A stretch of DNA of 64,000 nt from positions 1,736,001-1,800,000 of the forward strand of contig NZ_CP102283.1 in the NCBI RefSeq assembly GCF_025150565.1, read 5' to 3'. Below are positions 1 through 64,000 of this stretch, one piece after another; the first letter of the stretch is position 1; each line of letters begins with the position of its first letter. The position numbers and the translations under genes are program-made. The notes below the pieces were generated by a model, which worked only from the letters and a program-made list of their open reading frames with translations, ran no database searches and was not told the origin of the DNA. This DNA is from Granulicatella adiacens ATCC 49175. GTDB taxonomy: Bacteria > Bacillota > Bacilli > Lactobacillales > Aerococcaceae.

Positions 1-82
1 CGGCGATTCCTTTTTTACTGAGTTGGTAGGCCGCCGTTGCCCCTACAATCCCAGCTCCTACGATTGCTACTGATTTAGTCAT
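1..82 (-). CDS. FAD-dependent oxidoreductase, N-terminus only (runs off window)
   Basis: Only the first 27 codons are present, reading leftwards from an ATG at 82. The peptide begins MTKSVAIVGAGIVGATAAYQ, a Rossmann dinucleotide-binding motif (GxGxxG) at the extreme N-terminus as in DAO-type (glycine/D-amino-acid oxidase-like) flavoenzymes. It starts 11 nt after the amidase stop codon on the same strand, so the two are probably co-transcribed. The subfamily and substrate cannot be told from this fragment. Confidence 0.7.
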   Translation of the reverse strand, partial: MTKSVAIVGAGIVGATAAYQLSKKGIA

Positions 83-93
83 CTTGTTCACTC

Positions 94-1542
94 CTAGCTG
101 AACTGTCTCATTTCAAATTGCCCTTGTTCTTCAAACCACTCTGCTACTTGCAAGAGCAGTGCCTCTTGCCCACGAGCTGCCATGAACTGCACGCCGATTG
201 GTAGGCCTTTATCACTAAGATACACCGGTAAGCTAATCGCAGGCGCACCTGTAATATTCGATAATTGCGTAAATGGCGTCAAGGCCAAGGTACGATCAAA
301 CATCCGCCAAATCACACTTTGTTGCTCAGGGACGCTGAGTTCTTCGATCTGGTTGAGCGCCTGACGAACCGATTCCTCCATCGGAAATTGCGTTTGAAGA
401 GGCGCCACATCACTGACGGTCGGCGTTAAAATCAGGTCAAACTCCTCATGCACCTTCTCCATCGCATGCGCGTAAGTATCCCATTTGGCAAGAGCCACAC
501 TGTAATCTTTGGCAAGAATGTGCTGCCCGGATTGATAAATGCCCCATGTCATCAGTTCCATATCGTCCTTAGTCAGCGCTCGTCCAAGACTGGCTTCCAA
601 GCCTTGCATCATCGCTGCGGTCTCGACACTATTCATTAAATAGTAATTCTTCATCACTTCCACACCGTCGACAGGCCAGCCGATGGGTTCCACTTCACAG
701 CCGATGTCTTCAAGGAAATGAACCGCCTTACGTAGCGCGGCTTTAGCTTCTGGAGCAACCACGCTCTCAATTGGGGATTTCTCAATGACGCCCACTCGAA
801 GCGGACGCTCTAAACGGACTTCCCACTCGCGAATCAGTGGCGCTAAAAACGGACTATCCTTCTGCTCAACTTGTAAGGCGCGCAACAGTTCACGCGTGTC
901 GCGCACACTCTTCGTCATCGCAAAATTCACCGAAGCCCCTTGCCAGCCACGATAGCTACCAGGACCGACAGGAATTCGACCCCGACTCGGCTTCAAGCCT
1001 AATAGTCCTGAGAAACTTGCGGGAATACGAATTGAACCGCCGCCATCACTGGCTGCTGCAATCTGCACCATGCCGCTTGCAACGGCTGCCGCTGCACCAC
1101 CGCTAGACCCACCAGCATTGCGTTTCAGGTCATAGGGATTATTCACCGGCCCCCAGAGCTTAGCTTCCGTCATATTTTTAAACCCAAACTCGGGAGTATT
1201 CGTCCGCCCCACGATAATAAACCCGGCCTCTTCCAGACGCTTCACAAAGTTGTCGGTGCGTTTCATTGGGATGTCCTTTAACAGTTTACTTCCGCAACTG
1301 GATGGTTCCCCCGCTTGATTTTGCCCGAGGTCTTTCAATAGAAGCGGCACGCCTCCAAACGGCAAGCCCTCAAACGAGCGCGTCTTCGCTTCTTCTAGCG
1401 CCCGCTCTGCTTGGATGTGAACAACCGCATTCAACTCGGGATTGAATGCATGGATTTTTTCTAAACTTTCTTGTACTAATTCAACCGGAGAGACTTCCTG
1501 ATTCCTTACAGCCTCTCGCATCTCAATGGCGTCTTTCCACAT
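94..1542 (-). CDS. Amidase (amidase-signature family)
   Basis: This is a 482-residue amidase-signature hydrolase that cleaves C-N amide bonds, probably in the cytoplasm. The Ser-cisSer-Lys triad is visible: Lys70 in PLLLKDLG, the cis-Ser at 146 in GGSSGG (144-149), and the nucleophile Ser170 in DGGGSIRIP. The 24-residue spacing between the two serines matches the family. Length is normal, there is no signal peptide, and the protein lacks the GatB/GatC neighbours expected of the GatA transamidosome subunit, so a stand-alone amidase is more likely. The first gene downstream, 11 nt away, is a FAD oxidoreductase, which suggests a small catabolic operon. The natural substrate is unknown. Confidence 0.9.
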   Translation of the reverse strand: MWKDAIEMREAVRNQEVSPVELVQESLEKIHAFNPELNAVVHIQAERALEEAKTRSFEGLPFGGVPLLLKDLGQNQAGEPSSCGSKLLKDIPMKRTDNFVKRLEEAGFIIVGRTNTPEFGFKNMTEAKLWGPVNNPYDLKRNAGGSSGGAAAAVASGMVQIAAASDGGGSIRIPASFSGLLGLKPSRGRIPVGPGSYRGWQGASVNFAMTKSVRDTRELLRALQVEQKDSPFLAPLIREWEVRLERPLRVGVIEKSPIESVVAPEAKAALRKAVHFLEDIGCEVEPIGWPVDGVEVMKNYYLMNSVETAAMMQGLEASLGRALTKDDMELMTWGIYQSGQHILAKDYSVALAKWDTYAHAMEKVHEEFDLILTPTVSDVAPLQTQFPMEESVRQALNQIEELSVPEQQSVIWRMFDRTLALTPFTQLSNITGAPAISLPVYLSDKGLPIGVQFMAARGQEALLLQVAEWFEEQGQFEMRQFS

Positions 1543-1645
1543 AGTTCCACGTCCTCTCTACAGCTTCATTGTACAAGGAAAAAGAAAGAGGGTAAAGGGG
1601 CAGTTCGTAAAGATTCTCTTTACTTTTCATTCTAATTCCTAGCAA

Positions 1646-1668
1646 AAAAGCGGTATTTCTACCGCTCT
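1646..1668 (-). terminator. Rho-independent terminator of the GNAT gene
   Basis: On the minus strand a short hairpin (AGCGGTAGAAATACCGCT) is followed by TTTTTTGC, about 30 nt after the acetyltransferase stop codon. Confidence 0.75.
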
Positions 1669-1694
1669 AACTTCTAAAGCTTCATCCTAATACT

Positions 1695-2393
1695 TCATAA
1701 GGATTGTTGTGAAAGGGAGTGGTACTGCACTCCCTCTTCATTAAAGTTCTCTGGATGCAACCATTTTTCGAACCGTTCCTTTCGCTTAGGCCACTCTTGA
1801 TCAATCATCGAATACCAATCTGTATCTCTAGTTCGCCCTTTATAAACGACGGCTTGTCTAAATCGCCCTTCATAGGTAAATCCTAGACGTTTTGCGGCAC
1901 GCTTCGAAGGTTCATTGAGCGCATCACATTTCCATTCATAACGGCGATAGCCCATCTCTTCAAATACATACCGTGCCATTAAATATTGCGCCTCTGTCGC
2001 AATTCTGGTTCGCTGTAACTCGGGTAAATAAGTCACCGAACCGATTTCGACCACTCGGTTTGCTGTATCCAGGCGCATTAACGCGAAGGTTCCCAGCGCC
2101 TTTTGGGTATTTTTATCCAAAATTACATAATAAAATTTGGAGGAATCTCGTAATAAACGCTCAAAAAGCTCGTCCCATTCGGCTTTATTGGCAACCGAAC
2201 TTCCCGCTAAATACGTCCACATGTGCGCAGGAGTATCTGGCCCATAGACAGCATATAAAGCTTCTTTATGCGACTCGTTCAGCTTCTCCAAGCGCGTATA
2301 TCTTCCTTCAATGCTCGCCGCCGTTGGAAGTACCCCTGGAGTAAACCCAGGAACAGCTTCCCCAATCACTTGTCCAAATTCATTTGTCTTCAT
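1695..2393 (-). CDS. GNAT-family N-acetyltransferase (RimJ/RimL type)
   Basis: This 232-residue protein is a GNAT acetyltransferase of the RimJ/RimL-like subgroup, which moves an acetyl group from acetyl-CoA to an amine. The core runs from about residue 30 to 195: the EIGSVTYLPELQRTRIATEA strand and loop correspond to the acetyl-CoA pyrophosphate-binding motif A, and YEWKCDALNEPSKRAAKRLG to the typical RimL C-terminal motif (asparagine followed by a helix before the LGF turn). The short N-terminal extension (NEFGQVIGEAVPGF) is common in the YjcK/YdaF-like relatives that act on small molecules or unknown proteins. It is monocistronic, with its own terminator. The substrate cannot be predicted. 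Confidence 0.85.
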   Translation of the reverse strand: MKTNEFGQVIGEAVPGFTPGVLPTAASIEGRYTRLEKLNESHKEALYAVYGPDTPAHMWTYLAGSSVANKAEWDELFERLLRDSSKFYYVILDKNTQKALGTFALMRLDTANRVVEIGSVTYLPELQRTRIATEAQYLMARYVFEEMGYRRYEWKCDALNEPSKRAAKRLGFTYEGRFRQAVVYKGRTRDTDWYSMIDQEWPKRKERFEKWLHPENFNEEGVQYHSLSQQSL

Positions 2394-2481
2394 ATCCTCT
2401 TCTACCTTCTATCTGTCAGTCTCATCACTTCTTAAAGTACCTTATTATACCACTTCTTTGTAAAAATGAGGACTTCCTACT

Positions 2482-2844
2482 CTACTCTTCCTCTGCTGTC
2501 TCCACTAAATAGAGCTCCTGGAGGTCGCTGATAGACAGCCACCTTGCTTCTGCCTGCGACTCCACGTAGACGGCTTCGCCGCTCAATTCCACAGGCACAC
2601 CGACCACCATTTCATGCCCTTCCTTCTTCTTCACGCGAAAACACGCCAGTTGCCGGTGAACATAGAGTTGAGTCAGCAGCGTCCATTTTTCCTCTTTCGT
2701 GAGGCGACTCGTGTAATGCTCCATCCGCTTCTCCTTGGCGATTTCACTCGTATGTTCCGACAAGAAGAAGCCTTGCCACTTCGCCATGCCACGGTCTGTA
2801 TATTCTCTGGTTGCTTTATACGGTAAATACATACGCATATTCAT
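2482..2844 (-). CDS. YolD-like protein partnered with Y-family polymerase
   Basis: This 120-residue protein belongs to the YolD-like family, recognised by the DRGMAKWQGFFLSEHT segment near residues 18-33 and by its position. In Bacillus and its relatives YolD-like genes lie directly beside a UvrX/YqjW-type DNA polymerase and are induced with it. Here the start codon overlaps the polymerase stop by 4 nt (ATGA arrangement), so translation is probably coupled. The molecular role of the family is not established; a regulatory or accessory role in translesion synthesis is inferred from context. The Met at residue 3 or 5 could be an alternative start. Confidence 0.8.
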   Translation of the reverse strand: MNMRMYLPYKATREYTDRGMAKWQGFFLSEHTSEIAKEKRMEHYTSRLTKEEKWTLLTQLYVHRQLACFRVKKKEGHEMVVGVPVELSGEAVYVESQAEARWLSISDLQELYLVETAEEE

Positions 2845-4256
2845 GTCAATCCATCTAACCCTCCTGCCGAATGCCCTCCGACGAGCTGACTGCGCGCCTT
2901 CACGCGGGACGATTCCAATAGAGAGTTCGCCTTCAAGAGCGAGGTGAAGCCGAATTCGTCGCGAATCGTATCGACGGCCTTTTGCAATTTTTCTTCCTTT
3001 TCGACCTGCTCGTAATCGTCGAATAATGAAAATACCGTAATCGCCTCATCTACGAGCCCTTGATAGGAAATCCCTACTCGACGCACCGCACCACTCGTAT
3101 ATTTCTGGCGAAACAAGTCCAATACCACTTCCGTCAGAGGCTTCGTTTGATTCGTGGGGTCGATTTTTCGTTGCGCCTGAATCGATTTTTTCTCCTCCGT
3201 TCTAGAGTACCCCACATGAATCGATACACAAGTCGTCTTCTTGCGGACCCTGCGCAGGCGAACGGCCACTTGCTCGGCCATTTCTCTTAAAATCAACTCG
3301 ATATCGCCCTTGCGACGGTAATCTTTCGGCAAAATTTGCGAGTTCCCGATACCGTGTGATTTCACCTTGTAGGGATGATGGACATTGCTCTCATCGATGC
3401 CATTCGCGTGAAACCACAGCTCCACGCCCATAATCCCCAGATGCTTCTTCAATAGATCCGCATCCGCATGCGCCAATTCCTTAATCGTGTAAATCTTCAG
3501 CTGGTTCAGCCGCTTTTCCATACGACTGCCAATTCCCCAGAAATCCGTCATCTTCTCGATTCCCCAGACCTTCGTTTCCACGTCCTCGTACGACCAGTTG
3601 GCGCGCATATTCTTCGCACTCTTAGCCTCATTATCCAGCGCGAGTTTAGCAAGGAGAGGATTCGCATTAGACATCCCTACCGTTGAATAGAGCCCTGTCT
3701 CCTTCCAAATCGCCCGCTGAATTTGCGCGGACAAGAGGTCTAATTTTTCCTTTCTAGAAAGCGTCGGATCCGGGAAGAAATAATTCAAAGAAGTCGTCAA
3801 ATCGACAAAGCCTTCATCGATGGAATACGGATAAATCTCACTCGTCGTGGCAAAATTTTGCAAAATACGCTGAATCTGCATATTAATCCGGATATACTCG
3901 GACATCCTTGGTGGGACAATGACGGTCGCCCTCGCCCACGCCTCGATGAAACGCACGAAGGCCGCATCCGTGGGGAGCCCTTGACGCTCGGCCTTATAAT
4001 AGGAAAAGCGACGCGTATGAATATCAAACGGCAAGTCGTAGGTTCGACCGACATTTTTGCGCCCAAAGACTTTCTTGAAGACGGGAGAAGACGCCAAAAT
4101 GAGCCCCTTGCAATTATCCGCGCGACTCATCACACACAACGACGCCTTGAGCGGATGCAGTCCTCTGGCGATGCACTCGACGCTGGCATAGAACGACTTC
4201 ATATCGATAAACGCAATGTCGCTTCTTGGTTCCAAACTGTAGTTAATCAGACTCAT
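2841..4256 (-). CDS. Y-family translesion DNA polymerase (UvrX/UmuC-like)
   Basis: This 471-residue Y-family polymerase copies past damaged template bases. Catalytic acids are visible at Asp18 (FIDMKSFYASVE) and Asp147-Glu148 (YSIDEGF). The thumb helix-hairpin-helix region (FWGIGSRMEKRLNQL and ELAHADADLLKKHLGIMG) and the little-finger domain (about 300-420) follow in normal order. The sequence matches the UvrX/UmuC-like group of Firmicutes rather than DinB, as the adjoining YolD gene and the SOS promoter also suggest. The gene is preceded by a promoter with a perfect GAAC-N4-GTTC box between -35 and -10, so it should be induced by DNA damage. The C-terminus ends in a basic tail without an obvious clamp-binding motif that I can point to. 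Confidence 0.92.
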   Translation of the reverse strand: MSLINYSLEPRSDIAFIDMKSFYASVECIARGLHPLKASLCVMSRADNCKGLILASSPVFKKVFGRKNVGRTYDLPFDIHTRRFSYYKAERQGLPTDAAFVRFIEAWARATVIVPPRMSEYIRINMQIQRILQNFATTSEIYPYSIDEGFVDLTTSLNYFFPDPTLSRKEKLDLLSAQIQRAIWKETGLYSTVGMSNANPLLAKLALDNEAKSAKNMRANWSYEDVETKVWGIEKMTDFWGIGSRMEKRLNQLKIYTIKELAHADADLLKKHLGIMGVELWFHANGIDESNVHHPYKVKSHGIGNSQILPKDYRRKGDIELILREMAEQVAVRLRRVRKKTTCVSIHVGYSRTEEKKSIQAQRKIDPTNQTKPLTEVVLDLFRQKYTSGAVRRVGISYQGLVDEAITVFSLFDDYEQVEKEEKLQKAVDTIRDEFGFTSLLKANSLLESSRVKARSQLVGGHSAGGLDGLT

Positions 4257-4312
4257 CGAACACGCCTCCCTTCTTGCGATGTTTCGGTTTTAAAACGACT
4301 AATTTTTCACGT

Positions 4313-4353
4313 AGCCCCTAGAAACCTCTCTATAGCAACGTTTCTAAGGGGCT
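4313..4353. other. Strong hairpin in the 5' leader of the SOS polymerase operon
   Basis: AGCCCCTAGAAAC and GTTTCTAAGGGGCT pair around a 14-nt loop, giving a 13-bp stem with one bulge. On the minus strand it lies about 60 nt upstream of the polymerase start and about 45 nt after the predicted transcription start. It is not followed by a T-run in that direction; on the plus strand a T-rich stretch follows at some distance. It could reduce leaky transcription or control translation, or it may be a relic of an insertion. Confidence 0.6.
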
Positions 4354-4403
4354 TGTTGTTGAATTTTTTCTCTTTTAGTGCCGAATCTGTTTGAACTACC
4401 TTA

Positions 4404-4433
4404 GTTATAACACGAACATATGTTCTCTTTCAA
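4404..4433 (-). promoter_or_regulatory. SOS-regulated promoter with LexA/DinR box
   Basis: Reading leftwards: -35 TTGAAA (4433-4428), an 18-nt spacer and -10 TATAAC (4409-4404). The spacer holds GAACATATGTTC (4414-4425), a perfect match to the Gram-positive LexA (DinR) half-site pair GAAC-N4-GTTC. LexA bound here would block RNA polymerase, so the downstream Y-polymerase and yolD genes should be SOS-inducible. Confidence 0.85.
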
Positions 4434-4500
4434 GCGAAATTCCTTCTCACTTTTCAAAAAATGAAGTCCCCCAAAAAGGAAATTTTTACAAGAAACGTTC

Positions 4501-4529
4501 TTGAATTTCCCCAAGCGTGCGAGTATAAT
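4501..4529 (+). promoter_or_regulatory. Promoter of the MATE gene; transcript may be leaderless
   Basis: TTGAAT (4501-4506), 17 nt, then a perfect TATAAT (4524-4529). The predicted transcription start falls at or just before the ATG at 4537, leaving no room for a ribosome binding site. Confidence 0.7.
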
Positions 4530-4536
4530 TTCCCTT

Positions 4537-5889
4537 ATGAAAAAGACCGCTATTAACTTAACAGACGGACCGATTTTGCGGTCCATTATTACATTTGCAA
4601 TTCCAATTGTTATTTCAAATATATTCCAGCAACTCTATAACACTGCCGATATTATGATTGTAGGGAGGTTCCTTGGGCAGGATGCGCTGGCAGCTGTTGG
4701 GGCGACCGCAGCCATCTTTGAACTGATTGTCGGATTCGCACTCGGCGTCGGCAACGGGATGGGCGTCATCATCGCGCGCTACTACGGCGCCAATAACCAT
4801 CGCCTCTTAAAACGCGCCGTCTCAGCCACCATCGTCATCGGGGCTGTCCTCAGTCTCTTAGTGGCAACCATCGGATTCTTCGGAATGTATCCACTGCTCG
4901 AGTTTCTTGGAACACCCGCTAGTATTATCGACCAGTCCTACGAGTACATCTCCATTATCGTGCTCGGAATCGCGGTGACATTTGCGTATAATTTATGCGC
5001 CGGGTTGCTGCGTGCTGTAGGGGATAGTCAAGCAGCCCTTTACTTCTTGATTTTCTCAGCGGTGGCGAATATCTTCCTCGATATTTTACTCATTACAACG
5101 TTCAACATGGGCGTTGCAGCAGCGGCCATTGCGACGATTATTGCTCAGGGCATATCGGCCGTTCTCTGCTTTATCTATATCAAAAAACGCGCCAGCTTCC
5201 TTATCCCGGCCAAAAGTGATTTTGTCCGCGACGACGAACTATATTTAGACCTCCTCAGCCAAGGCTTAGCCATGGGACTCATGTCATCCATCGTCTCACT
5301 AGGATCCGTGATGCTACAGACTTCCATCAACGCCCTTGGACCGGTCATCATCAGTGCACAAACTTCTGCCAGACGGATTTTTGCGTTCTCGACCTTGCCA
5401 TTTGCGGCGATTGCGGCAGCAATGACGACCTTCACTTCGCAAAACTTCGGTGCCAACAAAGTGCACCGGATTGCCAAAGGGATTCGTCAAGGCAGTCTGC
5501 TGGCGTTTGGATGGGCGATTCTGGTCTGCATTATTTTATTCTTTGCGAGTCCATTCCTAAACGAACTCGTCTCTGGATCGAGCGACCCGCTTCTACTGGA
5601 TAATGCCGCGCTGTATAACCGCATCGGATCACTCTTCTATGTACCGTTAGCGCTCCTTTTGATTTTACGAAATAGTTTGCAAGGGCTTGGGCAAAAGGTG
5701 ACGCCGCTTGTGTCGAGTTTTATCGAGCTGGCAGGGAAGGTGCTTTTCGTGGTGTTTGTGATTCCGCAGGCGGGGTATCTTGGGGTGATTTTTGCAGAGC
5801 CGATCATTTGGTGCCTGATGGCCATCTATCTTTCCTACGCCTTCTTGCGTCATCCGCTCATTAAAGAAGTAAGGCATGAAATATTTTGA
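4537..5889 (+). CDS. MATE-family multidrug/sodium exporter
   Basis: This 450-residue membrane protein belongs to the MATE family, which exports drugs or metabolites in exchange for Na+ or H+. The family hallmark INLTDGPILRSIITFAIPI comes within 5 residues of the start, followed by QQLYNTADIMIVGRFLGQDA and about twelve hydrophobic segments in two homologous halves (the second starts near LAMGLMSSIV). I start it at the ATG at 4537 because homologues begin just before the xLTxGxI motif; an in-frame TTG at 4501 lies inside the -35 box and is unlikely. No Shine-Dalgarno sequence precedes this ATG. The gene stands alone between the divergent SOS operon and a structured repeat. The substrate is unknown. 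Confidence 0.9.
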   Translation: MKKTAINLTDGPILRSIITFAIPIVISNIFQQLYNTADIMIVGRFLGQDALAAVGATAAIFELIVGFALGVGNGMGVIIARYYGANNHRLLKRAVSATIVIGAVLSLLVATIGFFGMYPLLEFLGTPASIIDQSYEYISIIVLGIAVTFAYNLCAGLLRAVGDSQAALYFLIFSAVANIFLDILLITTFNMGVAAAAIATIIAQGISAVLCFIYIKKRASFLIPAKSDFVRDDELYLDLLSQGLAMGLMSSIVSLGSVMLQTSINALGPVIISAQTSARRIFAFSTLPFAAIAAAMTTFTSQNFGANKVHRIAKGIRQGSLLAFGWAILVCIILFFASPFLNELVSGSSDPLLLDNAALYNRIGSLFYVPLALLLILRNSLQGLGQKVTPLVSSFIELAGKVLFVVFVIPQAGYLGVIFAEPIIWCLMAIYLSYAFLRHPLIKEVRHEIF

Positions 5890-5964
5890 TTGAAAAGAGA
5901 CAAAATAAAATCCTCGGTGTCTTCATAGTGTTGGACGCCAAGGGCTTCTGTTGACCTTTCGGAT

Positions 5965-6086
5965 ATCTTCATAGTAAAGGAAATAACTGTACCGGCAAGA
6001 GCCGAAGTCTCTTTGCCTATCGAACTTCAAAGGGCGTCATGTTGATAAAATCAACTGACGCCCTAATTCAATTTTTGATTATTTCC
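5965..6086 (-). repeat. Structured interspersed element, copy 1 (5' arm short)
   Basis: Reading leftwards this carries the family core: hairpin 1 (AGGGCGTCAGTTGAT pairing with ATCAACATGACGCCCT), the strand TTTGAAGTTCGATAGG, hairpin 2 (AAGAGACTTCGGCTCTT) and CCGGTAC, then ACTATGAAGATATCC. The outer helix is reduced to GGAAATAA/TTATTTCC. A second 3'-end sequence (ACACTATGAAGACACC, about 5915-5933) lies just beyond, so another copy once overlapped it. It sits between two convergent genes. Confidence 0.75.
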
Positions 6087-6097
6087 AAACTTTTTAT

Positions 6098-6700
6098 TCA
6101 TTTTAGTTTAGTAATAGTTTTTATTATTTCATTTTCTTTTACTTTGTTTACCCCTAAGTCTGTTCTCATTGCATTTATTAGAATTTCAATATAATGTAAA
6201 GTCTTCTCGGTATCTTGCGGATTATCCGTGTTATTTTGCTTAAATGTATTCCACGCTCTAATTACAGAGGGAGATCCCCACAACAAGATACTAGATTGGA
6301 ATTTATTTATATTTTTAATAATCCTCTTTTTATCCATGTCTGGATTGATAATCATTAATTCATACATAAATCTCAGGAATAGCAAATACGCATCTTTCCT
6401 CTTCTCAGAAAGATATTCTTTTCTTTTCATGTATGCGGAATATACAACCCCTGCGATTGAAACTACACCTGTCACAATTGCTACTTTAAAAACACTATCT
6501 AGATTTAACACATACTCAATAATATTTGGAATCAAAATTATTATTTCTAAAATACCAGAAATCACAAAAACAAACGCTACAATATTAAGCAAATATTTAA
6601 AAATGCCCCAACTAATGAATTGTTGAACTATGGATAATACTAGCATAACTCCAAAAGAACCAATCACTATTACCAATATCATATTTTTCTTACTCTCCAA
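6098..6700 (-). CDS. Three-TM membrane protein with cytoplasmic helical domain, partner of nuclease
   Basis: This 200-residue protein has hydrophobic segments at about 6-28, 33-60 and 70-90, then a basic turn (MKRKEYLSEKRK) and a C-terminal soluble part containing LLWGSPSVIRAWNTFKQ and ILINAMRTDLG. I recognise that soluble pattern from uncharacterised bacterial membrane proteins but cannot name the family. Its start overlaps the end of the upstream nuclease-like gene by 11 nt, so the two are translated as a pair. Base composition is AT-rich compared with the flanking core genes, as in an acquired cassette. A role in defence, or as the membrane partner of a toxic nuclease, is inference only. 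Confidence 0.75.
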   Translation of the reverse strand: MESKKNMILVIVIGSFGVMLVLSIVQQFISWGIFKYLLNIVAFVFVISGILEIIILIPNIIEYVLNLDSVFKVAIVTGVVSIAGVVYSAYMKRKEYLSEKRKDAYLLFLRFMYELMIINPDMDKKRIIKNINKFQSSILLWGSPSVIRAWNTFKQNNTDNPQDTEKTLHYIEILINAMRTDLGVNKVKENEIIKTITKLK

Positions 6701-7409
6701 TCAAAGTAATTTTTTTATAGTTCGGTAAAGAATCTGAGAATGTATTAGGTATAAAAACATTGAATAAAATTTTATTTTTATCTATAAACATTCTTGAATC
6801 TCTTTCTTTAACTTCAACAGCTTGCAATCTTATTCCTCTAGGTACTATTTCATCTTTTCCATACATAAGTTTTGCCCTATAAAAATATTTTTTTCCAGTT
6901 TTTAATACTTCCATTTCTAAATAACTTTCATAATAGGATTGATTATCAAAAAATTTCTTTCCCCAATATACACTCCCTCTATTTGATAACTCCGTTTGAG
7001 GATAAATATTATTTACATTATAATAATTTAGACAAATTCCCTTAACAACTCCTCGAAACAATCTTTGTGCAAGAATATGTCCTGAATGAAATATAGTAGG
7101 TTTATATCGTTTCTTTTTACTACGTTTACTTTTTCCAAGAGTACTAGCATCAACAATTCCGTATCCACCTACAGCCCATCTTTTATCTAAATCTTTAAAT
7201 GCCGAAAAATAATTGGTATCATTAAACACCTGTATATCTTCATCTATTACTTTATTAAATTTTTCATCTAAGTCATCTATATCTTTAACTAGACGCATTG
7301 AATAATTTACTAAATCAAAATTCTTACCATCATTGGTGATTCCTAACTGCTCCCATAAGTCTCCTTCTTCAATTAATTGTGTTATTAGCTTTTTATAAAC
7401 ACTACACAT
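6690..7409 (-). CDS. Putative His-Me-finger (DNA/RNA non-specific-type) nuclease
   Basis: The 239-residue protein carries the order of motifs seen in NUC-type His-Me-finger nucleases: SGHILAQRLFRG with candidate catalytic His111 (families usually have DRGH), then NVNNIYPQTELSNRGS with candidate metal-binding Asn134 and Asn143. The N-terminal 80 residues are helical with no signal peptide, so it probably acts inside the cell, unlike secreted EndA. The next gene is a three-TM protein overlapping by 11 nt. Function is unproven; possibilities are an abortive-infection effector or a toxin kept at the membrane by its partner. The divergent methyltransferase gene starts about 150 nt away. Confidence 0.55.
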   Translation of the reverse strand: MCSVYKKLITQLIEEGDLWEQLGITNDGKNFDLVNYSMRLVKDIDDLDEKFNKVIDEDIQVFNDTNYFSAFKDLDKRWAVGGYGIVDASTLGKSKRSKKKRYKPTIFHSGHILAQRLFRGVVKGICLNYYNVNNIYPQTELSNRGSVYWGKKFFDNQSYYESYLEMEVLKTGKKYFYRAKLMYGKDEIVPRGIRLQAVEVKERDSRMFIDKNKILFNVFIPNTFSDSLPNYKKITLIGE

Positions 7410-7557
7410 CTAACGCCTCCTTTTGCTCATTATATCACTAGGAATTAGTCTTTAATAGCTCTATTTCATCATAATTCTCTACAACACCTCTTTTTTTACT
7501 AAGAATTTGTCGTATAATGAAAGTAGCTAAATTAAAAAACGGTGAGGAGATTATCAG

Positions 7558-8322
7558 ATGAGCAATTATATAAAAAGTAATCAAGATCGATGGAATAATG
7601 TACAAAATACCTATACTGAACCATTGACACATGAAGAATTAGAAGAAGCTAGAAAGCATCCCATTTCTGTTGCGTTAACGGTTGGGAAAAAAGTTCCGGA
7701 AGACTGGTTTGAAAAAGCCAACGGGAAAAAGATACTAGGATTAGCGTGTGGTGGCGGGCAGCAGGGTCCCGTTTTTGCTGCAAAAGGGTATGATGTCACC
7801 ATAATGGATTTTTCCACATCACAATTACAAAGAGATGAGATGGTGGCTGAAAGAGAAGGTTTAACAATCAATACCGTTCAAGGCGATCTGACAAAACCAT
7901 TCCCATTTGAAGATGAAACGTTTGATATTGTTTTTAATCCCGTTTCAAATGTCTATATAGAAGATTTAGAAAACATGTATAAAGAAGCCGCTCGCGTATT
8001 GAAAAAAGGCGGACTGTTAATGGTCGGGTTTATGAATCCTTGGATATACATGTACGATGCTGACGTTGTATGGGACCAACCTGATGAGGAATTACTGTTA
8101 AAATTCTCCATCCCTTTTAACTCCAAAGAGCTTGAAAAGGAAGGTAAAATCACCATCAATCCAGAATACGGATATGAATTTAGCCATACCTTAGAAAGTC
8201 AGATTAGAGGACAACTGAAAAATGGTCTCGCGATGATCGATTTTTATGAATCGTGTGATAAAAGGAATCGATTATCCCATTATGGGAATGACTATATCGC
8301 TACACTCTGCGTTAAACTGTAA
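7558..8322 (+). CDS. Class I SAM-dependent methyltransferase
   Basis: This 254-residue Rossmann-fold methyltransferase shows motif I at ILGLACGGGQQGPVFAAKG, motif II acidic residue in VTIMDFS, and the post-motif IV segment FDIVFNPVSNVYIEDLE, followed by ARVLKKGGLLMVGF. The protein begins SNYIKSNQDRWNNVQ, typical of the UbiE/SmtA-like group acting on small molecules. A good ribosome binding site (GGTGAGGAG) sits 8 nt before the ATG and TATAAT lies at 7513-7518. It is a single-gene unit, transcribed away from the nuclease pair. The substrate cannot be deduced. Confidence 0.88.
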   Translation: MSNYIKSNQDRWNNVQNTYTEPLTHEELEEARKHPISVALTVGKKVPEDWFEKANGKKILGLACGGGQQGPVFAAKGYDVTIMDFSTSQLQRDEMVAEREGLTINTVQGDLTKPFPFEDETFDIVFNPVSNVYIEDLENMYKEAARVLKKGGLLMVGFMNPWIYMYDADVVWDQPDEELLLKFSIPFNSKELEKEGKITINPEYGYEFSHTLESQIRGQLKNGLAMIDFYESCDKRNRLSHYGNDYIATLCVKL

Positions 8323-8363
8323 TGTGATAGAATATACTCGCATACATTGAGTAAACAAAAAGA

Positions 8364-8433
8364 AAAGAGCATTGGATGGTCTAGATCCAATGCTCTTTCT
8401 GTGAAGGTATTTATTATCTACCCCTTCACTATA
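8364..8433 (-). ncRNA. Orphan RNA II-like antisense RNA (par/Fst type antitoxin without a facing toxin)
   Basis: A leftward promoter is visible: -35 TTGATT (8455-8450), 16 nt, extended -10 TGTTATAGT (TATAGT 8433-8428). The predicted RNA of about 60 nt has a 5' hairpin closed by GTGAAGG/CCTTCAC and ends in the hairpin AGAGCATTGGAT...ATCCAATGCTCT followed by T residues. The same hairpin stem, with its loop inverted, terminates the antisense RNA of the Fst-like locus 380 bp downstream, and both RNAs have the same two-hairpin design. No toxin reading frame faces this copy. It could alternatively serve only as the terminator of the methyltransferase gene. Confidence 0.5.
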
Positions 8434-8474
8434 ACATACTTCTTTTTATAATCAAGGAAATCGATATTCAGTTA

Positions 8475-8510
8475 GAAAAGGCTAAGCGACATTCTCGCTT
8501 AGCCTTTTTT
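8475..8510 (+). terminator. Strong intrinsic terminator between the two antisense RNA loci
   Basis: AAAAGGCTAAGCGA, a short loop, and TCGCTTAGCCTTTTTT form a perfect stem followed by six T residues, insulating the downstream toxin promoter from upstream transcription. Confidence 0.8.
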
Positions 8511-8604
8511 TCTGGTTGAAAATATCAAAACACCTATTCAACACCTGCTTGTGAAGTGTTATACTTATGGTAGGCAACTGGCCTCGTTAGGAGGTGAGGT
8601 TTTA

Positions 8605-8700
8605 GTGGAAATATTCACTTTATATTTCCTTGCCCCATTACATGTGGGACTAATTTTAATATTAGTGGAGTATTTGCTGAACTCTAGCAAGAAAAAATAG
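8605..8700 (+). CDS. Fst/Ldr-family type I toxin peptide (31 aa)
   Basis: The peptide has 31 residues and the Fst-family pattern AP-hydrophobic-VG: FLAPLHVGLILILVEYLL followed by a charged tail SSKKK. Fst-family toxins are small membrane peptides that damage the membrane or nucleoid when over-produced. The GTG start is preceded by AGGAGG at 8589-8594. An extended -10 (TGTTATACT, 8557-8565) supplies a promoter. The 16-bp sequence GAAATATTCACTTTAT begins within the second codon and recurs at 8792-8807 under the control of an opposing promoter, exactly the direct-repeat layout of par loci, in which the antisense RNA pairs at these repeats and blocks translation. A chromosomal locus is inferred, though mobile DNA is close by. 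Confidence 0.8.
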   Translation: MEIFTLYFLAPLHVGLILILVEYLLNSSKKK

Positions 8701-8807
8701 TTGCCTTAGCACCAGAACGTTAGATACTATTTAACGAAAAAAAGAGCATTGGATCTAGACCATCCAATGCTCTTTCTGGCTTTAGTGCTTTGAAATATTC
8801 ACTTTAT
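8608..8807. repeat. Direct repeat pair of the Fst-like locus (8608-8623 and 8792-8807)
   Basis: GAAATATTCACTTTAT occurs identically at 8608-8623 and 8792-8807, with similarity continuing downstream (TTCCTTGC versus TTCTTGC). Since the toxin mRNA and the antitoxin RNA are transcribed towards each other, each RNA carries one sense and one complementary copy, so they can pair outside the shared terminator. Confidence 0.85.
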
Positions 8808-8848
8808 TTCTTGCACCTTTAATATACCATAAATTTCTTTAATGTCAA
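8743..8848 (-). ncRNA. Antisense antitoxin RNA of the Fst-like locus, with promoter
   Basis: The leftward promoter is near consensus: TTGACA (8848-8843), 16 nt, extended -10 TGGTATATT (TATATT 8826-8821). The RNA should start near 8814, run through the direct repeat (8807-8792) inside a 5' hairpin closed by GTGC/GCAC, and stop at the bidirectional terminator AGAGCATTGGAT...ATCCAATGCTCT (8743-8772), giving an RNA of about 70 nt. The antisense promoter is much stronger than the toxin promoter, as expected for a type I antitoxin. Confidence 0.75.
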
Positions 8849-8919
8849 GGTACGCTCCATTCAAGGTAGAAGACCGGTGAGATTGCACTCATACACGAAG
8901 AAGGTGTGCCAGTTTAAAA

Positions 8920-9101
8920 AAAGACAAAAGACCCTCAGTTCTATAGTGTGAATGGTAAGAAGAGCAACCAATGTGAATTACTGACTCTAGGGTAAAACCC
9001 GTAGAGTCAGTTTGAAGCTTGGTAGGAGCCAAGATGTAAGCTTGGCCCGGTGCCTTACCATCAACACTATGAAGCAACCGAGGGTTATTTTTGTCTTTTG
9101 C
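8920..9101 (+). repeat. Structured interspersed element, copy 2
   Basis: The outer helix pairs AAAGACAAAAG and ACCCTC with GAGGGT and TTTTTGTCTTT, then CTATAGTGT with ACACTATGAAG and GGTAAG with CTTACC. Inside are hairpin 1 (ACTGACTCTAGGG/CCCGTAGAGTCAGT), the conserved strand TTTGAAGCTTGGTAGG, hairpin 2 (GCCAAG/CTTGGC) and CCGGTGCC. It ends 1 nt from the stop codon of the minus-strand gene at 9103 and may act as its terminator. Confidence 0.8.
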
Positions 9102-9102
9102 A

Positions 9103-10278
9103 TTATTTTTGAACTGACACAACTTCGAGCTCGCCGTTTTCGTTCTGAAGGACGCGGAACACAATCTCATCGCCTGCTTTGAGTCCGCCCGGGTTAGACG
9201 AATCCATCAAGAGAGTGCCAAAGCACTGGTTGCCTTCCACGCGCGAGATGCGGACCCACAAGCGTTCTGGATCTTTGCTCTTGTCTTCGTAGTAGACGGC
9301 CACGCCAAAGTTATCGGGATGCGCGCGGTGGCGGAATTGGTCGAGGCCTTGGAAGGTTCGTGTCTCTTCTTTTTCCTTGCTTTTCGTATCATACACTTCC
9401 GCAATGACGCGTCTTGCACGATCTACAATATAGGAATCGACTTCAATCCATTTCATCGAACAGAAGTCGCAGTCATCGAGGTTCGCCAGACGAATCAGAT
9501 ACATCGTCTCTTCTGGAATGAGGCGCATGTCTAGCGTTGATTCTCCCTCTTTAGCCACCCATAGCGGTTGGAAGGAAACGCCAGCCTCCTCGTCGATATA
9601 GCCGTAGAGGACGAGCCCCGTATCGCCTTCCTTGGCCACTTCTGGCATCACGTCTTCAATCAGCGCCACGCAGCGAACGTACACGAGTTCATGGTAGAAA
9701 CTTCTAAACGAAGCCTCTTTGACGGGTCGCATTTGTTGTGCAATCGGGATTTCGTTTGAAAATAGCTTCCCTTTCATATCAATCCCTATCGGAAATCCAC
9801 ATCGTTCCATCCAATCCTCACTCGTCACTTCCGGAATCGGTTCGCCAAACGCTTTATTCAAGAAACGACTTCTACAATCGTCCACTAAGTTTCCAGGAAG
9901 GTGTATCGTGAAATCTTCTAACCATTTCCAACGATAATCGTCCGGCAAATGCAAGAGCAGAATCTGCGTCTTGCCTTCATGCTCGTAAATGTCCAGCACC
10001 TTAAAGTGGCTGTCGCGGTTGGCAATACAGAGTCCCCAGTTGGTTCCATGTTCTGCATAAGACAAATCCATCATATGGTTCGATAGAATACCATAGCGGT
10101 GAGTCGTCACCATGCCCCCAACGCGACTCGTCGCATCGGTAAAGGCGGGATTACGAACGACCTCCCCGACTCTATAACACGCCACTTCTTCAGGCGTGAG
10201 GTTAATATCTCTAGCAAACAGCTGCAATCCCGGCAGCATCTCATTCATTAAAGTTTCGAGTTGTTGTTTTTCTGTCAT
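9103..10278 (-). CDS. Uncharacterised cytoplasmic protein with DUF2314-like C-terminus
   Basis: The 391-residue protein has no signal peptide or membrane segment. The first 250 residues contain no motif I can name. The last 110 (from IEVDSYIVDRARRVI through ERLWVRISRVEG, GTLLMDSSNPGGLKAGDEIVF) resemble DUF2314/YegJ-like domains, which have no known activity. It is the second gene of an operon, starting 15 nt after a lipoprotein stop codon, so it may be connected with that lipoprotein. Base composition is like the core genome. The function is unknown; the domain assignment is from memory of the pattern and should be treated as tentative. Confidence 0.7.
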   Translation of the reverse strand: MTEKQQLETLMNEMLPGLQLFARDINLTPEEVACYRVGEVVRNPAFTDATSRVGGMVTTHRYGILSNHMMDLSYAEHGTNWGLCIANRDSHFKVLDIYEHEGKTQILLLHLPDDYRWKWLEDFTIHLPGNLVDDCRSRFLNKAFGEPIPEVTSEDWMERCGFPIGIDMKGKLFSNEIPIAQQMRPVKEASFRSFYHELVYVRCVALIEDVMPEVAKEGDTGLVLYGYIDEEAGVSFQPLWVAKEGESTLDMRLIPEETMYLIRLANLDDCDFCSMKWIEVDSYIVDRARRVIAEVYDTKSKEKEETRTFQGLDQFRHRAHPDNFGVAVYYEDKSKDPERLWVRISRVEGNQCFGTLLMDSSNPGGLKAGDEIVFRVLQNENGELEVVSVQK

Positions 10279-10293
10279 TCTACTTCTCCTGTC

Positions 10294-11370
10294 TTACCAC
10301 GTTGCGCGTGATAATGTTTCGCTATTGTACGGCTGGAGGTTCACGGTGCTCGACTTGATCGTTCCATCCGCGTTCTTCACCGTCTCTGGAGCTGTTTGGC
10401 CGATTAAAATCACCTTGCCATTGCCGACTTTGGCAAAAACAATCACCGTCGTTCCTGATGCGGACACATAGCACTCCACGATTTCATAAGGGACGTCGCC
10501 TTGTTTAAATGTGAGATCTCCCCATGTAAACTTCGCCTTCATTCCCGCAACCGTCGCATATTGGAAGAGCTGATCTGGAACGGCTAAATCATAGAACATC
10601 CGCTGCGTCGCCGGACTCGTGCGCTCATAGACTTCGCCTTTCTTACGTGCGTAAATGGCCATTACATCCGCAATCGATGGGTTACTTTGGGGCGCTTTTT
10701 GCTTCCAAGTGACATTATTGAGGAATCCTGCCCGGAGATCCGCATTCTCCACTTCTTCAAAGTTCGCATCCTTCAGCGTGTCTCGCGAGACAGAACGGGC
10801 CTGTAAGAAAATCGGTTCATCACCCTTGTAGCCAAAGAGATACGCCTGCTGGTTGGTGTTGTCGATATAAGCATCCACGATGAGAATCTGATAGTCATTC
10901 GACGTCACCTTCCCCATCATATTCCAAGAGGTAGCCTCACCGTTCACCTTCGCCGCTGTTAAATCCAGCCCTTCTTGCAGCGGTTCGTAGTGCTGGTCTC
11001 TTCGTTTGTTCCACTCCTGCATAAATTTGGCAAATCCTGTTGAATTGTGCTGAACGAGACGTTCCAAGTCCTTATAGTGCTTCTCGATCATCGCCTTGTC
11101 GCTTGGATGCGCAGTAATCAACTTCTGACTCTCCTCGCGAGCTGCTTGCAAGCCAGACTGGGCATCGGCATCCTTAGCAACTAGATTATACGCTAAATGC
11201 AACTGTTCAAAATACGACTCCTGCACTTCTTGCACCGTCGTCTCTGTCACGGTTGTCGCTTGAGCGGTAGTAGGTGCCTCGGTTGTCGTCACCGCCTCAT
11301 CAGGCTTTTTGTTGCATGCTACAAGCGCCAATACACACAGCGCTGATGCAAATAATTGTCTACCCTTCAT
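10294..11370 (-). CDS. Secreted lipoprotein with Thr-rich linker
   Basis: The likely start is the ATG at 11370 (MKGRQLFASALCVLALVACN), a lipoprotein signal peptide with lipobox LVAC; lipidation at that Cys anchors it outside the membrane. A low-complexity linker rich in Thr, Glu and Val (TTTEAPTTAQATTVTETT) follows, then a soluble domain of about 300 residues without a motif I recognise. The same type of Thr-rich linker follows the lipobox in two other lipoproteins of this window (36193-37098 and 62462-63232). It precedes an uncharacterised cytoplasmic gene by 15 nt. Function unknown. Confidence 0.8.
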   Translation of the reverse strand: MKGRQLFASALCVLALVACNKKPDEAVTTTEAPTTAQATTVTETTVQEVQESYFEQLHLAYNLVAKDADAQSGLQAAREESQKLITAHPSDKAMIEKHYKDLERLVQHNSTGFAKFMQEWNKRRDQHYEPLQEGLDLTAAKVNGEATSWNMMGKVTSNDYQILIVDAYIDNTNQQAYLFGYKGDEPIFLQARSVSRDTLKDANFEEVENADLRAGFLNNVTWKQKAPQSNPSIADVMAIYARKKGEVYERTSPATQRMFYDLAVPDQLFQYATVAGMKAKFTWGDLTFKQGDVPYEIVECYVSASGTTVIVFAKVGNGKVILIGQTAPETVKNADGTIKSSTVNLQPYNSETLSRATW

Positions 11371-11435
11371 CCTCTCTCCTCCAATCATGAAAGCCTTCTC
11401 TTGTCATGAATATTATAGCATAGGTGGGAAAGAAA

Positions 11436-11462
11436 AAGCATTGGAGTTTTAGTCCAATGCTT
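11436..11462 (-). terminator. Terminator of the hsd operon
   Basis: On the minus strand AAGCATTGGA, a 7-nt loop and TCCAATGCTT are followed by TTTCTTT, about 115 nt after the hsdR stop. The stem GCATTGGA is the same as in the antisense-RNA terminators near 8.4 and 8.75 kb. Confidence 0.75.
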
Positions 11463-11579
11463 AAATACAAATTTAACTGTATAACTTTAGAAATTATAAT
11501 CATATCTAGAGCAATACGGAAGTAATTATTTTTCTTGTATTATTTTATTGTTAACTTTTAAATATATTGAGATAACCCT

Positions 11580-14489
11580 CTATTTCTTATATTTCTTCAT
11601 TATTTCATCGAAAATAAGATTGTTCAACCATTTACTGAAATTAGAATTATTTGTCCATTGCCCAAACAGCTCCATATTATCTATCATAATAATTCGGAAA
11701 ACTTCTTTTAATGCCGATTGATACTCTCTTTTTATATTTTCTAAATCTGAGTTTTTAAGAGCGTTTTTGAACTTTTCATTTTTCATGACCATTGCAGGTA
11801 ATTCTTTAATTTGCCTTGCAACATTATCTTTATCTTGCCATTCTATATTCCCAAATATATCATTAAATGTAGACACAATATTTTCTAACGAATCTAATTC
11901 TACTGAATTTTTCTTCCCTGCTCCTATGCTCAAACCTTCAACCTTACCATCTTCATCCTCTAAAATGATATCGATAGTCTTTTTCTTTTCTAATCTGTAA
12001 CTTTCTAAATCTACAGACTCTAGAATTCCAGCTGATAAATCTTTTCCTTCAGGAGTTGGAAGTCTATGAATTAATTGTTCAAAGAAAATCACTTTTTTCT
12101 CCCAATCAACTTGACCTATTGGTAGGATAGACGCCAAGAAATTATACGTTCTGATAAAAGATTTCACCCCACTCTTAAACTCTACTTGATCATCTTCACT
12201 TAAAGATATATATCGTTCTACGCATTTATCAACAATACTATCAATTGAGCTTCTTGGACTATTATTTAAGAATAATTCTACAAAATTATCTACTTCATCT
12301 TCTTCATAAACATATTTGCTATCGAGTAATGAGAGTAAATTATGAAGCTTATTCGGATCTGTTTCCTCTTCTAATTTTGTTTCTTTATAATAGGGCTGAA
12401 ATGCTTCCATTATATGTTCAGGTTGATTTGCAAAGTCAATTACACAAGTGTCTATCTTATACTTTGCGCTTCTATTTAGTCTAGATAGCGTTTGTACAGC
12501 TTTTACATCATTCAAAGGTTTATCCACATACATTGTATGTAAGAGAGGTTCATCATACCCCGTCTGATATTTATCAGCAACAATTAAAATTCTATATTTA
12601 TCCTGTTTAAATTTCTCAGTTGTTTCTTTATCAGAAAATCCATTTAAACTCGTTTCTGTGACAATCTTCCCGTTGTATTCTTTCTCACCTGAAAAAGCAA
12701 TTAAAGCTTCATATCCAGTATTTGAATTTTCTAACAATTCTTTTACTATATGATAATACTCGATAGCTCTACGAATACTCTGAGTTATAATCATTGCCTT
12801 GGCTTTTCCATTAATCTTATTCGTTGTGTTTGTAAGAATATGATTTATCATAACTTCCGCTTTTTCTCTAATTGGAAATTCTTGTCCTTCTACATAGTTT
12901 CTAATTTTCTTCTGAGCTTTTCTCTTATCAAATTCTGGATTATCTTCTACTGTTTTATAAATTTTATAGTAGTTTTCGTAGTGAGTATAATTTTTTAAAA
13001 CATCAAGGATAAATCCTTCTTCAATAGCTTGTTTCATAGAATATAAATCAAACACACTTCCGAACATCTGAATTGTCTTAGCTTTAGGAGTAGCTGTAAA
13101 CGCAAAAAAACTTGCATTCTCTGGCATCTTTCTTGCTTCAATCAATTCATTCAGCTTATCCTCAATTTCAAACTCTGCCTCATTGCCAAGGCTACCTGAA
13201 ACAGCCATATTTAATGAAGCTGCAGCTTTTCCACTTTGTGATGAATGAGCTTCGTCAATCACAATTGCAAAGTTTTTCCCTTTTAAATCTGTACCTATTT
13301 TCTCAAGTAAATATGGGAATTTCTGAACAGTTGTAATGATAATCTTCTTACCATCAATCAACATATTCTTTAAATCTGTCGAAGATCCAGCGTGCCCAAC
13401 AATACTCTTTTCATCTATAAACTTCCTGATATTATCATTGATTTGTTTATCCAAGTTCAATCTATCTGTAACAACTATGACTGAGTCAAAGGCTTTCTGA
13501 CCATTATAATTTACTTCAACCAAACGATAAGCCAACCATGTTATAGAATTACTCTTACCACTTCCAGCACTATGTTGTATTAAATATCTATTACCTACAC
13601 CATTATTCTTCACGTCATCAACAAGTTTTGTGACAACCCTATACTGATGGTATCTCGGGAAAATCAAAGTCTCCGTTTTCTTAACTTTATCTACCGAAAC
13701 ATAAGCAAAATCCCTTATCAAACTAGTTAATGTTTCCTTTTGCAGAAAATCTTTCCAAAGGTAATCTGTCATAGTTCCACTATTATTAATTGGATTTCCT
13801 GACCCACCTTGCACAGTACCCTTATTAAATGGCATAAATCTGGTGTTTTTACCATCAATTTTGGTTGTAAAAGTAATAAAATTTTCATCAACAGCAAAAT
13901 GAGCAATACATCGTTTAAAATTAAATAAAGCTTCTTTAGAATCTCTGTCATTCTTGTATTGTTCTTCTGCATCCTTGTATGTCCAACCCGTGCTTGATGC
14001 TCTACTCTTCAGTTCCATCGTTATTACAGGAAGACCATTCACAAAAATTGCCAAATCCAGTTCTAATCCTCTATTTTTTTCAGAATATGTCAATTGGTTT
14101 GTAGCTGAAAAAATATTTGTGTTAAATTCATCATAAGAACTTGGTCTTTTAGGGTCTAAGGCATGATAAAAAATGATAGTCCCTGAAGATGGGTAGCACT
14201 TAATACCATTCTTTAAAACAGAAACAATCCCATTTTGTCTAATTGAAGTATCCAGTTGCTTATAGAACTTTTCTTTTCCACTTTCTGTATCAAGTCTTAA
14301 TATATCAAACTCATTTGGCTGAGATATCTTAATAAATTCCAAAAGTCTCTTTTCATCAAAAGCATACTTTCTATTAAAAGAAATCTTCATCTCATCCGGT
14401 TTTATATATTTATACCCCTGATTTGAAACAAGATATTCAATAATATTATTTTCAAGTTCTGCCTCCATTTTTGTATCTTTAATCCCCAT
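11580..14489 (-). CDS. hsdR: Type I restriction enzyme, R (endonuclease/translocase) subunit
   Basis: The 969-residue HsdR cuts unmethylated DNA after ATP-driven translocation. A PD-(D/E)xK nuclease lies near the N-terminus (Asp145 in LELDLAIFVNG, Glu159 and Lys161 in VITMELKS). The SF2 motor follows: Walker A SAGSGKSNS (307-315), DEAH box in IVIDEAHSS (about 410), motif III FAFTATPKA and motif VI QTLSRLNRS. The C-terminal helical region (about 780-969) would bind the methylase core. The start overlaps hsdS by 11 nt, so expression is coupled. The frame is intact. Confidence 0.95.
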   Translation of the reverse strand: MGIKDTKMEAELENNIIEYLVSNQGYKYIKPDEMKISFNRKYAFDEKRLLEFIKISQPNEFDILRLDTESGKEKFYKQLDTSIRQNGIVSVLKNGIKCYPSSGTIIFYHALDPKRPSSYDEFNTNIFSATNQLTYSEKNRGLELDLAIFVNGLPVITMELKSRASSTGWTYKDAEEQYKNDRDSKEALFNFKRCIAHFAVDENFITFTTKIDGKNTRFMPFNKGTVQGGSGNPINNSGTMTDYLWKDFLQKETLTSLIRDFAYVSVDKVKKTETLIFPRYHQYRVVTKLVDDVKNNGVGNRYLIQHSAGSGKSNSITWLAYRLVEVNYNGQKAFDSVIVVTDRLNLDKQINDNIRKFIDEKSIVGHAGSSTDLKNMLIDGKKIIITTVQKFPYLLEKIGTDLKGKNFAIVIDEAHSSQSGKAAASLNMAVSGSLGNEAEFEIEDKLNELIEARKMPENASFFAFTATPKAKTIQMFGSVFDLYSMKQAIEEGFILDVLKNYTHYENYYKIYKTVEDNPEFDKRKAQKKIRNYVEGQEFPIREKAEVMINHILTNTTNKINGKAKAMIITQSIRRAIEYYHIVKELLENSNTGYEALIAFSGEKEYNGKIVTETSLNGFSDKETTEKFKQDKYRILIVADKYQTGYDEPLLHTMYVDKPLNDVKAVQTLSRLNRSAKYKIDTCVIDFANQPEHIMEAFQPYYKETKLEEETDPNKLHNLLSLLDSKYVYEEDEVDNFVELFLNNSPRSSIDSIVDKCVERYISLSEDDQVEFKSGVKSFIRTYNFLASILPIGQVDWEKKVIFFEQLIHRLPTPEGKDLSAGILESVDLESYRLEKKKTIDIILEDEDGKVEGLSIGAGKKNSVELDSLENIVSTFNDIFGNIEWQDKDNVARQIKELPAMVMKNEKFKNALKNSDLENIKREYQSALKEVFRIIMIDNMELFGQWTNNSNFSKWLNNLIFDEIMKKYKK

Positions 14490-15858
14490 CGCCTATTCCC
14501 TCCACTTCATCAAGTTCTTCTTCATCATCTAAAAGAGTTACTTTTTCATATTCAGGTATCGCAATATTCCTCACATCAATTTTTCCAGTTACTACTTCTG
14601 AAATTAATGATTGTTTGAGATTTCCCAACATATCAATTTCTTTCATTATTTCGTCTATCATTTTTTCAGAATTATTAATCAATTTGGTGAGCTTATCCGC
14701 AATTTTGTGTTGTTGTTCAATCGCTGGTAATATAATGTTCACTTGTCCTAGTCTGTCCCAACTTCTAAAATCACTTGTATTTTGTCTGACACCATTTGAA
14801 AATGGTTTGTACATCTTCAAAAATGCTAATAATCTAAGATAGTAATAAACATACATCTTATCTTCTGAAGTTTCACATACATGAACAACTCTACTACATC
14901 TTCCACTATATTTTGATATACAGATAGCACCATGCCAAGTGTCCATTCCATGAATCATAATCTGTCCATAATTTACGTTTTGATACATATTTATATCATC
15001 TGAATATAACCCAATTTTTTTATCCCCACGAACAAAAGATTTTCCACTATTGGAACAAATAATTATATCAGAATCAGGGAGGGCATCATTCTCTATCTTA
15101 ACTAAGATACTTTTTAATTTCCTTATTTTGAAATTTTTGTTTTTAAAATTGTAAATATTATCTTTAACAATCCATTCCTTAAAATCTGAATTTTGTAAAA
15201 TCAATTTTTCATGAGAAGATATAATATATTTTCTTATACATTTTATCTTCTCTTTATTTATTTCAATTAATCTATCTATCTCATTGATTTTCCAATCAAG
15301 ATAATTTGCAATTTGCTTTTGTTCATTTATTGGTGGTATTGGCAAAAGCTGTGTTTTCAATATATCCCAAGATATCCTCATTCTTACTGTATTCAGTCTT
15401 CCAGCATCAGTTTCAGACATCTGAATTCCTTTTCCAAGTCCCACTAAACTCCTTTGAAAGTTATAATTTCTAAATACATATTCCATATATCTAGTATTAT
15501 TATTTTCTTGGCTTATATTAACTAAGGGATAATATACTGGACTTACCGCACCTAAATAATTAGAAATCCCAACAGATCCCGCAACAATATTCATGCAATT
15601 AACAAGAATATCTCCTGGATAACAAAGATTATATGATGTCAAATCTTCTTTTGGTTTATTTCCTCCTTTCTCTTTTTTGTCGGTGTATAAAGAAACACCA
15701 TACTTTGCGCTTAAAGATAGAATTTCTTTTGTTTTAATAGGGGAATTCTTTTCTTTTCTTATCTCAAACACTTTAGCAATTCTTTTTACGTCCCAATGTT
15801 CTGGTATAGACTCTGACCAAGTAATCTCCGAATTACTATATTTCTCATACCTATTCAT
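14479..15858 (-). CDS. hsdS: Type I restriction-modification specificity subunit
   Basis: The 459-residue HsdS sets the DNA target. Two target-recognition domains are each followed by a conserved helical spacer: LPIPPINEQKQIANYLDWKI (about 175-225) and LPAIEQQHKIADKLTKLI (about 385-435). The N-terminal WSESIPEHWDVKRIAKVF is the usual opening of TRD1. The two spacers are the sites at which TRDs swap in related strains. It overlaps hsdM by 8 nt and hsdR by 11 nt. There is only one hsdS gene and no neighbouring recombinase or silent TRD cassette, so phase-variable shuffling is not indicated. The recognition sequence cannot be read from the protein. Confidence 0.93.
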   Translation of the reverse strand: MNRYEKYSNSEITWSESIPEHWDVKRIAKVFEIRKEKNSPIKTKEILSLSAKYGVSLYTDKKEKGGNKPKEDLTSYNLCYPGDILVNCMNIVAGSVGISNYLGAVSPVYYPLVNISQENNNTRYMEYVFRNYNFQRSLVGLGKGIQMSETDAGRLNTVRMRISWDILKTQLLPIPPINEQKQIANYLDWKINEIDRLIEINKEKIKCIRKYIISSHEKLILQNSDFKEWIVKDNIYNFKNKNFKIRKLKSILVKIENDALPDSDIIICSNSGKSFVRGDKKIGLYSDDINMYQNVNYGQIMIHGMDTWHGAICISKYSGRCSRVVHVCETSEDKMYVYYYLRLLAFLKMYKPFSNGVRQNTSDFRSWDRLGQVNIILPAIEQQHKIADKLTKLINNSEKMIDEIMKEIDMLGNLKQSLISEVVTGKIDVRNIAIPEYEKVTLLDDEEELDEVEGIGDGD

Positions 15859-18028
15859 AAAGTCCCTCCAATATAGAAGCCATCATACCATCAGATTGTC
15901 TTTCTAATTCTTTAATCCTATCTACAATTTCTTCTACACTTTCAAGTTCTTGCGCCTTATAGAAATACTTTGTAAAATTTATTTCATAGCCAATCTGTGT
16001 TTTGCTCTCATCTACAAAAGCATCCACATGATATGGCAATACTTCTTGTTTGATAAACTCTTCTATTCCTCCTTCAAACGTCCTAGGAATAGTTTCTGTG
16101 TCTTTAAGATTTGGATCCACAATCACATTTCCTTTTGAGTCCTTTTGAATAACAGCACTCTCATCTCGAATAATCATATTGGCAAGCAAACCTGTTGAAA
16201 CAAGCTTATTTAAACTCGCGCCTTTTACATTTCTCTTTTTTAAGTGTTTGTTAAAGTCTTTCTCAAAAGCCACATAATCCAGATATCTTTCATCGCTTTT
16301 CATTAACTTTAAGGTTTCCAAATACGCTTCAACATTTTCGGTCTTTTCAAGTTCTTTGATAGAGGAGGCAGTTCTTTTGATAAAACTATCCTCCAGTACT
16401 TTCTTATCTATCTTTCCTGAAAAAACTCCTATCTTATTTAGCTCATCCTCTATTTCTTTTATATTTTTTTCATTACATACTACTGCTTGTCTTAAAGGTC
16501 TTTCTACTATAACTTTATAATACCCAAACTCATCGTTTGAAAAAATCTTTGAGTACTCATTTTCTTCGAAATTCAGATATTGATTTAATATAAATTCCCT
16601 ATCATCTTTTGAAAATTCGCAATTTTTCTTGCCCATATTCTTTCGCAGTGCAGTCTTGACGCCACTTGCATTAATAAGCTGAATTTTGCCTTTTCTTCTT
16701 TCTTCTTTTCTATTTGAAAGAATCCAAATATATGTTGTTATTCCCGTGTTATAAAACATATTTTCAGGCATCTGAATTATAGCTTCAATCAAATCTTCCT
16801 CAATCATAAACCTCCTTGCATTACTTGCTCCATTTCCTGCATCACCTGTAAATAGAGCCGAGCCATTATGAACTTCAACAATACGAGACCCCATTTCAGT
16901 ATTTTTCATCTTGGAAATATTATTAAGTAAGAACAGTAACTGTCCATCACTTACATCTGGTATCATTCTGAATTCATCTTGTTCTTTATAATTTCTGACA
17001 AATCGAATATCTGTTATATTTTTCTTTGGATCCTTATCATTTCCACTTCCCAGAATAGCCAAATCTGTTTTCCACGTTTTACCATAAGGAGGATTTGATA
17101 ACATGAAATCAAAATGTTGCCCTGAAGTCTTATCATCAGAAATGGTAGAACCGTAGTAAACTTGACTGGAATCTGTATCTCCACCTTTGATTAATAAATC
17201 AGCCTTTGCAATCGCATAAGTTTCTGCACTAACTTCTTGACCATATAAGTGAATAGATACATTTTTCTTATCCTTCTGAGCAAGCTCTTTTAATCTTTCT
17301 TCTGCAACAGTCCCCATACCTAGAGTTCCACATGCTGCATCATAAATTGAATAAGTCCCGTCCATAATTTTATTCATTATAGGGAAAATAGCAATATCTG
17401 CCATTAACTCAATTACATCACGAGGTGTAAAGTGCTCCCCCGCCTCTTCATTATTTTCTTCATTAAATTTTCTGATAATTTCTTCAAACAAAGTGCCCAT
17501 CGCATGGTTGTCTAGGCCTTTTTTGATGATTTTTCCTTTTGAATTTATTTCATTATACGGGCTTAAATTGAGTTCACTTGATGTGAATTTTTCTATAACT
17601 GAACCTAAAATACCAGCCTCCGTCATCTTATTTAGCTGATTATTAAAATCAAATTTTTGAAGTATTTCTTTTATATTTTCGGAGAAACCATTTAAATATT
17701 CTTCAAAGTTTTTCTTTAAATTTTGTCTGTTAGTTTCATGCTTTAAGTCTTTTAAGCAGAAATTAGAAGTATTGTAAAACGGAAGGCCAACAGCTGTATC
17801 TAATGTTTTTGTAACATCCCATCCCTGTTTTTCTGCCATTTCTTTTACTTTCATTATGTTGGCTTTTTCAGGCTCTATAATAGAATCAAACCTTCTTATT
17901 ACGGTCATAGGAAGAATTACATCTCTATATTTTCCTCTAACATAAACATCTCTTAGGCAATCATCTGCCACAGACCAAATAAAACTAATTAACTTATTAT
18001 ATTCAAGTGCATTGTATGTACTTTCCAT
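15851..18028 (-). CDS. hsdM: Type I restriction-modification methyltransferase subunit
   Basis: The 725-residue HsdM is an N6-adenine methylase. The N-terminal helical bundle leads to EHFTPRDVIELMADI (198-212), SAM-binding motif I DAACGTLGMG (230-239) and the catalytic SNPPYG (311-316). At 725 residues it is longer than a classical HsdM (about 500); the extra C-terminal third (about 520-700) contains helical segments including IEEFIKQEVLPYHVDAFVD and DRIKELERQSDGM, as in the longer N-6 DNA methylase group of type I systems. It begins one base after the regulator stop codon and overlaps hsdS by 8 nt. Confidence 0.94.
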   Translation of the reverse strand: MESTYNALEYNKLISFIWSVADDCLRDVYVRGKYRDVILPMTVIRRFDSIIEPEKANIMKVKEMAEKQGWDVTKTLDTAVGLPFYNTSNFCLKDLKHETNRQNLKKNFEEYLNGFSENIKEILQKFDFNNQLNKMTEAGILGSVIEKFTSSELNLSPYNEINSKGKIIKKGLDNHAMGTLFEEIIRKFNEENNEEAGEHFTPRDVIELMADIAIFPIMNKIMDGTYSIYDAACGTLGMGTVAEERLKELAQKDKKNVSIHLYGQEVSAETYAIAKADLLIKGGDTDSSQVYYGSTISDDKTSGQHFDFMLSNPPYGKTWKTDLAILGSGNDKDPKKNITDIRFVRNYKEQDEFRMIPDVSDGQLLFLLNNISKMKNTEMGSRIVEVHNGSALFTGDAGNGASNARRFMIEEDLIEAIIQMPENMFYNTGITTYIWILSNRKEERRKGKIQLINASGVKTALRKNMGKKNCEFSKDDREFILNQYLNFEENEYSKIFSNDEFGYYKVIVERPLRQAVVCNEKNIKEIEDELNKIGVFSGKIDKKVLEDSFIKRTASSIKELEKTENVEAYLETLKLMKSDERYLDYVAFEKDFNKHLKKRNVKGASLNKLVSTGLLANMIIRDESAVIQKDSKGNVIVDPNLKDTETIPRTFEGGIEEFIKQEVLPYHVDAFVDESKTQIGYEINFTKYFYKAQELESVEEIVDRIKELERQSDGMMASILEGLYE

Positions 18029-18268
18029 TTACTTATTCTCCTTAATATCCTTATTTATACAAATCAAATCCCCAATATCTGTTCCAAGTTCTTCGCAAAT
18101 TTTTCCAATAATCGTAAGTGATACAGCGTCGCCTCTGACCATTTTCGATACTGTTGTTGGGGATATTCCTGTTTTATCTATTAAATCTTTCTTTTTCATA
18201 TTTCTATCAATTAACGTTTTCCACAAACCATTGTAATTAAACTTCATATTCTCACCTCTTTTTTCCAA
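18029..18268 (-). CDS. XRE-type HTH regulator of the hsd operon
   Basis: The 79-residue protein is essentially one Cro/C1-type helix-turn-helix: KDLIDKTGISPTTVSKMVRGD gives helices 2 and 3. A ribosome binding site (AGAGGTGAG) precedes the ATG. It is the first gene of the restriction operon, ending directly before hsdM, a common placement for controllers that delay or limit expression of restriction genes. It resembles the YozG/Xre small regulators. The first residues MEKRGENMKFNYN contain a second Met at residue 8 that may be the true start. Confidence 0.85.
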   Translation of the reverse strand: MEKRGENMKFNYNGLWKTLIDRNMKKKDLIDKTGISPTTVSKMVRGDAVSLTIIGKICEELGTDIGDLICINKDIKENK

Positions 18269-18455
18269 AAAAATGGAGTTTTAATACATTCATCATACCA
18301 TTTTCAACAATTTTATTCTATACAAATTTAGCTTGTCTAATTTAAAAATTATTATGATTTAAACTAAAAAAAGAGGCCCCATCATCTAGTTTAACGCTAG
18401 ACACGGAAACCCTTCACTTAAAATCTAAACACGCCCCATTTCTATCCTTCTAATC

Positions 18456-18701
18456 TTAATTCTCATCATAGCTGAACACATCTACTCTACACGTCTTATA
18501 ATAAGCAGCTTTTTTAGTTGTATACAATAACACACCTTCATTTTCAAACAGGTTAGATTCACTAATTTTATCCATGGCTGCTTCAGCGACATTTTTCTGT
18601 AATTCATCTTGAGGTCGTGCAATAGTAAGGCGTTTTGTTTCTCCATTACTTCCTTTGAAAACTAAGTGTAGTTTTTTGTCGACGATTGTTTCATGTCCCA
18701 A
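18456..18701 (-). CDS. DUF2922 family small protein
   Basis: The ~81-residue protein reads KKLHLVFKGSNGETKRLTI followed by RPQDELQKNVAEAAMDKISE and a short C-terminal strand, the pattern of DUF2922 (YvlD-neighbour type small proteins). I place the start at a TTG at 18701, because the GAGGAGG ribosome binding site lies only 6 nt before it and inside the upstream in-frame ATG. The family often pairs with a DUF1659 protein; no such partner is adjacent here. Function unknown. Confidence 0.6.
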   Translation of the reverse strand: MGHETIVDKKLHLVFKGSNGETKRLTIARPQDELQKNVAEAAMDKISESNLFENEGVLLYTTKKAAYYKTCRVDVFSYDEN

Positions 18702-18796
18702 ACTTTCCCTCCTCATTATTTTAGTAGCTTTTTTGCTCTCTACACTAATAAGAATAAATTTAGAGGTTAAATAGCTATGTACTTTGAAAAAATTTT

Positions 18797-19087
18797 TTAT
18801 TTTCTACTCTTTTTAACTTTAATTTCTAACTTGTATCCACATCTTTCAGCAATATCCAATAATGTAAGTATCGTTGGGTTGTGTTCCCCGCTTTGCAGCC
18901 TTGAAATGTGAGAATTTGGCAGTTCAACTTCTCTCGCAAAGTCTTCTAAAGCTAATCCACTATCATTTTGAAGTTTTACCATCTGCAGTGCTACCCTTTG
19001 TAAAAACATAGTCTTTTCAAGATCTTTATTAAAATTCGGGTATTCCGATACGAACTTTTTTAGTTTGGAAGTTAGATACGTACTCAT
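18797..19087 (-). CDS. XRE-family HTH protein, probable antitoxin/repressor
   Basis: The 96-residue protein has an N-terminal helical lead and a Cro/C1 helix-turn-helix at about 45-80 (LALEDFAREVELPNSHISRLQSGEHN), ending in a basic tail. AGGAGG lies 8 nt before the ATG. It overlaps the preceding gene by 59 nt, as in compact toxin-antitoxin operons where the antitoxin comes second (HigBA order). Two tandem palindromes in front of the operon are its probable operators. Confidence 0.8.
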   Translation of the reverse strand: MSTYLTSKLKKFVSEYPNFNKDLEKTMFLQRVALQMVKLQNDSGLALEDFAREVELPNSHISRLQSGEHNPTILTLLDIAERCGYKLEIKVKKSRK

Positions 19088-19295
19088 CGTCTGTTTCCTC
19101 CTTTTTCTTCTTGCATATTACAACCTCTAAATAACTTTTCCCTTTATAATGTACTCCCCATTTTTGAATCATTTCTTCAGTTACACCATCTTCTTCTAGC
19201 ATTTTTAGCACCGCAGCTAATTTCACCATCTCATCATAATCGTAACTATCTAACCGATCCGCCAATTCTTTTGATGCTATGAACTTTCGCTTCAT
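19029..19295 (-). CDS. Small protein co-transcribed with HTH repressor (possible toxin)
   Basis: The protein has 88 residues from the ATG at 19295, chosen because AGGGAGG sits 8 nt upstream; an in-frame GTG at 19304 would overlap that site. It is acidic at the N-terminus (ELADRLDSYDYDEMVKLAAVL) and basic near the end (VVICKKKKEE). I do not recognise a RelE/HigB fold with certainty. The 59-nt overlap with the HTH gene and the operator arrangement make it a candidate toxin or co-regulator. Confidence in the reading frame is good, in the function low. Confidence 0.55.
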   Translation of the reverse strand: MKRKFIASKELADRLDSYDYDEMVKLAAVLKMLEEDGVTEEMIQKWGVHYKGKSYLEVVICKKKKEETDDEYVSNFQTKKVRIGIPEF

Positions 19296-19319
19296 ATGCT
19301 CCACCTCCCTATTCTAAAA

Positions 19320-19351
19320 TTAACATATATGTTAATTAACAAACATGTTAA
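19320..19351. promoter_or_regulatory. Two tandem operator palindromes of the HTH operon
   Basis: TTAACATATATGTTAA (19320-19335) is followed at once by TTAACAAACATGTTAA (19336-19351). Both have TTAAC/GTTAA arms, a 16-bp repeat spacing, and lie 25 nt upstream of the operon start, fitting cooperative autorepression. Confidence 0.75.
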
Positions 19352-19722
19352 TTTTGCTTTCTTCTGTTACTGTTTTGCTGTTTTATAAAAATGTCTCCTC
19401 TAAAATAGTTTACTTTTTAGTGTCCACTTTAATGGGAGCATATCAAAGTAAATTTCGAGCAGCTAAATATATCATTTGTTTTCAAAAAATTCTCCCGACA
19501 TCCTTATTATTAACCCAATACTCTAATCATTATACCTGATTAGAGCATTGGGTCTCCCTAGTAAGATATTTTTATAAAACCGTTTTTATTTAATTTCAAC
19601 CTGATACAAATCCTATAGCAATAATATTTCTATAAAAAACAATTTTTCGTTTTTTTCTGTCTATATGATATATCAAAAATATTATTGCATAGGTGAAAAA
19701 ACATATGTGAATAGATTTAAAA
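19352..19722. other. AT-rich intergenic stretch, no gene seen
   Basis: About 370 bp of AT-rich DNA. A hairpin (CTCTAATCA/TGATTAGAG, about 19521-19545) is followed by GCATTGGG, and no convincing gene is visible. Confidence 0.5.
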
Positions 19723-19725
19723 AAT

Positions 19726-19752
19726 GACTTAAGCAGATAACTACTTAAGTCA
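19726..19752 (-). terminator. Terminator of the coiled-coil membrane gene
   Basis: On the minus strand ATGACTTAAG, a loop and CTTAAGTCAT are followed by TTTTT, starting about 10 nt after the stop codon. Confidence 0.75.
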
Positions 19753-19759
19753 TTCTATA

Positions 19760-21037
19760 TTATTTAGCATTCTTCGATAAAACTGAAAGAATTGCATCAA
19801 CATCATTTGAACTTTCTGTTTTTACCAAGCCTGTCTCGGTTTTACTAAATAGAGAATGAATTATTATAATCCTTTCTTCTTGCGAAATATCTGTTCCTGC
19901 ATAAGTTAAAGCTTGATAGAACCTCGTCAATGCAGCTTTTTGTTCGTATTCAGTAGCCAGATGATGATTTGACATTACTATCTTTATCAATACTCTAATA
20001 ATATAAACAAAGAAAGATATAATCGAAACTAATATAAATGATTTAGAAACGAAAGGAATTTCTTGTACTGTATCAAGCGAATATTCGTGTATAACAATCA
20101 CTAATTCTCTTAAAGATACTACTAGTGCTACAACGAAAACCACAAGTACCCCCGTCCAACATCTCGCTAGTCTCCTATATTCTTCCGAACGATTATTCCA
20201 ATGTAGTTCAGGTAATGCTAAAGACAGTTTGTTCTTATACGTTTCTTCTAAATCATTGAGTCTAGCTTCCTTTTCATCTTGCCAGACATTTATTAAACTA
20301 CGAAATTCTTTCAACCCTTTAGATTGTTCATCAAACTGTTTCTGAATTTCGTTATGTTTTGTTTCTATAAAAGTTGTTATTTCTTTATATTGTTCATCTG
20401 AATCATCACTTATTTCTTGTAGTTTACTCTTTATAGGTAGCACTATATTGGTTTCAAAATCATCCTTACTTTCCTTAAGATCTGAGAGATGTTGTTTCAG
20501 CAGATATAGCGCAGGATAAAATATATATTGAGATGTACTTGATAGGGCATTACCTATTTCATGCATATTTTTGGATAATCGAATAAAATTACTTACTGCA
20601 TTTTTAAGATCATTTGTTAAATATTGCGTATAGAATGAAACAAAGTTTTTTATTGCTCCAAACTCTGTATCTTTATCGATAGGTGAGCTCATTGAAATAA
20701 TATACAAATATTTATTTTTCTCTACATTTTCTCGATCACTTGATATATTATTATAGAAATAACTATGTATTCTATCTAAGTCTAATTCTTCTATAGTTGA
20801 TAAATATTCTCTTACCTTATTAATATTCCTACTTAAACTCGCCCATTCTTGAGAAAAATAATCTCCCGAAACTGAATCCCAATATTCAAAATTTCTTTTA
20901 GCAATTTTCTCTAATTCATCAAAAGTATATTCCTCACTCTGTCGATTATAATTGATTACATATTCTTCTCCTATCGAAAATCTAAATAAAAGTTTATCGT
21001 CCAAAAAATTGGATATCTGTTTCTTCGTAAAACTCAT
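19760..21037 (-). CDS. Coiled-coil protein with C-terminal TM pair (possibly DUF6161)
   Basis: The 425-residue protein has a long helical, charged N-terminal region, a probable coiled coil at about 205-275 (SKLQEISDDSDEQYKEITTF, EARLNDLEETYKNKLSLALP), and two TM segments (about 300-320 and 345-370). It ends with a conserved-looking soluble tail (TRFYQALTYAGTDISQEERI, IIIHSLFSKTETG). This layout resembles proteins annotated DUF6161, often found in accessory and defence regions; I recognise it only tentatively. It is AT-rich and stands alone next to an IS element. Function unknown. Confidence 0.7.
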   Translation of the reverse strand: MSFTKKQISNFLDDKLLFRFSIGEEYVINYNRQSEEYTFDELEKIAKRNFEYWDSVSGDYFSQEWASLSRNINKVREYLSTIEELDLDRIHSYFYNNISSDRENVEKNKYLYIISMSSPIDKDTEFGAIKNFVSFYTQYLTNDLKNAVSNFIRLSKNMHEIGNALSSTSQYIFYPALYLLKQHLSDLKESKDDFETNIVLPIKSKLQEISDDSDEQYKEITTFIETKHNEIQKQFDEQSKGLKEFRSLINVWQDEKEARLNDLEETYKNKLSLALPELHWNNRSEEYRRLARCWTGVLVVFVVALVVSLRELVIVIHEYSLDTVQEIPFVSKSFILVSIISFFVYIIRVLIKIVMSNHHLATEYEQKAALTRFYQALTYAGTDISQEERIIIIHSLFSKTETGLVKTESSNDVDAILSVLSKNAK

Positions 21038-21167
21038 AAAAACACCTTTCTAAATAAAATCTACTATTTCTCTCATAATTCTAAATGCTTCTTCCTCTCC
21101 ATAAATTAAACTTATCATATATAGTCTTCTGAAGTGCACCCCAAAAGTTAGACAGAAATTCTAACTT

Positions 21168-21698
21168 TTGGGGTGTTTTTTTATGAAATTAACTTATGAG
21201 GATAAAATTCAAATTTACGAACTCAGAAAACAAGGAGTTAGCTACGCACGACTTGCGGATACGTTCGGTATAAATGCGAGAAATCTTGTCTATATGATTA
21301 AATTGATTGATCGTTATGGTTTAGAGATAGTAAAAAGAGGGAAGAATATTTATTATCCTCCAGAAATAAAACAAGAAATGATTGATAAAGTCTTACATAA
21401 AGGTTTGAGTATAGAAAAAGTTTCTCTTGAATACGGTCTTCCAGGTCCTGCGATGCTTTATAACTGGCTCGCACAATACAAGAAAAATAAGTATACTATT
21501 GTTGAGAAAACAAGAGGGAGACTACTTAAGATGGGACGTAAGCCAAAGAAAAAACCAGAAGAGATGACAGAACTAGAACGCCTTCAGGCTGAAAATGAGT
21601 ATTTAAGAGCGGAGAATGCCATTCTAAAAAAGTTGAGAGAACTCCGCTTGAAGGAGGAAAAAGAGAAAGAAGAAAGACACAGATTGTCAGAGAGTTAG
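21168..21698 (+). CDS. IS3-family transposase OrfA (DNA-binding part)
   Basis: The 176-residue OrfA binds the IS ends. It has two helix-turn-helix segments ([20 protein letters not shown] and [20 protein letters not shown]) and a C-terminal leucine-zipper-like helix ([18 protein letters not shown]). The slippery heptamer A-AAA-AAG occurs in frame near 21630 (codons CTA AAA AAG). After a -1 shift there the frame stays open into orfB, so a fused OrfAB transposase can be made. The first Met in the ORF may be preceded by a few residues; the start at ATG 21183 ([15 protein letters not shown]) is more natural than 21168, which lies in the end hairpin. Confidence 0.85.
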
Positions 21699-22531
21699 TG
21701 CCAGAGTTTCCTTTAGATATTCTTCTAAAGATTATTAAACTTGCTCGTTCAACTTACTACTATCACTTAAAGCAGCTAAACCTAGAAGATAAGAATCAGG
21801 CCGTAAAAAACGAAATAGAAACTATTTATAACGAGCATAAAGGAAATTATGGCTATCGTCGTATTACTCTTGAACTTAGAAACCGTGGTTTCATCGTAAA
21901 CCATAAAAAGGTACAGCGCCTGATGAAAATGTTAGGTCTAAGGGCTCGTATTCGCAGAAAACGTAAGTACTCTTCTTATCATGGAACCGTTGGAAAGAGA
22001 GTTGGAAACATTATTCAACGCCAATTTGAAGCTTCAAAACCGATGGAAAAGTGCTATACAGACATTACGGAATTTTCTATCCCAACAAGTAACAAAAAAC
22101 TATATTTATCACCAATTTTAGATGGTTATAACAGCGAAATTATAGCTTATTCCCTTTCGTCTTCACCAAATTTAGACCAATTAAAAGATATGTTAAAACA
22201 AGCTTTTAGAGAAGAACAATACGAGAGTACTATTCTCCACAGTGATCAGGGATGGCAATATCAGCATGAGTTTTATCATAGTTTTTTAGAAGATAAGGGA
22301 ATTCAGCCATCTATGTCCCGTAAGGGTAATAGTACTGACAATGGCATGATGGAATCGTTCTTTGGCATTCTTAAATCAGAGATGTTTTATGGCTATGAGC
22401 AGACATTTAAGTCTATAAAGGAACTTGAGGGGGCAATCGTCGACTATATTGATTATTACAACAACAAACGAATCAAAGTAAAATTAAAAGGACTTAGTCC
22501 TGTGCAATACAGAACTAAATCCTTTACTTAA
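21698..22531 (+). CDS. IS3-family transposase OrfB (DDE integrase core)
   Basis: The 277-residue reading frame holds the rve/DDE catalytic core: first Asp in CYTDITEFS, second Asp in STILHSDQGWQYQH, and Glu in NGMMESFFGILKSEM, with the HTH_21 segment YGYRRITLELRNRG before it. The nominal GTG start overlaps the orfA stop by one base, but the frame continues upstream without a stop to the A-AAA-AAG site, so the active product is probably the OrfAB fusion. All catalytic residues are present, so this copy should be active. Confidence 0.9.
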   Translation: MPEFPLDILLKIIKLARSTYYYHLKQLNLEDKNQAVKNEIETIYNEHKGNYGYRRITLELRNRGFIVNHKKVQRLMKMLGLRARIRRKRKYSSYHGTVGKRVGNIIQRQFEASKPMEKCYTDITEFSIPTSNKKLYLSPILDGYNSEIIAYSLSSSPNLDQLKDMLKQAFREEQYESTILHSDQGWQYQHEFYHSFLEDKGIQPSMSRKGNSTDNGMMESFFGILKSEMFYGYEQTFKSIKELEGAIVDYIDYYNNKRIKVKLKGLSPVQYRTKSFT

Positions 22532-22676
22532 ATTAATTGTCTAACTTTTTGGGGTCAGTACACTTCATCTTTGATGATAATTTTGCTCTTTTATAGTATT
22601 ACTTTGCTCTTATATTTATATTAATTTATAAATGTATTATTGAATCATAAAATTATTTACAGTTCAAAACTAATAG

Positions 22677-22943
22677 TATAATATTGTTTTTAGAGGTTGT
22701 GCCGTGCAAACGCACGGTCTCATGTGGCTACCCTTAATCGTTGTAATTTATTATAAAATGACCAAAACAGTAAGTTTTCAAAAAAAGACTACTAGTGAGG
22801 TGATTACGATGGAAAAAATCTCATTAATTATTTCAACTTTACAATTGCTAATTGATGCTTCGAATTTTATCATCTTAAACAATATTCAAAATTACTTAGA
22901 TACGATTACACGATGGGTAGCTTGCATGGCAGAGCCTCTATAA
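22677..22943 (+). promoter_or_regulatory. 5'-3' long-range pairing of a type I toxin mRNA
   Basis: TATAAT at 22677-22682 predicts an RNA starting near 22689. Its first bases, AGAGG, TGCCGTGCAAA and GGCTACCC (22692-22732), are complementary in order to GGGTAGC, TTGCATGGCA and CCTCT (22914-22939) at the 3' end. A local hairpin (GTGCCGTGC/GCACGG) competes with this. Such end-to-end pairing keeps type I toxin mRNAs untranslated until processed. Confidence 0.55.
22809..22943 (+). CDS. Small hydrophobic peptide, putative type I (holin-like/TxpA-type) toxin
   Basis: The 44-residue peptide starts MEKISLIISTLQLLIDASNF, a hydrophobic helix with the opening typical of the short holin-like toxins of Firmicutes (TxpA/BsrG class), and is preceded by GAGGTG 8 nt upstream. 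The usual basic tail is replaced by NIQNYLDTITRWVACMAEPL, partly encoded by the 3' arm of the long-range repeat. The leader sequence with GTGCCGTGCAAACGCACGG hairpin and GGCTACCC is the kind of leader found at these loci. An antisense RNA is expected but its promoter was not clearly seen. It sits between an IS and an antitoxin remnant. Confidence 0.55.
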   Translation: MEKISLIISTLQLLIDASNFIILNNIQNYLDTITRWVACMAEPL

Positions 22944-22969
22944 CAAAAATTTAAGACCAGGATCTTGAA

Positions 22970-23016
22970 ACGCAGCCCAAAGCTTAGACCGAAAATCTAG
23001 CTTTTGAACTGCGCTT
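22970..23016 (+). terminator. Terminator of the holin-like toxin locus
   Basis: GCAGCCCAAAGCTTAGACC and the imperfect complement TCTAGCTTTTGAACTGCGC are followed by TTTATTTTT. The inner arms resemble the IS3 left-end hairpin, so this may derive from an old insertion-sequence end. Confidence 0.65.
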
Positions 23017-23056
23017 TATTTTTCAAATGAAATTTCTATAGTATTGTTTTCTAACA

Positions 23057-23082
23057 AAAAAACGAGGCGCTTGCCCCGTTTT
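23057..23082 (-). terminator. Terminator downstream of the RelB remnant
   Basis: On the minus strand AACGGGGCAAGCGCCTCGTT is followed by TTTTTG. Confidence 0.7.
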
Positions 23083-23121
23083 CTCATATTTGTTCAATTT
23101 ATATTAAATATCGTTAACACT

Positions 23122-23313
23122 TCATAATTCCAACGCTTTCTTCAATTCATCCACTGAGTGATAACCTTTAACGTTTGAATCTTTAGCAATCTTTCTTCCT
23201 TCTTCAATTGCTTCAATAGTTTCTTTATTATAATTATCCAATTTCGGAGAGGAAGGGAGTCCTTGCCCATTGATATCTTTATCGATTTGGATATTTAAAT
23301 TTGATGTACTCAT
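23122..23313 (-). pseudogene. RelB/DinJ antitoxin with internal deletion, toxin missing
   Basis: From the ATG at 23313 the frame reads MSTSNLNIQIDKDINGQGLP and ends VKGYHSVDELKKALEL. Both ends match RelB/DinJ antitoxins, but the usual ribbon-helix-helix middle (about 30 residues between the IDKD segment and the GGLPF segment) is absent, so the two ends are joined directly. No RelE/YafQ toxin gene follows downstream. A ribosome binding site (AGGGGTGA) and frame are intact, so a 63-residue peptide could still be made, but it should not bind DNA in the normal way. I read it as an in-frame deletion remnant. Confidence 0.6.
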
Positions 23314-23453
23314 CCTTTCACCCCTTCTTTGCGTATATTGTACATCTTTTTCGTGTATTGTCAACGCTATGTCATAAATATCGGTTCTTTCACACAATAA
23401 ACCGAGGCACTCGCCCTGGTTTCTCAAGTTTATTATATTCGAATTTAGTTCCC

Positions 23454-23628
23454 CTATTTCGGCACTACTTCTAGATAGTCGATCAGTGTCCAGACGAATT
23501 CGCGGCCTTTGATGCGGTTAATCGCTCCTTCGGCACATGAGATTTCGTCGTAGTGTTCTACCTTATCCTGACGGATGCCAGGTCCTGAGATGACGATTGG
23601 CACCGGCTCACCACTTGCTTTTGCCCCC
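23454..23628 (-). pseudogene. 3' fragment of a phosphoglycerate-mutase/alkaline-phosphatase-like gene
   Basis: The last 57 codons of a gene remain (…[20 protein letters not shown]…AINRIKGREFVWTLIDYLEV…). The pattern fits the C-terminus of the alkaline-phosphatase superfamily enzymes related to cofactor-independent phosphoglycerate mutase (ApgM-like). Homology stops exactly where the 5'-truncated IS copy begins, so an IS-linked deletion removed both the rest of this gene and the left IS end. GC content is higher than in the flanks, as expected for a former core gene. Confidence 0.55.
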
Positions 23629-24102
23629 AGAAAACAGAGATTTAGCTACTCACGACTTGCAGATATGTTCGGTATAGATGCGAGAAGTCTTTCCTACATG
23701 ATTAAATTGATTGAACGTTATGGGTTAGAGATAGTTAAAAAAGGGAGAAATAATTATTATTCTCCAGAAATAAAACAAGAAATGATTGATAAATTCTTAC
23801 TCGAAGGTTGGAGTAAAGAAAGAGTTTCTCTCGAATACGGCCTCCCTGCGCGTGCCACTCTTCACAACTGGCTCGCACAATACAAGAAAAATAAGTATAC
23901 TATTGTTGAGAAAACAAGAGGGAGAGTACCTGAAATGGGACGTAAGCCAAAGAAAAAACCAGAAGAGATGACAGAACTAGAACGCCTTCAGGCTGAAAAT
24001 GAGTATTTAAGAGCGGAGAATGCCATTCTAAAAAAGTTGAGAGAACTCCGCTTGAAGGAGGAAAAAGAGAAAGAAGAAAGGCGCAGATTGTCAGAGAGTT
24101 AG
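23629..24102 (+). pseudogene. IS3 transposase OrfA, 5'-truncated
   Basis: The frame is open from the junction with the phosphatase fragment. It matches intact OrfA from [18 protein letters not shown] to the end ([10 protein letters not shown]) but has lost about 25 N-terminal residues and its start codon. The A-AAA-AAG slippery site is conserved. Confidence 0.85.
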
Positions 24103-24936
24103 TGTCAGAGTTTCCTTTAGATATTCTTCCAAAGATTATTACACTTGCTCGTTCAACTTACTACTATCACTTAAAGCAGCTAAACCTAGAAGATAAGAAT
24201 CAGGCCGTAAAAAACGAAATAGAAACCATTTATACCGAACATAAAGGAAATTATGGATATCGTCGTATTACTCTTGAACTTAGAAACCGTGGGTTCATCG
24301 TAAACCATAAGAAGCTACAACGCTTGATGAAACTGTTGGGGCTAACTGCTCGTATTCGTAGAAAACGTAAGTATTCTTCTTATCATGGAGAAGTTGGTAA
24401 GAAAGCTGAGAATATTATTCAACGTCAATTTACAGCTGAAAAACCGATGGAAAAGTGCTATACAGGCATTACAGAGTTTTCTATTCCAACAAGTAATCAA
24501 AAACTATATTTATCACCAATTTTAGATGGTTATAACAGCGAGATTATAGCGTATACTCTATCGTCTTCGCCAAATTTAAAACAAGTAAAGGATATGTTAG
24601 AACAAGCTTTTTAGAGAAGAAGAATACGAGAATACTGTTCTCCACAGTGATCAGGGGTGGCAATACCAACATGAAGCTTATCATCGTTTTCTTGCCAGTA
24701 AAGGTATACGTCCATCCATGTCTCGCAAGGGAACCAGCATAGATAATGGCATGATGGAGTCCTTCTTTGGTATCTTGAAAACAGAAATGTTTTACGGATT
24801 TGAGAAAAATTTCAAGTCTCTGGATCAACTGGAGCAAGCTATTACCGAGTATATTTTTTACTACAACAATAAACGCATTAAAGCAAAACTAAAAGGACTT
24901 AGTCCTGTTCAGTATAGAACTAAATCCTTTCAATAA
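24102..24936 (+). pseudogene. IS3 transposase OrfB, frameshifted and catalytically dead
   Basis: Compared with the intact copy, an extra T in AAGCTTTTTAGAG near 24611 ends the frame at EQAF; homology resumes in another frame and is complete by MSRKGTSIDNGMMESFFGIL. In addition the first catalytic Asp of the DDE triad is Gly (CYTGITEFS instead of CYTDITEFS). Either change alone would inactivate the enzyme. Confidence 0.9.
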
Positions 24937-25061
24937 TATTTTTTGTCTAACTTTTTGGGGTCAGTACAATGACTCATAAATATTTTTTTGCAAGTTCAAA
25001 TACTCCATGAGATTAATAACTTTATTATTTTCGCCAACTTTACTAATCGTATAAACATTCT

Positions 25062-25093
25062 CCAAATTTCTCAACATCAATTGAGAAATTTGG
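25062..25093. terminator. Bidirectional hairpin terminator next to cadA
   Basis: CCAAATTTCTCAA and TTGAGAAATTTGG form a perfect 13-bp stem with a 6-nt loop, followed on the plus strand by CTTTTTCC. On the minus strand it lies 118 nt after cadA. Confidence 0.65.
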
Positions 25094-25210
25094 CTTTTTC
25101 CGTTGCTCAGTTAAAGCGTCCTTTAGTTGTATATTTCCTGTTAATATCCCTTTTGAAGCATAACATTGTTCTCAATGATCGCACCCGATTGTTGACACCC
25201 ATTTTAGAAC

Positions 25211-27340
25211 CTATCCTTTGATTTTCAATAAGCGTAAACTGTTTAATGTTACAAGTAAAGTTGCTCCCATATCAGCAAATATCGCTATCCAAAGTGTTAA
25301 CCAACCGGGCATGACCAAAAGTAATGCCACTAATTTAATCGCCAAAGAGAAGGTAATGTTTTGCTTGATGATTGCTAAAGCCTTACGACTTAATTTTATT
25401 GTATATGGCAATTTACTCAAATCATCAGACATTAAGGCGATGTCAGCCGTTTCTAAAGCTGTATCAGTTCCAGCACCACCCATTGCTACACCAACGGTAG
25501 ATGCCGCAAGGGCTGGAGCATCATTCACGCCATCTCCGACCATCCCCACACTTTGATGTTTTTCTCGAAGTTCTTTAATAAAATTAAGCTTATCTTCTGG
25601 AAGTAAGTCAGCTTTAATATCCGAAACACCAACTTGTTTTCCGATGGCTGTTGCCGTTCTTTGGTTATCGCCTGTTAGCATCACTGTTTCGATTCCCATA
25701 TTGTTCAACTTGCCGATAACTTCTTTAGACGATTCCCTCATTTCATCGGCTACGGCAATAAACGAAAGAATTTCTTTTTCTGTTCCTAACACCATCACCG
25801 TTTTACCTTGAGTTTGCATATCGGCAATTTTTTCTTTTTTATCGCTTGAAATGCTTCCGTGTAATTCCTCAAAAAGATTTTGACTTCCCACATAATACAT
25901 TTCATTATTTATTTTGGCTTTAACGCCTTTACCTGTAATGGATTGAAAATCCTCTACTGTTACTTCATTGAATTTTAATCCATTTTCTTCTGCTTTTCGC
26001 ATAATCGCTGAAGCAAGAGGGTGCTGCGATCCTTTTTCAATGGCTGATGTTATGGTTATTAATTCATTTTCATTTCTACCATATGTCACAATGTCTGTTA
26101 CAGCTGGAATCCCTTTGGTTAATGTTCCTGTTTTATCAAAGGCTATCGCTTTTAAGTGTCCTGCTGCTTCTAAATGGATACCACCTTTAATTAATACACC
26201 ATTTTTCGCTGCATTTCCTATTGCTGTAACCACAGCAACTGGAGTTGAGACTACTAAGGCACAAGGACAACCAACCACTAATACAGCTAATCCTTGATAA
26301 ATCCATTGGCTCCAGTCTCCGCCAAATAATGGTGGAACTACTGCAATTAAAAGAGCTAGTATGACAATAGCTGGTGTATAGTATTTTGCAAATTTATCGA
26401 CAAACGCTTGAGAGGGGGCCCGTTCTGCTTGGGCTTCTTCTACCAAGTGAATGATTTTTGAAAGAGTGGTATCTTCAACTCGTTTTGTTACTTTAACCTC
26501 AAGTAACCCTTCTTCATTCAAGGTTCCTGCAAATACTTCATCATTTGTGATTTTCGTTACTGGAACACTTTCACCTGTAATCGCAGCCTGATTTAATGTC
26601 GATGTACCTTTAACCACTATTCCATCCATTGCTAACTTTTGACCGGGCTTAACTATCATGATGTCTCCAACTTGAATCTCATCAACATGAATCATCATTT
26701 CTTCATTGCCTCGTCGAATTAACGCTTCTTTTGGGGCAATATCCATTAAAGATTCAATAGATTGACGTGCTTTATCCATTGAATAACGCTCTAATGCTTC
26801 ACTAATCGCAAATAGGATAACAACGGTTGCCCCTTCACCCCATTCACCAATAATTGCAGCTCCTATAATGGCAATAGTCATAAGCGTATTCATATCGAAA
26901 TTTAATCTGCTTAAATTTTTGAGACCTTTAATAAATAACGAATATCCACCGATTAAAATGGACGCTGCATAACCAATTGTCGGTAGAACATGCTCTTCAC
27001 CATACTGCTCTCCTAGGAACCAGCTAACTACAAGTAAAAGAGCTGATATATATACCTTAATGTTTTCTTTCTGCTTCCAAAAAGGTTCTCCTTCTACCCT
27101 TTGTTCTTTTTCATCTCGAATTTTTAAATTTTCAAATGCTCCTGCTTTTTCTAATTCTTCAATGGTTGTCGTCCCTTTAACATAAACTTTAGATGCTCCG
27201 AAATTTACTTTCGCATCCTGAACACCGGGAAGTTCTTTAACATTATTTTCAAAAATGGCTGCACAGTTAGTACAAGTAAATCCTTGAACACGATAGGCTT
27301 TCATTTCTTCTTCGAACTGTTTTGCTTTCCCACTAGACAT
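25211..27340 (-). CDS. cadA: Cadmium/zinc/lead-exporting P1B-type ATPase
   Basis: The 709-residue CadA pumps Cd2+, Zn2+ and Pb2+ out of the cell. It has one N-terminal heavy-metal-associated domain with the metal site Cys23-Thr-Asn-Cys26 ([11 protein letters not shown]), the TM metal motif CPC in [13 protein letters not shown], the phosphorylation loop DKTGTLT, the nucleotide motif SQHPLASAI and the hinge [10 protein letters not shown]. About eight TM helices are expected. Its start overlaps cadC by 8 nt, the classical cadCA order, under a CadC-type operator. It lies within plasmid-derived DNA. Confidence 0.95.
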
Positions 27341-27701
27341 TGATCTTCACCTCTTTCTTAAATGCCAATGCAATCATCATAATTTTTCTGATATGCTCAT
27401 CATCTAATGAATAAAATGCAAGTTTCCCCTCTTTTCGAAACTTAACAATCCCTTGCTTATGGAGCGTTCGCAGGTGATGAGAGGCATTTGCAACCGTAAC
27501 ACCTATAATATTTGCAATATCACACACACACAGTTCGTCATCTTGACACAATGCATAGGTAATTTTTGCTCTATTTTTATCTGCAATAGCTTTTAACATT
27601 TGGGCAACACTAGAAATATCTACTGTCTGTAAATTACCTTGTATTCGATTGACCTTTTCTTCGTCATAACAATAAATTTCACAAGTATCTTTTTTAATCA
27701 T
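27333..27701 (-). CDS. cadC: CadC, ArsR/SmtB-family metal-responsive repressor
   Basis: The 122-residue repressor of cadCA leaves DNA when it binds Cd2+, Pb2+ or Bi3+ at the alpha-3N site. The ligand cysteines are visible: Cys7 and Cys11 in DTCEIYCYD, and the pair in [10 protein letters not shown]. The winged helix ([20 protein letters not shown]) and the wing ([11 protein letters not shown]) follow. Length and sequence order fit plasmid pI258-type CadC. It is transcribed from its own regulated promoter directly upstream. Confidence 0.95.
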
Positions 27702-27718
27702 ATTCTCACCTCAATATC

Positions 27719-27769
27719 ATTCAAGTATTTGTTTGAATATAGTATCACCCTTTTCATTAATTAAGTCAA
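27719..27769 (-). promoter_or_regulatory. cad promoter and CadC operator
   Basis: Reading leftwards: -35 TTGACT (27769-27764), a candidate -10 around GATACTAT, and then the interrupted palindrome ATTCAAACAAATACTTGAAT (27738-27719), closely resembling the known CadC operator, placed at the transcription start. A weaker related sequence (TCAAAAAAACACTTGA) lies around 27770-27785. Confidence 0.8.
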
Positions 27770-27961
27770 GTGTTTTTTTGAGTGAATAAAAAAATTCATA
27801 AAAAAAGACTTGGAGTACCCAATTCTAATAACAAAATAACCAATCTGCATAAGACTTTAAGTACATAACATTATTAGTATTGAACTTGTTGAGGAGGTGC
27901 TCTATGAATCAGCTTGAATTTCAGCGTAATCACCTACAAATTTATCAAACAACTGAAATTC

Positions 27962-28144
27962 TCAAGAACTATTTATAATTCGAATCGGATTTTCCGGGAC
28001 TTTTATCGTTTCAAGTGCCTTTTTATGCCATCTCCTTACCGTTCTTACATCAGCAAATAGAACTTCTCCGATACGCTACCAAGTATAATTATGAAGATAG
28101 CAATACATCAAAACCATCTGTTCGGCTGTGTCTTTGACGGTCAT
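27962..28144 (-). pseudogene. Remnant of a phage-type sigma-like activator with in-frame stop
   Basis: The frame reads MTVKDTAEQMVLMYCYLHNY, then TW, a TAG stop, and RIGEVLFADVRTVRRWHKKA to a natural end. The final segment is a helix-turn-helix like the region-4 type proteins in phages and mobile elements (RinA/DUF1492-like). The internal TAG makes it a pseudogene. Identification is by pattern only. Confidence 0.45.
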
Positions 28145-28402
28145 TAGCAAATCTCTTATCTCTAATAAATTCTAATCAACAGTACCACACACTCCACATG
28201 TGCTGATAGCACCCCCCTATACTATAGAACGAAAGACTGTTGATAAAAGCTGAAATGATACTGTGGAACGAAACTGTCCCATATCTAAAAAATCAAATTT
28301 CCACTAAAATCCTCTCAAACAGCTCTGTTAGTTTCTCTTTAGAAGAGAATCCACTAATCTACCGCTATTCGTACAAGAAAACTACAACATATTTAGTACA
28401 AA

Positions 28403-28436
28403 AATAGGAGTGATGCAAAAGACCACTCCTATTTTC
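28403..28436. terminator. Hairpin terminator in gene-poor stretch
   Basis: AAAAATAGGAGTG and CACTCCTATTTT pair around a 10-nt loop, with T-rich ends in both directions. No intact gene runs into it. Confidence 0.55.
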
Positions 28437-28646
28437 TATCGTCTCATTATATAATTAAAATCACCATTTTATTGAAGCAACTAGATTCTTAGGAATTATT
28501 TTTTCTATAATATCTAATTGCGCCGAATGTACTGGTACTTCTTCCTTTTAAATGAAATGTTTAGGTTTTATTGGCTTATCAAAATAGATGGGTTTGCAAG
28601 AATATCTCTACTATCATCTACCCTTTTTGGGAGACGAGAATTTTAA

Positions 28647-28939
28647 TCATCTCGTCCTGATAATATGTGCCAATTTTTGGTCCCAGATATTGTTATTTTG
28701 TTTCATCATTTCAGCCATGATTTTCAGCTCAAACTCTGCGCAATTATTCCTGGGTTTGAACTAGCTTTGCCAACAGGCGTTGCATTATTAAACGTTGAAT
28801 TACCGGAGACCGTAATCAAGGCTAAATTACCAAAGCAATTCAGATCTTCATTTTCCAAAGGGAGCAACTCTGTTGGATTTTGCGGATAGATATGAAGAAA
28901 ATTTATAATTTGTGCATTTAAGCCCTTCAAAGTCTTCAA
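28647..28939 (-). pseudogene. C-terminal remnant of a DUF262/DUF1524 (GmrSD-like) protein
   Basis: Two frames joined by one indel near 28730 read LNCFGNLALITVSGNSTFNN…GKASSNPGIIAQS and then ELKIMAEMMKQNNNIWDQ. The FGNLALIS-x-x-x-NS-x-x-SN segment is typical of the DUF1524 HNH region in GmrSD-type restriction proteins. The N-terminal portion and HNH core are missing, so only a decayed tail is left. Confidence 0.4.
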
Positions 28940-29088
28940 CTTTAAACATTAGCGGCTTGTAACTTTCAAATCGCTGATTGATGTTGTCATTGTATATCAT
29001 TGTTGAAAAAGCCCACTAAGCACCTACGATTAGTACGAGTACAGTGAGCACAATCATTCGTACTCTTGATTTTTTTGAGTTTCTCATT

Positions 29089-29136
29089 AAAAATCGTGTT
29101 GGTAGAAAAATCGTCTACTTCTACCAACACGATTTT
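29089..29136 (-). terminator. Terminator of copB
   Basis: AAAATCGTGTTGGTAGA and TCTACCAACACGATTTTT form a 17-bp stem on the minus strand ending in T residues, 85 nt after the copB stop. Confidence 0.8.
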
Positions 29137-29220
29137 ACAAAGAGCCTGTACTTACATCTCTTTTTCTCCTGTAAAACTATTGTATCTTGATACTTTAAGG
29201 AGTTGCAATCAGTCAATCTG

Positions 29221-31362
29221 TTACCCATTATTTTTTGGATCTAAACTTAATAACATCGCATTAATGGCGACGATGACTGTTGACACAGACATTAGGATTG
29301 CTCCTAATGCAGGGCTTAATGTGATACCAATAGGAGCCAAAATTCCTGCAGCTAGAGGGATAGCTATAAAGTTATAACCAGCTCCCCAAAATAGGTTTTG
29401 TTTCATTTTACGAGTTGTTTTGTGTGCTAATTCAATGAATGATTCAATATCTCCTGGATCGGATTGAGTCAATATGACATCAGCTGAATCCAATGCAACT
29501 TGAGTTCCAGCACCTATAGCTATACCAACATCTGCTAAGGCAAGAGAAGGAGCATCATTTACACCATCACCTACCATGATAACTTTCTTTCCTTCATCTT
29601 TAAGTGTTTTAACCAACTCATATTTGTCTTGTGGAGATTGATTTGATCTATATTCAATCCCTAAAACTTCTGCTGCGCCTTGAGCCGCTTTTTCATTATC
29701 ACCTGTTGCCATAATTGGTTGAATATTGTTCTTTTTAAGAGCTTTAATTAACTCTTTACTCGTTGGTTTTAATTCGTCCCCTAAAGCTACAGCACCAATG
29801 GCATCATCGTTTTCTACTAAGACACTAAGAGTTGCTCCTTTTGGAATATCCATATCAAGATTACGTCCATAGGCTTTTTGACTGATTAATTGGTAACGGT
29901 GCTCACCTGCTTTACCCTCTACTCCAGCACCGGAAATCACATCAATCGAATCAAAAGATGCTAGACGTATATCTTGCTGCTCGGCGAACCTTATAATTGA
30001 TTGAGCAATTGGGTGGCTCGATCCTCCTTCAATACCTGCCAATAAGGCAATGATTTCCTCTTTTGTATATTTGTCATTAAGAAGTTTTACATCTAATACT
30101 TTAAATTCACCAGTTGTTAAAGTACCCGTTTTATCTAAAATGATCACATCTGCATCTTGAGCTATTTCTAAGGCTTGGCGGTCTTTTACTAGTAAGCCAC
30201 GGCTAGCCCCTAAGCTTGTGCTACGGGCGGTTACCAATGGAATAGCCAGACCCAATGCGTGCGGACAAGCAATAACTAATGTAGTAATAGTAAATATAAC
30301 TGCCGTTGGGATATCTCCAATAATCATCCACACTACAAAAGCAAATAGCGCGACAATAACAGCAATATAGAAGAGCCACCCTGCAACCTTTTGCGCAATA
30401 TTTTCTGCCCTGGAAGGCTGACTTTGAGCTTGGCTAATTAAAGTCTGTACTTGAGAGATAAAGGATTGATCACCTGTCTCAAGCACTTTAATATAAAGTA
30501 CCCCTTCTCCATTTGTTGAGCCCCCGATTACTTCATCGCCAGGGCCTTTTTTTACTGCTTTTGACTCCCCAGTTAGAAGAGCTTCATTTAAACGTGATTC
30601 GCCACGCTCGATAATCCCGTCTGCTGGCACATTTTCTCCGGCTTGAACACGAATTAAATCACCTATCTTTAAGTCAGCAACTGGTCGTGTTTCAATTGAA
30701 TCGTCTTCTAATACAACGTGAGCATCTTTCGGCACTAACTTAGCCAATGCTGCTTGTGCGTCTCCTGCTTCTCCAATAGCTTTCATCTCAATCCAGTGAC
30801 CTAATAGCATGATTAATAGTAATGAAGCAAATTCAAAGAAAAAGTCCATCACGTGTCCACCCGTTACGTAGGTAATGATCACAGCATAAATACTGTATAA
30901 ATATGAAACACTTATACCTAAAGAAACGAGTGCCATCATTCCAGGTTTTTTTTGTTTAAATTCGTCAACTGCACCTTGATAGAATGGACGTCCACCATAA
31001 ACAATTAATATAGTAGATAAAATAGCTACTACAATATCAGAATATGGAAAAGTAAACTGGAATGGTAGTTTAAATCCATGCAAAGGGGAAAAGAACATAA
31101 TAATAATTCCTAGTGGCAATGACTTTAAGAAAAGTTCCTTAAAGCTTCCGTGATGATGGTGGGCATGCCCACTGTGTCCTCTGTGATTATGCCCGCTGTG
31201 ATCATGCCCACTGTGCCCGCTGTGATCATGCTCAGCATGATGTACTTGATGTTGATCCTTATGGTATCCATGTTCATCTGTGATTCCATGCTCCTGTTTT
31301 AACTTATCCATGTCGTCATAATCATGGTGATTATGGGACGAATATCTGTTGTCATTATTCAT
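29221..31362 (-). CDS. copB: Copper-translocating P1B-type ATPase (CopB type, CPH)
   Basis: The 713-residue pump exports copper. Instead of a CxxC domain, the N-terminus is a His-rich tail (HDHSGHSGHDHSGHNHRGHS, about residues 45-75) that binds copper. The TM metal motif is CPH (IACPHALGLAIPLV), typical of CopB. The phosphorylation site DKTGTLTTGEF, the GGSSHPIAQSI motif and [10 protein letters not shown] are present. It is preceded by a broken copy of the small Cys/His-rich gene and by a promoter with cop boxes, so transcription should respond to copper through a CopY repressor encoded outside this window. Confidence 0.93.
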   Translation of the reverse strand: MNNDNRYSSHNHHDYDDMDKLKQEHGITDEHGYHKDQHQVHHAEHDHSGHSGHDHSGHNHRGHSGHAHHHHGSFKELFLKSLPLGIIIMFFSPLHGFKLPFQFTFPYSDIVVAILSTILIVYGGRPFYQGAVDEFKQKKPGMMALVSLGISVSYLYSIYAVIITYVTGGHVMDFFFEFASLLLIMLLGHWIEMKAIGEAGDAQAALAKLVPKDAHVVLEDDSIETRPVADLKIGDLIRVQAGENVPADGIIERGESRLNEALLTGESKAVKKGPGDEVIGGSTNGEGVLYIKVLETGDQSFISQVQTLISQAQSQPSRAENIAQKVAGWLFYIAVIVALFAFVVWMIIGDIPTAVIFTITTLVIACPHALGLAIPLVTARSTSLGASRGLLVKDRQALEIAQDADVIILDKTGTLTTGEFKVLDVKLLNDKYTKEEIIALLAGIEGGSSHPIAQSIIRFAEQQDIRLASFDSIDVISGAGVEGKAGEHRYQLISQKAYGRNLDMDIPKGATLSVLVENDDAIGAVALGDELKPTSKELIKALKKNNIQPIMATGDNEKAAQGAAEVLGIEYRSNQSPQDKYELVKTLKDEGKKVIMVGDGVNDAPSLALADVGIAIGAGTQVALDSADVILTQSDPGDIESFIELAHKTTRKMKQNLFWGAGYNFIAIPLAAGILAPIGITLSPALGAILMSVSTVIVAINAMLLSLDPKNNG

Positions 31363-31381
31363 TTTAAATTCCTCCTTATAC

Positions 31382-31615
31382 TTAATGATGATGTAAATGA
31401 CATTCGCATTGTCCTTCTGGACAATTGCAATCCACTTCTTCTACTGCGAAAGATTTTTTCATCTCTAATATTTTTTCTAGTCGATCTATATCATCGAAGC
31501 TTAAAACATGATCTTAAATGATGCTTCCTATTACATTTCCGACTTTCTTATTGCAAATACGGTTAAAAATATCTTCTGCATCTGTGATATAAGTATTAAA
31601 TTCTATTGTGCTCAT
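31382..31615 (-). pseudogene. Nonsense-mutated copy of the small Cys/His-rich copper-operon gene
   Basis: The sequence is nearly identical to the intact gene at 35147-35380, with start codon, ribosome binding site (AAGGAG) and end (…CECHLHHH) preserved. One codon in SIIEDHV, GAA in the intact copy, is TAA here, which cuts the product to about 29 residues. It lies 19 nt upstream of copB, so the promoter is probably kept only to drive copB. Confidence 0.85.
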
Positions 31616-31635
31616 TCTCCTTTTCCCTAGTTGTT

Positions 31636-31693
31636 TACAGATGTGAACAACTATGTTCAAAGTAAGTTTACTATTGTAAACGAATTGTGTCAA
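31636..31693 (-). promoter_or_regulatory. Copper-responsive promoter of copB with two cop boxes
   Basis: Leftward promoter: TTGACA (31693-31688), 17 nt, TAAACT (31670-31665). TACAATAGTA (31678-31669) sits in the spacer, overlapping the -10 by two bases, and CACATCTGTA (31645-31636) lies beyond the start site. Both fit the CopY box (K)ACANNTGTA, the first with one mismatch. Confidence 0.8.
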
Positions 31694-31699
31694 GTCTTT

Positions 31700-32106
31700 T
31701 TAATAAATGTAAGCATCTTGTTTTTTAAATAAATATAACAGCTATTATTGCCTTTGTTTTCCTATCTTTACCCAATACTAATTATAAGGTTACCATTGAT
31801 TTATTTTTATTGATTTTAGAATTCCTTATTTTTAAAATTATATTTTCTAAATATGATGAACACTATTGAGCAATTTAATTGTTTATCGTATTTAGGAAAT
31901 CAAGAATTGAGAAAAAGCGGAAAAATAGAAAAAAACCTATACACACGGAAATTATCAAATCTTTTGTTCTGTTGTTCTAAATATTCAATTTTACCGACTA
32001 TTAATTGTCTTAATTTCATGTCTTATTAATATCCTCGAGTTCGAGTATCTAAATATAGAAAAGGTAAACTGCTACAATACCTAGTACCCATCTATTTGAT
32101 TTCCTA
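31700..32106. other. AT-rich intergenic stretch between copper promoter and repA remnant
   Basis: About 400 bp, very AT-rich. No gene, clear iteron array or terminator could be recognised. Confidence 0.5.
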
Positions 32107-33041
32107 CTATTCGGAAAAAGCCATTTCAGCTTTTCTATGAGCAAGGATTTTAGCTTCAAGTCTTCTTTCTTCCTTGAGATTTTCTAAGGACTTAAGAAGG
32201 TACGCTAAAGGGGATTCACTGTCATAGGATATTCGCTCAATAACGTTAATTATTTCTCGACTTGTTATATAGCCGTCAGAGAGGTATTGTCCTATCATCA
32301 TTTTTTGTTTATGAGTTAGACTATAATTTTAAAACTCACCAGTGAATAAATCTTGTTGGCAAAATTTACCGTTATATTCATCAGCAATTACCTGCAGGAG
32401 AGAATAATATTGAGGGTCAATATATTTTTCGGATTTTTCAATAGATGAGATATTATCAGCTCTAGTAGACGAAGAAAATTCTTTAGAATTTTTTGAGCTC
32501 TTTCTAGAACTAGTATATTCACTTAAATAAGTCTCATTGTCTTCAGTATCATTAGGGGCTGATTTTGACACTAGCCTCGTGTTATTTTGACATCCTCCTG
32601 GTATAAATTTGACACCACTCTAGATTCTACATGGGAATCTTCAACTTTTTTGTTATTTTGGGTAAGGAAGTTATCCTTCAATTGACCTAGATATATACGA
32701 TTTTCCAAGTTCCCAGTCTTGGTCGTTGATTGTTGAACGTCATAAATTAAACCAAATTGTGTTAATTCTTTTTTCATTCTTAACAGAGTAGACTTAGAAC
32801 AATTTAAAATATCCATCAGTTTAGAATTGGAATAGACTAAAAACACATATCCATATCCATCTTCATCAATCCAATTATTTTTAAAAGACAAACTTAATCT
32901 ATCTTTTAATACTGCATAGAAGACTTTGGCATCTAATCTCATTTCTTTGTAAAGATCACTCTCAAAAAGTATTTTAGGCAATGCATAGAATCTTTCTGAA
33001 GTTTGATATTCATCGACACTTATTAAATTAATATTTTCCAT
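32107..33041 (-). pseudogene. repA: RepA_N-type plasmid replication initiator, frameshifted and with a stop
   Basis: From the ATG at 33041 the frame reads MENINLISVDEYQTSERFYA, followed by LPKILFESDLYKEMRLDAKV, the RepA_N opening. It stays open through the winged-helix part (SNSKLMDILNCSKSTLLRMK) to about 32575, where a one-base change shifts the frame; homology continues as VSKSAPNDTEDN. A TAA near 32330 breaks it again before MMIGQYLSDGYITSREIINV and the C-terminal helix. Three pieces end-to-end give a full-length RepA of about 310 residues, so this is a decayed plasmid replication gene, evidence that the metal-resistance block came from a plasmid. Confidence 0.8.
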
Positions 33042-33108
33042 ATTATTTTGCCTCACCTACTTTTAACATCATCCCACCTGATTCGGGAAATTTAATTAAA
33101 TTGAATTG

Positions 33109-33222
33109 CTAAAGCTCTTTGAGAGACTCTTCGACTTTGGAAGGTGACCAACCAGTATCTTTCATCAAAGAAACAATAACCATGTTTCTTGACTGTCTTT
33201 GTTTAGAACGTGTGTTTTTTAT
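33109..33222 (-). pseudogene. 3' fragment of an unidentified gene upstream of repA remnant
   Basis: An open stretch without a start ends NMVIVSLMKDTGWSPSKVEE and then SLKEL before TAG. It looks like the C-terminus of a helical protein, plausibly a plasmid partition or copy-number gene, but I cannot identify it. Confidence 0.3.
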
Positions 33223-33464
33223 AGCTTGATGTCATAAAATATTTTCCTTTCGGGTAGTAAAAAGTAAACAAAAAGAGAACGATTTCTCGTTCTCTTAAAT
33301 TTATTGAGTATTTTTCTTATTTCTCAAAACTCTAGACACTTACCGCGCAGTATGTGTCTGAAATTTTGAGAGGAGTCGAAACTGGAGCTATACTATACTA
33401 TAAAAGTGGACAGAAAATTGTGTGTTATAATCTGTCTATTAAGACACAAAATGAAAGGATTTTT

Positions 33465-33554
33465 ATGTCAGGTTTTAAACGTTACGACGAGGATTTCAAA
33501 CAATCGTTCGTTAATCTCTATCAAACTGGTAAAATACAGACTGAATTTTTTTGA
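33465..33554 (+). pseudogene. Start of an IS3-family OrfA, truncated
   Basis: MSGFKRYDEDFKQSFVNLYQ and a few more residues match the N-terminus of a different IS3-family OrfA, then the frame ends after 29 codons. A TATAAT-like promoter and AAAGGA ribosome binding site precede it. Only this left-end fragment of the element remains. Confidence 0.7.
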
Positions 33555-33686
33555 ATATTCTTCTTTAAATTTTTTACTGAACAACATTTTTAATATTCTC
33601 ATATCCTTATCCTCTCCTCGTAATTTCTATATTAGAATCTTACACTTAAATTGTGGGAGCATTATGAAGATATAAAATATTATTTA

Positions 33687-35129
33687 TTATTCTACTTTAA
33701 TTTGTCCCATCATACCTGCTTCTTCATGTTCAAGAATGTGACAGTGGTACATATAAGTACCCTTCTTATTAAACTTAACTATAAGTCTTACTTTTTCGTT
33801 AGGCTCAATATATACAGTATCTTTCCATCCGCTCTCCTCTGGAGAAGGCGCATTACCGTTTCTTGATAGAATTTGAACCTGTGTGCCATGAATATGGAAT
33901 GGGTGCCCCATTTCATGCATCATAGATCCTGGGTTTGTAATTTCCCAAATCTCTGTATCTCCAAGCTTCACTGTTTCATCAATTCTATTCATATCAAACT
34001 TTTTACCGTTTATTGATACCATGTGACCCATACCTTGAAGCTCAAAGCTTCTTATCTTAGTAGCTTGTGCTTCTGACATTCTTTCTATATTCGTTAAAGT
34101 GCTAGGTACTTCAGTATCATCTTTCCCATCGCCTTTAACATTAAAGGTCATAATGGCTTCCTTATTACTCATAAGTGATAGCTGCGTTCCCTTTTCATAC
34201 TTTGAAAAGTCCACTATTATCTCTGCTCTTTCCCCAGGTGATAACATTATATTTCTCTTGCTAACCGGTTTTTCTAAAAATCCACCATCAGATGCTATTT
34301 GATAGAATCCATCTCTATTATCTAACTTCAAATTAAAGTTACTTGCATTAGCACCATTAACTATTCTAAATCTCATCTTGACTCTATTAACCTCTAAATT
34401 AGGTTTAATAGCTCCGTTAACTATGATAGTATCCCCTGTTGCTCCATCCATCATATTTGTATTATAAATAAAACTCCCGTCCTTGCCAAAGCTTCTATCT
34501 TGAATTACTAAAGGTATATCATTTACTCCATATTCCTTAGGAATATTTAAGCTTTTTGATACTTCATCATCCACATAGAATAGTCCTGCTAAACCTTTAT
34601 AAACTTGGGTAGCAGTATTTCCTCCAAAGTGCGGATGATACCACAATGTTGCAGCCTGTTGATTTACTGTAAAACTAGGCCCCCAAGTTGTTCCTGGTTC
34701 AATTCCTTGATGAGGGCCCCCATCCTTTTCTCCTTCTACCTCTAGTCCATGCCAGTGAACTGTAGTTGCTTCTTTGAGCTTGTTATTTACGTGCATATTT
34801 ACTTGCTCACCTTTACTTACTCTGATGACAGGGCCTAAGAAGCTTCCGTTGTAACCCATAGTTCGTGTCTTGGTATTTGGTAAAAATGAAGTTTCTCCTT
34901 CTTGAGGTTCTAAAGTAAAATCCGCAATATTAGGATCTGGATTTTTATCCTCTAATAGTGGTGGTATAGGAAGCGTACTTTTTGTTTTACTTGTTTGAAT
35001 ATCTATATTAACTGCACTCTGGTTTATTTTAAAATAACTAATCATTGGTTCTAAAAATGTAATATATCCAACTGCAGTTAATACGACTGTAAGTCCAATA
35101 CCTAATAACATATGTTTATTCTTACTCAT
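33687..35129 (-). CDS. mco: Multicopper oxidase (CueO-like, membrane-anchored)
   Basis: The 480-residue oxidase uses four copper ions to oxidise Cu(I) or phenolics, protecting the cell surface from copper. An N-terminal TM anchor (HMLLGIGLTVVLTAVGYITF) directs it outside. The four copper motifs are visible: TVHWHGLE, LWYHPHFGG, HPFHIHGTQV and YHCHILEHEEAGMM, the last including the T1 Cys, His and Met. The three cupredoxin domains occur in order. It follows the small Cys/His-rich gene by 17 nt under a promoter with cop boxes. The mobile context matches mco-copB islands of Firmicutes. Confidence 0.93.
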   Translation of the reverse strand: MSKNKHMLLGIGLTVVLTAVGYITFLEPMISYFKINQSAVNIDIQTSKTKSTLPIPPLLEDKNPDPNIADFTLEPQEGETSFLPNTKTRTMGYNGSFLGPVIRVSKGEQVNMHVNNKLKEATTVHWHGLEVEGEKDGGPHQGIEPGTTWGPSFTVNQQAATLWYHPHFGGNTATQVYKGLAGLFYVDDEVSKSLNIPKEYGVNDIPLVIQDRSFGKDGSFIYNTNMMDGATGDTIIVNGAIKPNLEVNRVKMRFRIVNGANASNFNLKLDNRDGFYQIASDGGFLEKPVSKRNIMLSPGERAEIIVDFSKYEKGTQLSLMSNKEAIMTFNVKGDGKDDTEVPSTLTNIERMSEAQATKIRSFELQGMGHMVSINGKKFDMNRIDETVKLGDTEIWEITNPGSMMHEMGHPFHIHGTQVQILSRNGNAPSPEESGWKDTVYIEPNEKVRLIVKFNKKGTYMYHCHILEHEEAGMMGQIKVE

Positions 35130-35146
35130 TTTTATTCCTTCTTATG

Positions 35147-35380
35147 TTAATGATGATGTAAATGACACTCGCATTGTCCTTCTGGACAATTGCAAGCCAC
35201 TTCTTCTACTGCGAAAGATTTTTTTATCTCTAATATTTTCTCTAGTCGATCTATATCATCGAAGCTTAAAACATGATCTTCAATGATACTTCCTATTACA
35301 TTTCCAACTTTCTTATTGCAAATACGGTTAAAAATATCTTCTGCATCTGTGATATAAGTATTAAATTGTATTGTGCTCAT
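35147..35380 (-). CDS. Small Cys/His-rich protein of the copper operon
   Basis: The 77-residue protein from the ATG at 35380 has a helical body (IFNRICNKKVGNVIGSIIED and HVLSFDDIDRLEKILEI) and a metal-binding tail CNCPEGQCECHLHHH, with four Cys and four His in 15 residues. I chose the ATG because AGGTGG stands 8 nt upstream; an in-frame GTG lies at 35392. It is the first gene of the mco operon and its decayed duplicate precedes copB. A copper-buffer or chaperone role is inferred from the tail and promoter; I do not know a family name. Confidence 0.75.
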   Translation of the reverse strand: MSTIQFNTYITDAEDIFNRICNKKVGNVIGSIIEDHVLSFDDIDRLEKILEIKKSFAVEEVACNCPEGQCECHLHHH

Positions 35381-35401
35381 TCTTCTTTCCACCTAGTTGT
35401 T

Positions 35402-35459
35402 TACAGATGTGAACAACTATGTTCAAAGCAAGTTTACTATTGTAAACGAATTGTGTCAA
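35402..35459 (-). promoter_or_regulatory. Copper-responsive promoter of mco operon with two cop boxes
   Basis: A near-exact duplicate of the copB promoter: TTGACA (35459-35454), 17 nt, TAAACT (35436-35431), with cop boxes at 35435-35444 (TACAATAGTA) and 35402-35411 (CACATCTGTA). Confidence 0.8.
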
Positions 35460-35495
35460 GTCTTTTTAATAAATATAAGCAACGCTTATAGCTTT

Positions 35496-36021
35496 TTATC
35501 TCTCCACTTCTATCCCATAATAATTTTCATAGTTTTTCCTATACTGAACAAGGTCAGAAAATTGTTCTTTATTCAAAGAATACTCTTGCATAAGGGTGTT
35601 CTTTTTTCTTGCAATTTATCGAGTTTTGATAGTATTTCTTTTGTTTTTGGTAGCTTTTTATAGTTTTCTAAAATTTCTTTAGTGGCAATTTTATATACGG
35701 AAAGTTCGCTATAATACTCCTCTGCAAATTGTTCATCTTCAGGATTTCTCTTGTGGTATTTATAGATTTCACGATACTTATTTATAGTATTTATATTTTC
35801 CATATCTTGAGATAAACTCTTCATTTTAGTTTCAATGTTCTTTATTTTATGTAACAAATCTTGTCTATCATCGGCAGATTTTTTGATTAGATCATCGAGC
35901 TGGGTAATGGAATTAATGCCTTGTTTTCTTAATTTAATTATTGAATCTGCCATTGTTTTGATATTATGTTTTCTTGCCCAAACTTCATAACCTTTGGCAC
36001 TGAACCCCGTAAATGAGAATT
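35496..36021 (-). pseudogene. C-terminal fragment of a plasmid relaxase (Mob), frameshifted
   Basis: The frame is open without a start from about 36021 (FTGFSAKGYEVWARKHNIKT), continues MADSIIKLRKQGINSITQLD and coiled-coil segments such as KIKNIETKMKSLSQDMENIN, and ends RTPLCKSIL. Shifting one base there restores MQEYSLNKEQFSDLVQYRKN and a natural end at 35496. This is the C-terminal coiled-coil of a MobA/VirD2-like relaxase. The catalytic N-terminal domain is missing. It abuts the IS-end palindrome at 36047. Confidence 0.7.
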
Positions 36022-36046
36022 AAATAAAAACACCTCCAAGTTGAAT

Positions 36047-36099
36047 TGAAGTGCACCCCAAAAGTTAGACACAAAATCTAACTTTTGGGGTGCACTTCA
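36047..36099. repeat. Solo palindrome made of an IS3 left end (MITE-like)
   Basis: TGAAGTGCACCCCAAAAG, then TTAGA, a short loop, TCTAAC and TTTTGGGGTGCACTTCA form a 53-bp palindrome. It matches the left end and first hairpin of the IS at 21130, but here the inner arm is extended so that both ends carry the full terminal repeat. It has no coding capacity and could be moved in trans. Confidence 0.75.
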
Positions 36100-36133
36100 C
36101 TTAGCCGGTGGTTTTTGATTGAAACTATACAAA

Positions 36134-36157
36134 AAACCAGAGCCCTCGCCCTGGTTT
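36134..36157 (-). terminator. Terminator of the lipoprotein hydrolase gene
   Basis: On the minus strand AAACCAG, a GC-rich loop (GGCGAGGGCT) and CTGGTTT are followed by TTTG. Nearly the same hairpin (AAACC...GGTTT with CTCGCC) closes the phosphatase remnant at about 23400-23425. Confidence 0.65.
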
Positions 36158-36192
36158 CTCCTGTTTGTTGTATTTAATTTTCTATGTCGCTT

Positions 36193-37098
36193 TTACTTCA
36201 TCCCATTAAAAATCTCATCGGCAATTTCTAGTCCAATTTGTGCTTGTTGCTCTGCTGTGAGGGAGTGTCCGGTTTCGTCTAGGGTGGTTAATCGTGCGTC
36301 CTTGAGGGTTTTCACCGCTTTTTTGGAAGCAGTGATGGGCACGATAAAGTCATCCGCGCCGTGATAAATATGGACGGGTGAACTAATCTTGCCCAGTCCC
36401 TCATACGCGTCGATTGGATAGACGTCGGCTAAGTATTTCTTGCTAATTTTTGTCCCTAGAAGATTAAACGTTTCAGGGGCTGCGTCTAGGCTCGCGAAGG
36501 TACTTCTGATATCGTCTGGTAAGGAGAACGCTGGATAGAGCAAGAAGACTCCCGCTAAATTTGCCGCCTCTTGCGCCAAGAGTGCCGAGACGAATCCGCC
36601 TTGACTGCTTCCCATTAAATAGAGTCGGTCCGTATTGACAAACGGGAGGGAACTTGCAAATTGCAAGGCATCTCGCAAGTTTTGCACTTCGGTTAGAACA
36701 GACATTTCCGTCGTGGCCCCCTCGCTTTTTGGAGAGGAGGAAGAAGATCCACCGGCAAATTCAAAGCTGAACACCGCCACCCCGGACTTCGCCAAGGTTT
36801 TCTGTACTTCTTCATCGTGCTCCACGCTGGCTCCGAGTCCATGGCTATAGACCACTAAAGGAACTTGTCCTTGAACATATGGAATGTACGCTCTGGCATA
36901 GAGTTTCTTCCCGTTACTAACAAAGGTGTATTCCTTCACGGTATAGGTACCGTCTGCTTTCACTTCCACGCGCAGGGCTTGCGTGGTCTCTTGAACGGTT
37001 GTTGTCGTAGGAGCCTCCGTGTTTTCTGTCAGTAGTCCGCATGCTCCTAGTAGGAGTACCGCAAATAGTGTTCCTAGTAATTTCAATCGTTGTTTCAT
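36193..37098 (-). CDS. Alpha/beta-hydrolase lipoprotein
   Basis: The 301-residue protein begins MKQRLKLLGTLFAVLLLGAC, a lipoprotein signal with lipobox LGAC, followed by a Thr-rich linker (TEAPTTTTVQETTQ). The hydrolase domain shows the oxyanion HG (VVYSHGLGAS), the nucleophile elbow GSSQGG, the acid in GADDFIVP and the catalytic His in DETGHSL. It probably hydrolyses esters or small peptides outside the cell, tethered to the membrane. It is monocistronic with its own terminator. Substrate unknown. It marks the right border of the plasmid-derived block. Confidence 0.88.
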   Translation of the reverse strand: MKQRLKLLGTLFAVLLLGACGLLTENTEAPTTTTVQETTQALRVEVKADGTYTVKEYTFVSNGKKLYARAYIPYVQGQVPLVVYSHGLGASVEHDEEVQKTLAKSGVAVFSFEFAGGSSSSSPKSEGATTEMSVLTEVQNLRDALQFASSLPFVNTDRLYLMGSSQGGFVSALLAQEAANLAGVFLLYPAFSLPDDIRSTFASLDAAPETFNLLGTKISKKYLADVYPIDAYEGLGKISSPVHIYHGADDFIVPITASKKAVKTLKDARLTTLDETGHSLTAEQQAQIGLEIADEIFNGMK

Positions 37099-37225
37099 CG
37101 AATTCCATCTTTCTTTTCTGGTAGAGGGTCTTTGCCCTTTTTAGTAGTCTACCCGCTTCCCCTTGAAAGCTCAACTGTTCTGTTTGCAAAAAACGACCGC
37201 AAGACATTCCCGCAGTCGTTTTCAT

Positions 37226-37912
37226 TTATACTAAAAATTCTAATAATTCCGCGTAGCTACGGACTTCCACGGTTGGTTTTACCGCCGTTCGGTTCTCCTT
37301 ACGCGCTAGGTTCATCCAAATCGTGTCGATTCCCGCATTAATCCCGCCTTGGATATCGGCTGTGAGCGAATCCCCAATCATCACCGCTGTCTCTTTGTCG
37401 AAATCCGGGATGTCTTTTGCCACTCGTTCGAAAAAGAGCGGACTTGGTTTTGCGACTTTTAATTCTTCCGAGATAAATACTTTTTTGAAATACTTCGTAA
37501 CCGGAGAATGCTCCAAGCGACCCTTTTGAATCGTCGTGATGCCATTCGTAGCTGCGTAGAGTTCATATCCCGCCTTGGTAAGCGTATGTAGCATTTCCTC
37601 CGCACCATCGATCGTTTGCCCTTGCGTGGAGAGGATGGCCTCATATTCGGATGCTAATTCGTGGCCATCTTTTTCCAAACCGAAATGGTCGAATAACTTG
37701 GCAAAACGCGTCCCCACTAACTCTTCACGGGTGATTTCGTTTTTCTCCAGCGAGCGCCACATCGCACGATTCATCGGAATGTACACCTCAATATACTTCT
37801 CTATCTCACTGACCCCTTGATTCTCCAGCAATTTCGTCAGCGCGTAATTCTCCGCCGAATGAAAATCCCAAACCGTCGAATCCAAATCAAACAATAATGT
37901 TTTGTAGATCAT
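37226..37912 (-). CDS. yjjG: YjjG-type HAD pyrimidine nucleotidase
   Basis: The 228-residue HAD hydrolase of the YjjG/YfnB group removes phosphate from non-canonical pyrimidine nucleoside monophosphates. Motif I is LLFDLDSTVWDF (Asp9, Asp11), motif II lies in YAATNGITT, motif III Lys in KVAKPSPLFF and motif IV in MIGDSLTADIQGG. The helical cap lies at about 15-100. It is the last gene downstream of the two-TM paralogue array, 21 nt after the nearest member, and may share its transcript. Confidence 0.85.
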   Translation of the reverse strand: MIYKTLLFDLDSTVWDFHSAENYALTKLLENQGVSEIEKYIEVYIPMNRAMWRSLEKNEITREELVGTRFAKLFDHFGLEKDGHELASEYEAILSTQGQTIDGAEEMLHTLTKAGYELYAATNGITTIQKGRLEHSPVTKYFKKVFISEELKVAKPSPLFFERVAKDIPDFDKETAVMIGDSLTADIQGGINAGIDTIWMNLARKENRTAVKPTVEVRSYAELLEFLV

Positions 37913-37933
37913 CTACCTAACCCCTTTACATTG

Positions 37934-38419
37934 TTACCTTATTCTTTGTTCAAACTGATATTCCGTTTGCAATGTTTTTAAAAAGCCTTCTAGTCCTTTT
38001 ACAAGGGTGCGATTTGTCTCGAGTGGTTTCTTTTTCCCGAGAGTGATTTCTTCCTTTGCCCGTTCCACTAAAGCATTGAATTCCTTCTTGAAAGAATGAC
38101 GTCTCCAGAAAAAGACAGCTCCTAGAACGATAAAAGGAACACTCCATAACAAGAAATAGTAGTTCGTGATGATTACTAAGGCTTCGATCACTCTCCCAAC
38201 ACCCAGTTTAGGAATGAATTCCAATTCACTCCCTATCAACAAAAAGAAGTATGTATTTTGTAAATAGACACCTGCAAAACAAAGAGCGAATACGGGCCAT
38301 AGTATACGCGCTATTTGATGATCTTTCGGTAAAGGTGCTGCATCTTCTCTTTCAGAAATCACCTTTTCCAATAATTCTCGGAGTCGGTTGGCTGTTTCTT
38401 GTGTGACTTTCTTCTTCAT
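37934..38419 (-). CDS. Two-TM paralogue array, member 1
   Basis: The 161-residue protein has the array layout: a leading amphipathic segment (TANRLRELLEKVISEREDAA and a Leu-Pro), TM segments at about 47-70 and 85-108, then a charged C-terminal helix (VERAKEEITLGKKKPLETNR and LVKGLEGFLKTLQTEYQ). The R-L-R-x-L-L opening is shared with all members of the array. Function unknown. Position next to yjjG suggests only co-transcription. Confidence 0.8.
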   Translation of the reverse strand: MKKKVTQETANRLRELLEKVISEREDAAPLPKDHQIARILWPVFALCFAGVYLQNTYFFLLIGSELEFIPKLGVGRVIEALVIITNYYFLLWSVPFIVLGAVFFWRRHSFKKEFNALVERAKEEITLGKKKPLETNRTLVKGLEGFLKTLQTEYQFEQRIR

Positions 38420-38462
38420 TCTTACTCCTTCTGTTTTTAAATCTCTTTATTTTAAAGTAGCC

Positions 38463-38943
38463 TTATAACCCATAAGTTTTGTATTTTTTAACGAGGAACT
38501 GAGCGTGTTTGACGTAGTCGTTCTCGTTTCCGTGAAATGCCTTCAGTGCTTCTTCGGCAACCGGCAAGAGTGCGCGGATGTCTTTTTGGATAAAGAGCCG
38601 GTTACGTGTGTATAGCGCCGTTGCAAAAAAATTCCTAAAATGGGAATCCTCCAGATGAGCCATAAATAAAGAGTGGCAATCATCAAAAAGGCAAAATACA
38701 GTAAAGGTGGCATAATAATCGCAGCCACGGATAACAGGACGGTTCCAAACCCCGTCAACGATAAAATGATTGCAAAGAACGTCAACAACATCGAGGCTAC
38801 TTTTCGTATCTTTGCATCCGTATACGGAACGGTTATATTTAAATTCTCTTCTATGACTACTCTTTCTAGAGGAACTTCAATCGACTAAGTTGGTCTTCAG
38901 AAAGTCTGTAGTAAGACTTGATTATTTCTCGGTTTTCTTCCAT
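38463..38943 (-). pseudogene. Two-TM paralogue array, frameshifted member 2
   Basis: The gene starts MEENREIIKSYYRLSEDQLS, very similar to member 4 (MEEHREMPKSYYNLSEDQLS). One shift at about 38875 moves the frame to PLERVVIEENLNITVPYTDA and the TM segments, and a second near 38640 is needed to reach the C-terminal helix (IRALLPVAEEALKAF…VKKYKTYGL). It is therefore broken twice. The start overlaps the end of member 3 by 22 nt. Confidence 0.75.
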
Positions 38944-39908
38944 CCTAAGTTCTCTCCCAGGATATAATATTTCGACTCTAACACTTGCATCAATCTTTGA
39001 AGCTGCTTGATTTCTCCCGGAACATCCTCCACAGCAACATTCTTATACAGTGCAATTTCTGCTCGAGCGATCTCTATTAGTTTAGTAAAAGCGCTTCTTC
39101 GATATTCATGAACGCTAGAAGAGATCCCAAAATATAACACCCATAGCATGCCGATTGGAAGCCCAAAGAAAGCAAGCACAATCATGGCATCATAGTATGA
39201 TTTAGTGAATAACCCTATTATTGGAAGAGTGACAACCAAACAACCGAACAGCACTATATTATGAATGATACTAATCAGAAAGCATGGCACACCTTTTGGC
39301 AACTTTGTGGCGTCTTGCTGTCGTTTGGATAAAATGGTCACAAGCTGTTGTCGTAGTTGAGAAATATCTTCTTGTGAAACGTTTCTATGAAATAATCGTA
39401 ATAATGACTTTATACCCGGTTCACGTGACTCTTCGATGTTGAACGCATCATCATTTCCAGACAAATACTGCTTTAATGCTTTCACACTGTTTGGAAGTTC
39501 TTCGTCGGTGAAGTTTTGCCATTCCAAGACTTCTTCTTTTGCTCTACGTAAAATATGTGCCTGCTCTTCTTTAAAAGCCATACGTTCCCATAGAGAAAGT
39601 CCAACTCCAACGATAAAAATAAATACATATATTCTAAAGAACGGATTAAACTCAATTTGATCCTTTAAAAATTCTAAAGGATGTGTAACCAACCTCTGAA
39701 ACAAAAATTCAAAACCTGGTAAAGAAAACAGGAAGATGAATGCAGTTAATATTATCAAGAATATTTTTAAAATGTTTTTTAAGATAATTGGCATTACTGA
39801 AGCACTAGGAAGTGCAACCACTTCCCCTGAACGTTCTCGAATCGCTGCCATTAGAAATTCTCTTAGTTGCGCCAGCTGAATTTCTTCAATCCGTTTTTTC
39901 TTATTCAT
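38922..39908 (-). CDS. Two-TM paralogue array, member 3 (double unit)
   Basis: The protein has 328 residues from the ATG at 39908, chosen because GGGGGA sits 5 nt before it (an upstream in-frame ATG at 39947 would add 13 residues). It holds two units: one opens IQLAQLREFLMAAIRERSGE, the second ISQLRQQLVTILSKRQQDAT near residue 170. Each unit has two TM helices and a charged helical tail with LP-x-x-(V/I)-K-x-L (ELPNSVKALKQYL, DVPGEIKQLQRLM). It looks like a fusion of two tandem paralogues. Function unknown. Confidence 0.8.
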   Translation of the reverse strand: MNKKKRIEEIQLAQLREFLMAAIRERSGEVVALPSASVMPIILKNILKIFLIILTAFIFLFSLPGFEFLFQRLVTHPLEFLKDQIEFNPFFRIYVFIFIVGVGLSLWERMAFKEEQAHILRRAKEEVLEWQNFTDEELPNSVKALKQYLSGNDDAFNIEESREPGIKSLLRLFHRNVSQEDISQLRQQLVTILSKRQQDATKLPKGVPCFLISIIHNIVLFGCLVVTLPIIGLFTKSYYDAMIVLAFFGLPIGMLWVLYFGISSSVHEYRRSAFTKLIEIARAEIALYKNVAVEDVPGEIKQLQRLMQVLESKYYILGENLGWKKTEK

Positions 39909-40021
39909 AGATCCCCCTAAATCCGACTGTTTATTTCTTTTCATCACATAAATCCATCTATGTCATATTCTCTTCTAATCCCTTTAAGAGATCCCTCAAT
40001 TTTTGCCTCTGCTTAATGTTT

Positions 40022-40963
40022 TTAAACCGTCATTCCGTATGCTTGGCTTAATTCATACACACAATCATCCAACTCTTGAATCAACTCTTCTGAGAGTTCT
40101 AACTGTTGTTCCTTGATTCTTTTCGCATCCTCATCCGCAAGTTTTAATAATTCCTCAAACTCTTGTTGTGCTTTCTTCTTTTGGAACTGAAGGAGTAATT
40201 TATAACTAATGATCATTCCTAGAAGAAGTATAATGAGTATAATAATTCCCTTTTCGAGGGTAAAAGATGCAGACGCTCTAAATATCAAATGATGCCATAG
40301 AACTAAGCAAAAAATAACATCTGCTATCACTATCCATTTTTGAACAAGTTGTGGAGTTCCCCATTTCGATTCCGGTATGTCTGTTCTTTTTGGGTTTATC
40401 TTTCGTAAAAGCTGTTTTAATCGATGGATTCTGAAATCTTCTCTTTGTTTTTCATTTTGATTAAATTCTGTACCCTTTTTCATAACACTCATAAAATATT
40501 TTAAAGTTACAATCTCCTGCGGAAGAGAATCTTGAGGTATATTTTTTGATCCATTAATAATAATATTTGCAGCATTCATTAATCTATCAGTTTCTCTTTG
40601 CTTAGAAAATCGAATAAATCTGTTGCTAAAAATAAGTACCAAAAGAGGAAACACCCAGCAGATCAATACGATTGGCCATGCCATTAGATTAGTGAATAGT
40701 ATATACCTTACCCCCTCTATATTTCCTAGTAATAAAACCACTACAAAAGTTAGTGCTACTAGCGGAAAAGCAGTGATGCAAAGAATGCCAATCATTATCA
40801 ACTTGCCAAGAAAAAGACCCTCTCTCATTTTTCTCAATGAACGCGGCAATGATTGTACCTGACTATTCTCTAGAGAAACCTTCTTCAATAGGTCCCTTAA
40901 TCGACTAAGCTGGTCTTCAGATAGGTTGTAGTAAGACTTGGGCATCTCTCGGTGTTCCTCCAT
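40022..40963 (-). CDS. Two-TM paralogue array, member 4 (double unit)
   Basis: The 313-residue protein holds two array units. Unit 1 opens EDQLSRLRDLLKKVSLENSQ, with TMs at about 52-80 and 90-115 and a tail containing LPQEIVTLKYFMS. Unit 2 opens FRIHRLKQLLRKINPKRTDI near residue 178, with TMs at about 215-260 and a tail ending LSEELIQELDDCVYELSQAY. Another member (the broken one at 38463) begins almost identically, so duplication has been recent. Function unknown. Confidence 0.8.
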   Translation of the reverse strand: MEEHREMPKSYYNLSEDQLSRLRDLLKKVSLENSQVQSLPRSLRKMREGLFLGKLIMIGILCITAFPLVALTFVVVLLLGNIEGVRYILFTNLMAWPIVLICWVFPLLVLIFSNRFIRFSKQRETDRLMNAANIIINGSKNIPQDSLPQEIVTLKYFMSVMKKGTEFNQNEKQREDFRIHRLKQLLRKINPKRTDIPESKWGTPQLVQKWIVIADVIFCLVLWHHLIFRASASFTLEKGIIILIILLLGMIISYKLLLQFQKKKAQQEFEELLKLADEDAKRIKEQQLELSEELIQELDDCVYELSQAYGMTV

Positions 40964-41006
40964 TCTAAAATTTATCCTTTTTTAAAAAGATTCCTTTTAC
41001 AGGTTT

Positions 41007-41486
41007 CTAAGACAAATCGTAGTCTAATCGTAACTCCTCTAAATGATATTTTAATGCTTTTACAGAATGCGGAATCTCTGCAGATGGAGTGTGTTCCCAT
41101 TTCGCGAGCTCTTCATCCGCTCTTGCAATCACTTCTCTCACATCTTGTTTTTGAAGGTGCAGTTGCAAGAAATATAAAAAGAGCATCACTATTGGAAGAA
41201 CTACGATAATATAAGGTTCATGTTGAACATATTCCAGAGCATACTTCACAGCGTATTGATTTCCTTCATACCAAACTTGCACGAAATGAAAGAATCCTCT
41301 TATTTTATAATTTAATGACCATATATTATAGATTTCGACAATCATTAAAATGTTAAAAAGTATCTTTGGAATATATCTATACGGTCGCACTTCAATCGTC
41401 TCTTCTTCCATACCAGATAAAGCCGCAACTTCATTGACCAATTGTTGTAGTCTATCAATTCTTCCCTCTTCAAATCTTCTTTTCAT
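41007..41486 (-). CDS. Two-TM paralogue array, member 5
   Basis: The 159-residue protein opens GRIDRLQQLVNEVAALSGME, has TM segments at about 48-70 and 98-115 and a tail ARADEELAKWEHTPSAEIPH followed by SVKALKYHLEELRLDYD. The order and lengths match the other single-unit members; sequence identity is limited to the opening heptads, LP/IP and the LKxxLEEL tail. Function unknown. Confidence 0.8.
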   Translation of the reverse strand: MKRRFEEGRIDRLQQLVNEVAALSGMEEETIEVRPYRYIPKILFNILMIVEIYNIWSLNYKIRGFFHFVQVWYEGNQYAVKYALEYVQHEPYIIVVLPIVMLFLYFLQLHLQKQDVREVIARADEELAKWEHTPSAEIPHSVKALKYHLEELRLDYDLS

Positions 41487-41503
41487 CTTTTATTCCCCAA
41501 AAT

Positions 41504-41989
41504 TTATTTACTTCCCTTGTCATTGGTTACTTCTGTTTCTAACTTCAACTCTTCCATGTAGTACAGTAGTCTTTCCGCTTCTTTACTCATTGGAATCAGC
41601 GGATCTTCTTTGTATACAGAAATCTCTTCCTCGGCGAGTTCAGTTAACATTCCAAACTCTTGATAATAGGACTCTACCCTGAAATAATGAACCAAATAAA
41701 TGACCCCTATAATGAGGAGTAGCGTGCCCATCCCTAGTAAAATCCCAAAAAGTAAAAACGGCGGGAAAAAAAGCCCCATCAGAATAAAAGCTCCTCCCGA
41801 CTCAAAGATGTCTGGATTCATAAGTAGCGAACCTACTAAGATAAATTCTAGTGCAAGAACGAGGCCTCTAGAGATTCTTCCATCCTGCGGCAACTCATTC
41901 TCACTATTATTTTGCATCATCACCGCTGTAAGCAATTCCCGCATCCGCGTTAATCGTCTTTGTCTGATCCCTTTTCTAAATAATTTCAT
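41504..41989 (-). CDS. Two-TM paralogue array, member 6
   Basis: The 161-residue protein opens RQRRLTRMRELLTAVMMQNN and LPQDGRI, has TM segments at about 50-80 and 88-110 and a tail ELAEEEISVYKEDPLIPMSK followed by RLLYYMEELKLETE. It lies 17 nt before member 5 on the same strand, indicating one transcript. Function unknown. Confidence 0.8.
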   Translation of the reverse strand: MKLFRKGIRQRRLTRMRELLTAVMMQNNSENELPQDGRISRGLVLALEFILVGSLLMNPDIFESGGAFILMGLFFPPFLLFGILLGMGTLLLIIGVIYLVHYFRVESYYQEFGMLTELAEEEISVYKEDPLIPMSKEAERLLYYMEELKLETEVTNDKGSK

Positions 41990-42000
41990 TTCGTATCTCC

Positions 42001-42192
42001 CTAAAATTCGAATATCTTCTTATAATCCTCAATAAGAAACTCTGCGTCTTCAATGTCGCTTGTCATATTTGTGCGGTTGGTTTCTTTTAATTTTTTCTCT
42101 AACATTTTCAATATAGTAAATTCTTTATTTAAGGTGGAGCCGTAACGTTTTGACGTTGTAGCTCCGAAGCATACATTATGTACTTTCCTCAT
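42001..42192 (-). pseudogene. Two-TM paralogue array, C-terminal remnant
   Basis: Only the C-terminal helix matches (LKETNRTNMTSDIEDAEFLI, EDYKKIFEF), almost identical to the tails of the members at 44022 and 44496. The opening segment and both TM helices are missing and replaced by unrelated residues, so this is a truncated member 11 nt upstream of member 6. Confidence 0.65.
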
Positions 42193-42387
42193 TAAATAAT
42201 TCTATCATCTATTGATAACGAGAATTGCTTATATTGTACCATAAACATAGGAAAAATGAATATGACAAGATAGTTAAAAACCTTTGTAAATAAAGCTTAA
42301 ATCAATCTTCGAACATTTAAATGTGTTAAAGATTTATCGATATGGTATGATAAAAAACAGAAATATCCTAAATATAAGAGGCGCGTT

Positions 42388-43605
42388 ATGAAAGAAAATG
42401 AAGTTATTTTAAAAAGGCAATCTACTCGAATATTTTTCAAAAATGGGGATACGGATTTTTTCTTTAATTGGTTGTTAGGTATAGGAGAAGTTTTTGGTTT
42501 TTCTCACGGAGAACTTTATTATCTTGCCCAAGAGTTGGGCAAATCACCAAAACCTGATAACTGGAAAAGTGTTTTTTTATCGCATGGAAACTATCTTGAA
42601 CAAAAAGTAAGTCATTCGGGTTTGAGTGAGCAAACAAAGGCACAATATTATCTAGCACAGACCTATTCCCTTCGTTCAGCAATTCAGTTTATCAATCCTT
42701 TTTCTGACGAGTATTTGCCTACCGTTCATAAAATGGAGACGGCGTTTTCTAACGCCATTCAATCACTAGGAGCCCCAGTCGAAGAATTATCGATTCCTTA
42801 TCAAGATTCCTATTTGCCGGGCTATTATCTTCACAGTGGTAATCATTGTCCAACATTGATTATGATTGGTGGTGGAGATACCTATCGTGAAGATTTATTT
42901 TACTTTGCTGGCTATCCAGGTTGGATGCGAAGTTACAATGTTTTAATGGTTGATCTACCTGGTCAAGGGTCCAACCCTGGCAGAGGTTTAACCTTTGATG
43001 TAAATGCCTCTATTCCAATTTCACAGTGCATAGACTGGTTAGAAGGAAGAAATCCTCAGCTGAATCATCTAGCCATTTATGGAGTTAGCGGAGGGGGATA
43101 TTTTACCGCACAAGCTGTCGAAGAAGATACAAGAATCCATGCATGGATTGCAAGCACTCCTATTTATGACGTTTCGGAAATCTTTAGAAAAGAATTTGGG
43201 GCAGGCCTAAAAACTCCAAGTTGGTTAATGAATGTCCTTTTAAAGTTAGCTGGAAGTCTGAATGAGGCTGCGGATTTAAATCTTAAAAAATATGCTTGGC
43301 AGTTTGGTACTTCTGATTTTAAGAGTGCTATTAATGAAGTGTTTAAGCGTGCAAAGGTTGTGGACTATCAAAAAATTCAGTGTCCTTGCCTATTTATCAT
43401 GGGAGAGGGTGAAGGCGCCGAATTACAACACCAAACCAGAGTGATTTTCGAAGCACTTAAGTCTAAAAATCCGCAAACTAAACTTCAAATTTTTGAAGCG
43501 GAAAGTGGTGCGGATGCTCATTGCCAAGTCAACAATTTGAGACTCGCTCATAATGTCGTTTTTGATTGGTTGGACACCTTATTTGAATGGAATCAGAAGG
43601 GATAA
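42388..43605 (+). CDS. Alpha/beta-fold hydrolase (FrsA/aminopeptidase-like)
   Basis: The 405-residue cytoplasmic hydrolase has an N-terminal helical domain (about 1-150) and a C-terminal alpha/beta hydrolase core with oxyanion GGGDTYRED, nucleophile elbow YGVSGGGYF, the acid in IMGEGEGAELQHQ and a His in GADAHCQVNN. The helical domain followed by the core resembles FrsA and the 2,6-dihydroxypseudooxynicotine-hydrolase group. It is transcribed opposite to the surrounding paralogue array and splits it in two, with lower GC than the array flanks, so it was probably inserted. Substrate unknown. Confidence 0.85.
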   Translation: MKENEVILKRQSTRIFFKNGDTDFFFNWLLGIGEVFGFSHGELYYLAQELGKSPKPDNWKSVFLSHGNYLEQKVSHSGLSEQTKAQYYLAQTYSLRSAIQFINPFSDEYLPTVHKMETAFSNAIQSLGAPVEELSIPYQDSYLPGYYLHSGNHCPTLIMIGGGDTYREDLFYFAGYPGWMRSYNVLMVDLPGQGSNPGRGLTFDVNASIPISQCIDWLEGRNPQLNHLAIYGVSGGGYFTAQAVEEDTRIHAWIASTPIYDVSEIFRKEFGAGLKTPSWLMNVLLKLAGSLNEAADLNLKKYAWQFGTSDFKSAINEVFKRAKVVDYQKIQCPCLFIMGEGEGAELQHQTRVIFEALKSKNPQTKLQIFEAESGADAHCQVNNLRLAHNVVFDWLDTLFEWNQKG

Positions 43606-43791
43606 ATTAGATTTATAATCCTGATTATAGTCCTCCTAACAATAATGTTTGAGTAGCTGTAACATCCTTTTGATTGAGTAGTTACGCTATTTGATTCATC
43701 TTAGGCTAAGCAGATAAACAGAAAACTAAAGTCTTTTGTTTATCTTTGCATACTTCCGTTCATCAAAATTACCTTTTATAGTTTCGTCGCA

Positions 43792-43840
43792 AAAAACGGC
43801 TTTCTTGTGGTGCTACATGCACTTACAAGAAAGCCGTTTT
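43792..43840. terminator. Bidirectional terminator after the hydrolase gene
   Basis: AAAAACGGCTTTCTTGT and ACAAGAAAGCCGTTTTT pair around a 15-nt loop and carry A/T runs on both sides. Confidence 0.85.
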
Positions 43841-43857
43841 TATTTATCTCTCTATGT

Positions 43858-44010
43858 TTAGACCTCTATGATTCCTAATCCTAACTCTGGCGCTTGCATG
43901 TTCATTACCTTCAATCTGATGGTTTGTTGAAGGTATTTTTCAATTACATTCAAATACTCTTCGCCCAAGTATGTAAACAAACTCCCTTTACAAATCCATC
44001 CTATCAATGA
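43858..44010 (-). pseudogene. Unidentified C-terminal gene remnant
   Basis: An open stretch without a start reads CKGSLFTYLGEEYLNVIEKY, LQQTIRLKVMNMQAPELGLG, IIEV and stop. The composition looks coding, but I cannot name the family. It lies just downstream of the array member at 44022. Confidence 0.35.
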
Positions 44011-44021
44011 ATTTCATACCT

Positions 44022-44483
44022 TCATAAGCTGTTCTTTTCATAGTTTGCGATAAGAAACTCCGCGTCTTCGATGTCATCGTCCATATCTATGCGGTTAGTT
44101 TCTTTTAAAATCGCCATGCTCTTCTTGGCCAGCACGATGAGTCCACTGATTTCTTTTTCATAAAATTTTTGCTTTAGAAAAAGAAGTAGGCACCAAAGGA
44201 AGAAGAGTGGAACGGCAAAAAACAAGACTAAAAGCGAGATGGAGACAAATCCCGGCTCCTGTGCTACACGAGCGACGAGGGCCATTGTCGGTGCTTTGAA
44301 GATTTCGGTCTTGATAAAGAAATAGCCTAGAAACCCCGTAATAAATCCAATCGTAGCCAGTTTTTGTTCTGCACGCTTTGGTTTCGCCTGTGTGACACCT
44401 GCTTCTTGCGTCAATATGTCAGTCAAATAACGAAACTGCGCTAACTGTTGATTCGTAATGCGATTATGAAACGAAAACTTCAT
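44022..44483 (-). CDS. Two-TM paralogue array, member 7
   Basis: The 153-residue protein opens NQQLAQFRYLTDILTQEAGV, has TM segments at about 45-65 and 80-108 and a tail IVLAKKSMAILKETNRIDMD followed by DDIEDAEFLIANYEK. The IEDAEFLI tail is shared with the remnant at 42001 and with the member at 44496. It is the last gene of a four-gene cluster (45800 to 44022) with gaps of 1-12 nt. Function unknown. Confidence 0.8.
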   Translation of the reverse strand: MKFSFHNRITNQQLAQFRYLTDILTQEAGVTQAKPKRAEQKLATIGFITGFLGYFFIKTEIFKAPTMALVARVAQEPGFVSISLLVLFFAVPLFFLWCLLLFLKQKFYEKEISGLIVLAKKSMAILKETNRIDMDDDIEDAEFLIANYEKNSL

Positions 44484-44495
44484 CTTCTTCTCCTC

Positions 44496-44963
44496 CTAAA
44501 ATCCAAATCGGTCCTTATAATCCTCAATCAGAAATTCTGCGTCTTCGATATCCTCTTCTAAGTCGTCGCGTCCAGCTACTTTGAGCGATGCAATCGCACG
44601 TTCCGCAAAGGGTATCAGTTCGCCAAGTTTACGTGTCAGTACTTTTTTAGACCAGATTCGGTACAGAAGAAAAAAGAATACCAAAAATAAGGATAAAGAA
44701 ATAAATGGGAAGATTAGAAAAACCACACTATTTTCTTGGGCGAACTTACCAAGAAAATACTTAACGGGTAGCCCAAAAATCCCTGTACGCATCACTAGGA
44801 TGAATAAAAACATGCCCGCAATCATTTTGATGAATGCTATTTTGTCGACTAGTCCCGGTAGTTCATCATCCATTCCCGCCTCTTTCATTAAGTAGCTTGT
44901 CAACTCACGGAAGTTCACTAACATTTTTCTCGTCGCAACGTCTTTAAATAGAAATTTAAACAT
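44496..44963 (-). CDS. Two-TM paralogue array, member 8
   Basis: The 155-residue protein opens RKMLVNFRELTSYLMKEAGM, has TM segments at about 45-68 and 85-110 and a tail GELIPFAERAIASLKVAGRD followed by EDIEDAEFLIEDYKDRFGF. The final DYKDRFGF is identical to that of the member at 45348. It starts 1 nt after the TIGR02328 gene. Function unknown. Confidence 0.8.
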   Translation of the reverse strand: MFKFLFKDVATRKMLVNFRELTSYLMKEAGMDDELPGLVDKIAFIKMIAGMFLFILVMRTGIFGLPVKYFLGKFAQENSVVFLIFPFISLSLFLVFFFLLYRIWSKKVLTRKLGELIPFAERAIASLKVAGRDDLEEDIEDAEFLIEDYKDRFGF

Positions 44964-44964
44964 A

Positions 44965-45336
44965 CTATTCTCCTCCTAGAGCGATTCCTTTTTGTGCCAA
45001 ATTCTCCACACATTCTTTGTAATACGCATCATCATGCTCTTTGTATAACGGACTCTTCCACTCACACGTCACAACTTCGGTATACGGCGGACACACTTTT
45101 CCCCGGTACGACGCCTCTTTCCATAGAGGGGTCACATTATACCCACGGCGCTCCATTTCATCCATAATCAACGTATGGTACTGATAAAGCACATACGGGC
45201 TATAAGTAAACACATAGTCCACCGTTGCGTGCTTCTTGCCCCATCCATTTCCTCTAAGGGCACAACATTCACGGTGTTGCCCCAAGAGTTGCGGACGCGG
45301 AAGCTTTCCAATCAAGTCTTCATGCCATAATCTCAT
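44965..45336 (-). CDS. TIGR02328 family protein (pyrimidine-dimer-glycosylase-like)
   Basis: The 123-residue protein begins MRLWHEDLIGKLPRPQLLGQ, followed by HRECCALRGNGWGKKHATVD, the signature of the TIGR02328 family, annotated in places as pyrimidine dimer DNA glycosylase/endonuclease V-like. The core MRLW-H-x-x-L-I-x-x-LPR-x-x-L-x-x-QHRE pattern with Cys pairs is intact, so it is probably functional, but the activity of this group is not established to my knowledge. It is embedded between two members of the membrane-protein array (gaps 11 and 1 nt). Confidence 0.85.
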   Translation of the reverse strand: MRLWHEDLIGKLPRPQLLGQHRECCALRGNGWGKKHATVDYVFTYSPYVLYQYHTLIMDEMERRGYNVTPLWKEASYRGKVCPPYTEVVTCEWKSPLYKEHDDAYYKECVENLAQKGIALGGE

Positions 45337-45347
45337 CCATCTTCCTC

Positions 45348-45800
45348 CTAAAATCCAAATCGGTCCTTATAGTCCGCCATCAGGACTTCTACATCTTCGA
45401 TATCCTCTGCCAGTTCCGTGCGCCCCTCTTCCTTCAAGCGAGCGACCACCTGCTCAGCAAAAGTCACTAAGTTTTTTAATTCTCGTTTTAAATCCTTTTG
45501 AATCCATAATTGATCTAAAAATAAGACCAAGAATACACAGAGCCCCATAAAGAGAGCGGGAATCCCGATAGAAAACCATCCAAACTGTTCCAACAATGTC
45601 TGAAACGGAACCCACGTAAACGAACTCCGATAGAAAATAATGGCAAGTGCCAGCACGACAACCGTTGGCACAACAGGATTTCGTTCCACTTTAGCCGGAA
45701 CCTCCTCTGTCAACTCTGCCTTTTCAGCTAAAAACTCAACGATTTCACGAAAACGACTGACCGTCTTCTTCGACAGAAAACTTCTAAACAACTGATTCAC
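45348..45800 (-). CDS. Two-TM paralogue array, member 9
   Basis: The 150-residue protein opens KKTVSRFREIVEFLAEKAEL, has TM segments at about 45-65 and 75-97 and a tail LVTFAEQVVARLKEEGRTEL followed by EDIEDVEVLMADYKDRFGF. It is the first gene of the 45800-44022 cluster. Function unknown. Confidence 0.8.
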   Translation of the reverse strand: MNQLFRSFLSKKTVSRFREIVEFLAEKAELTEEVPAKVERNPVVPTVVVLALAIIFYRSSFTWVPFQTLLEQFGWFSIGIPALFMGLCVFLVLFLDQLWIQKDLKRELKNLVTFAEQVVARLKEEGRTELAEDIEDVEVLMADYKDRFGF

Positions 45801-45970
45801 TGCCTTCCCCTTCCTGGAACATGCCTTTTTACTTTATTTCCCAATTATATCATCTCCGCCCCCACTTCGCCTACACCCCCATGAATTTATCGGATGATTA
45901 AGAAAAACACCCTTCCGCAGCAAACTTTCCAGCACCCATCTCCCTCTAAAACCACCACACCGCATTGTTT

Positions 45971-46103
45971 CCCTTCCCAAGACCGGAAGGCAAGCTCTGC
46001 CATGCCCCGTCCCCTCATCAAGCACAAAAGGAACACCCTGCTCATCCTAGCCCCGAACCCCATCAAAACGCACTCTCCCGCCTCATCGAAGGAAAAAATA
46101 AAA
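45971..46103. repeat. GC-rich direct repeat, copy 1
   Basis: About 133 bp beginning CCCTTCCCAAGACCGGAAGG and ending CCTCATCGAAGGAAAAAATA. It recurs at 46215-46349 with scattered differences. In both copies it is followed by the 5' arm of the structured element, so the duplicated unit includes both. Confidence 0.75.
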
Positions 46104-46132
46104 CAGGTTGACACTGCGCGATTGGAAACGAC

Positions 46133-46196
46133 CCCTCCTCGGATTCTATAGTAACAACAATAGCGAACAGTAACCGATGTGAATTAGAGGGCGATT
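46133..46196 (+). repeat. Structured interspersed element, internally deleted copy 3
   Basis: Only the 5' arm is left: GGATTCTATAGTAAC, AATAGCG, ACCGATGTGAATTAGAGGGCG, then directly GATTTAAGAC. In the full copy at 46386 the two GAGGGCG occurrences (one in hairpin 1, one at the 3' outer arm) flank everything missing here, so recombination between them explains the deletion. Confidence 0.7.
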
Positions 46197-46214
46197 TAAG
46201 ACATTCGCGTTTCT

Positions 46215-46349
46215 CCCTTCCAAAGACCGGAAGGCAAGCTCTGCCACGCCTGTCCCCTTCACAAACTCAGAGAAGTAACCAGCCTGGCTCATCCTAGCCC
46301 CGCACCCCATCGAAACGCACTCTCCCGCCTCATCGAAGGTAAAATAAAA
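46215..46349. repeat. GC-rich direct repeat, copy 2
   Basis: The second copy of the 45971-46103 sequence (CCCTTCCAAAGACCGGAAGG ... CCTCATCGAAGGTAAAATAA). It is followed by element copy 4. No gene recognised on either strand. Confidence 0.75.
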
Positions 46350-46385
46350 TCTATTGATTCAAAGCCGTATCGTTGGCTTAAAAAA

Positions 46386-46551
46386 GCCCTCGGGGACTCT
46401 ATAGTGAGAATAGTAAAGAAAAAGCAACCGATGTGAATTAGAGGGCGCCAGGAATTTATTCCTAGCACCCTCTTTGAAGCTCGGTAGGATTGAGACCTAG
46501 GCTCAATCCGATGCCTTTACTATCATCACTATGAAGATGTCCCCCGAGGGC
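46386..46551 (+). repeat. Structured interspersed element, copy 4
   Basis: The outer helix pairs GCCCTCGGGGA with TCCCCCGAGGGC and CTATAGTGA with TCACTATG. Inside are hairpin 1 (AGAGGGCGCCAGGAAT with ATTCCTAGCACCCTCT), the conserved strand TTTGAAGCTCGGTAGG, hairpin 2 (ATTGAGACCTAGGCTCAAT) and CCGATGCC. It ends 50 nt beyond the recR stop codon. Confidence 0.85.
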
Positions 46552-46601
46552 GATTTAAGACAACGTCTTAACCTTCATTTTCATCGAATCAATAGATTTT
46601 A

Positions 46602-47198
46602 TTATAGTTCTCTTCGTCCTTCGATGGCGCGGAAGAGAGTCATTTCGTCTGCGTATTCGATGTCGCTGCCGACCGCTAGCCCATGAGCCAGACGCGTTAC
46701 TTTGATGCCCGCTGGCTTGATAAGACGGGACAAGTACATGGCAGTCGCTTCACCTTCCGCTGTCGCGTTGGTGGCGATTATAACCTCTTGGATTTCCGGG
46801 TCCTGCAACCTCGTAATCAGCGACGTAATATTAATATCATCCGGCCCCGTCCCTTCCATCGGAGACAATACCCCGTGAAGCACATGATAGAGCCCTTTAT
46901 ATTCCTTCATCCGCTCCATACTCATCACATCTCGGGCATCTTCCACCACGAGAATTTTCGTACGGTCGCGCGTTGTATCCGCACAAATCTCGCACGGATC
47001 CTCTTGCGTCACATTGCCACAAACCGAACACATTCGTAAGTCACGCTTGCAGCTAATGAGAGAATTTGCAAAGTTTAAGACGTCTTCTTCACGCATATCC
47101 ATGCAGAAGAAGGCAAGTCGTGCAGCCGTCTTCGCACCAATCCCCGGTAGCTTCATAAAGCTATCCATCAATCGTGCAATCGGTTCTGGATAATGCAT
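46602..47198 (-). CDS. recR: Recombination protein RecR
   Basis: The 198-residue RecR works with RecF and RecO in gap repair and RecA loading. The helix-hairpin-helix [15 protein letters not shown], the C4 zinc finger ([16 protein letters not shown]) and the Toprim domain ([15 protein letters not shown]) are intact. It follows ybaB by 17 nt in the conserved dnaX-ybaB-recR order. Confidence 0.97.
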
Positions 47199-47215
47199 GC
47201 TCCAACCTCCATTGA

Positions 47216-47533
47216 TTAAAATCCTGGGATGTTTAATCCTTTAGTGAATTGACCCATTGTTTGGTCGTTGGCTTTTTCTGCTTGCGTTAACGCATCGTTT
47301 GTCGCCATTAACACTAAGTCTTGTAATAATTCTACATCCTCTGGATCAACTGCTTCTGGTTTGATTTCCACGTTTAAGACTTGGCGTTTTCCGTTTACCG
47401 TTACTTTTACCAAATCACTTTGAGAAGTTCCAGTGTATTCTGTTTGGTTTAACTCTTCTTGTGCTTGTGCCATTTGTTTTTGCAATTTTTGCATTTGTTT
47501 CATCATGCCTTGCATATTTCCCATTCCACGCAT
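47216..47533 (-). CDS. ybaB: YbaB/EbfC nucleoid-associated protein
   Basis: The 105-residue dimeric DNA-binding protein starts at the ATG at 47533 ([20 protein letters not shown]), preceded by GGAGGTAC; a longer frame upstream has no ribosome binding site and runs into dnaX. The Met/Gln-rich helix and the [18 protein letters not shown] core are typical. It lies between dnaX and recR, 28 nt after dnaX. Confidence 0.95.
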
Positions 47534-47561
47534 GGTTGTACCTCCGTTAATTCGTATTTTT

Positions 47562-49280
47562 CTATTCTTCAATTTGAACGAACTCTTCCCCGAAAAGCTC
47601 AATCGTATCTTGTACTTTTTGTTTAAATTCTTGTTCTTCCTCAGAAATCGACTCTTCCACAACAGGTGCCTCTGTCACATGAGAGACCGCTTCGCCTTCT
47701 TTATTCTTCTTGCGCTCGAGAACGAAATCAGAACGAATTTGTTGCCACTGTTCGCTCGTGACTCCAACAAAGGTTCCGCTGTAGCCTCCGAGGCGTTCGA
47801 GATGTCCTTGAACTTCTTCATGGAATCCTACAGTCGTCTCGGCCAGTCCGCAAATATGTTCATACATAAATTGCATCACAAACCCATTTGGCCCTGCAGC
47901 AACCGGTTGTGCTTGGTTCATCAGCGCTCGTTGTTGTGGCGTTAAGCAGCTGAGCAAGTCGCCCCATAAGTCGCGCACCTTTTCGATGTCTTCTTTGGTA
48001 GCTTCCATCAAAATTTTGTTCACGGCCGACACATTCGGCTTGAAGCTTGCTTTTGGTGCTTTTGCAACTGGTTTTGGCGGAGCCGGTTGCGAAGAAGGAA
48101 CGTTTCCTCCTTGCATCAATGCAGCCATTTGTTGTCTTAACTGCGCGAGTTGTTGTTGCAATTGCTCCACTTCCTCGCTACTTGGCGCTTCTATTGTTCT
48201 AGGCGAAGCACTTGTTTGTGGTTGTGCCATTTTAATCGTTAAGACTTCAAGTGAAATCGTTGGTTTCGTCGTGAAGCGCATTTCTTGTTGCGTTTGGTTT
48301 AAAGCTTCCACAAAGCGGTATAAAAAGGCGGCATCCACTTCGTCTTTAAACTGCAAGAAGCGTTCGCTACGACCGACTGCCTCACCACTTTGTTTGGCTA
48401 CGAGGAGGTCTCTGGCAAATTCTAGCCATTCTTCGACTAATCGGCTTGCTTCTTTCCCCATTTTAAAGAGCTGTTGTAAGCTTTCCAACGCTTCTTCTGC
48501 CTTTTGCGCTTGTAAGTCCGCTACAAAATCAATCATCAAGTCATCCGTCAGGCTTCCTGACACTTGAATCGCTTCTTCAAACGTGACTTTCCCGTCGCCA
48601 AATGAAATCATTTGGTCGAGTAAACTGAGGGCATCCCGCATTCCCCCGTTGGCACATCTAGCCACTACACTGAGGGCATCTGCTTCGTACGGGATGCCTT
48701 CTTGGTCTAGGATATACGCCAATCGGTCGATAATTTCTTGGGACGTAATCCGTCTAAAGTCAAACCGTTGCGTCCGAGAAATAATCGTCGCTGGAATTTT
48801 ATGCGGTTCCGTCGTTGCGAGAATGAAGATGACCTTTTGAGGCGGTTCTTCTAAAGTTTTTAAGAGTGCGTTGAACGCTCCTGTTGAGAGCATATGCACT
48901 TCGTCGATAATATAAATTTTGTATTCGGCTTGCGTTGGTGCATAACGCGCCTTGTCACGAATATCACGGATTTCTTCAACCCCATTATTGCTGGCCGCAT
49001 CGATTTCGATCACATCGCCAATCGTTCCGTTTGTGATGCCTTTACAGATTTCACATTCGTTACAAGGTTCGCCGTTTTTTTGGTTTGGACAGTTAATGGC
49101 CTTTGCAAAGACCTTCGCGGCACTCGTTTTTCCTGTCCCACGAGGCCCTGTAAATAAGTAAGCATGACTCGTTTTTTGATTACTAATCGCGTTTTTTAAC
49201 GTATGCGTCACCGCACTCTGCCCGACCATATCATCGAACGTTTGTGGACGCCATTTTCGATATAATGCTTGATAAGCCAT
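47562..49280 (-). CDS. dnaX: DNA polymerase III subunit gamma/tau
   Basis: The 572-residue clamp-loader ATPase shows Walker [16 protein letters not shown], the zinc module [16 protein letters not shown], Walker [10 protein letters not shown], sensor [10 protein letters not shown] and the arginine finger SRTQRF. A Gln-rich coiled coil (about 375-395) and a Pro-rich linker ([16 protein letters not shown]) precede the tau C-terminal domain. No obvious programmed frameshift site for a separate gamma product was noticed. Confidence 0.97.
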
Positions 49281-49341
49281 ATTACTTCCCTGCCTTTTTA
49301 AAAATTTACAGTTCTATTCTAGTATAGATTCTTCAAAAATT

Positions 49342-51495
49342 CTACTGTTCGACGCGTTTCATCGGCGCCTGTAACGTCTGAATAAAGCGACTTTCTGTCC
49401 CTTTTGGAACAATGAGGGATAGACGGTGTTTTGCCCTTGTACAAGTCGTATACAGCATCATTTGTTCTTTTGCGGTATGATACGCTTCATCGGTCGCATT
49501 CCAAATGATCACTTCGTCAAACTCCATCCCTTTCGCCACTTGAATCGTCGTTAATACAAAGCGACTTCCAAGAGACTCACTGCTATCTTCTAGAAGCGCA
49601 ATGTCTTCCACGTTTAGCAATTGATGTAAGGCTTTTGCTTCTTCCATCGTTCGACATAAAATCGCCGTTGTGTGATAAACTTTGGGACTTTCTTCTAATA
49701 AGCCTTTCAAGCGCGTCAGCTGCATGCCATCTGCATCGCTATACAGCGTTACTTCGCTTCCCGTACGTGGGAATACATTTTTATCGAGTGGCCATTTTAA
49801 AATTCCATTGGCAAATCGTGTAATTTGTGCGGTACAACGATAGCTGATTTCAAGTGAGCGATTCATCAAGGTCCGATTTGGAAAGACGAGTTCGACCAGT
49901 TCTGGATGGCGCGCTCCTAATGTGAAAATCGTAGAAGACGTCGTAAACGACTGGTAAGTGTCTCCAACAACCGTGAATTTCGCACGGAAATAAAAATTCG
50001 ATAAGGTGCCTAACCATAATAAGGACACATCTTGCACTTCGTCGATAAAGAGATGACTATACCCCACATAATCGCGAACCGGAGTGACTCTTGTCGCCAC
50101 ATATTGCAACAGACGAATCCCTTCTGCCGTCACTTGGAGGCGAGACCCTTCTATTTTCTTCAACGGAATTGGCGCATTGTCCATCTTCTCTAGTTCTTGT
50201 CGGCGCGCTTTAGCTTGCGGCATCCATTGTTGAACCAAGTAGGCGATGTCCACGAATGCGAACATTTCTACTTGTTGCGTCACTTCAAGCACTTCTTTTT
50301 CGAAAACTTTTTGTCCAAGCACTTGGAAATACTCTGCCTCACTCTTCGTCTCAACATCCTTCATCAAGACTTCGATTTGCATCGCATTCATAGACTCGTA
50401 GACGGCTTTGGCCTTCTCGGACATAAAGAATTTATTGAGACGACGTTTTAAAGTACGCTCTAAGACGGTTTGCATTTGCGTTAATTGCTGATGCAATGGT
50501 AAGGTCACATTCACATTTTCAGTGAGTTTTTCGTAGTCTTTCATCGTGAAGACCGCTTGTCCTTTAATCCCGATTGCTCGATACGGTAAGTCTTTCGCCG
50601 TTAGCCCTTGGAGATTGCGATGAACGAGTGCAATCCACTCACTATCCGTTAAGTACACTTTACGCGTTGGTACTTGGCTTAAAGTCGTTGTTTTATGCAA
50701 GTACATCTTGCGGTATAACTCAATCGTATGTTGCGCAAGTGTTTGTTGGTATAACTCGCTTCCCGTTAAACTTGGGATCACATGCGATACGTATTTTGCA
50801 AAGAGTTGGTTGCGTGATAGGAGCAACATATCGCTCATCCGCTTATCTTTGGCTTGATACATCAAATATGCAATGCGTTGTAGTAAAATCGTCGTTTTCC
50901 CACTTCCGGCACACCCATTCACGATGAGCCAGTCTTTCGGGTTCAGACGGATAATTTCATTTTGTTCTTTTTGAATCGTTGCGGTGATTCCTTCTAAATG
51001 CCCATCCTTATTCGTCGGTGCACTTAAGGCCTCCATTAAGAGCGATTCTTCATTTTCAATATCATAAACAGACTGTAAGGTTCCTTTTTTGATGACGATG
51101 TCGCGTTTTAGGAAGGCTTGTGCTTTTTGCGCCCCATTTGGAGTCTCGTAATGGAGCTCTCCTAAGGTTCCTTCATAAAACAAACTTGCGATGGGTGCTC
51201 TCCAGTCATACACTTGCACTTGATCTTCTTCATCAAAGAAGGTCGCTGGTCCAATGTACATTTTTTCTACTTTTTCGTCTTTTCCAAATTGAACGTCAAT
51301 TCTTCCAAAGTACGGAGATTCTTTTTGTCTTTCTAATTGCTGGATTCCATACTGAATTGTATCTTGTCTAGTGATATCCAGGTCGCGTTCTTGCAGACGT
51401 TTTTCTTCGAATGCAATTTTGTCTTCCATTAGCTTTTTCACACCTTCTAGATGTTTAGCTTCTTCTTGGAAATTCTGGTTCTTCATGCGACTCAC
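49342..51495 (-). CDS. helD: HelD-type UvrD-like helicase (RNA polymerase recycling factor)
   Basis: The 717-residue SF1 helicase-like protein has the HelD N-terminal coiled coil (HLEGVKKLMEDKIAFEEKRL), a segment with YDWRAPIASLFYEG, Walker A VNGCAGSGKTTILLQR, Walker B HLFIDEVQDVS, and motif V/VI TTIQVAKGMEFDEVII. HelD removes stalled RNA polymerase from DNA in Gram-positive bacteria. GTG at 51495 is preceded by GGAGGG at 4 nt spacing; ATG at 51486 is an alternative with poorer spacing. Confidence 0.9.
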   Translation of the reverse strand: MSRMKNQNFQEEAKHLEGVKKLMEDKIAFEEKRLQERDLDITRQDTIQYGIQQLERQKESPYFGRIDVQFGKDEKVEKMYIGPATFFDEEDQVQVYDWRAPIASLFYEGTLGELHYETPNGAQKAQAFLKRDIVIKKGTLQSVYDIENEESLLMEALSAPTNKDGHLEGITATIQKEQNEIIRLNPKDWLIVNGCAGSGKTTILLQRIAYLMYQAKDKRMSDMLLLSRNQLFAKYVSHVIPSLTGSELYQQTLAQHTIELYRKMYLHKTTTLSQVPTRKVYLTDSEWIALVHRNLQGLTAKDLPYRAIGIKGQAVFTMKDYEKLTENVNVTLPLHQQLTQMQTVLERTLKRRLNKFFMSEKAKAVYESMNAMQIEVLMKDVETKSEAEYFQVLGQKVFEKEVLEVTQQVEMFAFVDIAYLVQQWMPQAKARRQELEKMDNAPIPLKKIEGSRLQVTAEGIRLLQYVATRVTPVRDYVGYSHLFIDEVQDVSLLWLGTLSNFYFRAKFTVVGDTYQSFTTSSTIFTLGARHPELVELVFPNRTLMNRSLEISYRCTAQITRFANGILKWPLDKNVFPRTGSEVTLYSDADGMQLTRLKGLLEESPKVYHTTAILCRTMEEAKALHQLLNVEDIALLEDSSESLGSRFVLTTIQVAKGMEFDEVIIWNATDEAYHTAKEQMMLYTTCTRAKHRLSLIVPKGTESRFIQTLQAPMKRVEQ

Positions 51496-51529
51496 TCTCC
51501 CTCCACTGGATATTCTTTCTCATAAAAAC

Positions 51530-51552
51530 AGGCTGAACCTCTGGTCCAGCCT
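51530..51552 (-). terminator. Terminator of the SRP RNA
   Basis: AGGCTGGACC and GGTTCAGCCT form a stem followed by GTTTTTATG on the minus strand, just downstream of the SRP RNA. Confidence 0.85.
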
Positions 51553-51569
51553 GAATCTTCTTCTATGTA

Positions 51570-51660
51570 CATACAGCACATAGCGAACATTACTTATAGC
51601 TGCTTCCTTCCGGACCTGACTCGATTCATAAGTTCGCTATTGCCATATGGCCTAACGGCA
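51570..51660 (-). ncRNA. ffs: Signal recognition particle RNA (small bacterial type)
   Basis: On the minus strand the diagnostic apical loop sequence GTCAGGTCCGGAAGGAAGCA (symmetric loop, GGAA tetraloop) is flanked by complementary arms CGAACTTATGAA and the GTAATGTTCG side, and closed by GCCGTTAGGC near the 5' end. It is about 90 nt long, lying between tadA and dnaX as in many Firmicutes. It binds Ffh and targets membrane proteins. Confidence 0.95.
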
Positions 51661-51666
51661 CGTATT

Positions 51667-51695
51667 ATTATACAAAACTTCTTTTTGAAAAGCAA
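51667..51695 (-). promoter_or_regulatory. Promoter of the SRP RNA
   Basis: TTGCTT (51695-51690), 17 nt, TATAAT (51672-51667) reading leftwards, with the start expected near 51660. Confidence 0.8.
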
Positions 51696-51835
51696 GCAGA
51701 TAACGCTTGAGAAAGAAATTATTGGAAACTACTAAATAAAGGGCGCAAATGAAACTATCCCATCGGTTTTGCGGTTAAATGCTGGGAGTATTCCATACAT
51801 AGTGTTCTCTTCTTAAAAGCACACCCTTCGGGGGT

Positions 51836-52024
51836 TGATTTCTTCGAATGCTTGCGGATTATTTTTATAATCGCTGTTACGGGGCACCGGATCGAGCCTC
51901 CTTGAGTCTCTCACCTTTAAAGCCTCAAAGGAGGTGTACGGAATGAATTCCTACACCTCCTAATTCGCATTTAATGCACTTCCCCGTTACTACGATTATA
52001 AAATCCGCAAGCTTCTTCGAAATC
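51836..52024 (-). repeat. Structured interspersed element, copy 5 (longest outer helix)
   Basis: Reading leftwards, the outer helix pairs GATTTCGAAG, GCTTGCGGATTTTATAATCG and GTAACGGGG with CCCCGTAAC, CGATTATAAAA, ATCCGCAAGC and TTCGAAGAAATC. Inside are hairpin 1 (AGGAGGTGTAGGAAT with ATTCCGTACACCTCCT), TTTGAGGCTTTAAAGG, hairpin 2 and CCGGTGCC. The total helix is over 40 bp. Confidence 0.85.
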
Positions 52025-52212
52025 AACGTGAAGAAATAAATAGGCTGCTCCCTAGCGCAAACGATGGAGTTTTTTGCCTCTCTATTTTCATTTCTTTTTC
52101 AAGTGAATTTGCTTGGTTTTCTAAAATAAAACCGTGCCGAGGGATGGCAAAAGAGACACTAAAAAAGATAGTCCCTCCCGAAGGAAAAACTATCTAGTTT
52201 ATTCACTTGTGC

Positions 52213-52434
52213 TTACTGATGGTTGGCTTTTTTTGTTTCTTCTCTTTCATCGAAAAATAACATCAATGGGAGTAACGTCCACAACAGATTCCCATCGAAT
52301 ACACTTAGTCATGATTCGCCTGTATATAATTTCAGCCCTATTCGAAGGATTAAGGCTAACACGTTTACCACTATGGCTAGCGTAAATAATTGTTTGGCTA
52401 ATTGAGAATTTTCTTTTTGTTTTGGTTTTTCCAT
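52213..52434 (-). pseudogene. Small two-TM membrane protein interrupted by TGA
   Basis: The frame from ATG 52434 encodes MEKPKQKENSQLAKQLFTLA and a TM helix, then a TGA after LKLYTGES, and continues in the same frame LSVFDGNLLWTLLPLMLFFD to a natural stop at 52213. One base change (probably TGG to TGA) would restore a 73-residue protein. AGGAGAG precedes the start. Family unknown. Confidence 0.55.
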
Positions 52435-52610
52435 GTTGAACTCTCCTTACTTGCTTTTCGTTATATTTATTAAAGCATTTTAAGGAGCCTTGCAACAGGC
52501 ACTTTTGTCATTGCTTTATATGACTAAAGTCATGGTTGTGTCGATTTCAAAGGAACTGCGAATTCTATAATAGCAGTAATGTGTTCCGAAGAAATCAACC
52601 ATATAAAAAA

Positions 52611-52633
52611 CAGCAAACCAGATTGATTTGCTG
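52611..52633 (-). terminator. Terminator of the membrane-protein gene at 52652
   Basis: CAGCAAA and TTTGCTG with a 9-nt loop are followed by TTTTTTATATG on the minus strand, beginning 18 nt after the stop codon. Confidence 0.75.
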
Positions 52634-52651
52634 CTTGTTCTCTAAAATAAT

Positions 52652-53197
52652 TTATGCTTTGGATGGTTTGGATAAGAAGAATAGGTAAAGTCCAAAGGCT
52701 AATTTAATAAAAGCATCGATATAGGCGATGGTCACGAGGGAGCTTTGAGGAGAAAGGTATCCGACCGCTGCATTGATCACGCATGCCAATCCTAGGAAGA
52801 TCATTGATTTTCCATGGACGAAGTAGTATGGGAAGAAATGGATCCCTGTTGCAAGAAGTGCACCTAACCAGATGAGTCTCCAGTTTTCTGATTCGAAGAA
52901 TGGTCCTCCTAAGAGTACAAGTAAAATGAATAAAAGAATCACTGAGTATAACGATACTTTTCGTTGGAAAGGCGTTGAAGGTCCGTCCGAAAACTTATGA
53001 AGGACTTTTTTATTCAGATTGATGGAAAAGAAACTCACCACATAGCCGATGCTGAAGACCTGCATATTAATGATTTGTTCTCCACCTACAACCGTCGCGA
53101 GTGCAATCACGAATGCGACCGCAATAAGCCATAAGCCACACGCTTTTTTGTAGTTGAATTCTAATGTTTCTCCTTTGTTATAACCTAAAAATGACAT
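52652..53197 (-). CDS. Multi-pass membrane protein, unknown function
   Basis: The 181-residue protein has about six hydrophobic segments (starting near ACGLWLIAVAFVIALATVV and ending FIKLAFGLYLFFL). There are no enzymatic motifs. The pattern may correspond to DUF6609/DUF7010-type proteins, but this is a weak recollection. Single gene with its own terminator, between two small membrane-protein genes. Function unknown. Confidence 0.7.
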   Translation of the reverse strand: MSFLGYNKGETLEFNYKKACGLWLIAVAFVIALATVVGGEQIINMQVFSIGYVVSFFSINLNKKVLHKFSDGPSTPFQRKVSLYSVILLFILLVLLGGPFFESENWRLIWLGALLATGIHFFPYYFVHGKSMIFLGLACVINAAVGYLSPQSSLVTIAYIDAFIKLAFGLYLFFLSKPSKA

Positions 53198-53386
53198 CCA
53201 TATTCCTCCAGTTCACTTTGAAACTTTTAACAACATTTTCTATTCTACTCCTGTGAAAATGAGAATTCAAACGTCGCACTTTATTGTTTTAAATCACTAA
53301 ATTCATGCTCTGTTGATTTTGAGGGAACTGCGGAAAATTAAAAAACAGCACAACCTCATAAGTAAAGCTGTGCCTGGTTTTAGAAA

Positions 53387-53653
53387 TTAAAATAATGCAG
53401 TTAAAGCAGATGCTAGACCGAAGAAGATTCCTGGTGCGTTTGCAGCTGCTAACGGAATATCACGGTTGGGTTTGAAGAGTCCATAGTACACCCATAATGA
53501 GCAGTTCAATGCGGCAACGAGTGGTTGAATGAAGTCCCCTTTATTCCCAGCTAAGTTGTTCATAATTTGAGGGATATACGCAACATACATCGCAACGGAC
53601 ATACAAGTCGCAATCCAACCTAATACTTGCGTTTGTTTTTCTGATAATTTCAT
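53387..53653 (-). CDS. SemiSWEET-type sugar transporter
   Basis: The 88-residue protein contains a single triple-helix bundle with the PQ-loop motif AYIPQIMNN and the C-terminal ALNCSLWVYYGLFKPNRDI segment, the marks of bacterial SemiSWEETs, which function as dimers moving sugars down their gradient. I start it at the ATG at 53653 (MKLSEKQTQVLGWIA), 10 nt after AAGGAG, rather than at the in-frame ATG at 53671 that precedes this site. Family recognition is strong; the sugar transported is not known. Confidence 0.88.
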   Translation of the reverse strand: MKLSEKQTQVLGWIATCMSVAMYVAYIPQIMNNLAGNKGDFIQPLVAALNCSLWVYYGLFKPNRDIPLAAANAPGIFFGLASALTALF

Positions 53654-53752
53654 ACAATCTGCTCCTTTCATAAATTATGTAAAATAATATATAAAATGAA
53701 AACAATTTTCAAGCATATTCAATCGGTTACAACTTTAAGTTTTTATTAAGAG

Positions 53753-53794
53753 AAAACAAGCACAGCTCCTACTCGGATTGCTGTGCTTGTTTGG
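53753..53794 (-). terminator. Terminator overlapping the tadA 3' end
   Basis: On the minus strand AAACAAGCACAGC and GCTGTGCTTGTTT form a 13-bp stem and end in TTCTC. The left arm lies inside the last codons of tadA (QQ...), so the terminator begins before the stop codon. Confidence 0.75.
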
Positions 53795-54275
53795 CTTCTT
53801 GTTTTCGTTTTTTATTGCGTTCACGAAGACCTTTGAAGAATTGCTGCAAAATTTCCTTACATTCATCTTCCAAAATGCCTTGTTCCACTTCGACTTGATG
53901 ATTAAACCGGCTATCTTGGAGCAGATTCATAAAGGTACCAGCCGTCCCTGCTTTTGGGTCGAAGGCTCCAAATACCACTTTCTTCATCCGCGCGAGAATC
54001 ATCGCTCCACTGCACATCGGACAAGGTTCCAATGTGACGAAGAGTTCACAGTCTTCGAGTCGCCAGCTTCCAAGGTGCTGGTTTGCCTGGCGAATCGCTT
54101 TGATTTCAGCGTGAAGGGTGGCGTCTTGTTCCTTCTCGCGTAAGTTGTGGCCACGACCGATGATTTCACCATTCAGGACGACAACCGCCCCGATTGGCAC
54201 CTCTTCTTGGTCATAAGCTTTCTGCGCTTCCTTCAACGCTTCCCTCATAAAGAATTCTTTTTCCTGAAGTTCCAT
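53769..54275 (-). CDS. tadA: tRNA(adenosine34) deaminase
   Basis: The 168-residue TadA converts A34 to inosine in tRNA-Arg(ACG). The zinc site is complete: LHAEIKAI (His and catalytic Glu) and PCPMCSGAMI (two Cys). The RARMKKVVFGAFDPKAGTAG segment fits TadA rather than cytidine deaminases. It starts 4 nt after the preceding gene and sits near the SRP RNA and dnaX, a common arrangement. Confidence 0.95.
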   Translation of the reverse strand: MELQEKEFFMREALKEAQKAYDQEEVPIGAVVVLNGEIIGRGHNLREKEQDATLHAEIKAIRQANQHLGSWRLEDCELFVTLEPCPMCSGAMILARMKKVVFGAFDPKAGTAGTFMNLLQDSRFNHQVEVEQGILEDECKEILQQFFKGLRERNKKRKQEAKQAQQSE

Positions 54276-54279
54276 ATTC

Positions 54280-55596
54280 TTACTGATAGACGCGCTTAGT
54301 CACAACTAGGCTGTGCGGTCTCTCAAACTCCTTATCTAAGTAGTCTTGATACGTCCCTGGGGAAATAAACCCTCGGGCGCTTAAAATATCCGTTCCTGCT
54401 TTTCCGACAATCGTATCTGCTAGTAACACGCAGTTTGTACTCATCACAAAATACGTCTTGAATTTTGAAGAGACGAACTTATACAATTTCGCGTCCGCTT
54501 CTTGTTTTAACTTGTACGCATACATTGGTTCGACTTTATCGATTCCTGGATGCGCTGGTTTCACAGTTTGTGGTGGGTCCCACGGCACTGTAAGCGACAT
54601 GAGTTTTTCAATTTCTTCATCGATGGCTTCCAGTTGTTCTGGTGACAAGGCCAGTCCATAGCCGAGTAAAGTCTTATGATTTTCGCGTTTACAAAATTCG
54701 ATGTATTTTTCACGGTCGGCACTGAAAAGCACCCCATCCCCCATCGTTCCAAACAGGCGCTCCGAATTCGTATCGTAGTTCCCGTAGGAAGTAATGCGTC
54801 CCTTATAACAAATATCGACATGCCCGATTGCCCCAAATCCGTCTTTGGTGACGTGAATAAACATTTCTAAGTTTGGCTCTGCATTTTCTTTCGCACGGTC
54901 GTAAATTTCCGAAGCTGTTTCGCCTTCATTCAGCTCGAGGGCATCATTGATTTTTTGCAAAGTCACTCGCGGAATAATCGCGGCTAACACAAGCGGTAGC
55001 CCTTGACGAAAATGCCGGCGCAACACTTTCTTCCCGACTTCTGCCTCAAAGAACCATCCATCCCGAAGATTGCTAATCCCGTGCCCAATCAAATAAAGGG
55101 AGAGGAAGAACATTTGCAATTTACCGTTGCCTCCAAGAGCGATTAACGTAGCTATCCCGACAACAGACAGCCAAATCGTATCCCAAAGTAAACGAAGACG
55201 CGGATGAATCCCGTCTTTACGGTAAATATAGTACGTCACTCCGCTAATGCCGGCGTTCATGACTTCATTGAGCCCCATCAATATACTGACAATACTGATT
55301 GGAAGGGATAGAAAAAACTGATTTCCCGCCAAGTAGGTATAGAGCACTAATTTGCCTGCATTCATCCACAGCGGATCTTTGGCAGCCGCCTTACTAAACC
55401 ACCGGAACAGCAGATTCCACAACTCACGACATGCTAAAAATAGCAGAAATAGACGTAGCATCAATTCCGGAAAGCTCGGCCCAAAGTAAAGAAGTAAAAC
55501 CCCAACAACAAGAAAGCCGGCCCCTTCCAAAAGAAGCTTTTTTCCTGTGATGCCTAAGTCACTAATTTTCTTCAAATGGATCCCCTCTCTCGTCAT
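54280..55596 (-). CDS. HdeD/DUF308-like membrane protein with C-terminal soluble domain
   Basis: The 438-residue protein has two parts: an N-terminal set of about six TM helices (residues 15-185), like HdeD/DUF308 proteins, and a soluble part (about 200-438) with LEMFIHVTKDGFGAIGHVDI, DGVLFSADREKYIEF and FKTYFVMSTNCVLLADTIVG. The latter, with a Cys in STNCVLLAD and a His in AIGHVDI, looks like a permuted papain-fold/YiiX-type domain, which would use that Cys-His pair; this is inference. It precedes tadA by 4 nt, so both are probably co-transcribed. Function unknown. Confidence 0.65.
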   Translation of the reverse strand: MTREGIHLKKISDLGITGKKLLLEGAGFLVVGVLLLYFGPSFPELMLRLFLLFLACRELWNLLFRWFSKAAAKDPLWMNAGKLVLYTYLAGNQFFLSLPISIVSILMGLNEVMNAGISGVTYYIYRKDGIHPRLRLLWDTIWLSVVGIATLIALGGNGKLQMFFLSLYLIGHGISNLRDGWFFEAEVGKKVLRRHFRQGLPLVLAAIIPRVTLQKINDALELNEGETASEIYDRAKENAEPNLEMFIHVTKDGFGAIGHVDICYKGRITSYGNYDTNSERLFGTMGDGVLFSADREKYIEFCKRENHKTLLGYGLALSPEQLEAIDEEIEKLMSLTVPWDPPQTVKPAHPGIDKVEPMYAYKLKQEADAKLYKFVSSKFKTYFVMSTNCVLLADTIVGKAGTDILSARGFISPGTYQDYLDKEFERPHSLVVTKRVYQ

Positions 55597-55614
55597 TAAT
55601 TCCTAAAATCTACA

Positions 55615-56100
55615 CTATAATTCGTTTTTTAATTGTTCTAGGAGCACCTGGCATCCGAGCGTGACATCGCGGTACGTTGCTTCAAAGTCTCCGGTATACC
55701 ACGGATCGGCAATATCACGCTGAATCCCAGCCACTTCTAGGAGTCGTCCTACCGTAGCATCCGTTTTCCCATCGACAAAGCTATGGATATTACGCACATT
55801 CGACGCATCCATTCCAAGAATGTAGTCCGCATCCAAATCTGTTTCATCCAACGTCCGTGACACAAGCCCTTTTGCGGAAATACCATTCTCCTCGAGTTTC
55901 TTACGAGTACCGTGGTGAACTGGATTTCCATGCTCCCACGTACTTGTCGCCGCGGAATCTATCGTAATTTTATCTTCCAATCCTTCTTCACGAACCATTT
56001 TTCTAAATACCGCTTCTGCCATCGGAGAACGACAAATGTTTCCTAGGCAAACAAATACTACCTTCACGCGCTTCCCTCGCTTTCCATTCTTTCCCTTCAT
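55615..56100 (-). CDS. Low-molecular-weight protein tyrosine phosphatase
   Basis: The 161-residue phosphatase removes phosphate from tyrosine, often of capsule or kinase systems. The P-loop is VCLGNICRS with nucleophile Cys18 and Arg24; the general acid is in DPWYTGDFEAT. The basic leader (MKGKNGKRGKR) may be shortened if a start closer to VKVVFVCL is used. The following gene begins 18 nt later, so they may be in one operon with tadA. Confidence 0.93.
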   Translation of the reverse strand: MKGKNGKRGKRVKVVFVCLGNICRSPMAEAVFRKMVREEGLEDKITIDSAATSTWEHGNPVHHGTRKKLEENGISAKGLVSRTLDETDLDADYILGMDASNVRNIHSFVDGKTDATVGRLLEVAGIQRDIADPWYTGDFEATYRDVTLGCQVLLEQLKNEL

Positions 56101-56187
56101 TGTAACAGACGAGCCAACCCCTTCGCAAAAAAATGTCTGTGTGGTGCTCGAACGAAATCAACTGCTCTCATAAACTCTGTAAAAGAA

Positions 56188-56230
56188 AAACAAGATTACT
56201 CCAAATCCTTGCGGATTTTCCGTAATCTTG
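56188..56230 (-). terminator. Terminator of the zinc-ribbon gene at 56241
   Basis: CAAGATTACGG, inner arms AAATCC/GGATTT and GTAATCTTG form a hairpin followed by TTTTTC on the minus strand. Confidence 0.8.
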
Positions 56231-56240
56231 TCTGTAATCT

Positions 56241-57440
56241 TTAAAAATCTAATGTTGGTTTTTCAGAAAAACCTATTCCTGATTCTTGCATGATAGAAGT
56301 AAATAAAACAAAACTAATCGTAGTCTCTGGCAATTCTCTAATTCTAGAATACCCTTTGACCACCCAATCTTCTGCCAATGCTTTTTGCCCATAATATTCA
56401 CAACATGAAATCACAGAATTTTGAGCATGTCGTTTAGTAATTTCTTTTGATTGATATCTTTGCGTACTCTTTCCTACTGCACTATATATTAATGAGTATA
56501 TTTGAGAAACTGAAAAATGTTCCAGTAAATTTTCAAATACCGATATAGTTTTATCACCTGGATTAAACGAATATCCTACTCGTCTCATTTGAAATAATAG
56601 GTATTCCAAACATTCCTCTAGCGCAATTCTTTTCCACATTTCATAACAAAACTGTAGAACTCCATCCTCGCCACTAAAATCTGGATATAGCAACCTTTTT
56701 ATCATTGCACCATAATCTAAATCTTCGGCTTCAATATTAATTGAATAACAAACCTTATAAATATCAAAATGAATACTTTTTTTAGTATAATCCACTTCAA
56801 AAGCGTGTATATTCGACATACCGTGTATACCTATAATCCGACCATCAATCAAATGTTTTATAATTTCTGCTTCAAAGGCCTCTGATGGAGCTAGTGTTTT
56901 TTTCTTCTCCTCTAAAGGTCCGATATATTCATTATTCTCTGATAAAGAACTTCTTAAAATAACCGCTAAATATAACCTGTCTTTTAGGCTTAACTCTTTT
57001 TCAGGAATTAGTTTTTGCCCAGAAAACTTTACATTATTTAATATAAATGCTCTTTTTTCTTCAAGTAATCTTTCTTTTTCTTTAATTTCTTTAATTTTTT
57101 TCATTTCTTTACAATTTTTGCAATTACACAAACTAGAATTCTTATGTTTACATTGGATACAATAAGTTTCATTGAAACTAAGAAGTGAAGGTGAATTCTT
57201 TGATTGCCACGGACTAAGCATTGGTACATTGCAATATGGACAAATTATCTCACTATTTACAGGTGGAAATAAGGCAAACAGATGAGAAACACTTACTTTA
57301 ATCCTGTATTTCTTTATTAAGTCTGCAACCTTTTCTCCTGCATAATACTCTTGAATCAGTTCCCATATTTGATCATGTGTCAAATGAGAAATTCTATAAT
57401 CCAATTTTGTGAAATTTAATTCTTCTTTTTCTACATCCAA
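56241..57440 (-). CDS. Uncharacterised protein with HTH-like N-terminus and zinc ribbon
   Basis: The 399-residue cytoplasmic protein begins with a helical segment (LTHDQIWELIQEYYAGEKVA, DLIKKYRIKVSVSHLFAL) that resembles a short helix-turn-helix. It is followed by a Cys-rich block with three CxxC pairs (IICPYCNVPM, YCIQCKHKN, CNCKNCKEM), then a coiled-coil-like Lys/Glu stretch (KEIKEKERLLEEKR) and a large helical domain. AT-rich composition and an isolated setting between core genes suggest acquisition. I do not recognise the family; a nucleic-acid-related role is only suggested by the Cys motifs. Confidence 0.7.
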   Translation of the reverse strand: MDVEKEELNFTKLDYRISHLTHDQIWELIQEYYAGEKVADLIKKYRIKVSVSHLFALFPPVNSEIICPYCNVPMLSPWQSKNSPSLLSFNETYCIQCKHKNSSLCNCKNCKEMKKIKEIKEKERLLEEKRAFILNNVKFSGQKLIPEKELSLKDRLYLAVILRSSLSENNEYIGPLEEKKKTLAPSEAFEAEIIKHLIDGRIIGIHGMSNIHAFEVDYTKKSIHFDIYKVCYSINIEAEDLDYGAMIKRLLYPDFSGEDGVLQFCYEMWKRIALEECLEYLLFQMRRVGYSFNPGDKTISVFENLLEHFSVSQIYSLIYSAVGKSTQRYQSKEITKRHAQNSVISCCEYYGQKALAEDWVVKGYSRIRELPETTISFVLFTSIMQESGIGFSEKPTLDF

Positions 57441-57604
57441 ATTTATCCCTCCAAATTAAAACACTCATTTCTAAATCAAAATAATTATATACGAAAAAAT
57501 GTAAACGTTTCAATCGTTTTTTTGATTTTCTTTTTCTCTCTCCCTTTCTTTCGGATGAAGCAAAATCCATTTGAAATAAGGTCCAAAGGCGTAGAATAAA
57601 CGGA

Positions 57605-57770
57605 AGACCAAGGAATTCTATAGTGGCAACAATAAGGAGGTGCAACCAATGTGAAATACTGACTCTGGAAATTTATTTCCTAGAGTCAGTTTGAAGCTTG
57701 GTAGGAACTGAGACCTTGGGCTCAGTCCGGTGCCCTTATTGTAGCAACTATAGAGACATTCCTTCGGTCT
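57605..57770 (+). repeat. Structured interspersed element, copy 6
   Basis: The outer helix pairs AGACC, AAGGAAT, CTATAGT and GCAACAATAAG with CTTATTGTAGC, ACTATAG, ATTCCTT and GGTCT. Hairpin 1 is ACTGACTCTGGAAAT/ATTTCCTAGAGTCAGT, then TTTGAAGCTTGGTAGG, hairpin 2 ACTGAGACCTTGGGCTCAGT and CCGGTGCC. It lies downstream of glmS (70 nt beyond its terminator) and upstream of the zinc-ribbon gene. Confidence 0.85.
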
Positions 57771-57840
57771 GGAGTTTATTCGTAAGCCCTTTGGCTTTGT
57801 ACCTCTTTTTTCAAATGAATTTTGCATCCTTCGAAAACAA

Positions 57841-57870
57841 AAAGTGGTGGACAGCCGTCCACCACTTTTT
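57841..57870 (-). terminator. glmS terminator
   Basis: AAAAAGTGGTGGAC and GTCCACCACTTTTT pair around a 4-nt loop, directly after the glmS stop on the minus strand. Confidence 0.9.
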
Positions 57871-59679
57871 CTATTCTACTGTAACTGACTTGGCAAGGTT
57901 ACGCGGTTTATCCACGTCTAAACCTTTCCCTAGAGAAGTGTAGTACGCGATTAATTGCGTTACCACTACAGATACGATTGGTGCAAGTAGGATTGGCACC
58001 GCTGGAACGATGATATCGTCGCCTTCTTGTTCAACGCCTTCCATCGCGATTGTTGTTACGACAGCACCACGAGCTTTCACTTCTTGGATATTTCCGCGAG
58101 TGTGGCTCGCTACAACGGGTTCACTTAATAATGCGATGACTGGAGTGCCTTCTTCGATTAGGGCGATTGTTCCGTGTTTTAATTCCCCTGCGGCAAAGCT
58201 CTCTGTTTGCACGTATGAGATTTCTTTTAATTTCAACGCTGCTTCCATCGCTACATAGTAGTCTAAGTGACGACCGATGTAGAAAGCATTGCGCGTTTCT
58301 AATAAGCGCTCTTGAACTAAGTCTTGAACGGCTTGTTTGTCTGATAATACGCTCTCGATTGAAGCGGCAACGACACCTAATTCATGCTTCATATCAAATG
58401 GAGCCACTAAGCCTTTAGAAGCGCGTAATGCGTCTGCTAAAACCGCCATTACTGCGATTTGTGCTGTGTAAGCTTTTGTTGAAGCTACGGCAATTTCAGG
58501 ACCTGCGTGTAATAGTAAAGTATAGCTTGCTTCACGAGAAAGAGTTGAGCCTTTCACGTTTGTGATTGTTAATGATGGGAAGTTTTGCTCGTTCACTTTT
58601 ACTAACGCTTGACGGCTGTCCGCTGTTTCTCCACTTTGTGATAAGAAAATGAAGAATGGTTTTTGTGATAATAATGGTTGGTGGTATGCAAATTCGCTTG
58701 CTAAGTGAACTTCTACTGGAATTCCAGCAAGTTGTTCGACTAAAGCTTTTCCAACCCATCCTGCATGATAGCTTGTTCCGCAGGCAATCACGTAAATGCG
58801 GTCGCTTGCTAAAATGCTATCTTGGATTTCTTTATCGACTTGTAATTGACCATTTTCGTCTTGGTAGTTTTGGATGATTTTACGTAATACGGCTGGTTGT
58901 TCATCCATTTCTTTCAACATGTAGTGAGCGTAAGCCCCTTTTTCTAAATCGTCTGCATCTAATTCTGCAACGAATGGCGCACGTTCTACTGGTTTGCCGT
59001 CGATTGTTTCGATTTCTACTGAGTCTGCAGTTAAAGTGATTAACTCTTCGTCTTTGATTTCGATATAACGGTCTGTTTCAGCGATGGTTGCCATTGCGTC
59101 TGAACAGATCACGTTGAAGCCTTCGCCAACCCCAACTAATAATGGGCTCTTATGTTTTGCGGCATAAAGAACGCCTGGTTTTTCACTGTCTAATAACCCG
59201 AAAGCAAATGATCCACGGATTTCTTGTAATGCGCGGCGGAACGCTTCTTTTCCTGACAAGTTTTCTTTTTCTGCAAAGTATTCTACTAAGTTTACTGCAA
59301 CTTCTGTATCTGTTTGAGACTTGAAGTCCACATGGCTTAAGAATTCTTTTTTCAATTCGTCATAGTTTTCAATAACGCCGTTGTGCACTAATGTGAAACG
59401 ACCTGATTGAGATTGATGAGGGTGAGCGTTGTTTTCTGTCGCTGGTCCGTGTGTTGCCCAACGAGTATGCCCAATCCCTGCAAATGCTGGAATTTCTTCA
59501 TCCACTGCATCACGAAGATTTTGAATACGACCCACACGTTTCACTAATTGTGTTGATCCATCTTCATCCATAATAAATAATCCTGCTGAGTCATATCCAC
59601 GATACTCAAGCTTTTCTAATCCGTTTAATACTACTGTTTGGATTTTTCCATGTCCAATACATCCTACGATTCCACACAT
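57871..59679 (-). CDS. glmS: Glutamine:fructose-6-phosphate aminotransferase
   Basis: The 602-residue enzyme makes glucosamine-6-phosphate from fructose-6-phosphate and glutamine, the first step of UDP-GlcNAc and cell wall synthesis. The N-terminal glutaminase starts MCGIVGCIGHG with nucleophile Cys2 after Met removal, followed by HTRWATHG. Two SIS domains bind the sugar (ACGTSYHAGWVG, FLSQSGETADS). The C-terminus (KPRNLAKSVTVE) is the usual one. Expression is controlled by a glmS ribozyme in the leader. Confidence 0.98.
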   Translation of the reverse strand: MCGIVGCIGHGKIQTVVLNGLEKLEYRGYDSAGLFIMDEDGSTQLVKRVGRIQNLRDAVDEEIPAFAGIGHTRWATHGPATENNAHPHQSQSGRFTLVHNGVIENYDELKKEFLSHVDFKSQTDTEVAVNLVEYFAEKENLSGKEAFRRALQEIRGSFAFGLLDSEKPGVLYAAKHKSPLLVGVGEGFNVICSDAMATIAETDRYIEIKDEELITLTADSVEIETIDGKPVERAPFVAELDADDLEKGAYAHYMLKEMDEQPAVLRKIIQNYQDENGQLQVDKEIQDSILASDRIYVIACGTSYHAGWVGKALVEQLAGIPVEVHLASEFAYHQPLLSQKPFFIFLSQSGETADSRQALVKVNEQNFPSLTITNVKGSTLSREASYTLLLHAGPEIAVASTKAYTAQIAVMAVLADALRASKGLVAPFDMKHELGVVAASIESVLSDKQAVQDLVQERLLETRNAFYIGRHLDYYVAMEAALKLKEISYVQTESFAAGELKHGTIALIEEGTPVIALLSEPVVASHTRGNIQEVKARGAVVTTIAMEGVEQEGDDIIVPAVPILLAPIVSVVVTQLIAYYTSLGKGLDVDKPRNLAKSVTVE

Positions 59680-59739
59680 AATGTTTAACTCCTTTAATAA
59701 GAGGTCCCTCTCGGCGCCTCCTACTTCTGTAATTTTTGA

Positions 59740-59890
59740 TTATGTTTCTGGTGCGTGCTATCAATTTTGTCATTTCCTTACAAAATGGTTTGTATGTAGC
59801 TGTAGACTGCACTGCCTTGAGTCATCCGCCGAGTATTTCGATAAACTCATTCCTCGTCACCCGTTTTTTAAAACAGGCCTGGCGCTATCC
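59740..59890 (-). ncRNA. glmS ribozyme/riboswitch
   Basis: Reading leftwards: AGCGCCAGGCC, a stem-loop with GACGAGGAATGAGTTTATCG, AAATACTCGGCGGATGACTC and a pairing region CAGTGCAGTCTACAGC. These match the glmS ribozyme core (GACGAGG, TTATCGAA, TCGGCGGATG). Self-cleavage should occur between A59886 and G59885 of AGCGCC when GlcN6P is bound, leading to mRNA decay. It stands about 100 nt upstream of the glmS start. Confidence 0.95.
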
Positions 59891-59937
59891 TTGTCGCTTC
59901 CTTCCAAAGCTTTTCATAAATTTTCAGAAACAAGTTC

Positions 59938-59967
59938 ATCATAACCGATGACCCACTAAAAAAACAA
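59938..59967 (-). promoter_or_regulatory. Candidate glmS promoter
   Basis: TTGTTT (59967-59962), 18 nt, TATGAT (59943-59938), placing the start about 45 nt before the ribozyme cleavage site. Confidence 0.5.
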
Positions 59968-60191
59968 CTAATTTTCCTTTTTCCTAATATTTTAAAGACC
60001 AAACTTCAACAGCAATCGAACTAAAACCGCACAGTTATAACGTTTTTTGGCACTAACCCTCTAAGTACCACTTCATCAACATTTCTTAACTCTTCCCTAT
60101 TAAAGCTCCATCTCCATTCCGAAACTTTTGTATTTTTAGTTCAGAAGCACACACCCTGTCCTATCCCTCTCTCCTTCAAAAAGACTACCCC

Positions 60192-60300
60192 TTTGTCGTT
60201 GGTGGTGAAAAGCACACATAACATCCTTTCCCCTCCCTGACTCTCAAAGAGAATACCAGTTTGTCGTATGTGGTGAAATGCACACATGATGTTCTTTTCC
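60192..60300. repeat. Pair of direct repeats upstream of glmS
   Basis: TTTGTCGTTGGTGGTGAAAA, then GCACACAT (60192-60219 onwards), recurs 68 bp later as TTTGTCGTATGTGGTGAAAT, then GCACACAT (60260-60287 onwards); both continue into a C/T-rich run. GCACACA appears once more near 60147. The rest of 59970-60340 shows no gene. Confidence 0.6.
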
Positions 60301-60340
60301 TTTCTATCTGAACTATTTCAATTAAAAAAAGCTATTAACC

Positions 60341-60505
60341 AAGGTTTGGATTCTATAATAGCAATAATAGCGAGTGTACTCGAAACGAATTACTGCCTCT
60401 GGGGATTTTATTCCCTAGAGGCAGTTTGAGAGTCGAGAGGAACTGAGACCTTAGGCTCAGTCCGGTACAGCTATTATCGCTATTATGAAGATATCCAAAA
60501 ACCTT
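60341..60505 (+). repeat. Structured interspersed element, copy 7
   Basis: The outer helix pairs AAGGTTTGGAT, ATAATAGC and AATAATAGC with GCTATTAT, GCTATTAT, ATATCC and AAACCTT. Hairpin 1 is ACTGCCTCTGGGGAT/ATTCCCTAGAGGCAGT; the connecting strand is changed to TTTGAGAGTCGAGAGG; hairpin 2 is ACTGAGACCTTAGGCTCAGT, followed by CCGGTAC. Confidence 0.85.
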
Positions 60506-60579
60506 CGGGAATCCCCTTTTTTGAGAGCAAATGATGTTATCTTCCATCCCTTAAAAACTATCCTTTTCATAAAAGAAGC

Positions 60580-60762
60580 GATTTTTGAAACTTACGGATT
60601 TCATAATAACAATAACAGGAAGTGCACTAAAACGAATAAGACGGAGTTAGGAATTCATTCCTTACTCCGTCTTTGAGGCTTTAGAGGTGAGAGACCATAG
60701 GCTCGAACCGGTGCCTTGTTATTGTTTTTATGAAGTAAATCCGTAAGGATTTTCAAAAATCG
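60580..60762 (+). repeat. Structured interspersed element, copy 8
   Basis: The outer helix pairs CGATTTTTGAAA, CTTACGGATTT, ATAATAACAATAACA with TGTTATTGTTTTTAT, AAATCCGTAAG and TTTTCAAAAATCG. Hairpin 1 is AGACGGAGTTAGGAAT/ATTCCTTACTCCGTCT, then TTTGAGGCTTTAGAGG, hairpin 2 GAGAGACCATAGGCTC and CCGGTGCC. It ends 13 nt from the guaB stop codon. With copy 7 it forms a tandem pair. Confidence 0.85.
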
Positions 60763-60775
60763 CGTTTAATTTATT

Positions 60776-62272
<1,497 letters not shown>

Positions 62273-62290
62273 TTAAATTTATTAACGAAT

Positions 62291-62376
62291 AATATACCAT
62301 TTTTTTGGCAAAATGCAAGCTTTTTCACAGTATTTATCATCATTCACAAAAGTTTTACATTTCATTGTTCGCATTT
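62291..62376 (-). promoter_or_regulatory. guaB promoter with candidate PurR box
   Basis: -35 TTGCAT (about 62318-62313), 16 nt and -10 TATATT (62296-62291) read leftwards. AAATGCGAACAAT (62376-62364) matches the lactococcal PurBox AWWWCCGAACWWT at 12 of 13 positions, about 85 nt before the start, near the distance known for PurR activation. Confidence 0.45.
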
Positions 62377-62461
62377 TTAGAAACATTAATTTTTTAAAAA
62401 TTTCCCTCTCACCCTCCACAGATTGTGCTACACTATAAGTAACAAGGAAAGGATGATTCGC

Positions 62462-63232
62462 GTGAAAAAACAACTGTTATCGGCGGTTGTACTGAGCCTA
62501 GTTCTTCTTGGTTGCTCAAATAAAAACAATCCGAGTGAAACTACGGCCTCTCCATCAACCTCTACGCAAACAACAAATACCACGACTACTAGTACAACGA
62601 CAACTGGAAAAACGACTTCTTCTAGCACAGAGGCTTCCTCTGAAGAATCCTCTACTAAGGACATAGCGACAGAAAAACAACAATCCGCTCAAGAAAGTGG
62701 GATGGCGGATGTCTCTTTAGGCTATCAGATGGTTGTCAATAAGAAACACGCTCTTCCTTCGACTTACGCTCCGGGAGAAGATCCTACCGCTGGGGCACAA
62801 GTGAAGAAACTCATTCAAAAAATGCAAGAACTGGAATATCCAATCAGTGATGTTTACAGCGGATATCGCTCTTATGAATATCAAGAACAACTCTATAACA
62901 ATTATGTCGCTCGTGAAGGCAAAGAGGCTGCGGATACGTATTCTGCAAGACCTGGCTACAGCGAACATCAAACCGGACTAGCCTTTGATCTCTTAGATAC
63001 AACAGGAAATTTATTAGACGGTGAAGAAAATAAGGATGCCATCGACTGGCTCCACACCCACGCTCATGAGTATGGATTTATTATCCGATTCCAAGCTGGA
63101 AAAGAAGCCATCACTGGATACCAAGCCGAAGCCTGGCATTTACGCTATGTCGGCGACAAAGCAACAGACATCTATAACTCCGGCCTCTCCCTTGAAGAAT
63201 ACTACGGAGTAGAAGGTGGCGGGTACAAATAG
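62462..63232 (+). CDS. VanY-type D-Ala-D-Ala carboxypeptidase lipoprotein
   Basis: The 256-residue protein starts at GTG 62462 (MKKQLLSAVVLSLVLLGCSN), with AAAGG 9 nt before; an ATG three codons upstream overlaps that site. The lipobox LLGC is followed by a very Thr/Ser-rich linker (about 25-70). The zinc peptidase domain has YSEHQTGLAFDL (SxHxxGxAxD) and EAWHLRYVG (ExxWHxR variant). It trims the terminal D-Ala of peptidoglycan stems outside the membrane. Monocistronic. Confidence 0.92.
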   Translation: MKKQLLSAVVLSLVLLGCSNKNNPSETTASPSTSTQTTNTTTTSTTTTGKTTSSSTEASSEESSTKDIATEKQQSAQESGMADVSLGYQMVVNKKHALPSTYAPGEDPTAGAQVKKLIQKMQELEYPISDVYSGYRSYEYQEQLYNNYVAREGKEAADTYSARPGYSEHQTGLAFDLLDTTGNLLDGEENKDAIDWLHTHAHEYGFIIRFQAGKEAITGYQAEAWHLRYVGDKATDIYNSGLSLEEYYGVEGGGYK

Positions 63233-63451
63233 GATGTGAGTCTTCGCGCTTAGAAATCGACCACTGGACCAAACCAACGCAAGCATCGTTAAATTACCAA
63301 CATTTAATTTTTTTTGCCGTAATTGCTTGTATAGAAATGGTAATAAAAAAATCAACAAAATCACTAATTAGATGGAAACAGCTAACTTGTTTCCAAGGTA
63401 GATTCTTTTAATACACTTCATAATTTGTAATCAGTTGAAACAAAAATAAAA

Positions 63452-63475
63452 AAGCAAGGTGAATTCACCTTGCTT
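63452..63475. terminator. Bidirectional terminator between vanY-like and ATPase genes
   Basis: AAGCAAGGTGAATTCACCTTGCTT is a perfect palindrome with A/T runs on both sides, ending 6 nt from the stop codon of the minus-strand ATPase. Confidence 0.85.
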
Positions 63476-63481
63476 TTATTT

Positions 63482-64000
63482 TTAAATATATGTCAAACTC
63501 TTTCCAATAATAAAAGTGGTTGTCACATTATGCAATACTGCCAAAACACTTGGAGATAACACATCGATTAGCCCTAACCCCATCAAGAAAGTATTAATTC
63601 CTACTGTATTTTTTAAATTCAAATCCAATTGATGATTCAATTGATCCGTAATCGTATCTAACACATGTAGTCCTGTCAACTGTTCATTTAAAAATAATAT
63701 ATCACTCGCTTGGCGAGCGATATCTGAAGCTCCAGCCATCACAACCCCTACATTTGCTAAAGAAAGTGCGGCAGAATCATTAATTCCGTCTCCAATCATC
63801 AACACATGATGGCCTTGATCTTTCAATTGCTGAATAACTTGATGCTTTTGTTCAGGTTTTACTTGAGTGTAGACCTTATCAAAAGAAATGAGAGAACAAA
63901 TCGTTTCCGTCCGTTTTTGTGTATCTCCGGTAAGAAGAACTATCTGCTTACCTTTTTCCTTTAATTCATGCAATAATTCAATAGCCTCTGGGCGTAGCGG
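63482..64000 (-). CDS. Heavy-metal P1B-type ATPase, C-terminal part (continues off window)
   Basis: The last 172 codons hold the HAD phosphatase half of a P-type ATPase: VLLTGDTQKRTETIC, the hinge MIGDGINDSAALSLA and MAGASDIARQASDILFL, then a TM segment (NTFLMGLGLIDVLSPSVLAV). DLNLKNTVGINTF replaces the usual KQN motif. This resembles the short-C-terminus ATPases of Lactobacillales related to CtpV/ZosA rather than CadA. The metal cannot be told without the N-terminal part. Confidence 0.85.
   Translation of the reverse strand, partial: PLRPEAIELLHELKEKGKQIVLLTGDTQKRTETICSLISFDKVYTQVKPEQKHQVIQQLKDQGHHVLMIGDGINDSAALSLANVGVVMAGASDIARQASDILFLNEQLTGLHVLDTITDQLNHQLDLNLKNTVGINTFLMGLGLIDVLSPSVLAVLHNVTTTFIIGKSLTYI

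What the first reader, a model, noticed from the sequence alone, without database searches (positions are those of the whole stretch)
37934..45800. Tandem array of two-TM paralogues, about a dozen units with fusions and pseudogenes
Nine reading frames plus one broken gene and one remnant share a common plan: opening helix with (R/Q)L/F-R-x-L/I, an LP element, two TM helices and a charged C-terminal helix (IEDAEFLIEDYK or LPxxVKxLKxxL). Two genes hold two units each; two genes start almost identically (MEE.RE..KSYY.LSEDQLS), showing recent duplication; one member is frameshifted twice. All point the same way and are nearly contiguous. Expansions of this kind are typical of immunity, surface or phage-interaction functions, but no function is known to me.
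Basis: partly seen in the sequence, partly recalled or inferred. Interest (0 to 1): 0.78.

Follow-up and report, generated by a model that had tools for sequence, protein, structure and literature searches.

The report
Tandem array of two-helix membrane proteins
A mouth bacterium (Granulicatella adiacens group) carries a dozen tandem copies of an undescribed small membrane protein whose outward-facing loop changes unusually fast between sister species, which suggests, but does not prove, that it protects the cell from toxins made by rival bacteria.

Summary
The array is real. On the minus strand, window 37934-45800 holds 8 intact genes (two of them double), one gene broken by two frameshifts and one 3' remnant: 12 homologous units of ~155 aa. 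A profile built without the double genes, broken gene or remnant still finds all of them (E 6e-23 to 3e-4). Pfam, NCBIfam, PHROGs, PADLOC and PDB sequence or fold searches gave no credible match. The family occurs as an array only in the three Granulicatella adiacens-clade genomes held, at one site between recR and an HAD hydrolase gene. The four other congeners lack it. Three of 284 Streptococcus species carry one copy, nested inside the Granulicatella tree. Whole units were gained or lost between sister species, the middle of the array differs, and paralogues recombine. Predicted plan: conserved cytosolic helices around a two-TM hairpin. In three of six orthologue pairs, amino-acid changes pile up at the outer hairpin (pooled N:S odds ratio 3.2, p 1.7e-5), reaching the synonymous rate in two. 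This resembles strings of membrane immunity genes (TsaI) against secreted toxins, but no toxin lies beside it and one sister genome lacks type VII secretion. Best reading: orphan immunity array against membrane-active toxins, confidence about 0.45.

The parts
45348..45800 (-). unit w11 (150 aa, GTG start), subfamily A; positional counterpart of L007:9171-9617 but only 38% identical
44965..45336 (-). TIGR02328 / Pyr_excise-domain gene lying inside the array; not a unit; same position in the sister species
   Evidence: (TIGR02328 E 4.9e-58)
44496..44963 (-). unit w9 (155 aa), subfamily A; orthologue of L007:10001-10468 (81%)
44022..44483 (-). unit w8 (153 aa), subfamily A
42388..43605 (+). alpha/beta-hydrolase-like gene inserted in the array on the opposite strand; absent from the sister array
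42001..42192 (-). remnant: 3' end of a subfamily A unit (homology 42004-42093)
   Evidence: (E 2.7e-4)
41504..41989 (-). unit w6 (161 aa), subfamily B
41007..41486 (-). unit w5 (159 aa), subfamily B
40022..40963 (-). double-unit gene w4 (313 aa; units at about 40472-40963 and 40025-40471)
   Evidence: AF2 model repeats the same helical plan twice
38922..39947 (-). double-unit gene w3 (341 aa; units at about 39456-39908 and 38925-39455)
38463..38943 (-). broken unit w2: two frameshifts; chimera of a w4-like 5' end and a 3' part orthologous to L007 unit s9
37934..38419 (-). unit w1 (161 aa), subfamily B; orthologue of L007:14081-14566 (76%)
   Evidence: (AF2)
45830..46600 (.). region upstream of the array holding dispersed repeat elements and an internal ~237-bp direct duplication

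Best explanation
The array is a lineage-specific island of membrane immunity proteins. Each unit sits in the cytoplasmic membrane with N and C termini inside. The conserved cytosolic helices would anchor, oligomerise or connect the protein to a common cell partner. The short, fast-changing outer hairpin would recognise one variant of a membrane-active antibacterial protein or peptide (a pore-forming type VII/LXG-type toxin or a bacteriocin) made by related oral bacteria, and block its insertion or pore. Many non-identical copies would cover many toxin variants. Copies arise and vanish by duplication, fusion, recombination between conserved unit ends, and transfer between species. Shown: homology, gain, loss and replacement of units, recombination, probable horizontal transfer to Streptococcus, and concentration of amino-acid change at the hairpin in half of the testable pairs. 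Inferred: N-in/C-in topology (hydropathy, positive-inside pattern, AlphaFold), diversifying selection, the immunity role, and the kind of toxin.
For: Copy number and content differ between sister species at one conserved site. G005 and G006 are 92-94% identical in DNA here, yet G005 has one extra whole unit and lacks the last one, both as clean differences. Only the ends of the window and G006 arrays align well; the middle differs. Species labels are mixed on a well-split two-subfamily tree, as in birth-and-death evolution. Conserved 3' blocks (66 nt, 89%) and a shared 5' block (70 nt, 84%) occur, and there is a chimeric gene; 5' and 3' homology blocks with recombination are reported for T7SS tipC immunity genes (PMC9484751). 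Nonsynonymous changes cluster at the outer hairpin in w1/s10, w9/s3 and s7 (permutation p <0.0002, <0.0002, 0.0002); synonymous changes do not in w1/s10 and w9/s3 but do in s7 (p 0.012). With loops fixed in advance from hydropathy and all six pairs pooled: N:S odds ratio 3.2, p 1.7e-5; N rate p 1e-17; S rate p 0.055. Across paralogues the cytosolic helices are more conserved than TM1 and the loop. A single copy is found in three Streptococcus species, in two of them near transposase genes. The window genome is in such contests: EssC, two LXG toxins and tandem Imm59 genes. Known precedents: strings of 2-16 membrane TsaI genes in S. aureus (PMC9484751) and orphan ExiCD membrane immunity pairs (PMC12744356).
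Against: No toxin or bacteriocin gene is recognisable beside any copy. G006 has the array but no EssC over the cut-off and no LXG, and G005 has no LXG. No match to any immunity family, TsaI/DUF443 or DUF5079/5080 included. The hairpin pN/pS is about 1 (0.41/0.39, 0.36/0.29), not clearly above it, so relaxed constraint is possible. Two of six pairs (s8, s9) show no hairpin excess, and s6b only weakly (best-window p 0.04, fixed loop p 0.34). Function is unproven.
Confidence: 0.45

Rival explanations
1. Lineage-specific membrane proteins with an internal role (scaffold, adaptor or regulator), in which the outer hairpin varies only because it is unconstrained; the array grows and shrinks by unequal recombination without an arms race.
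For: pN/pS in the hairpin is close to 1, not above it; conservation sits in the cytosolic helices; two orthologue pairs show no hairpin excess; no toxin neighbour; the last unit lies close upstream of an HAD hydrolase gene on the same strand.
Against: Whole-unit gain and loss, chimeras and transfer to Streptococcus fit a conflict function better than a housekeeping one; neutrality does not by itself explain keeping about 10 divergent intact units.
Confidence: 0.25
2. Phage-entry blockers: membrane hairpins that stop phage DNA injection or bind phage entry proteins at the outer face of the membrane, diversified against different phages.
For: The same anatomy and the same selection pattern would be expected; TM-anchored superinfection-exclusion proteins are known (general knowledge).
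Against: No relative in 50,697 phage records, in IMG/VR scans, in PHROGs beyond chance level or in PADLOC; not on a recognisable prophage in the window.
Confidence: 0.13
3. The units are themselves membrane-permeabilising effectors (holin-like or SLATT-like 2-TM hairpins) used for killing or altruistic death.
For: Two TM helices flanked by helices is the general plan of SLATT-type effectors (general knowledge); isolated weak holin-family hits.
Against: No sensor, kinase or nucleotide cyclase partner gene; no SLATT or holin model passes a cut-off; a dozen non-identical toxins in a row without antidotes is implausible.
Confidence: 0.07
4. Surface or antigenic variation driven by the host.
For: Fast-changing outward-facing segment.
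Against: The exposed loop is only about 11-30 residues next to the membrane, under the cell wall; no secretion signal or wall anchor.
Confidence: 0.04

Closest known systems
TsaI (DUF443) immunity arrays, S. aureus T7SS toxin TspA (PMC9484751)
   Same: Strings of non-identical tandem membrane-protein genes, 2-16 per strain; one part conserved and the rest variable.
   Different: TsaI has five predicted TM helices and lies downstream of its toxin gene; ours have two, no toxin neighbour and no DUF443 match.
TipC and EsaG immunity gene clusters (PMC9484751)
   Same: Tandem paralogues with conserved blocks through which recombination makes mosaics and copy-number change.
   Different: EsaG neutralises a nuclease toxin and TipC a lipid II phosphatase toxin; no sequence relation was found (no Pfam or NCBIfam hit).
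ExiC/ExiD (DUF5079/DUF5080) orphan membrane immunity pairs (PMC12744356)
   Same: Membrane proteins that protect against an extracellular membrane-depolarising toxin, also found in strains without the toxin.
   Different: Six predicted TM helices, work as a pair; no sequence match.
SLATT 2-TM effector domains
   Same: Two TM helices flanked by helices (recalled, general knowledge).
   Different: Partner nucleotide-signalling genes absent; no Pfam or PADLOC match over a cut-off.
Imm59 tandem immunity genes in the same genome (G000:C1 around 1.867-1.869 Mb)
   Same: Tandem paralogous immunity genes, here directly beside an LXG toxin.
   Different: Match the Imm59 model, lack the TM hairpin plan, sit at a different locus and are unrelated in sequence.

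Membership tests
TsaI / DUF443 immunity proteins | DUF443 profile match | tested here: not met
   no DUF443 hit at E<=0.1 or E<=1
TsaI / DUF443 immunity proteins | five TM helices | tested here: not met
   two main hydrophobic segments in most units; AF2 gives one hairpin per unit
TsaI / DUF443 immunity proteins | located downstream of an LXG/TspA toxin gene | tested here: not met
   window read; the nearest LXG gene lies more than 40 kb away, none found in G005 or G006
T7SS orphan immunity array (as a kind) | tandem, non-identical, copy-number variable paralogues with recombination blocks | tested here: met
T7SS orphan immunity array (as a kind) | neutralises a secreted toxin | not testable with these tools
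   needs a killing or protection assay
T7SS orphan immunity array (as a kind) | cognate toxin encoded in the same species group | tested here: inconclusive
   the two LXG loci of the window genome have Imm59 genes beside them; no cognate membrane-type toxin identified
SLATT effectors | SLATT profile match | tested here: not met
SLATT effectors | linked nucleotide-signalling or sensor gene | tested here: not met
   and sister loci
Phage superinfection-exclusion proteins | relatives in phages or prophages | tested here: not met

The most novel reading that the evidence does not exclude
A new family of modular two-helix immunity hairpins, confined to the Granulicatella adiacens clade and a few streptococcal recipients, whose outer hairpin alone sets specificity against variants of an unidentified pore-forming toxin used between oral bacteria, and which builds two-specificity proteins by fusing units in one chain.
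Probability: 0.3. Interest if true: 0.7.

Novelty: new variant of a known kind. Interest (0 to 1): 0.5.

Why it matters
If it is an immunity island, it marks a hidden toxin war among oral Granulicatella and streptococci (Granulicatella also causes endocarditis), gives a bait for finding the toxin, and offers a small natural series (one hairpin, many variants, natural double units) for asking how a membrane immunity protein recognises its toxin, a point reported as open for TsaI (PMC9484751). If it is not, it is still an undescribed, fast-turnover membrane family that standard libraries miss.

Tried and rejected
Library searches: Pfam, NCBIfam, PHROGs and PADLOC gave only sub-threshold, mutually inconsistent hits, at the level expected for membrane helices. 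A PDB profile search's best hit was a designed helical protein, E 2.7e-4, judged helix composition only. Foldseek of the single-unit and double-unit models against PDB, and of the single-unit model against viral structures: nothing at E<=0.001. Plasmid, phage and viral-contig searches were empty. Weak partial hits in class Bacilli (G874, G917) and in a LiaS-like sensor-kinase gene of G534 were judged chance helix matches. A viral-contig search with alignment A1 could not be run for lack of conserved stretches. Self-protection from the host's own T7SS was rejected as the general explanation because G006 has the array without EssC over the cut-off or LXG. Rfam shows no known RNA in the array. 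Promoter and terminator scans did not exceed shuffled expectation, so one operon is inferred from gene spacing only.

Full report
SETTING. The window is bases 1736001-1800000 of a complete 1.97-Mb genome. Its closest named relative at this locus is NZ_JVNU01 'Streptococcus sp. 263_SSPC'.

OBSERVATION. Eight intact genes, all on the minus strand, encode ten units of ~150-180 aa; two genes (38922-39947 and 40022-40963) hold two units each. One further gene (38463-38943) is broken by two frameshifts, and a 3' remnant lies at 42001-42192. blastp between units gives E-values down to 1e-21. A profile made only from single-unit genes of three genomes recovers every half of the double genes, the broken gene and the remnant.

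ANATOMY. Hydropathy shows two TM segments separated by 11-30 residues in most units; charges after TM2 are mostly positive and the loop is about neutral or negative, pointing to N-in/C-in (inferred). AlphaFold2 with a 26-sequence alignment gives an all-helical model (pLDDT 76, pTM 0.54): helix 7-22, TM1 helix 36-66, a long TM2-plus-cytosolic helix 74-130, and a C helix 134-153. The double protein repeats the plan twice. Fold searches found nothing. Both models are of moderate confidence.

DISTRIBUTION. With the profile, 3 of 7 genomes of the genus have the family, no other genome of 76 in the bacterial family has more than a weak partial hit, 1 more of 395 sampled in the order has it (a Streptococcus, identified from its genes), 3 of 284 Streptococcus species have it in total, and nothing credible appears elsewhere in 399 genomes of the class. 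The Streptococcus copies are single, nearly identical (98%, G293/G403), lie beside a DUF6287 protein gene and, in two of the three, near transposase genes, and nest inside the Granulicatella tree, so they were most likely transferred from that side. At the same place after recR the other congeners that could be read (G002-G004, and the short G001 contig) have unrelated genes and no array.

TURNOVER. In G006 the locus (L007:9171-14566) has ten units including one double gene. It aligns with the window only at the two ends (45365-44491 at 86%; 38630-37901 at 84%); the middle is different apart from one 69% stretch. G005 and G006, 92-94% identical here, differ by one whole extra unit in G005 and by loss of the last unit. 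G005's contig ends inside the array, so its full number is unknown. Units share 3' blocks (66 nt, 89% between w11 and w9) and a 5' block (70 nt, 84% between w4 and the broken gene); the broken gene joins a w4-like 5' end to a 3' part orthologous to sister unit s9.

SELECTION. For gapless orthologue pairs I counted nonsynonymous and synonymous changes by the Nei-Gojobori method. In w1/s10, w9/s3 and G005/G006 s7, nonsynonymous changes cluster at the outer TM1 end, loop and TM2 start (permutation p <0.0002, <0.0002, 0.0002). Synonymous changes do not cluster in the first two (p 0.54, 0.76) but do in s7 (p 0.012). With loops fixed from hydropathy, the pooled N:S ratio in the hairpin is 3.2 times that outside (p 1.7e-5); pN/pS reaches 0.41/0.39 and 0.36/0.29 in two pairs, versus about 0.07/0.22 and 0.06/0.22 outside. 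Two pairs (s8, s9) show no effect and s6b only a weak one. This is consistent with diversifying selection on the hairpin but does not exclude relaxed constraint. Neighbouring genes recR, dnaX, HAD and the helicase have dN/dS 0.03-0.14, against 0.42-0.45 for w9, w4a and w1 between the window and G006.

MECHANISM. A conserved inner part with a fast outer hairpin, many non-identical copies, recombination through end blocks, whole-unit gain and loss and transfer to co-resident streptococci match the behaviour of membrane immunity arrays. The window genome has a T7SS EssC, two LXG proteins and tandem Imm59 immunity genes elsewhere, so antagonism exists in the lineage; but G006 carries the array without EssC or LXG, so the units cannot be mainly self-protection from a co-encoded T7SS. 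I therefore favour orphan immunity against membrane-active toxins of neighbours (0.45), with membrane proteins under relaxed constraint (0.25) and phage-entry block (0.13) as the main rivals.

COMPARISON. The closest known kinds are the TsaI arrays and the TipC/EsaG clusters (PMC9484751) and ExiCD (PMC12744356). It works like these if the reading is right; it is not a member of TsaI/DUF443 by sequence, TM count or toxin linkage. It is best called a new family that looks like a variant of a known kind of island.

Noticed in passing
window 45830-46600: Intergenic region made of dispersed repeat elements (about 150 bp and about 50 bp types) found at dozens of places in this genome and in G006, with a few in G005 and G003, plus a local ~237-bp direct duplication; BOX/RUP-like repeats of this clade.
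   Followed up: partly
G000:C1:1866000-1874000 (L089): LXG toxin gene followed by several tandem genes of Imm59-type immunity proteins (two matched to Imm59 here), a second, independent immunity-type array in the same genome.
   Followed up: partly
G000:C1:1725500-1729100 (L088:6497-10061): LXG-TNT toxin gene with an adjacent Imm59 gene and an EndoU-domain orphan toxin fragment about 10 kb before the window.
   Followed up: partly
window 44965-45336: TIGR02328/Pyr_excise gene (90% identical to its G006 counterpart) kept inside the array in both species; why it sits there is unknown.
   Followed up: no
L063:8814-9350, L065:1495-2031, L066:1429-1965: Single, nearly identical copy of the family in three Streptococcus species next to a DUF6287 protein gene and, in two, transposase genes: a likely recent transfer.
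   Followed up: partly
window 42388-43605: alpha/beta-hydrolase gene inserted in reverse orientation into the array, next to the unit remnant.
   Followed up: no
window 51565-51651: Bacterial small SRP RNA (RF00169), minus strand.
   Followed up: no
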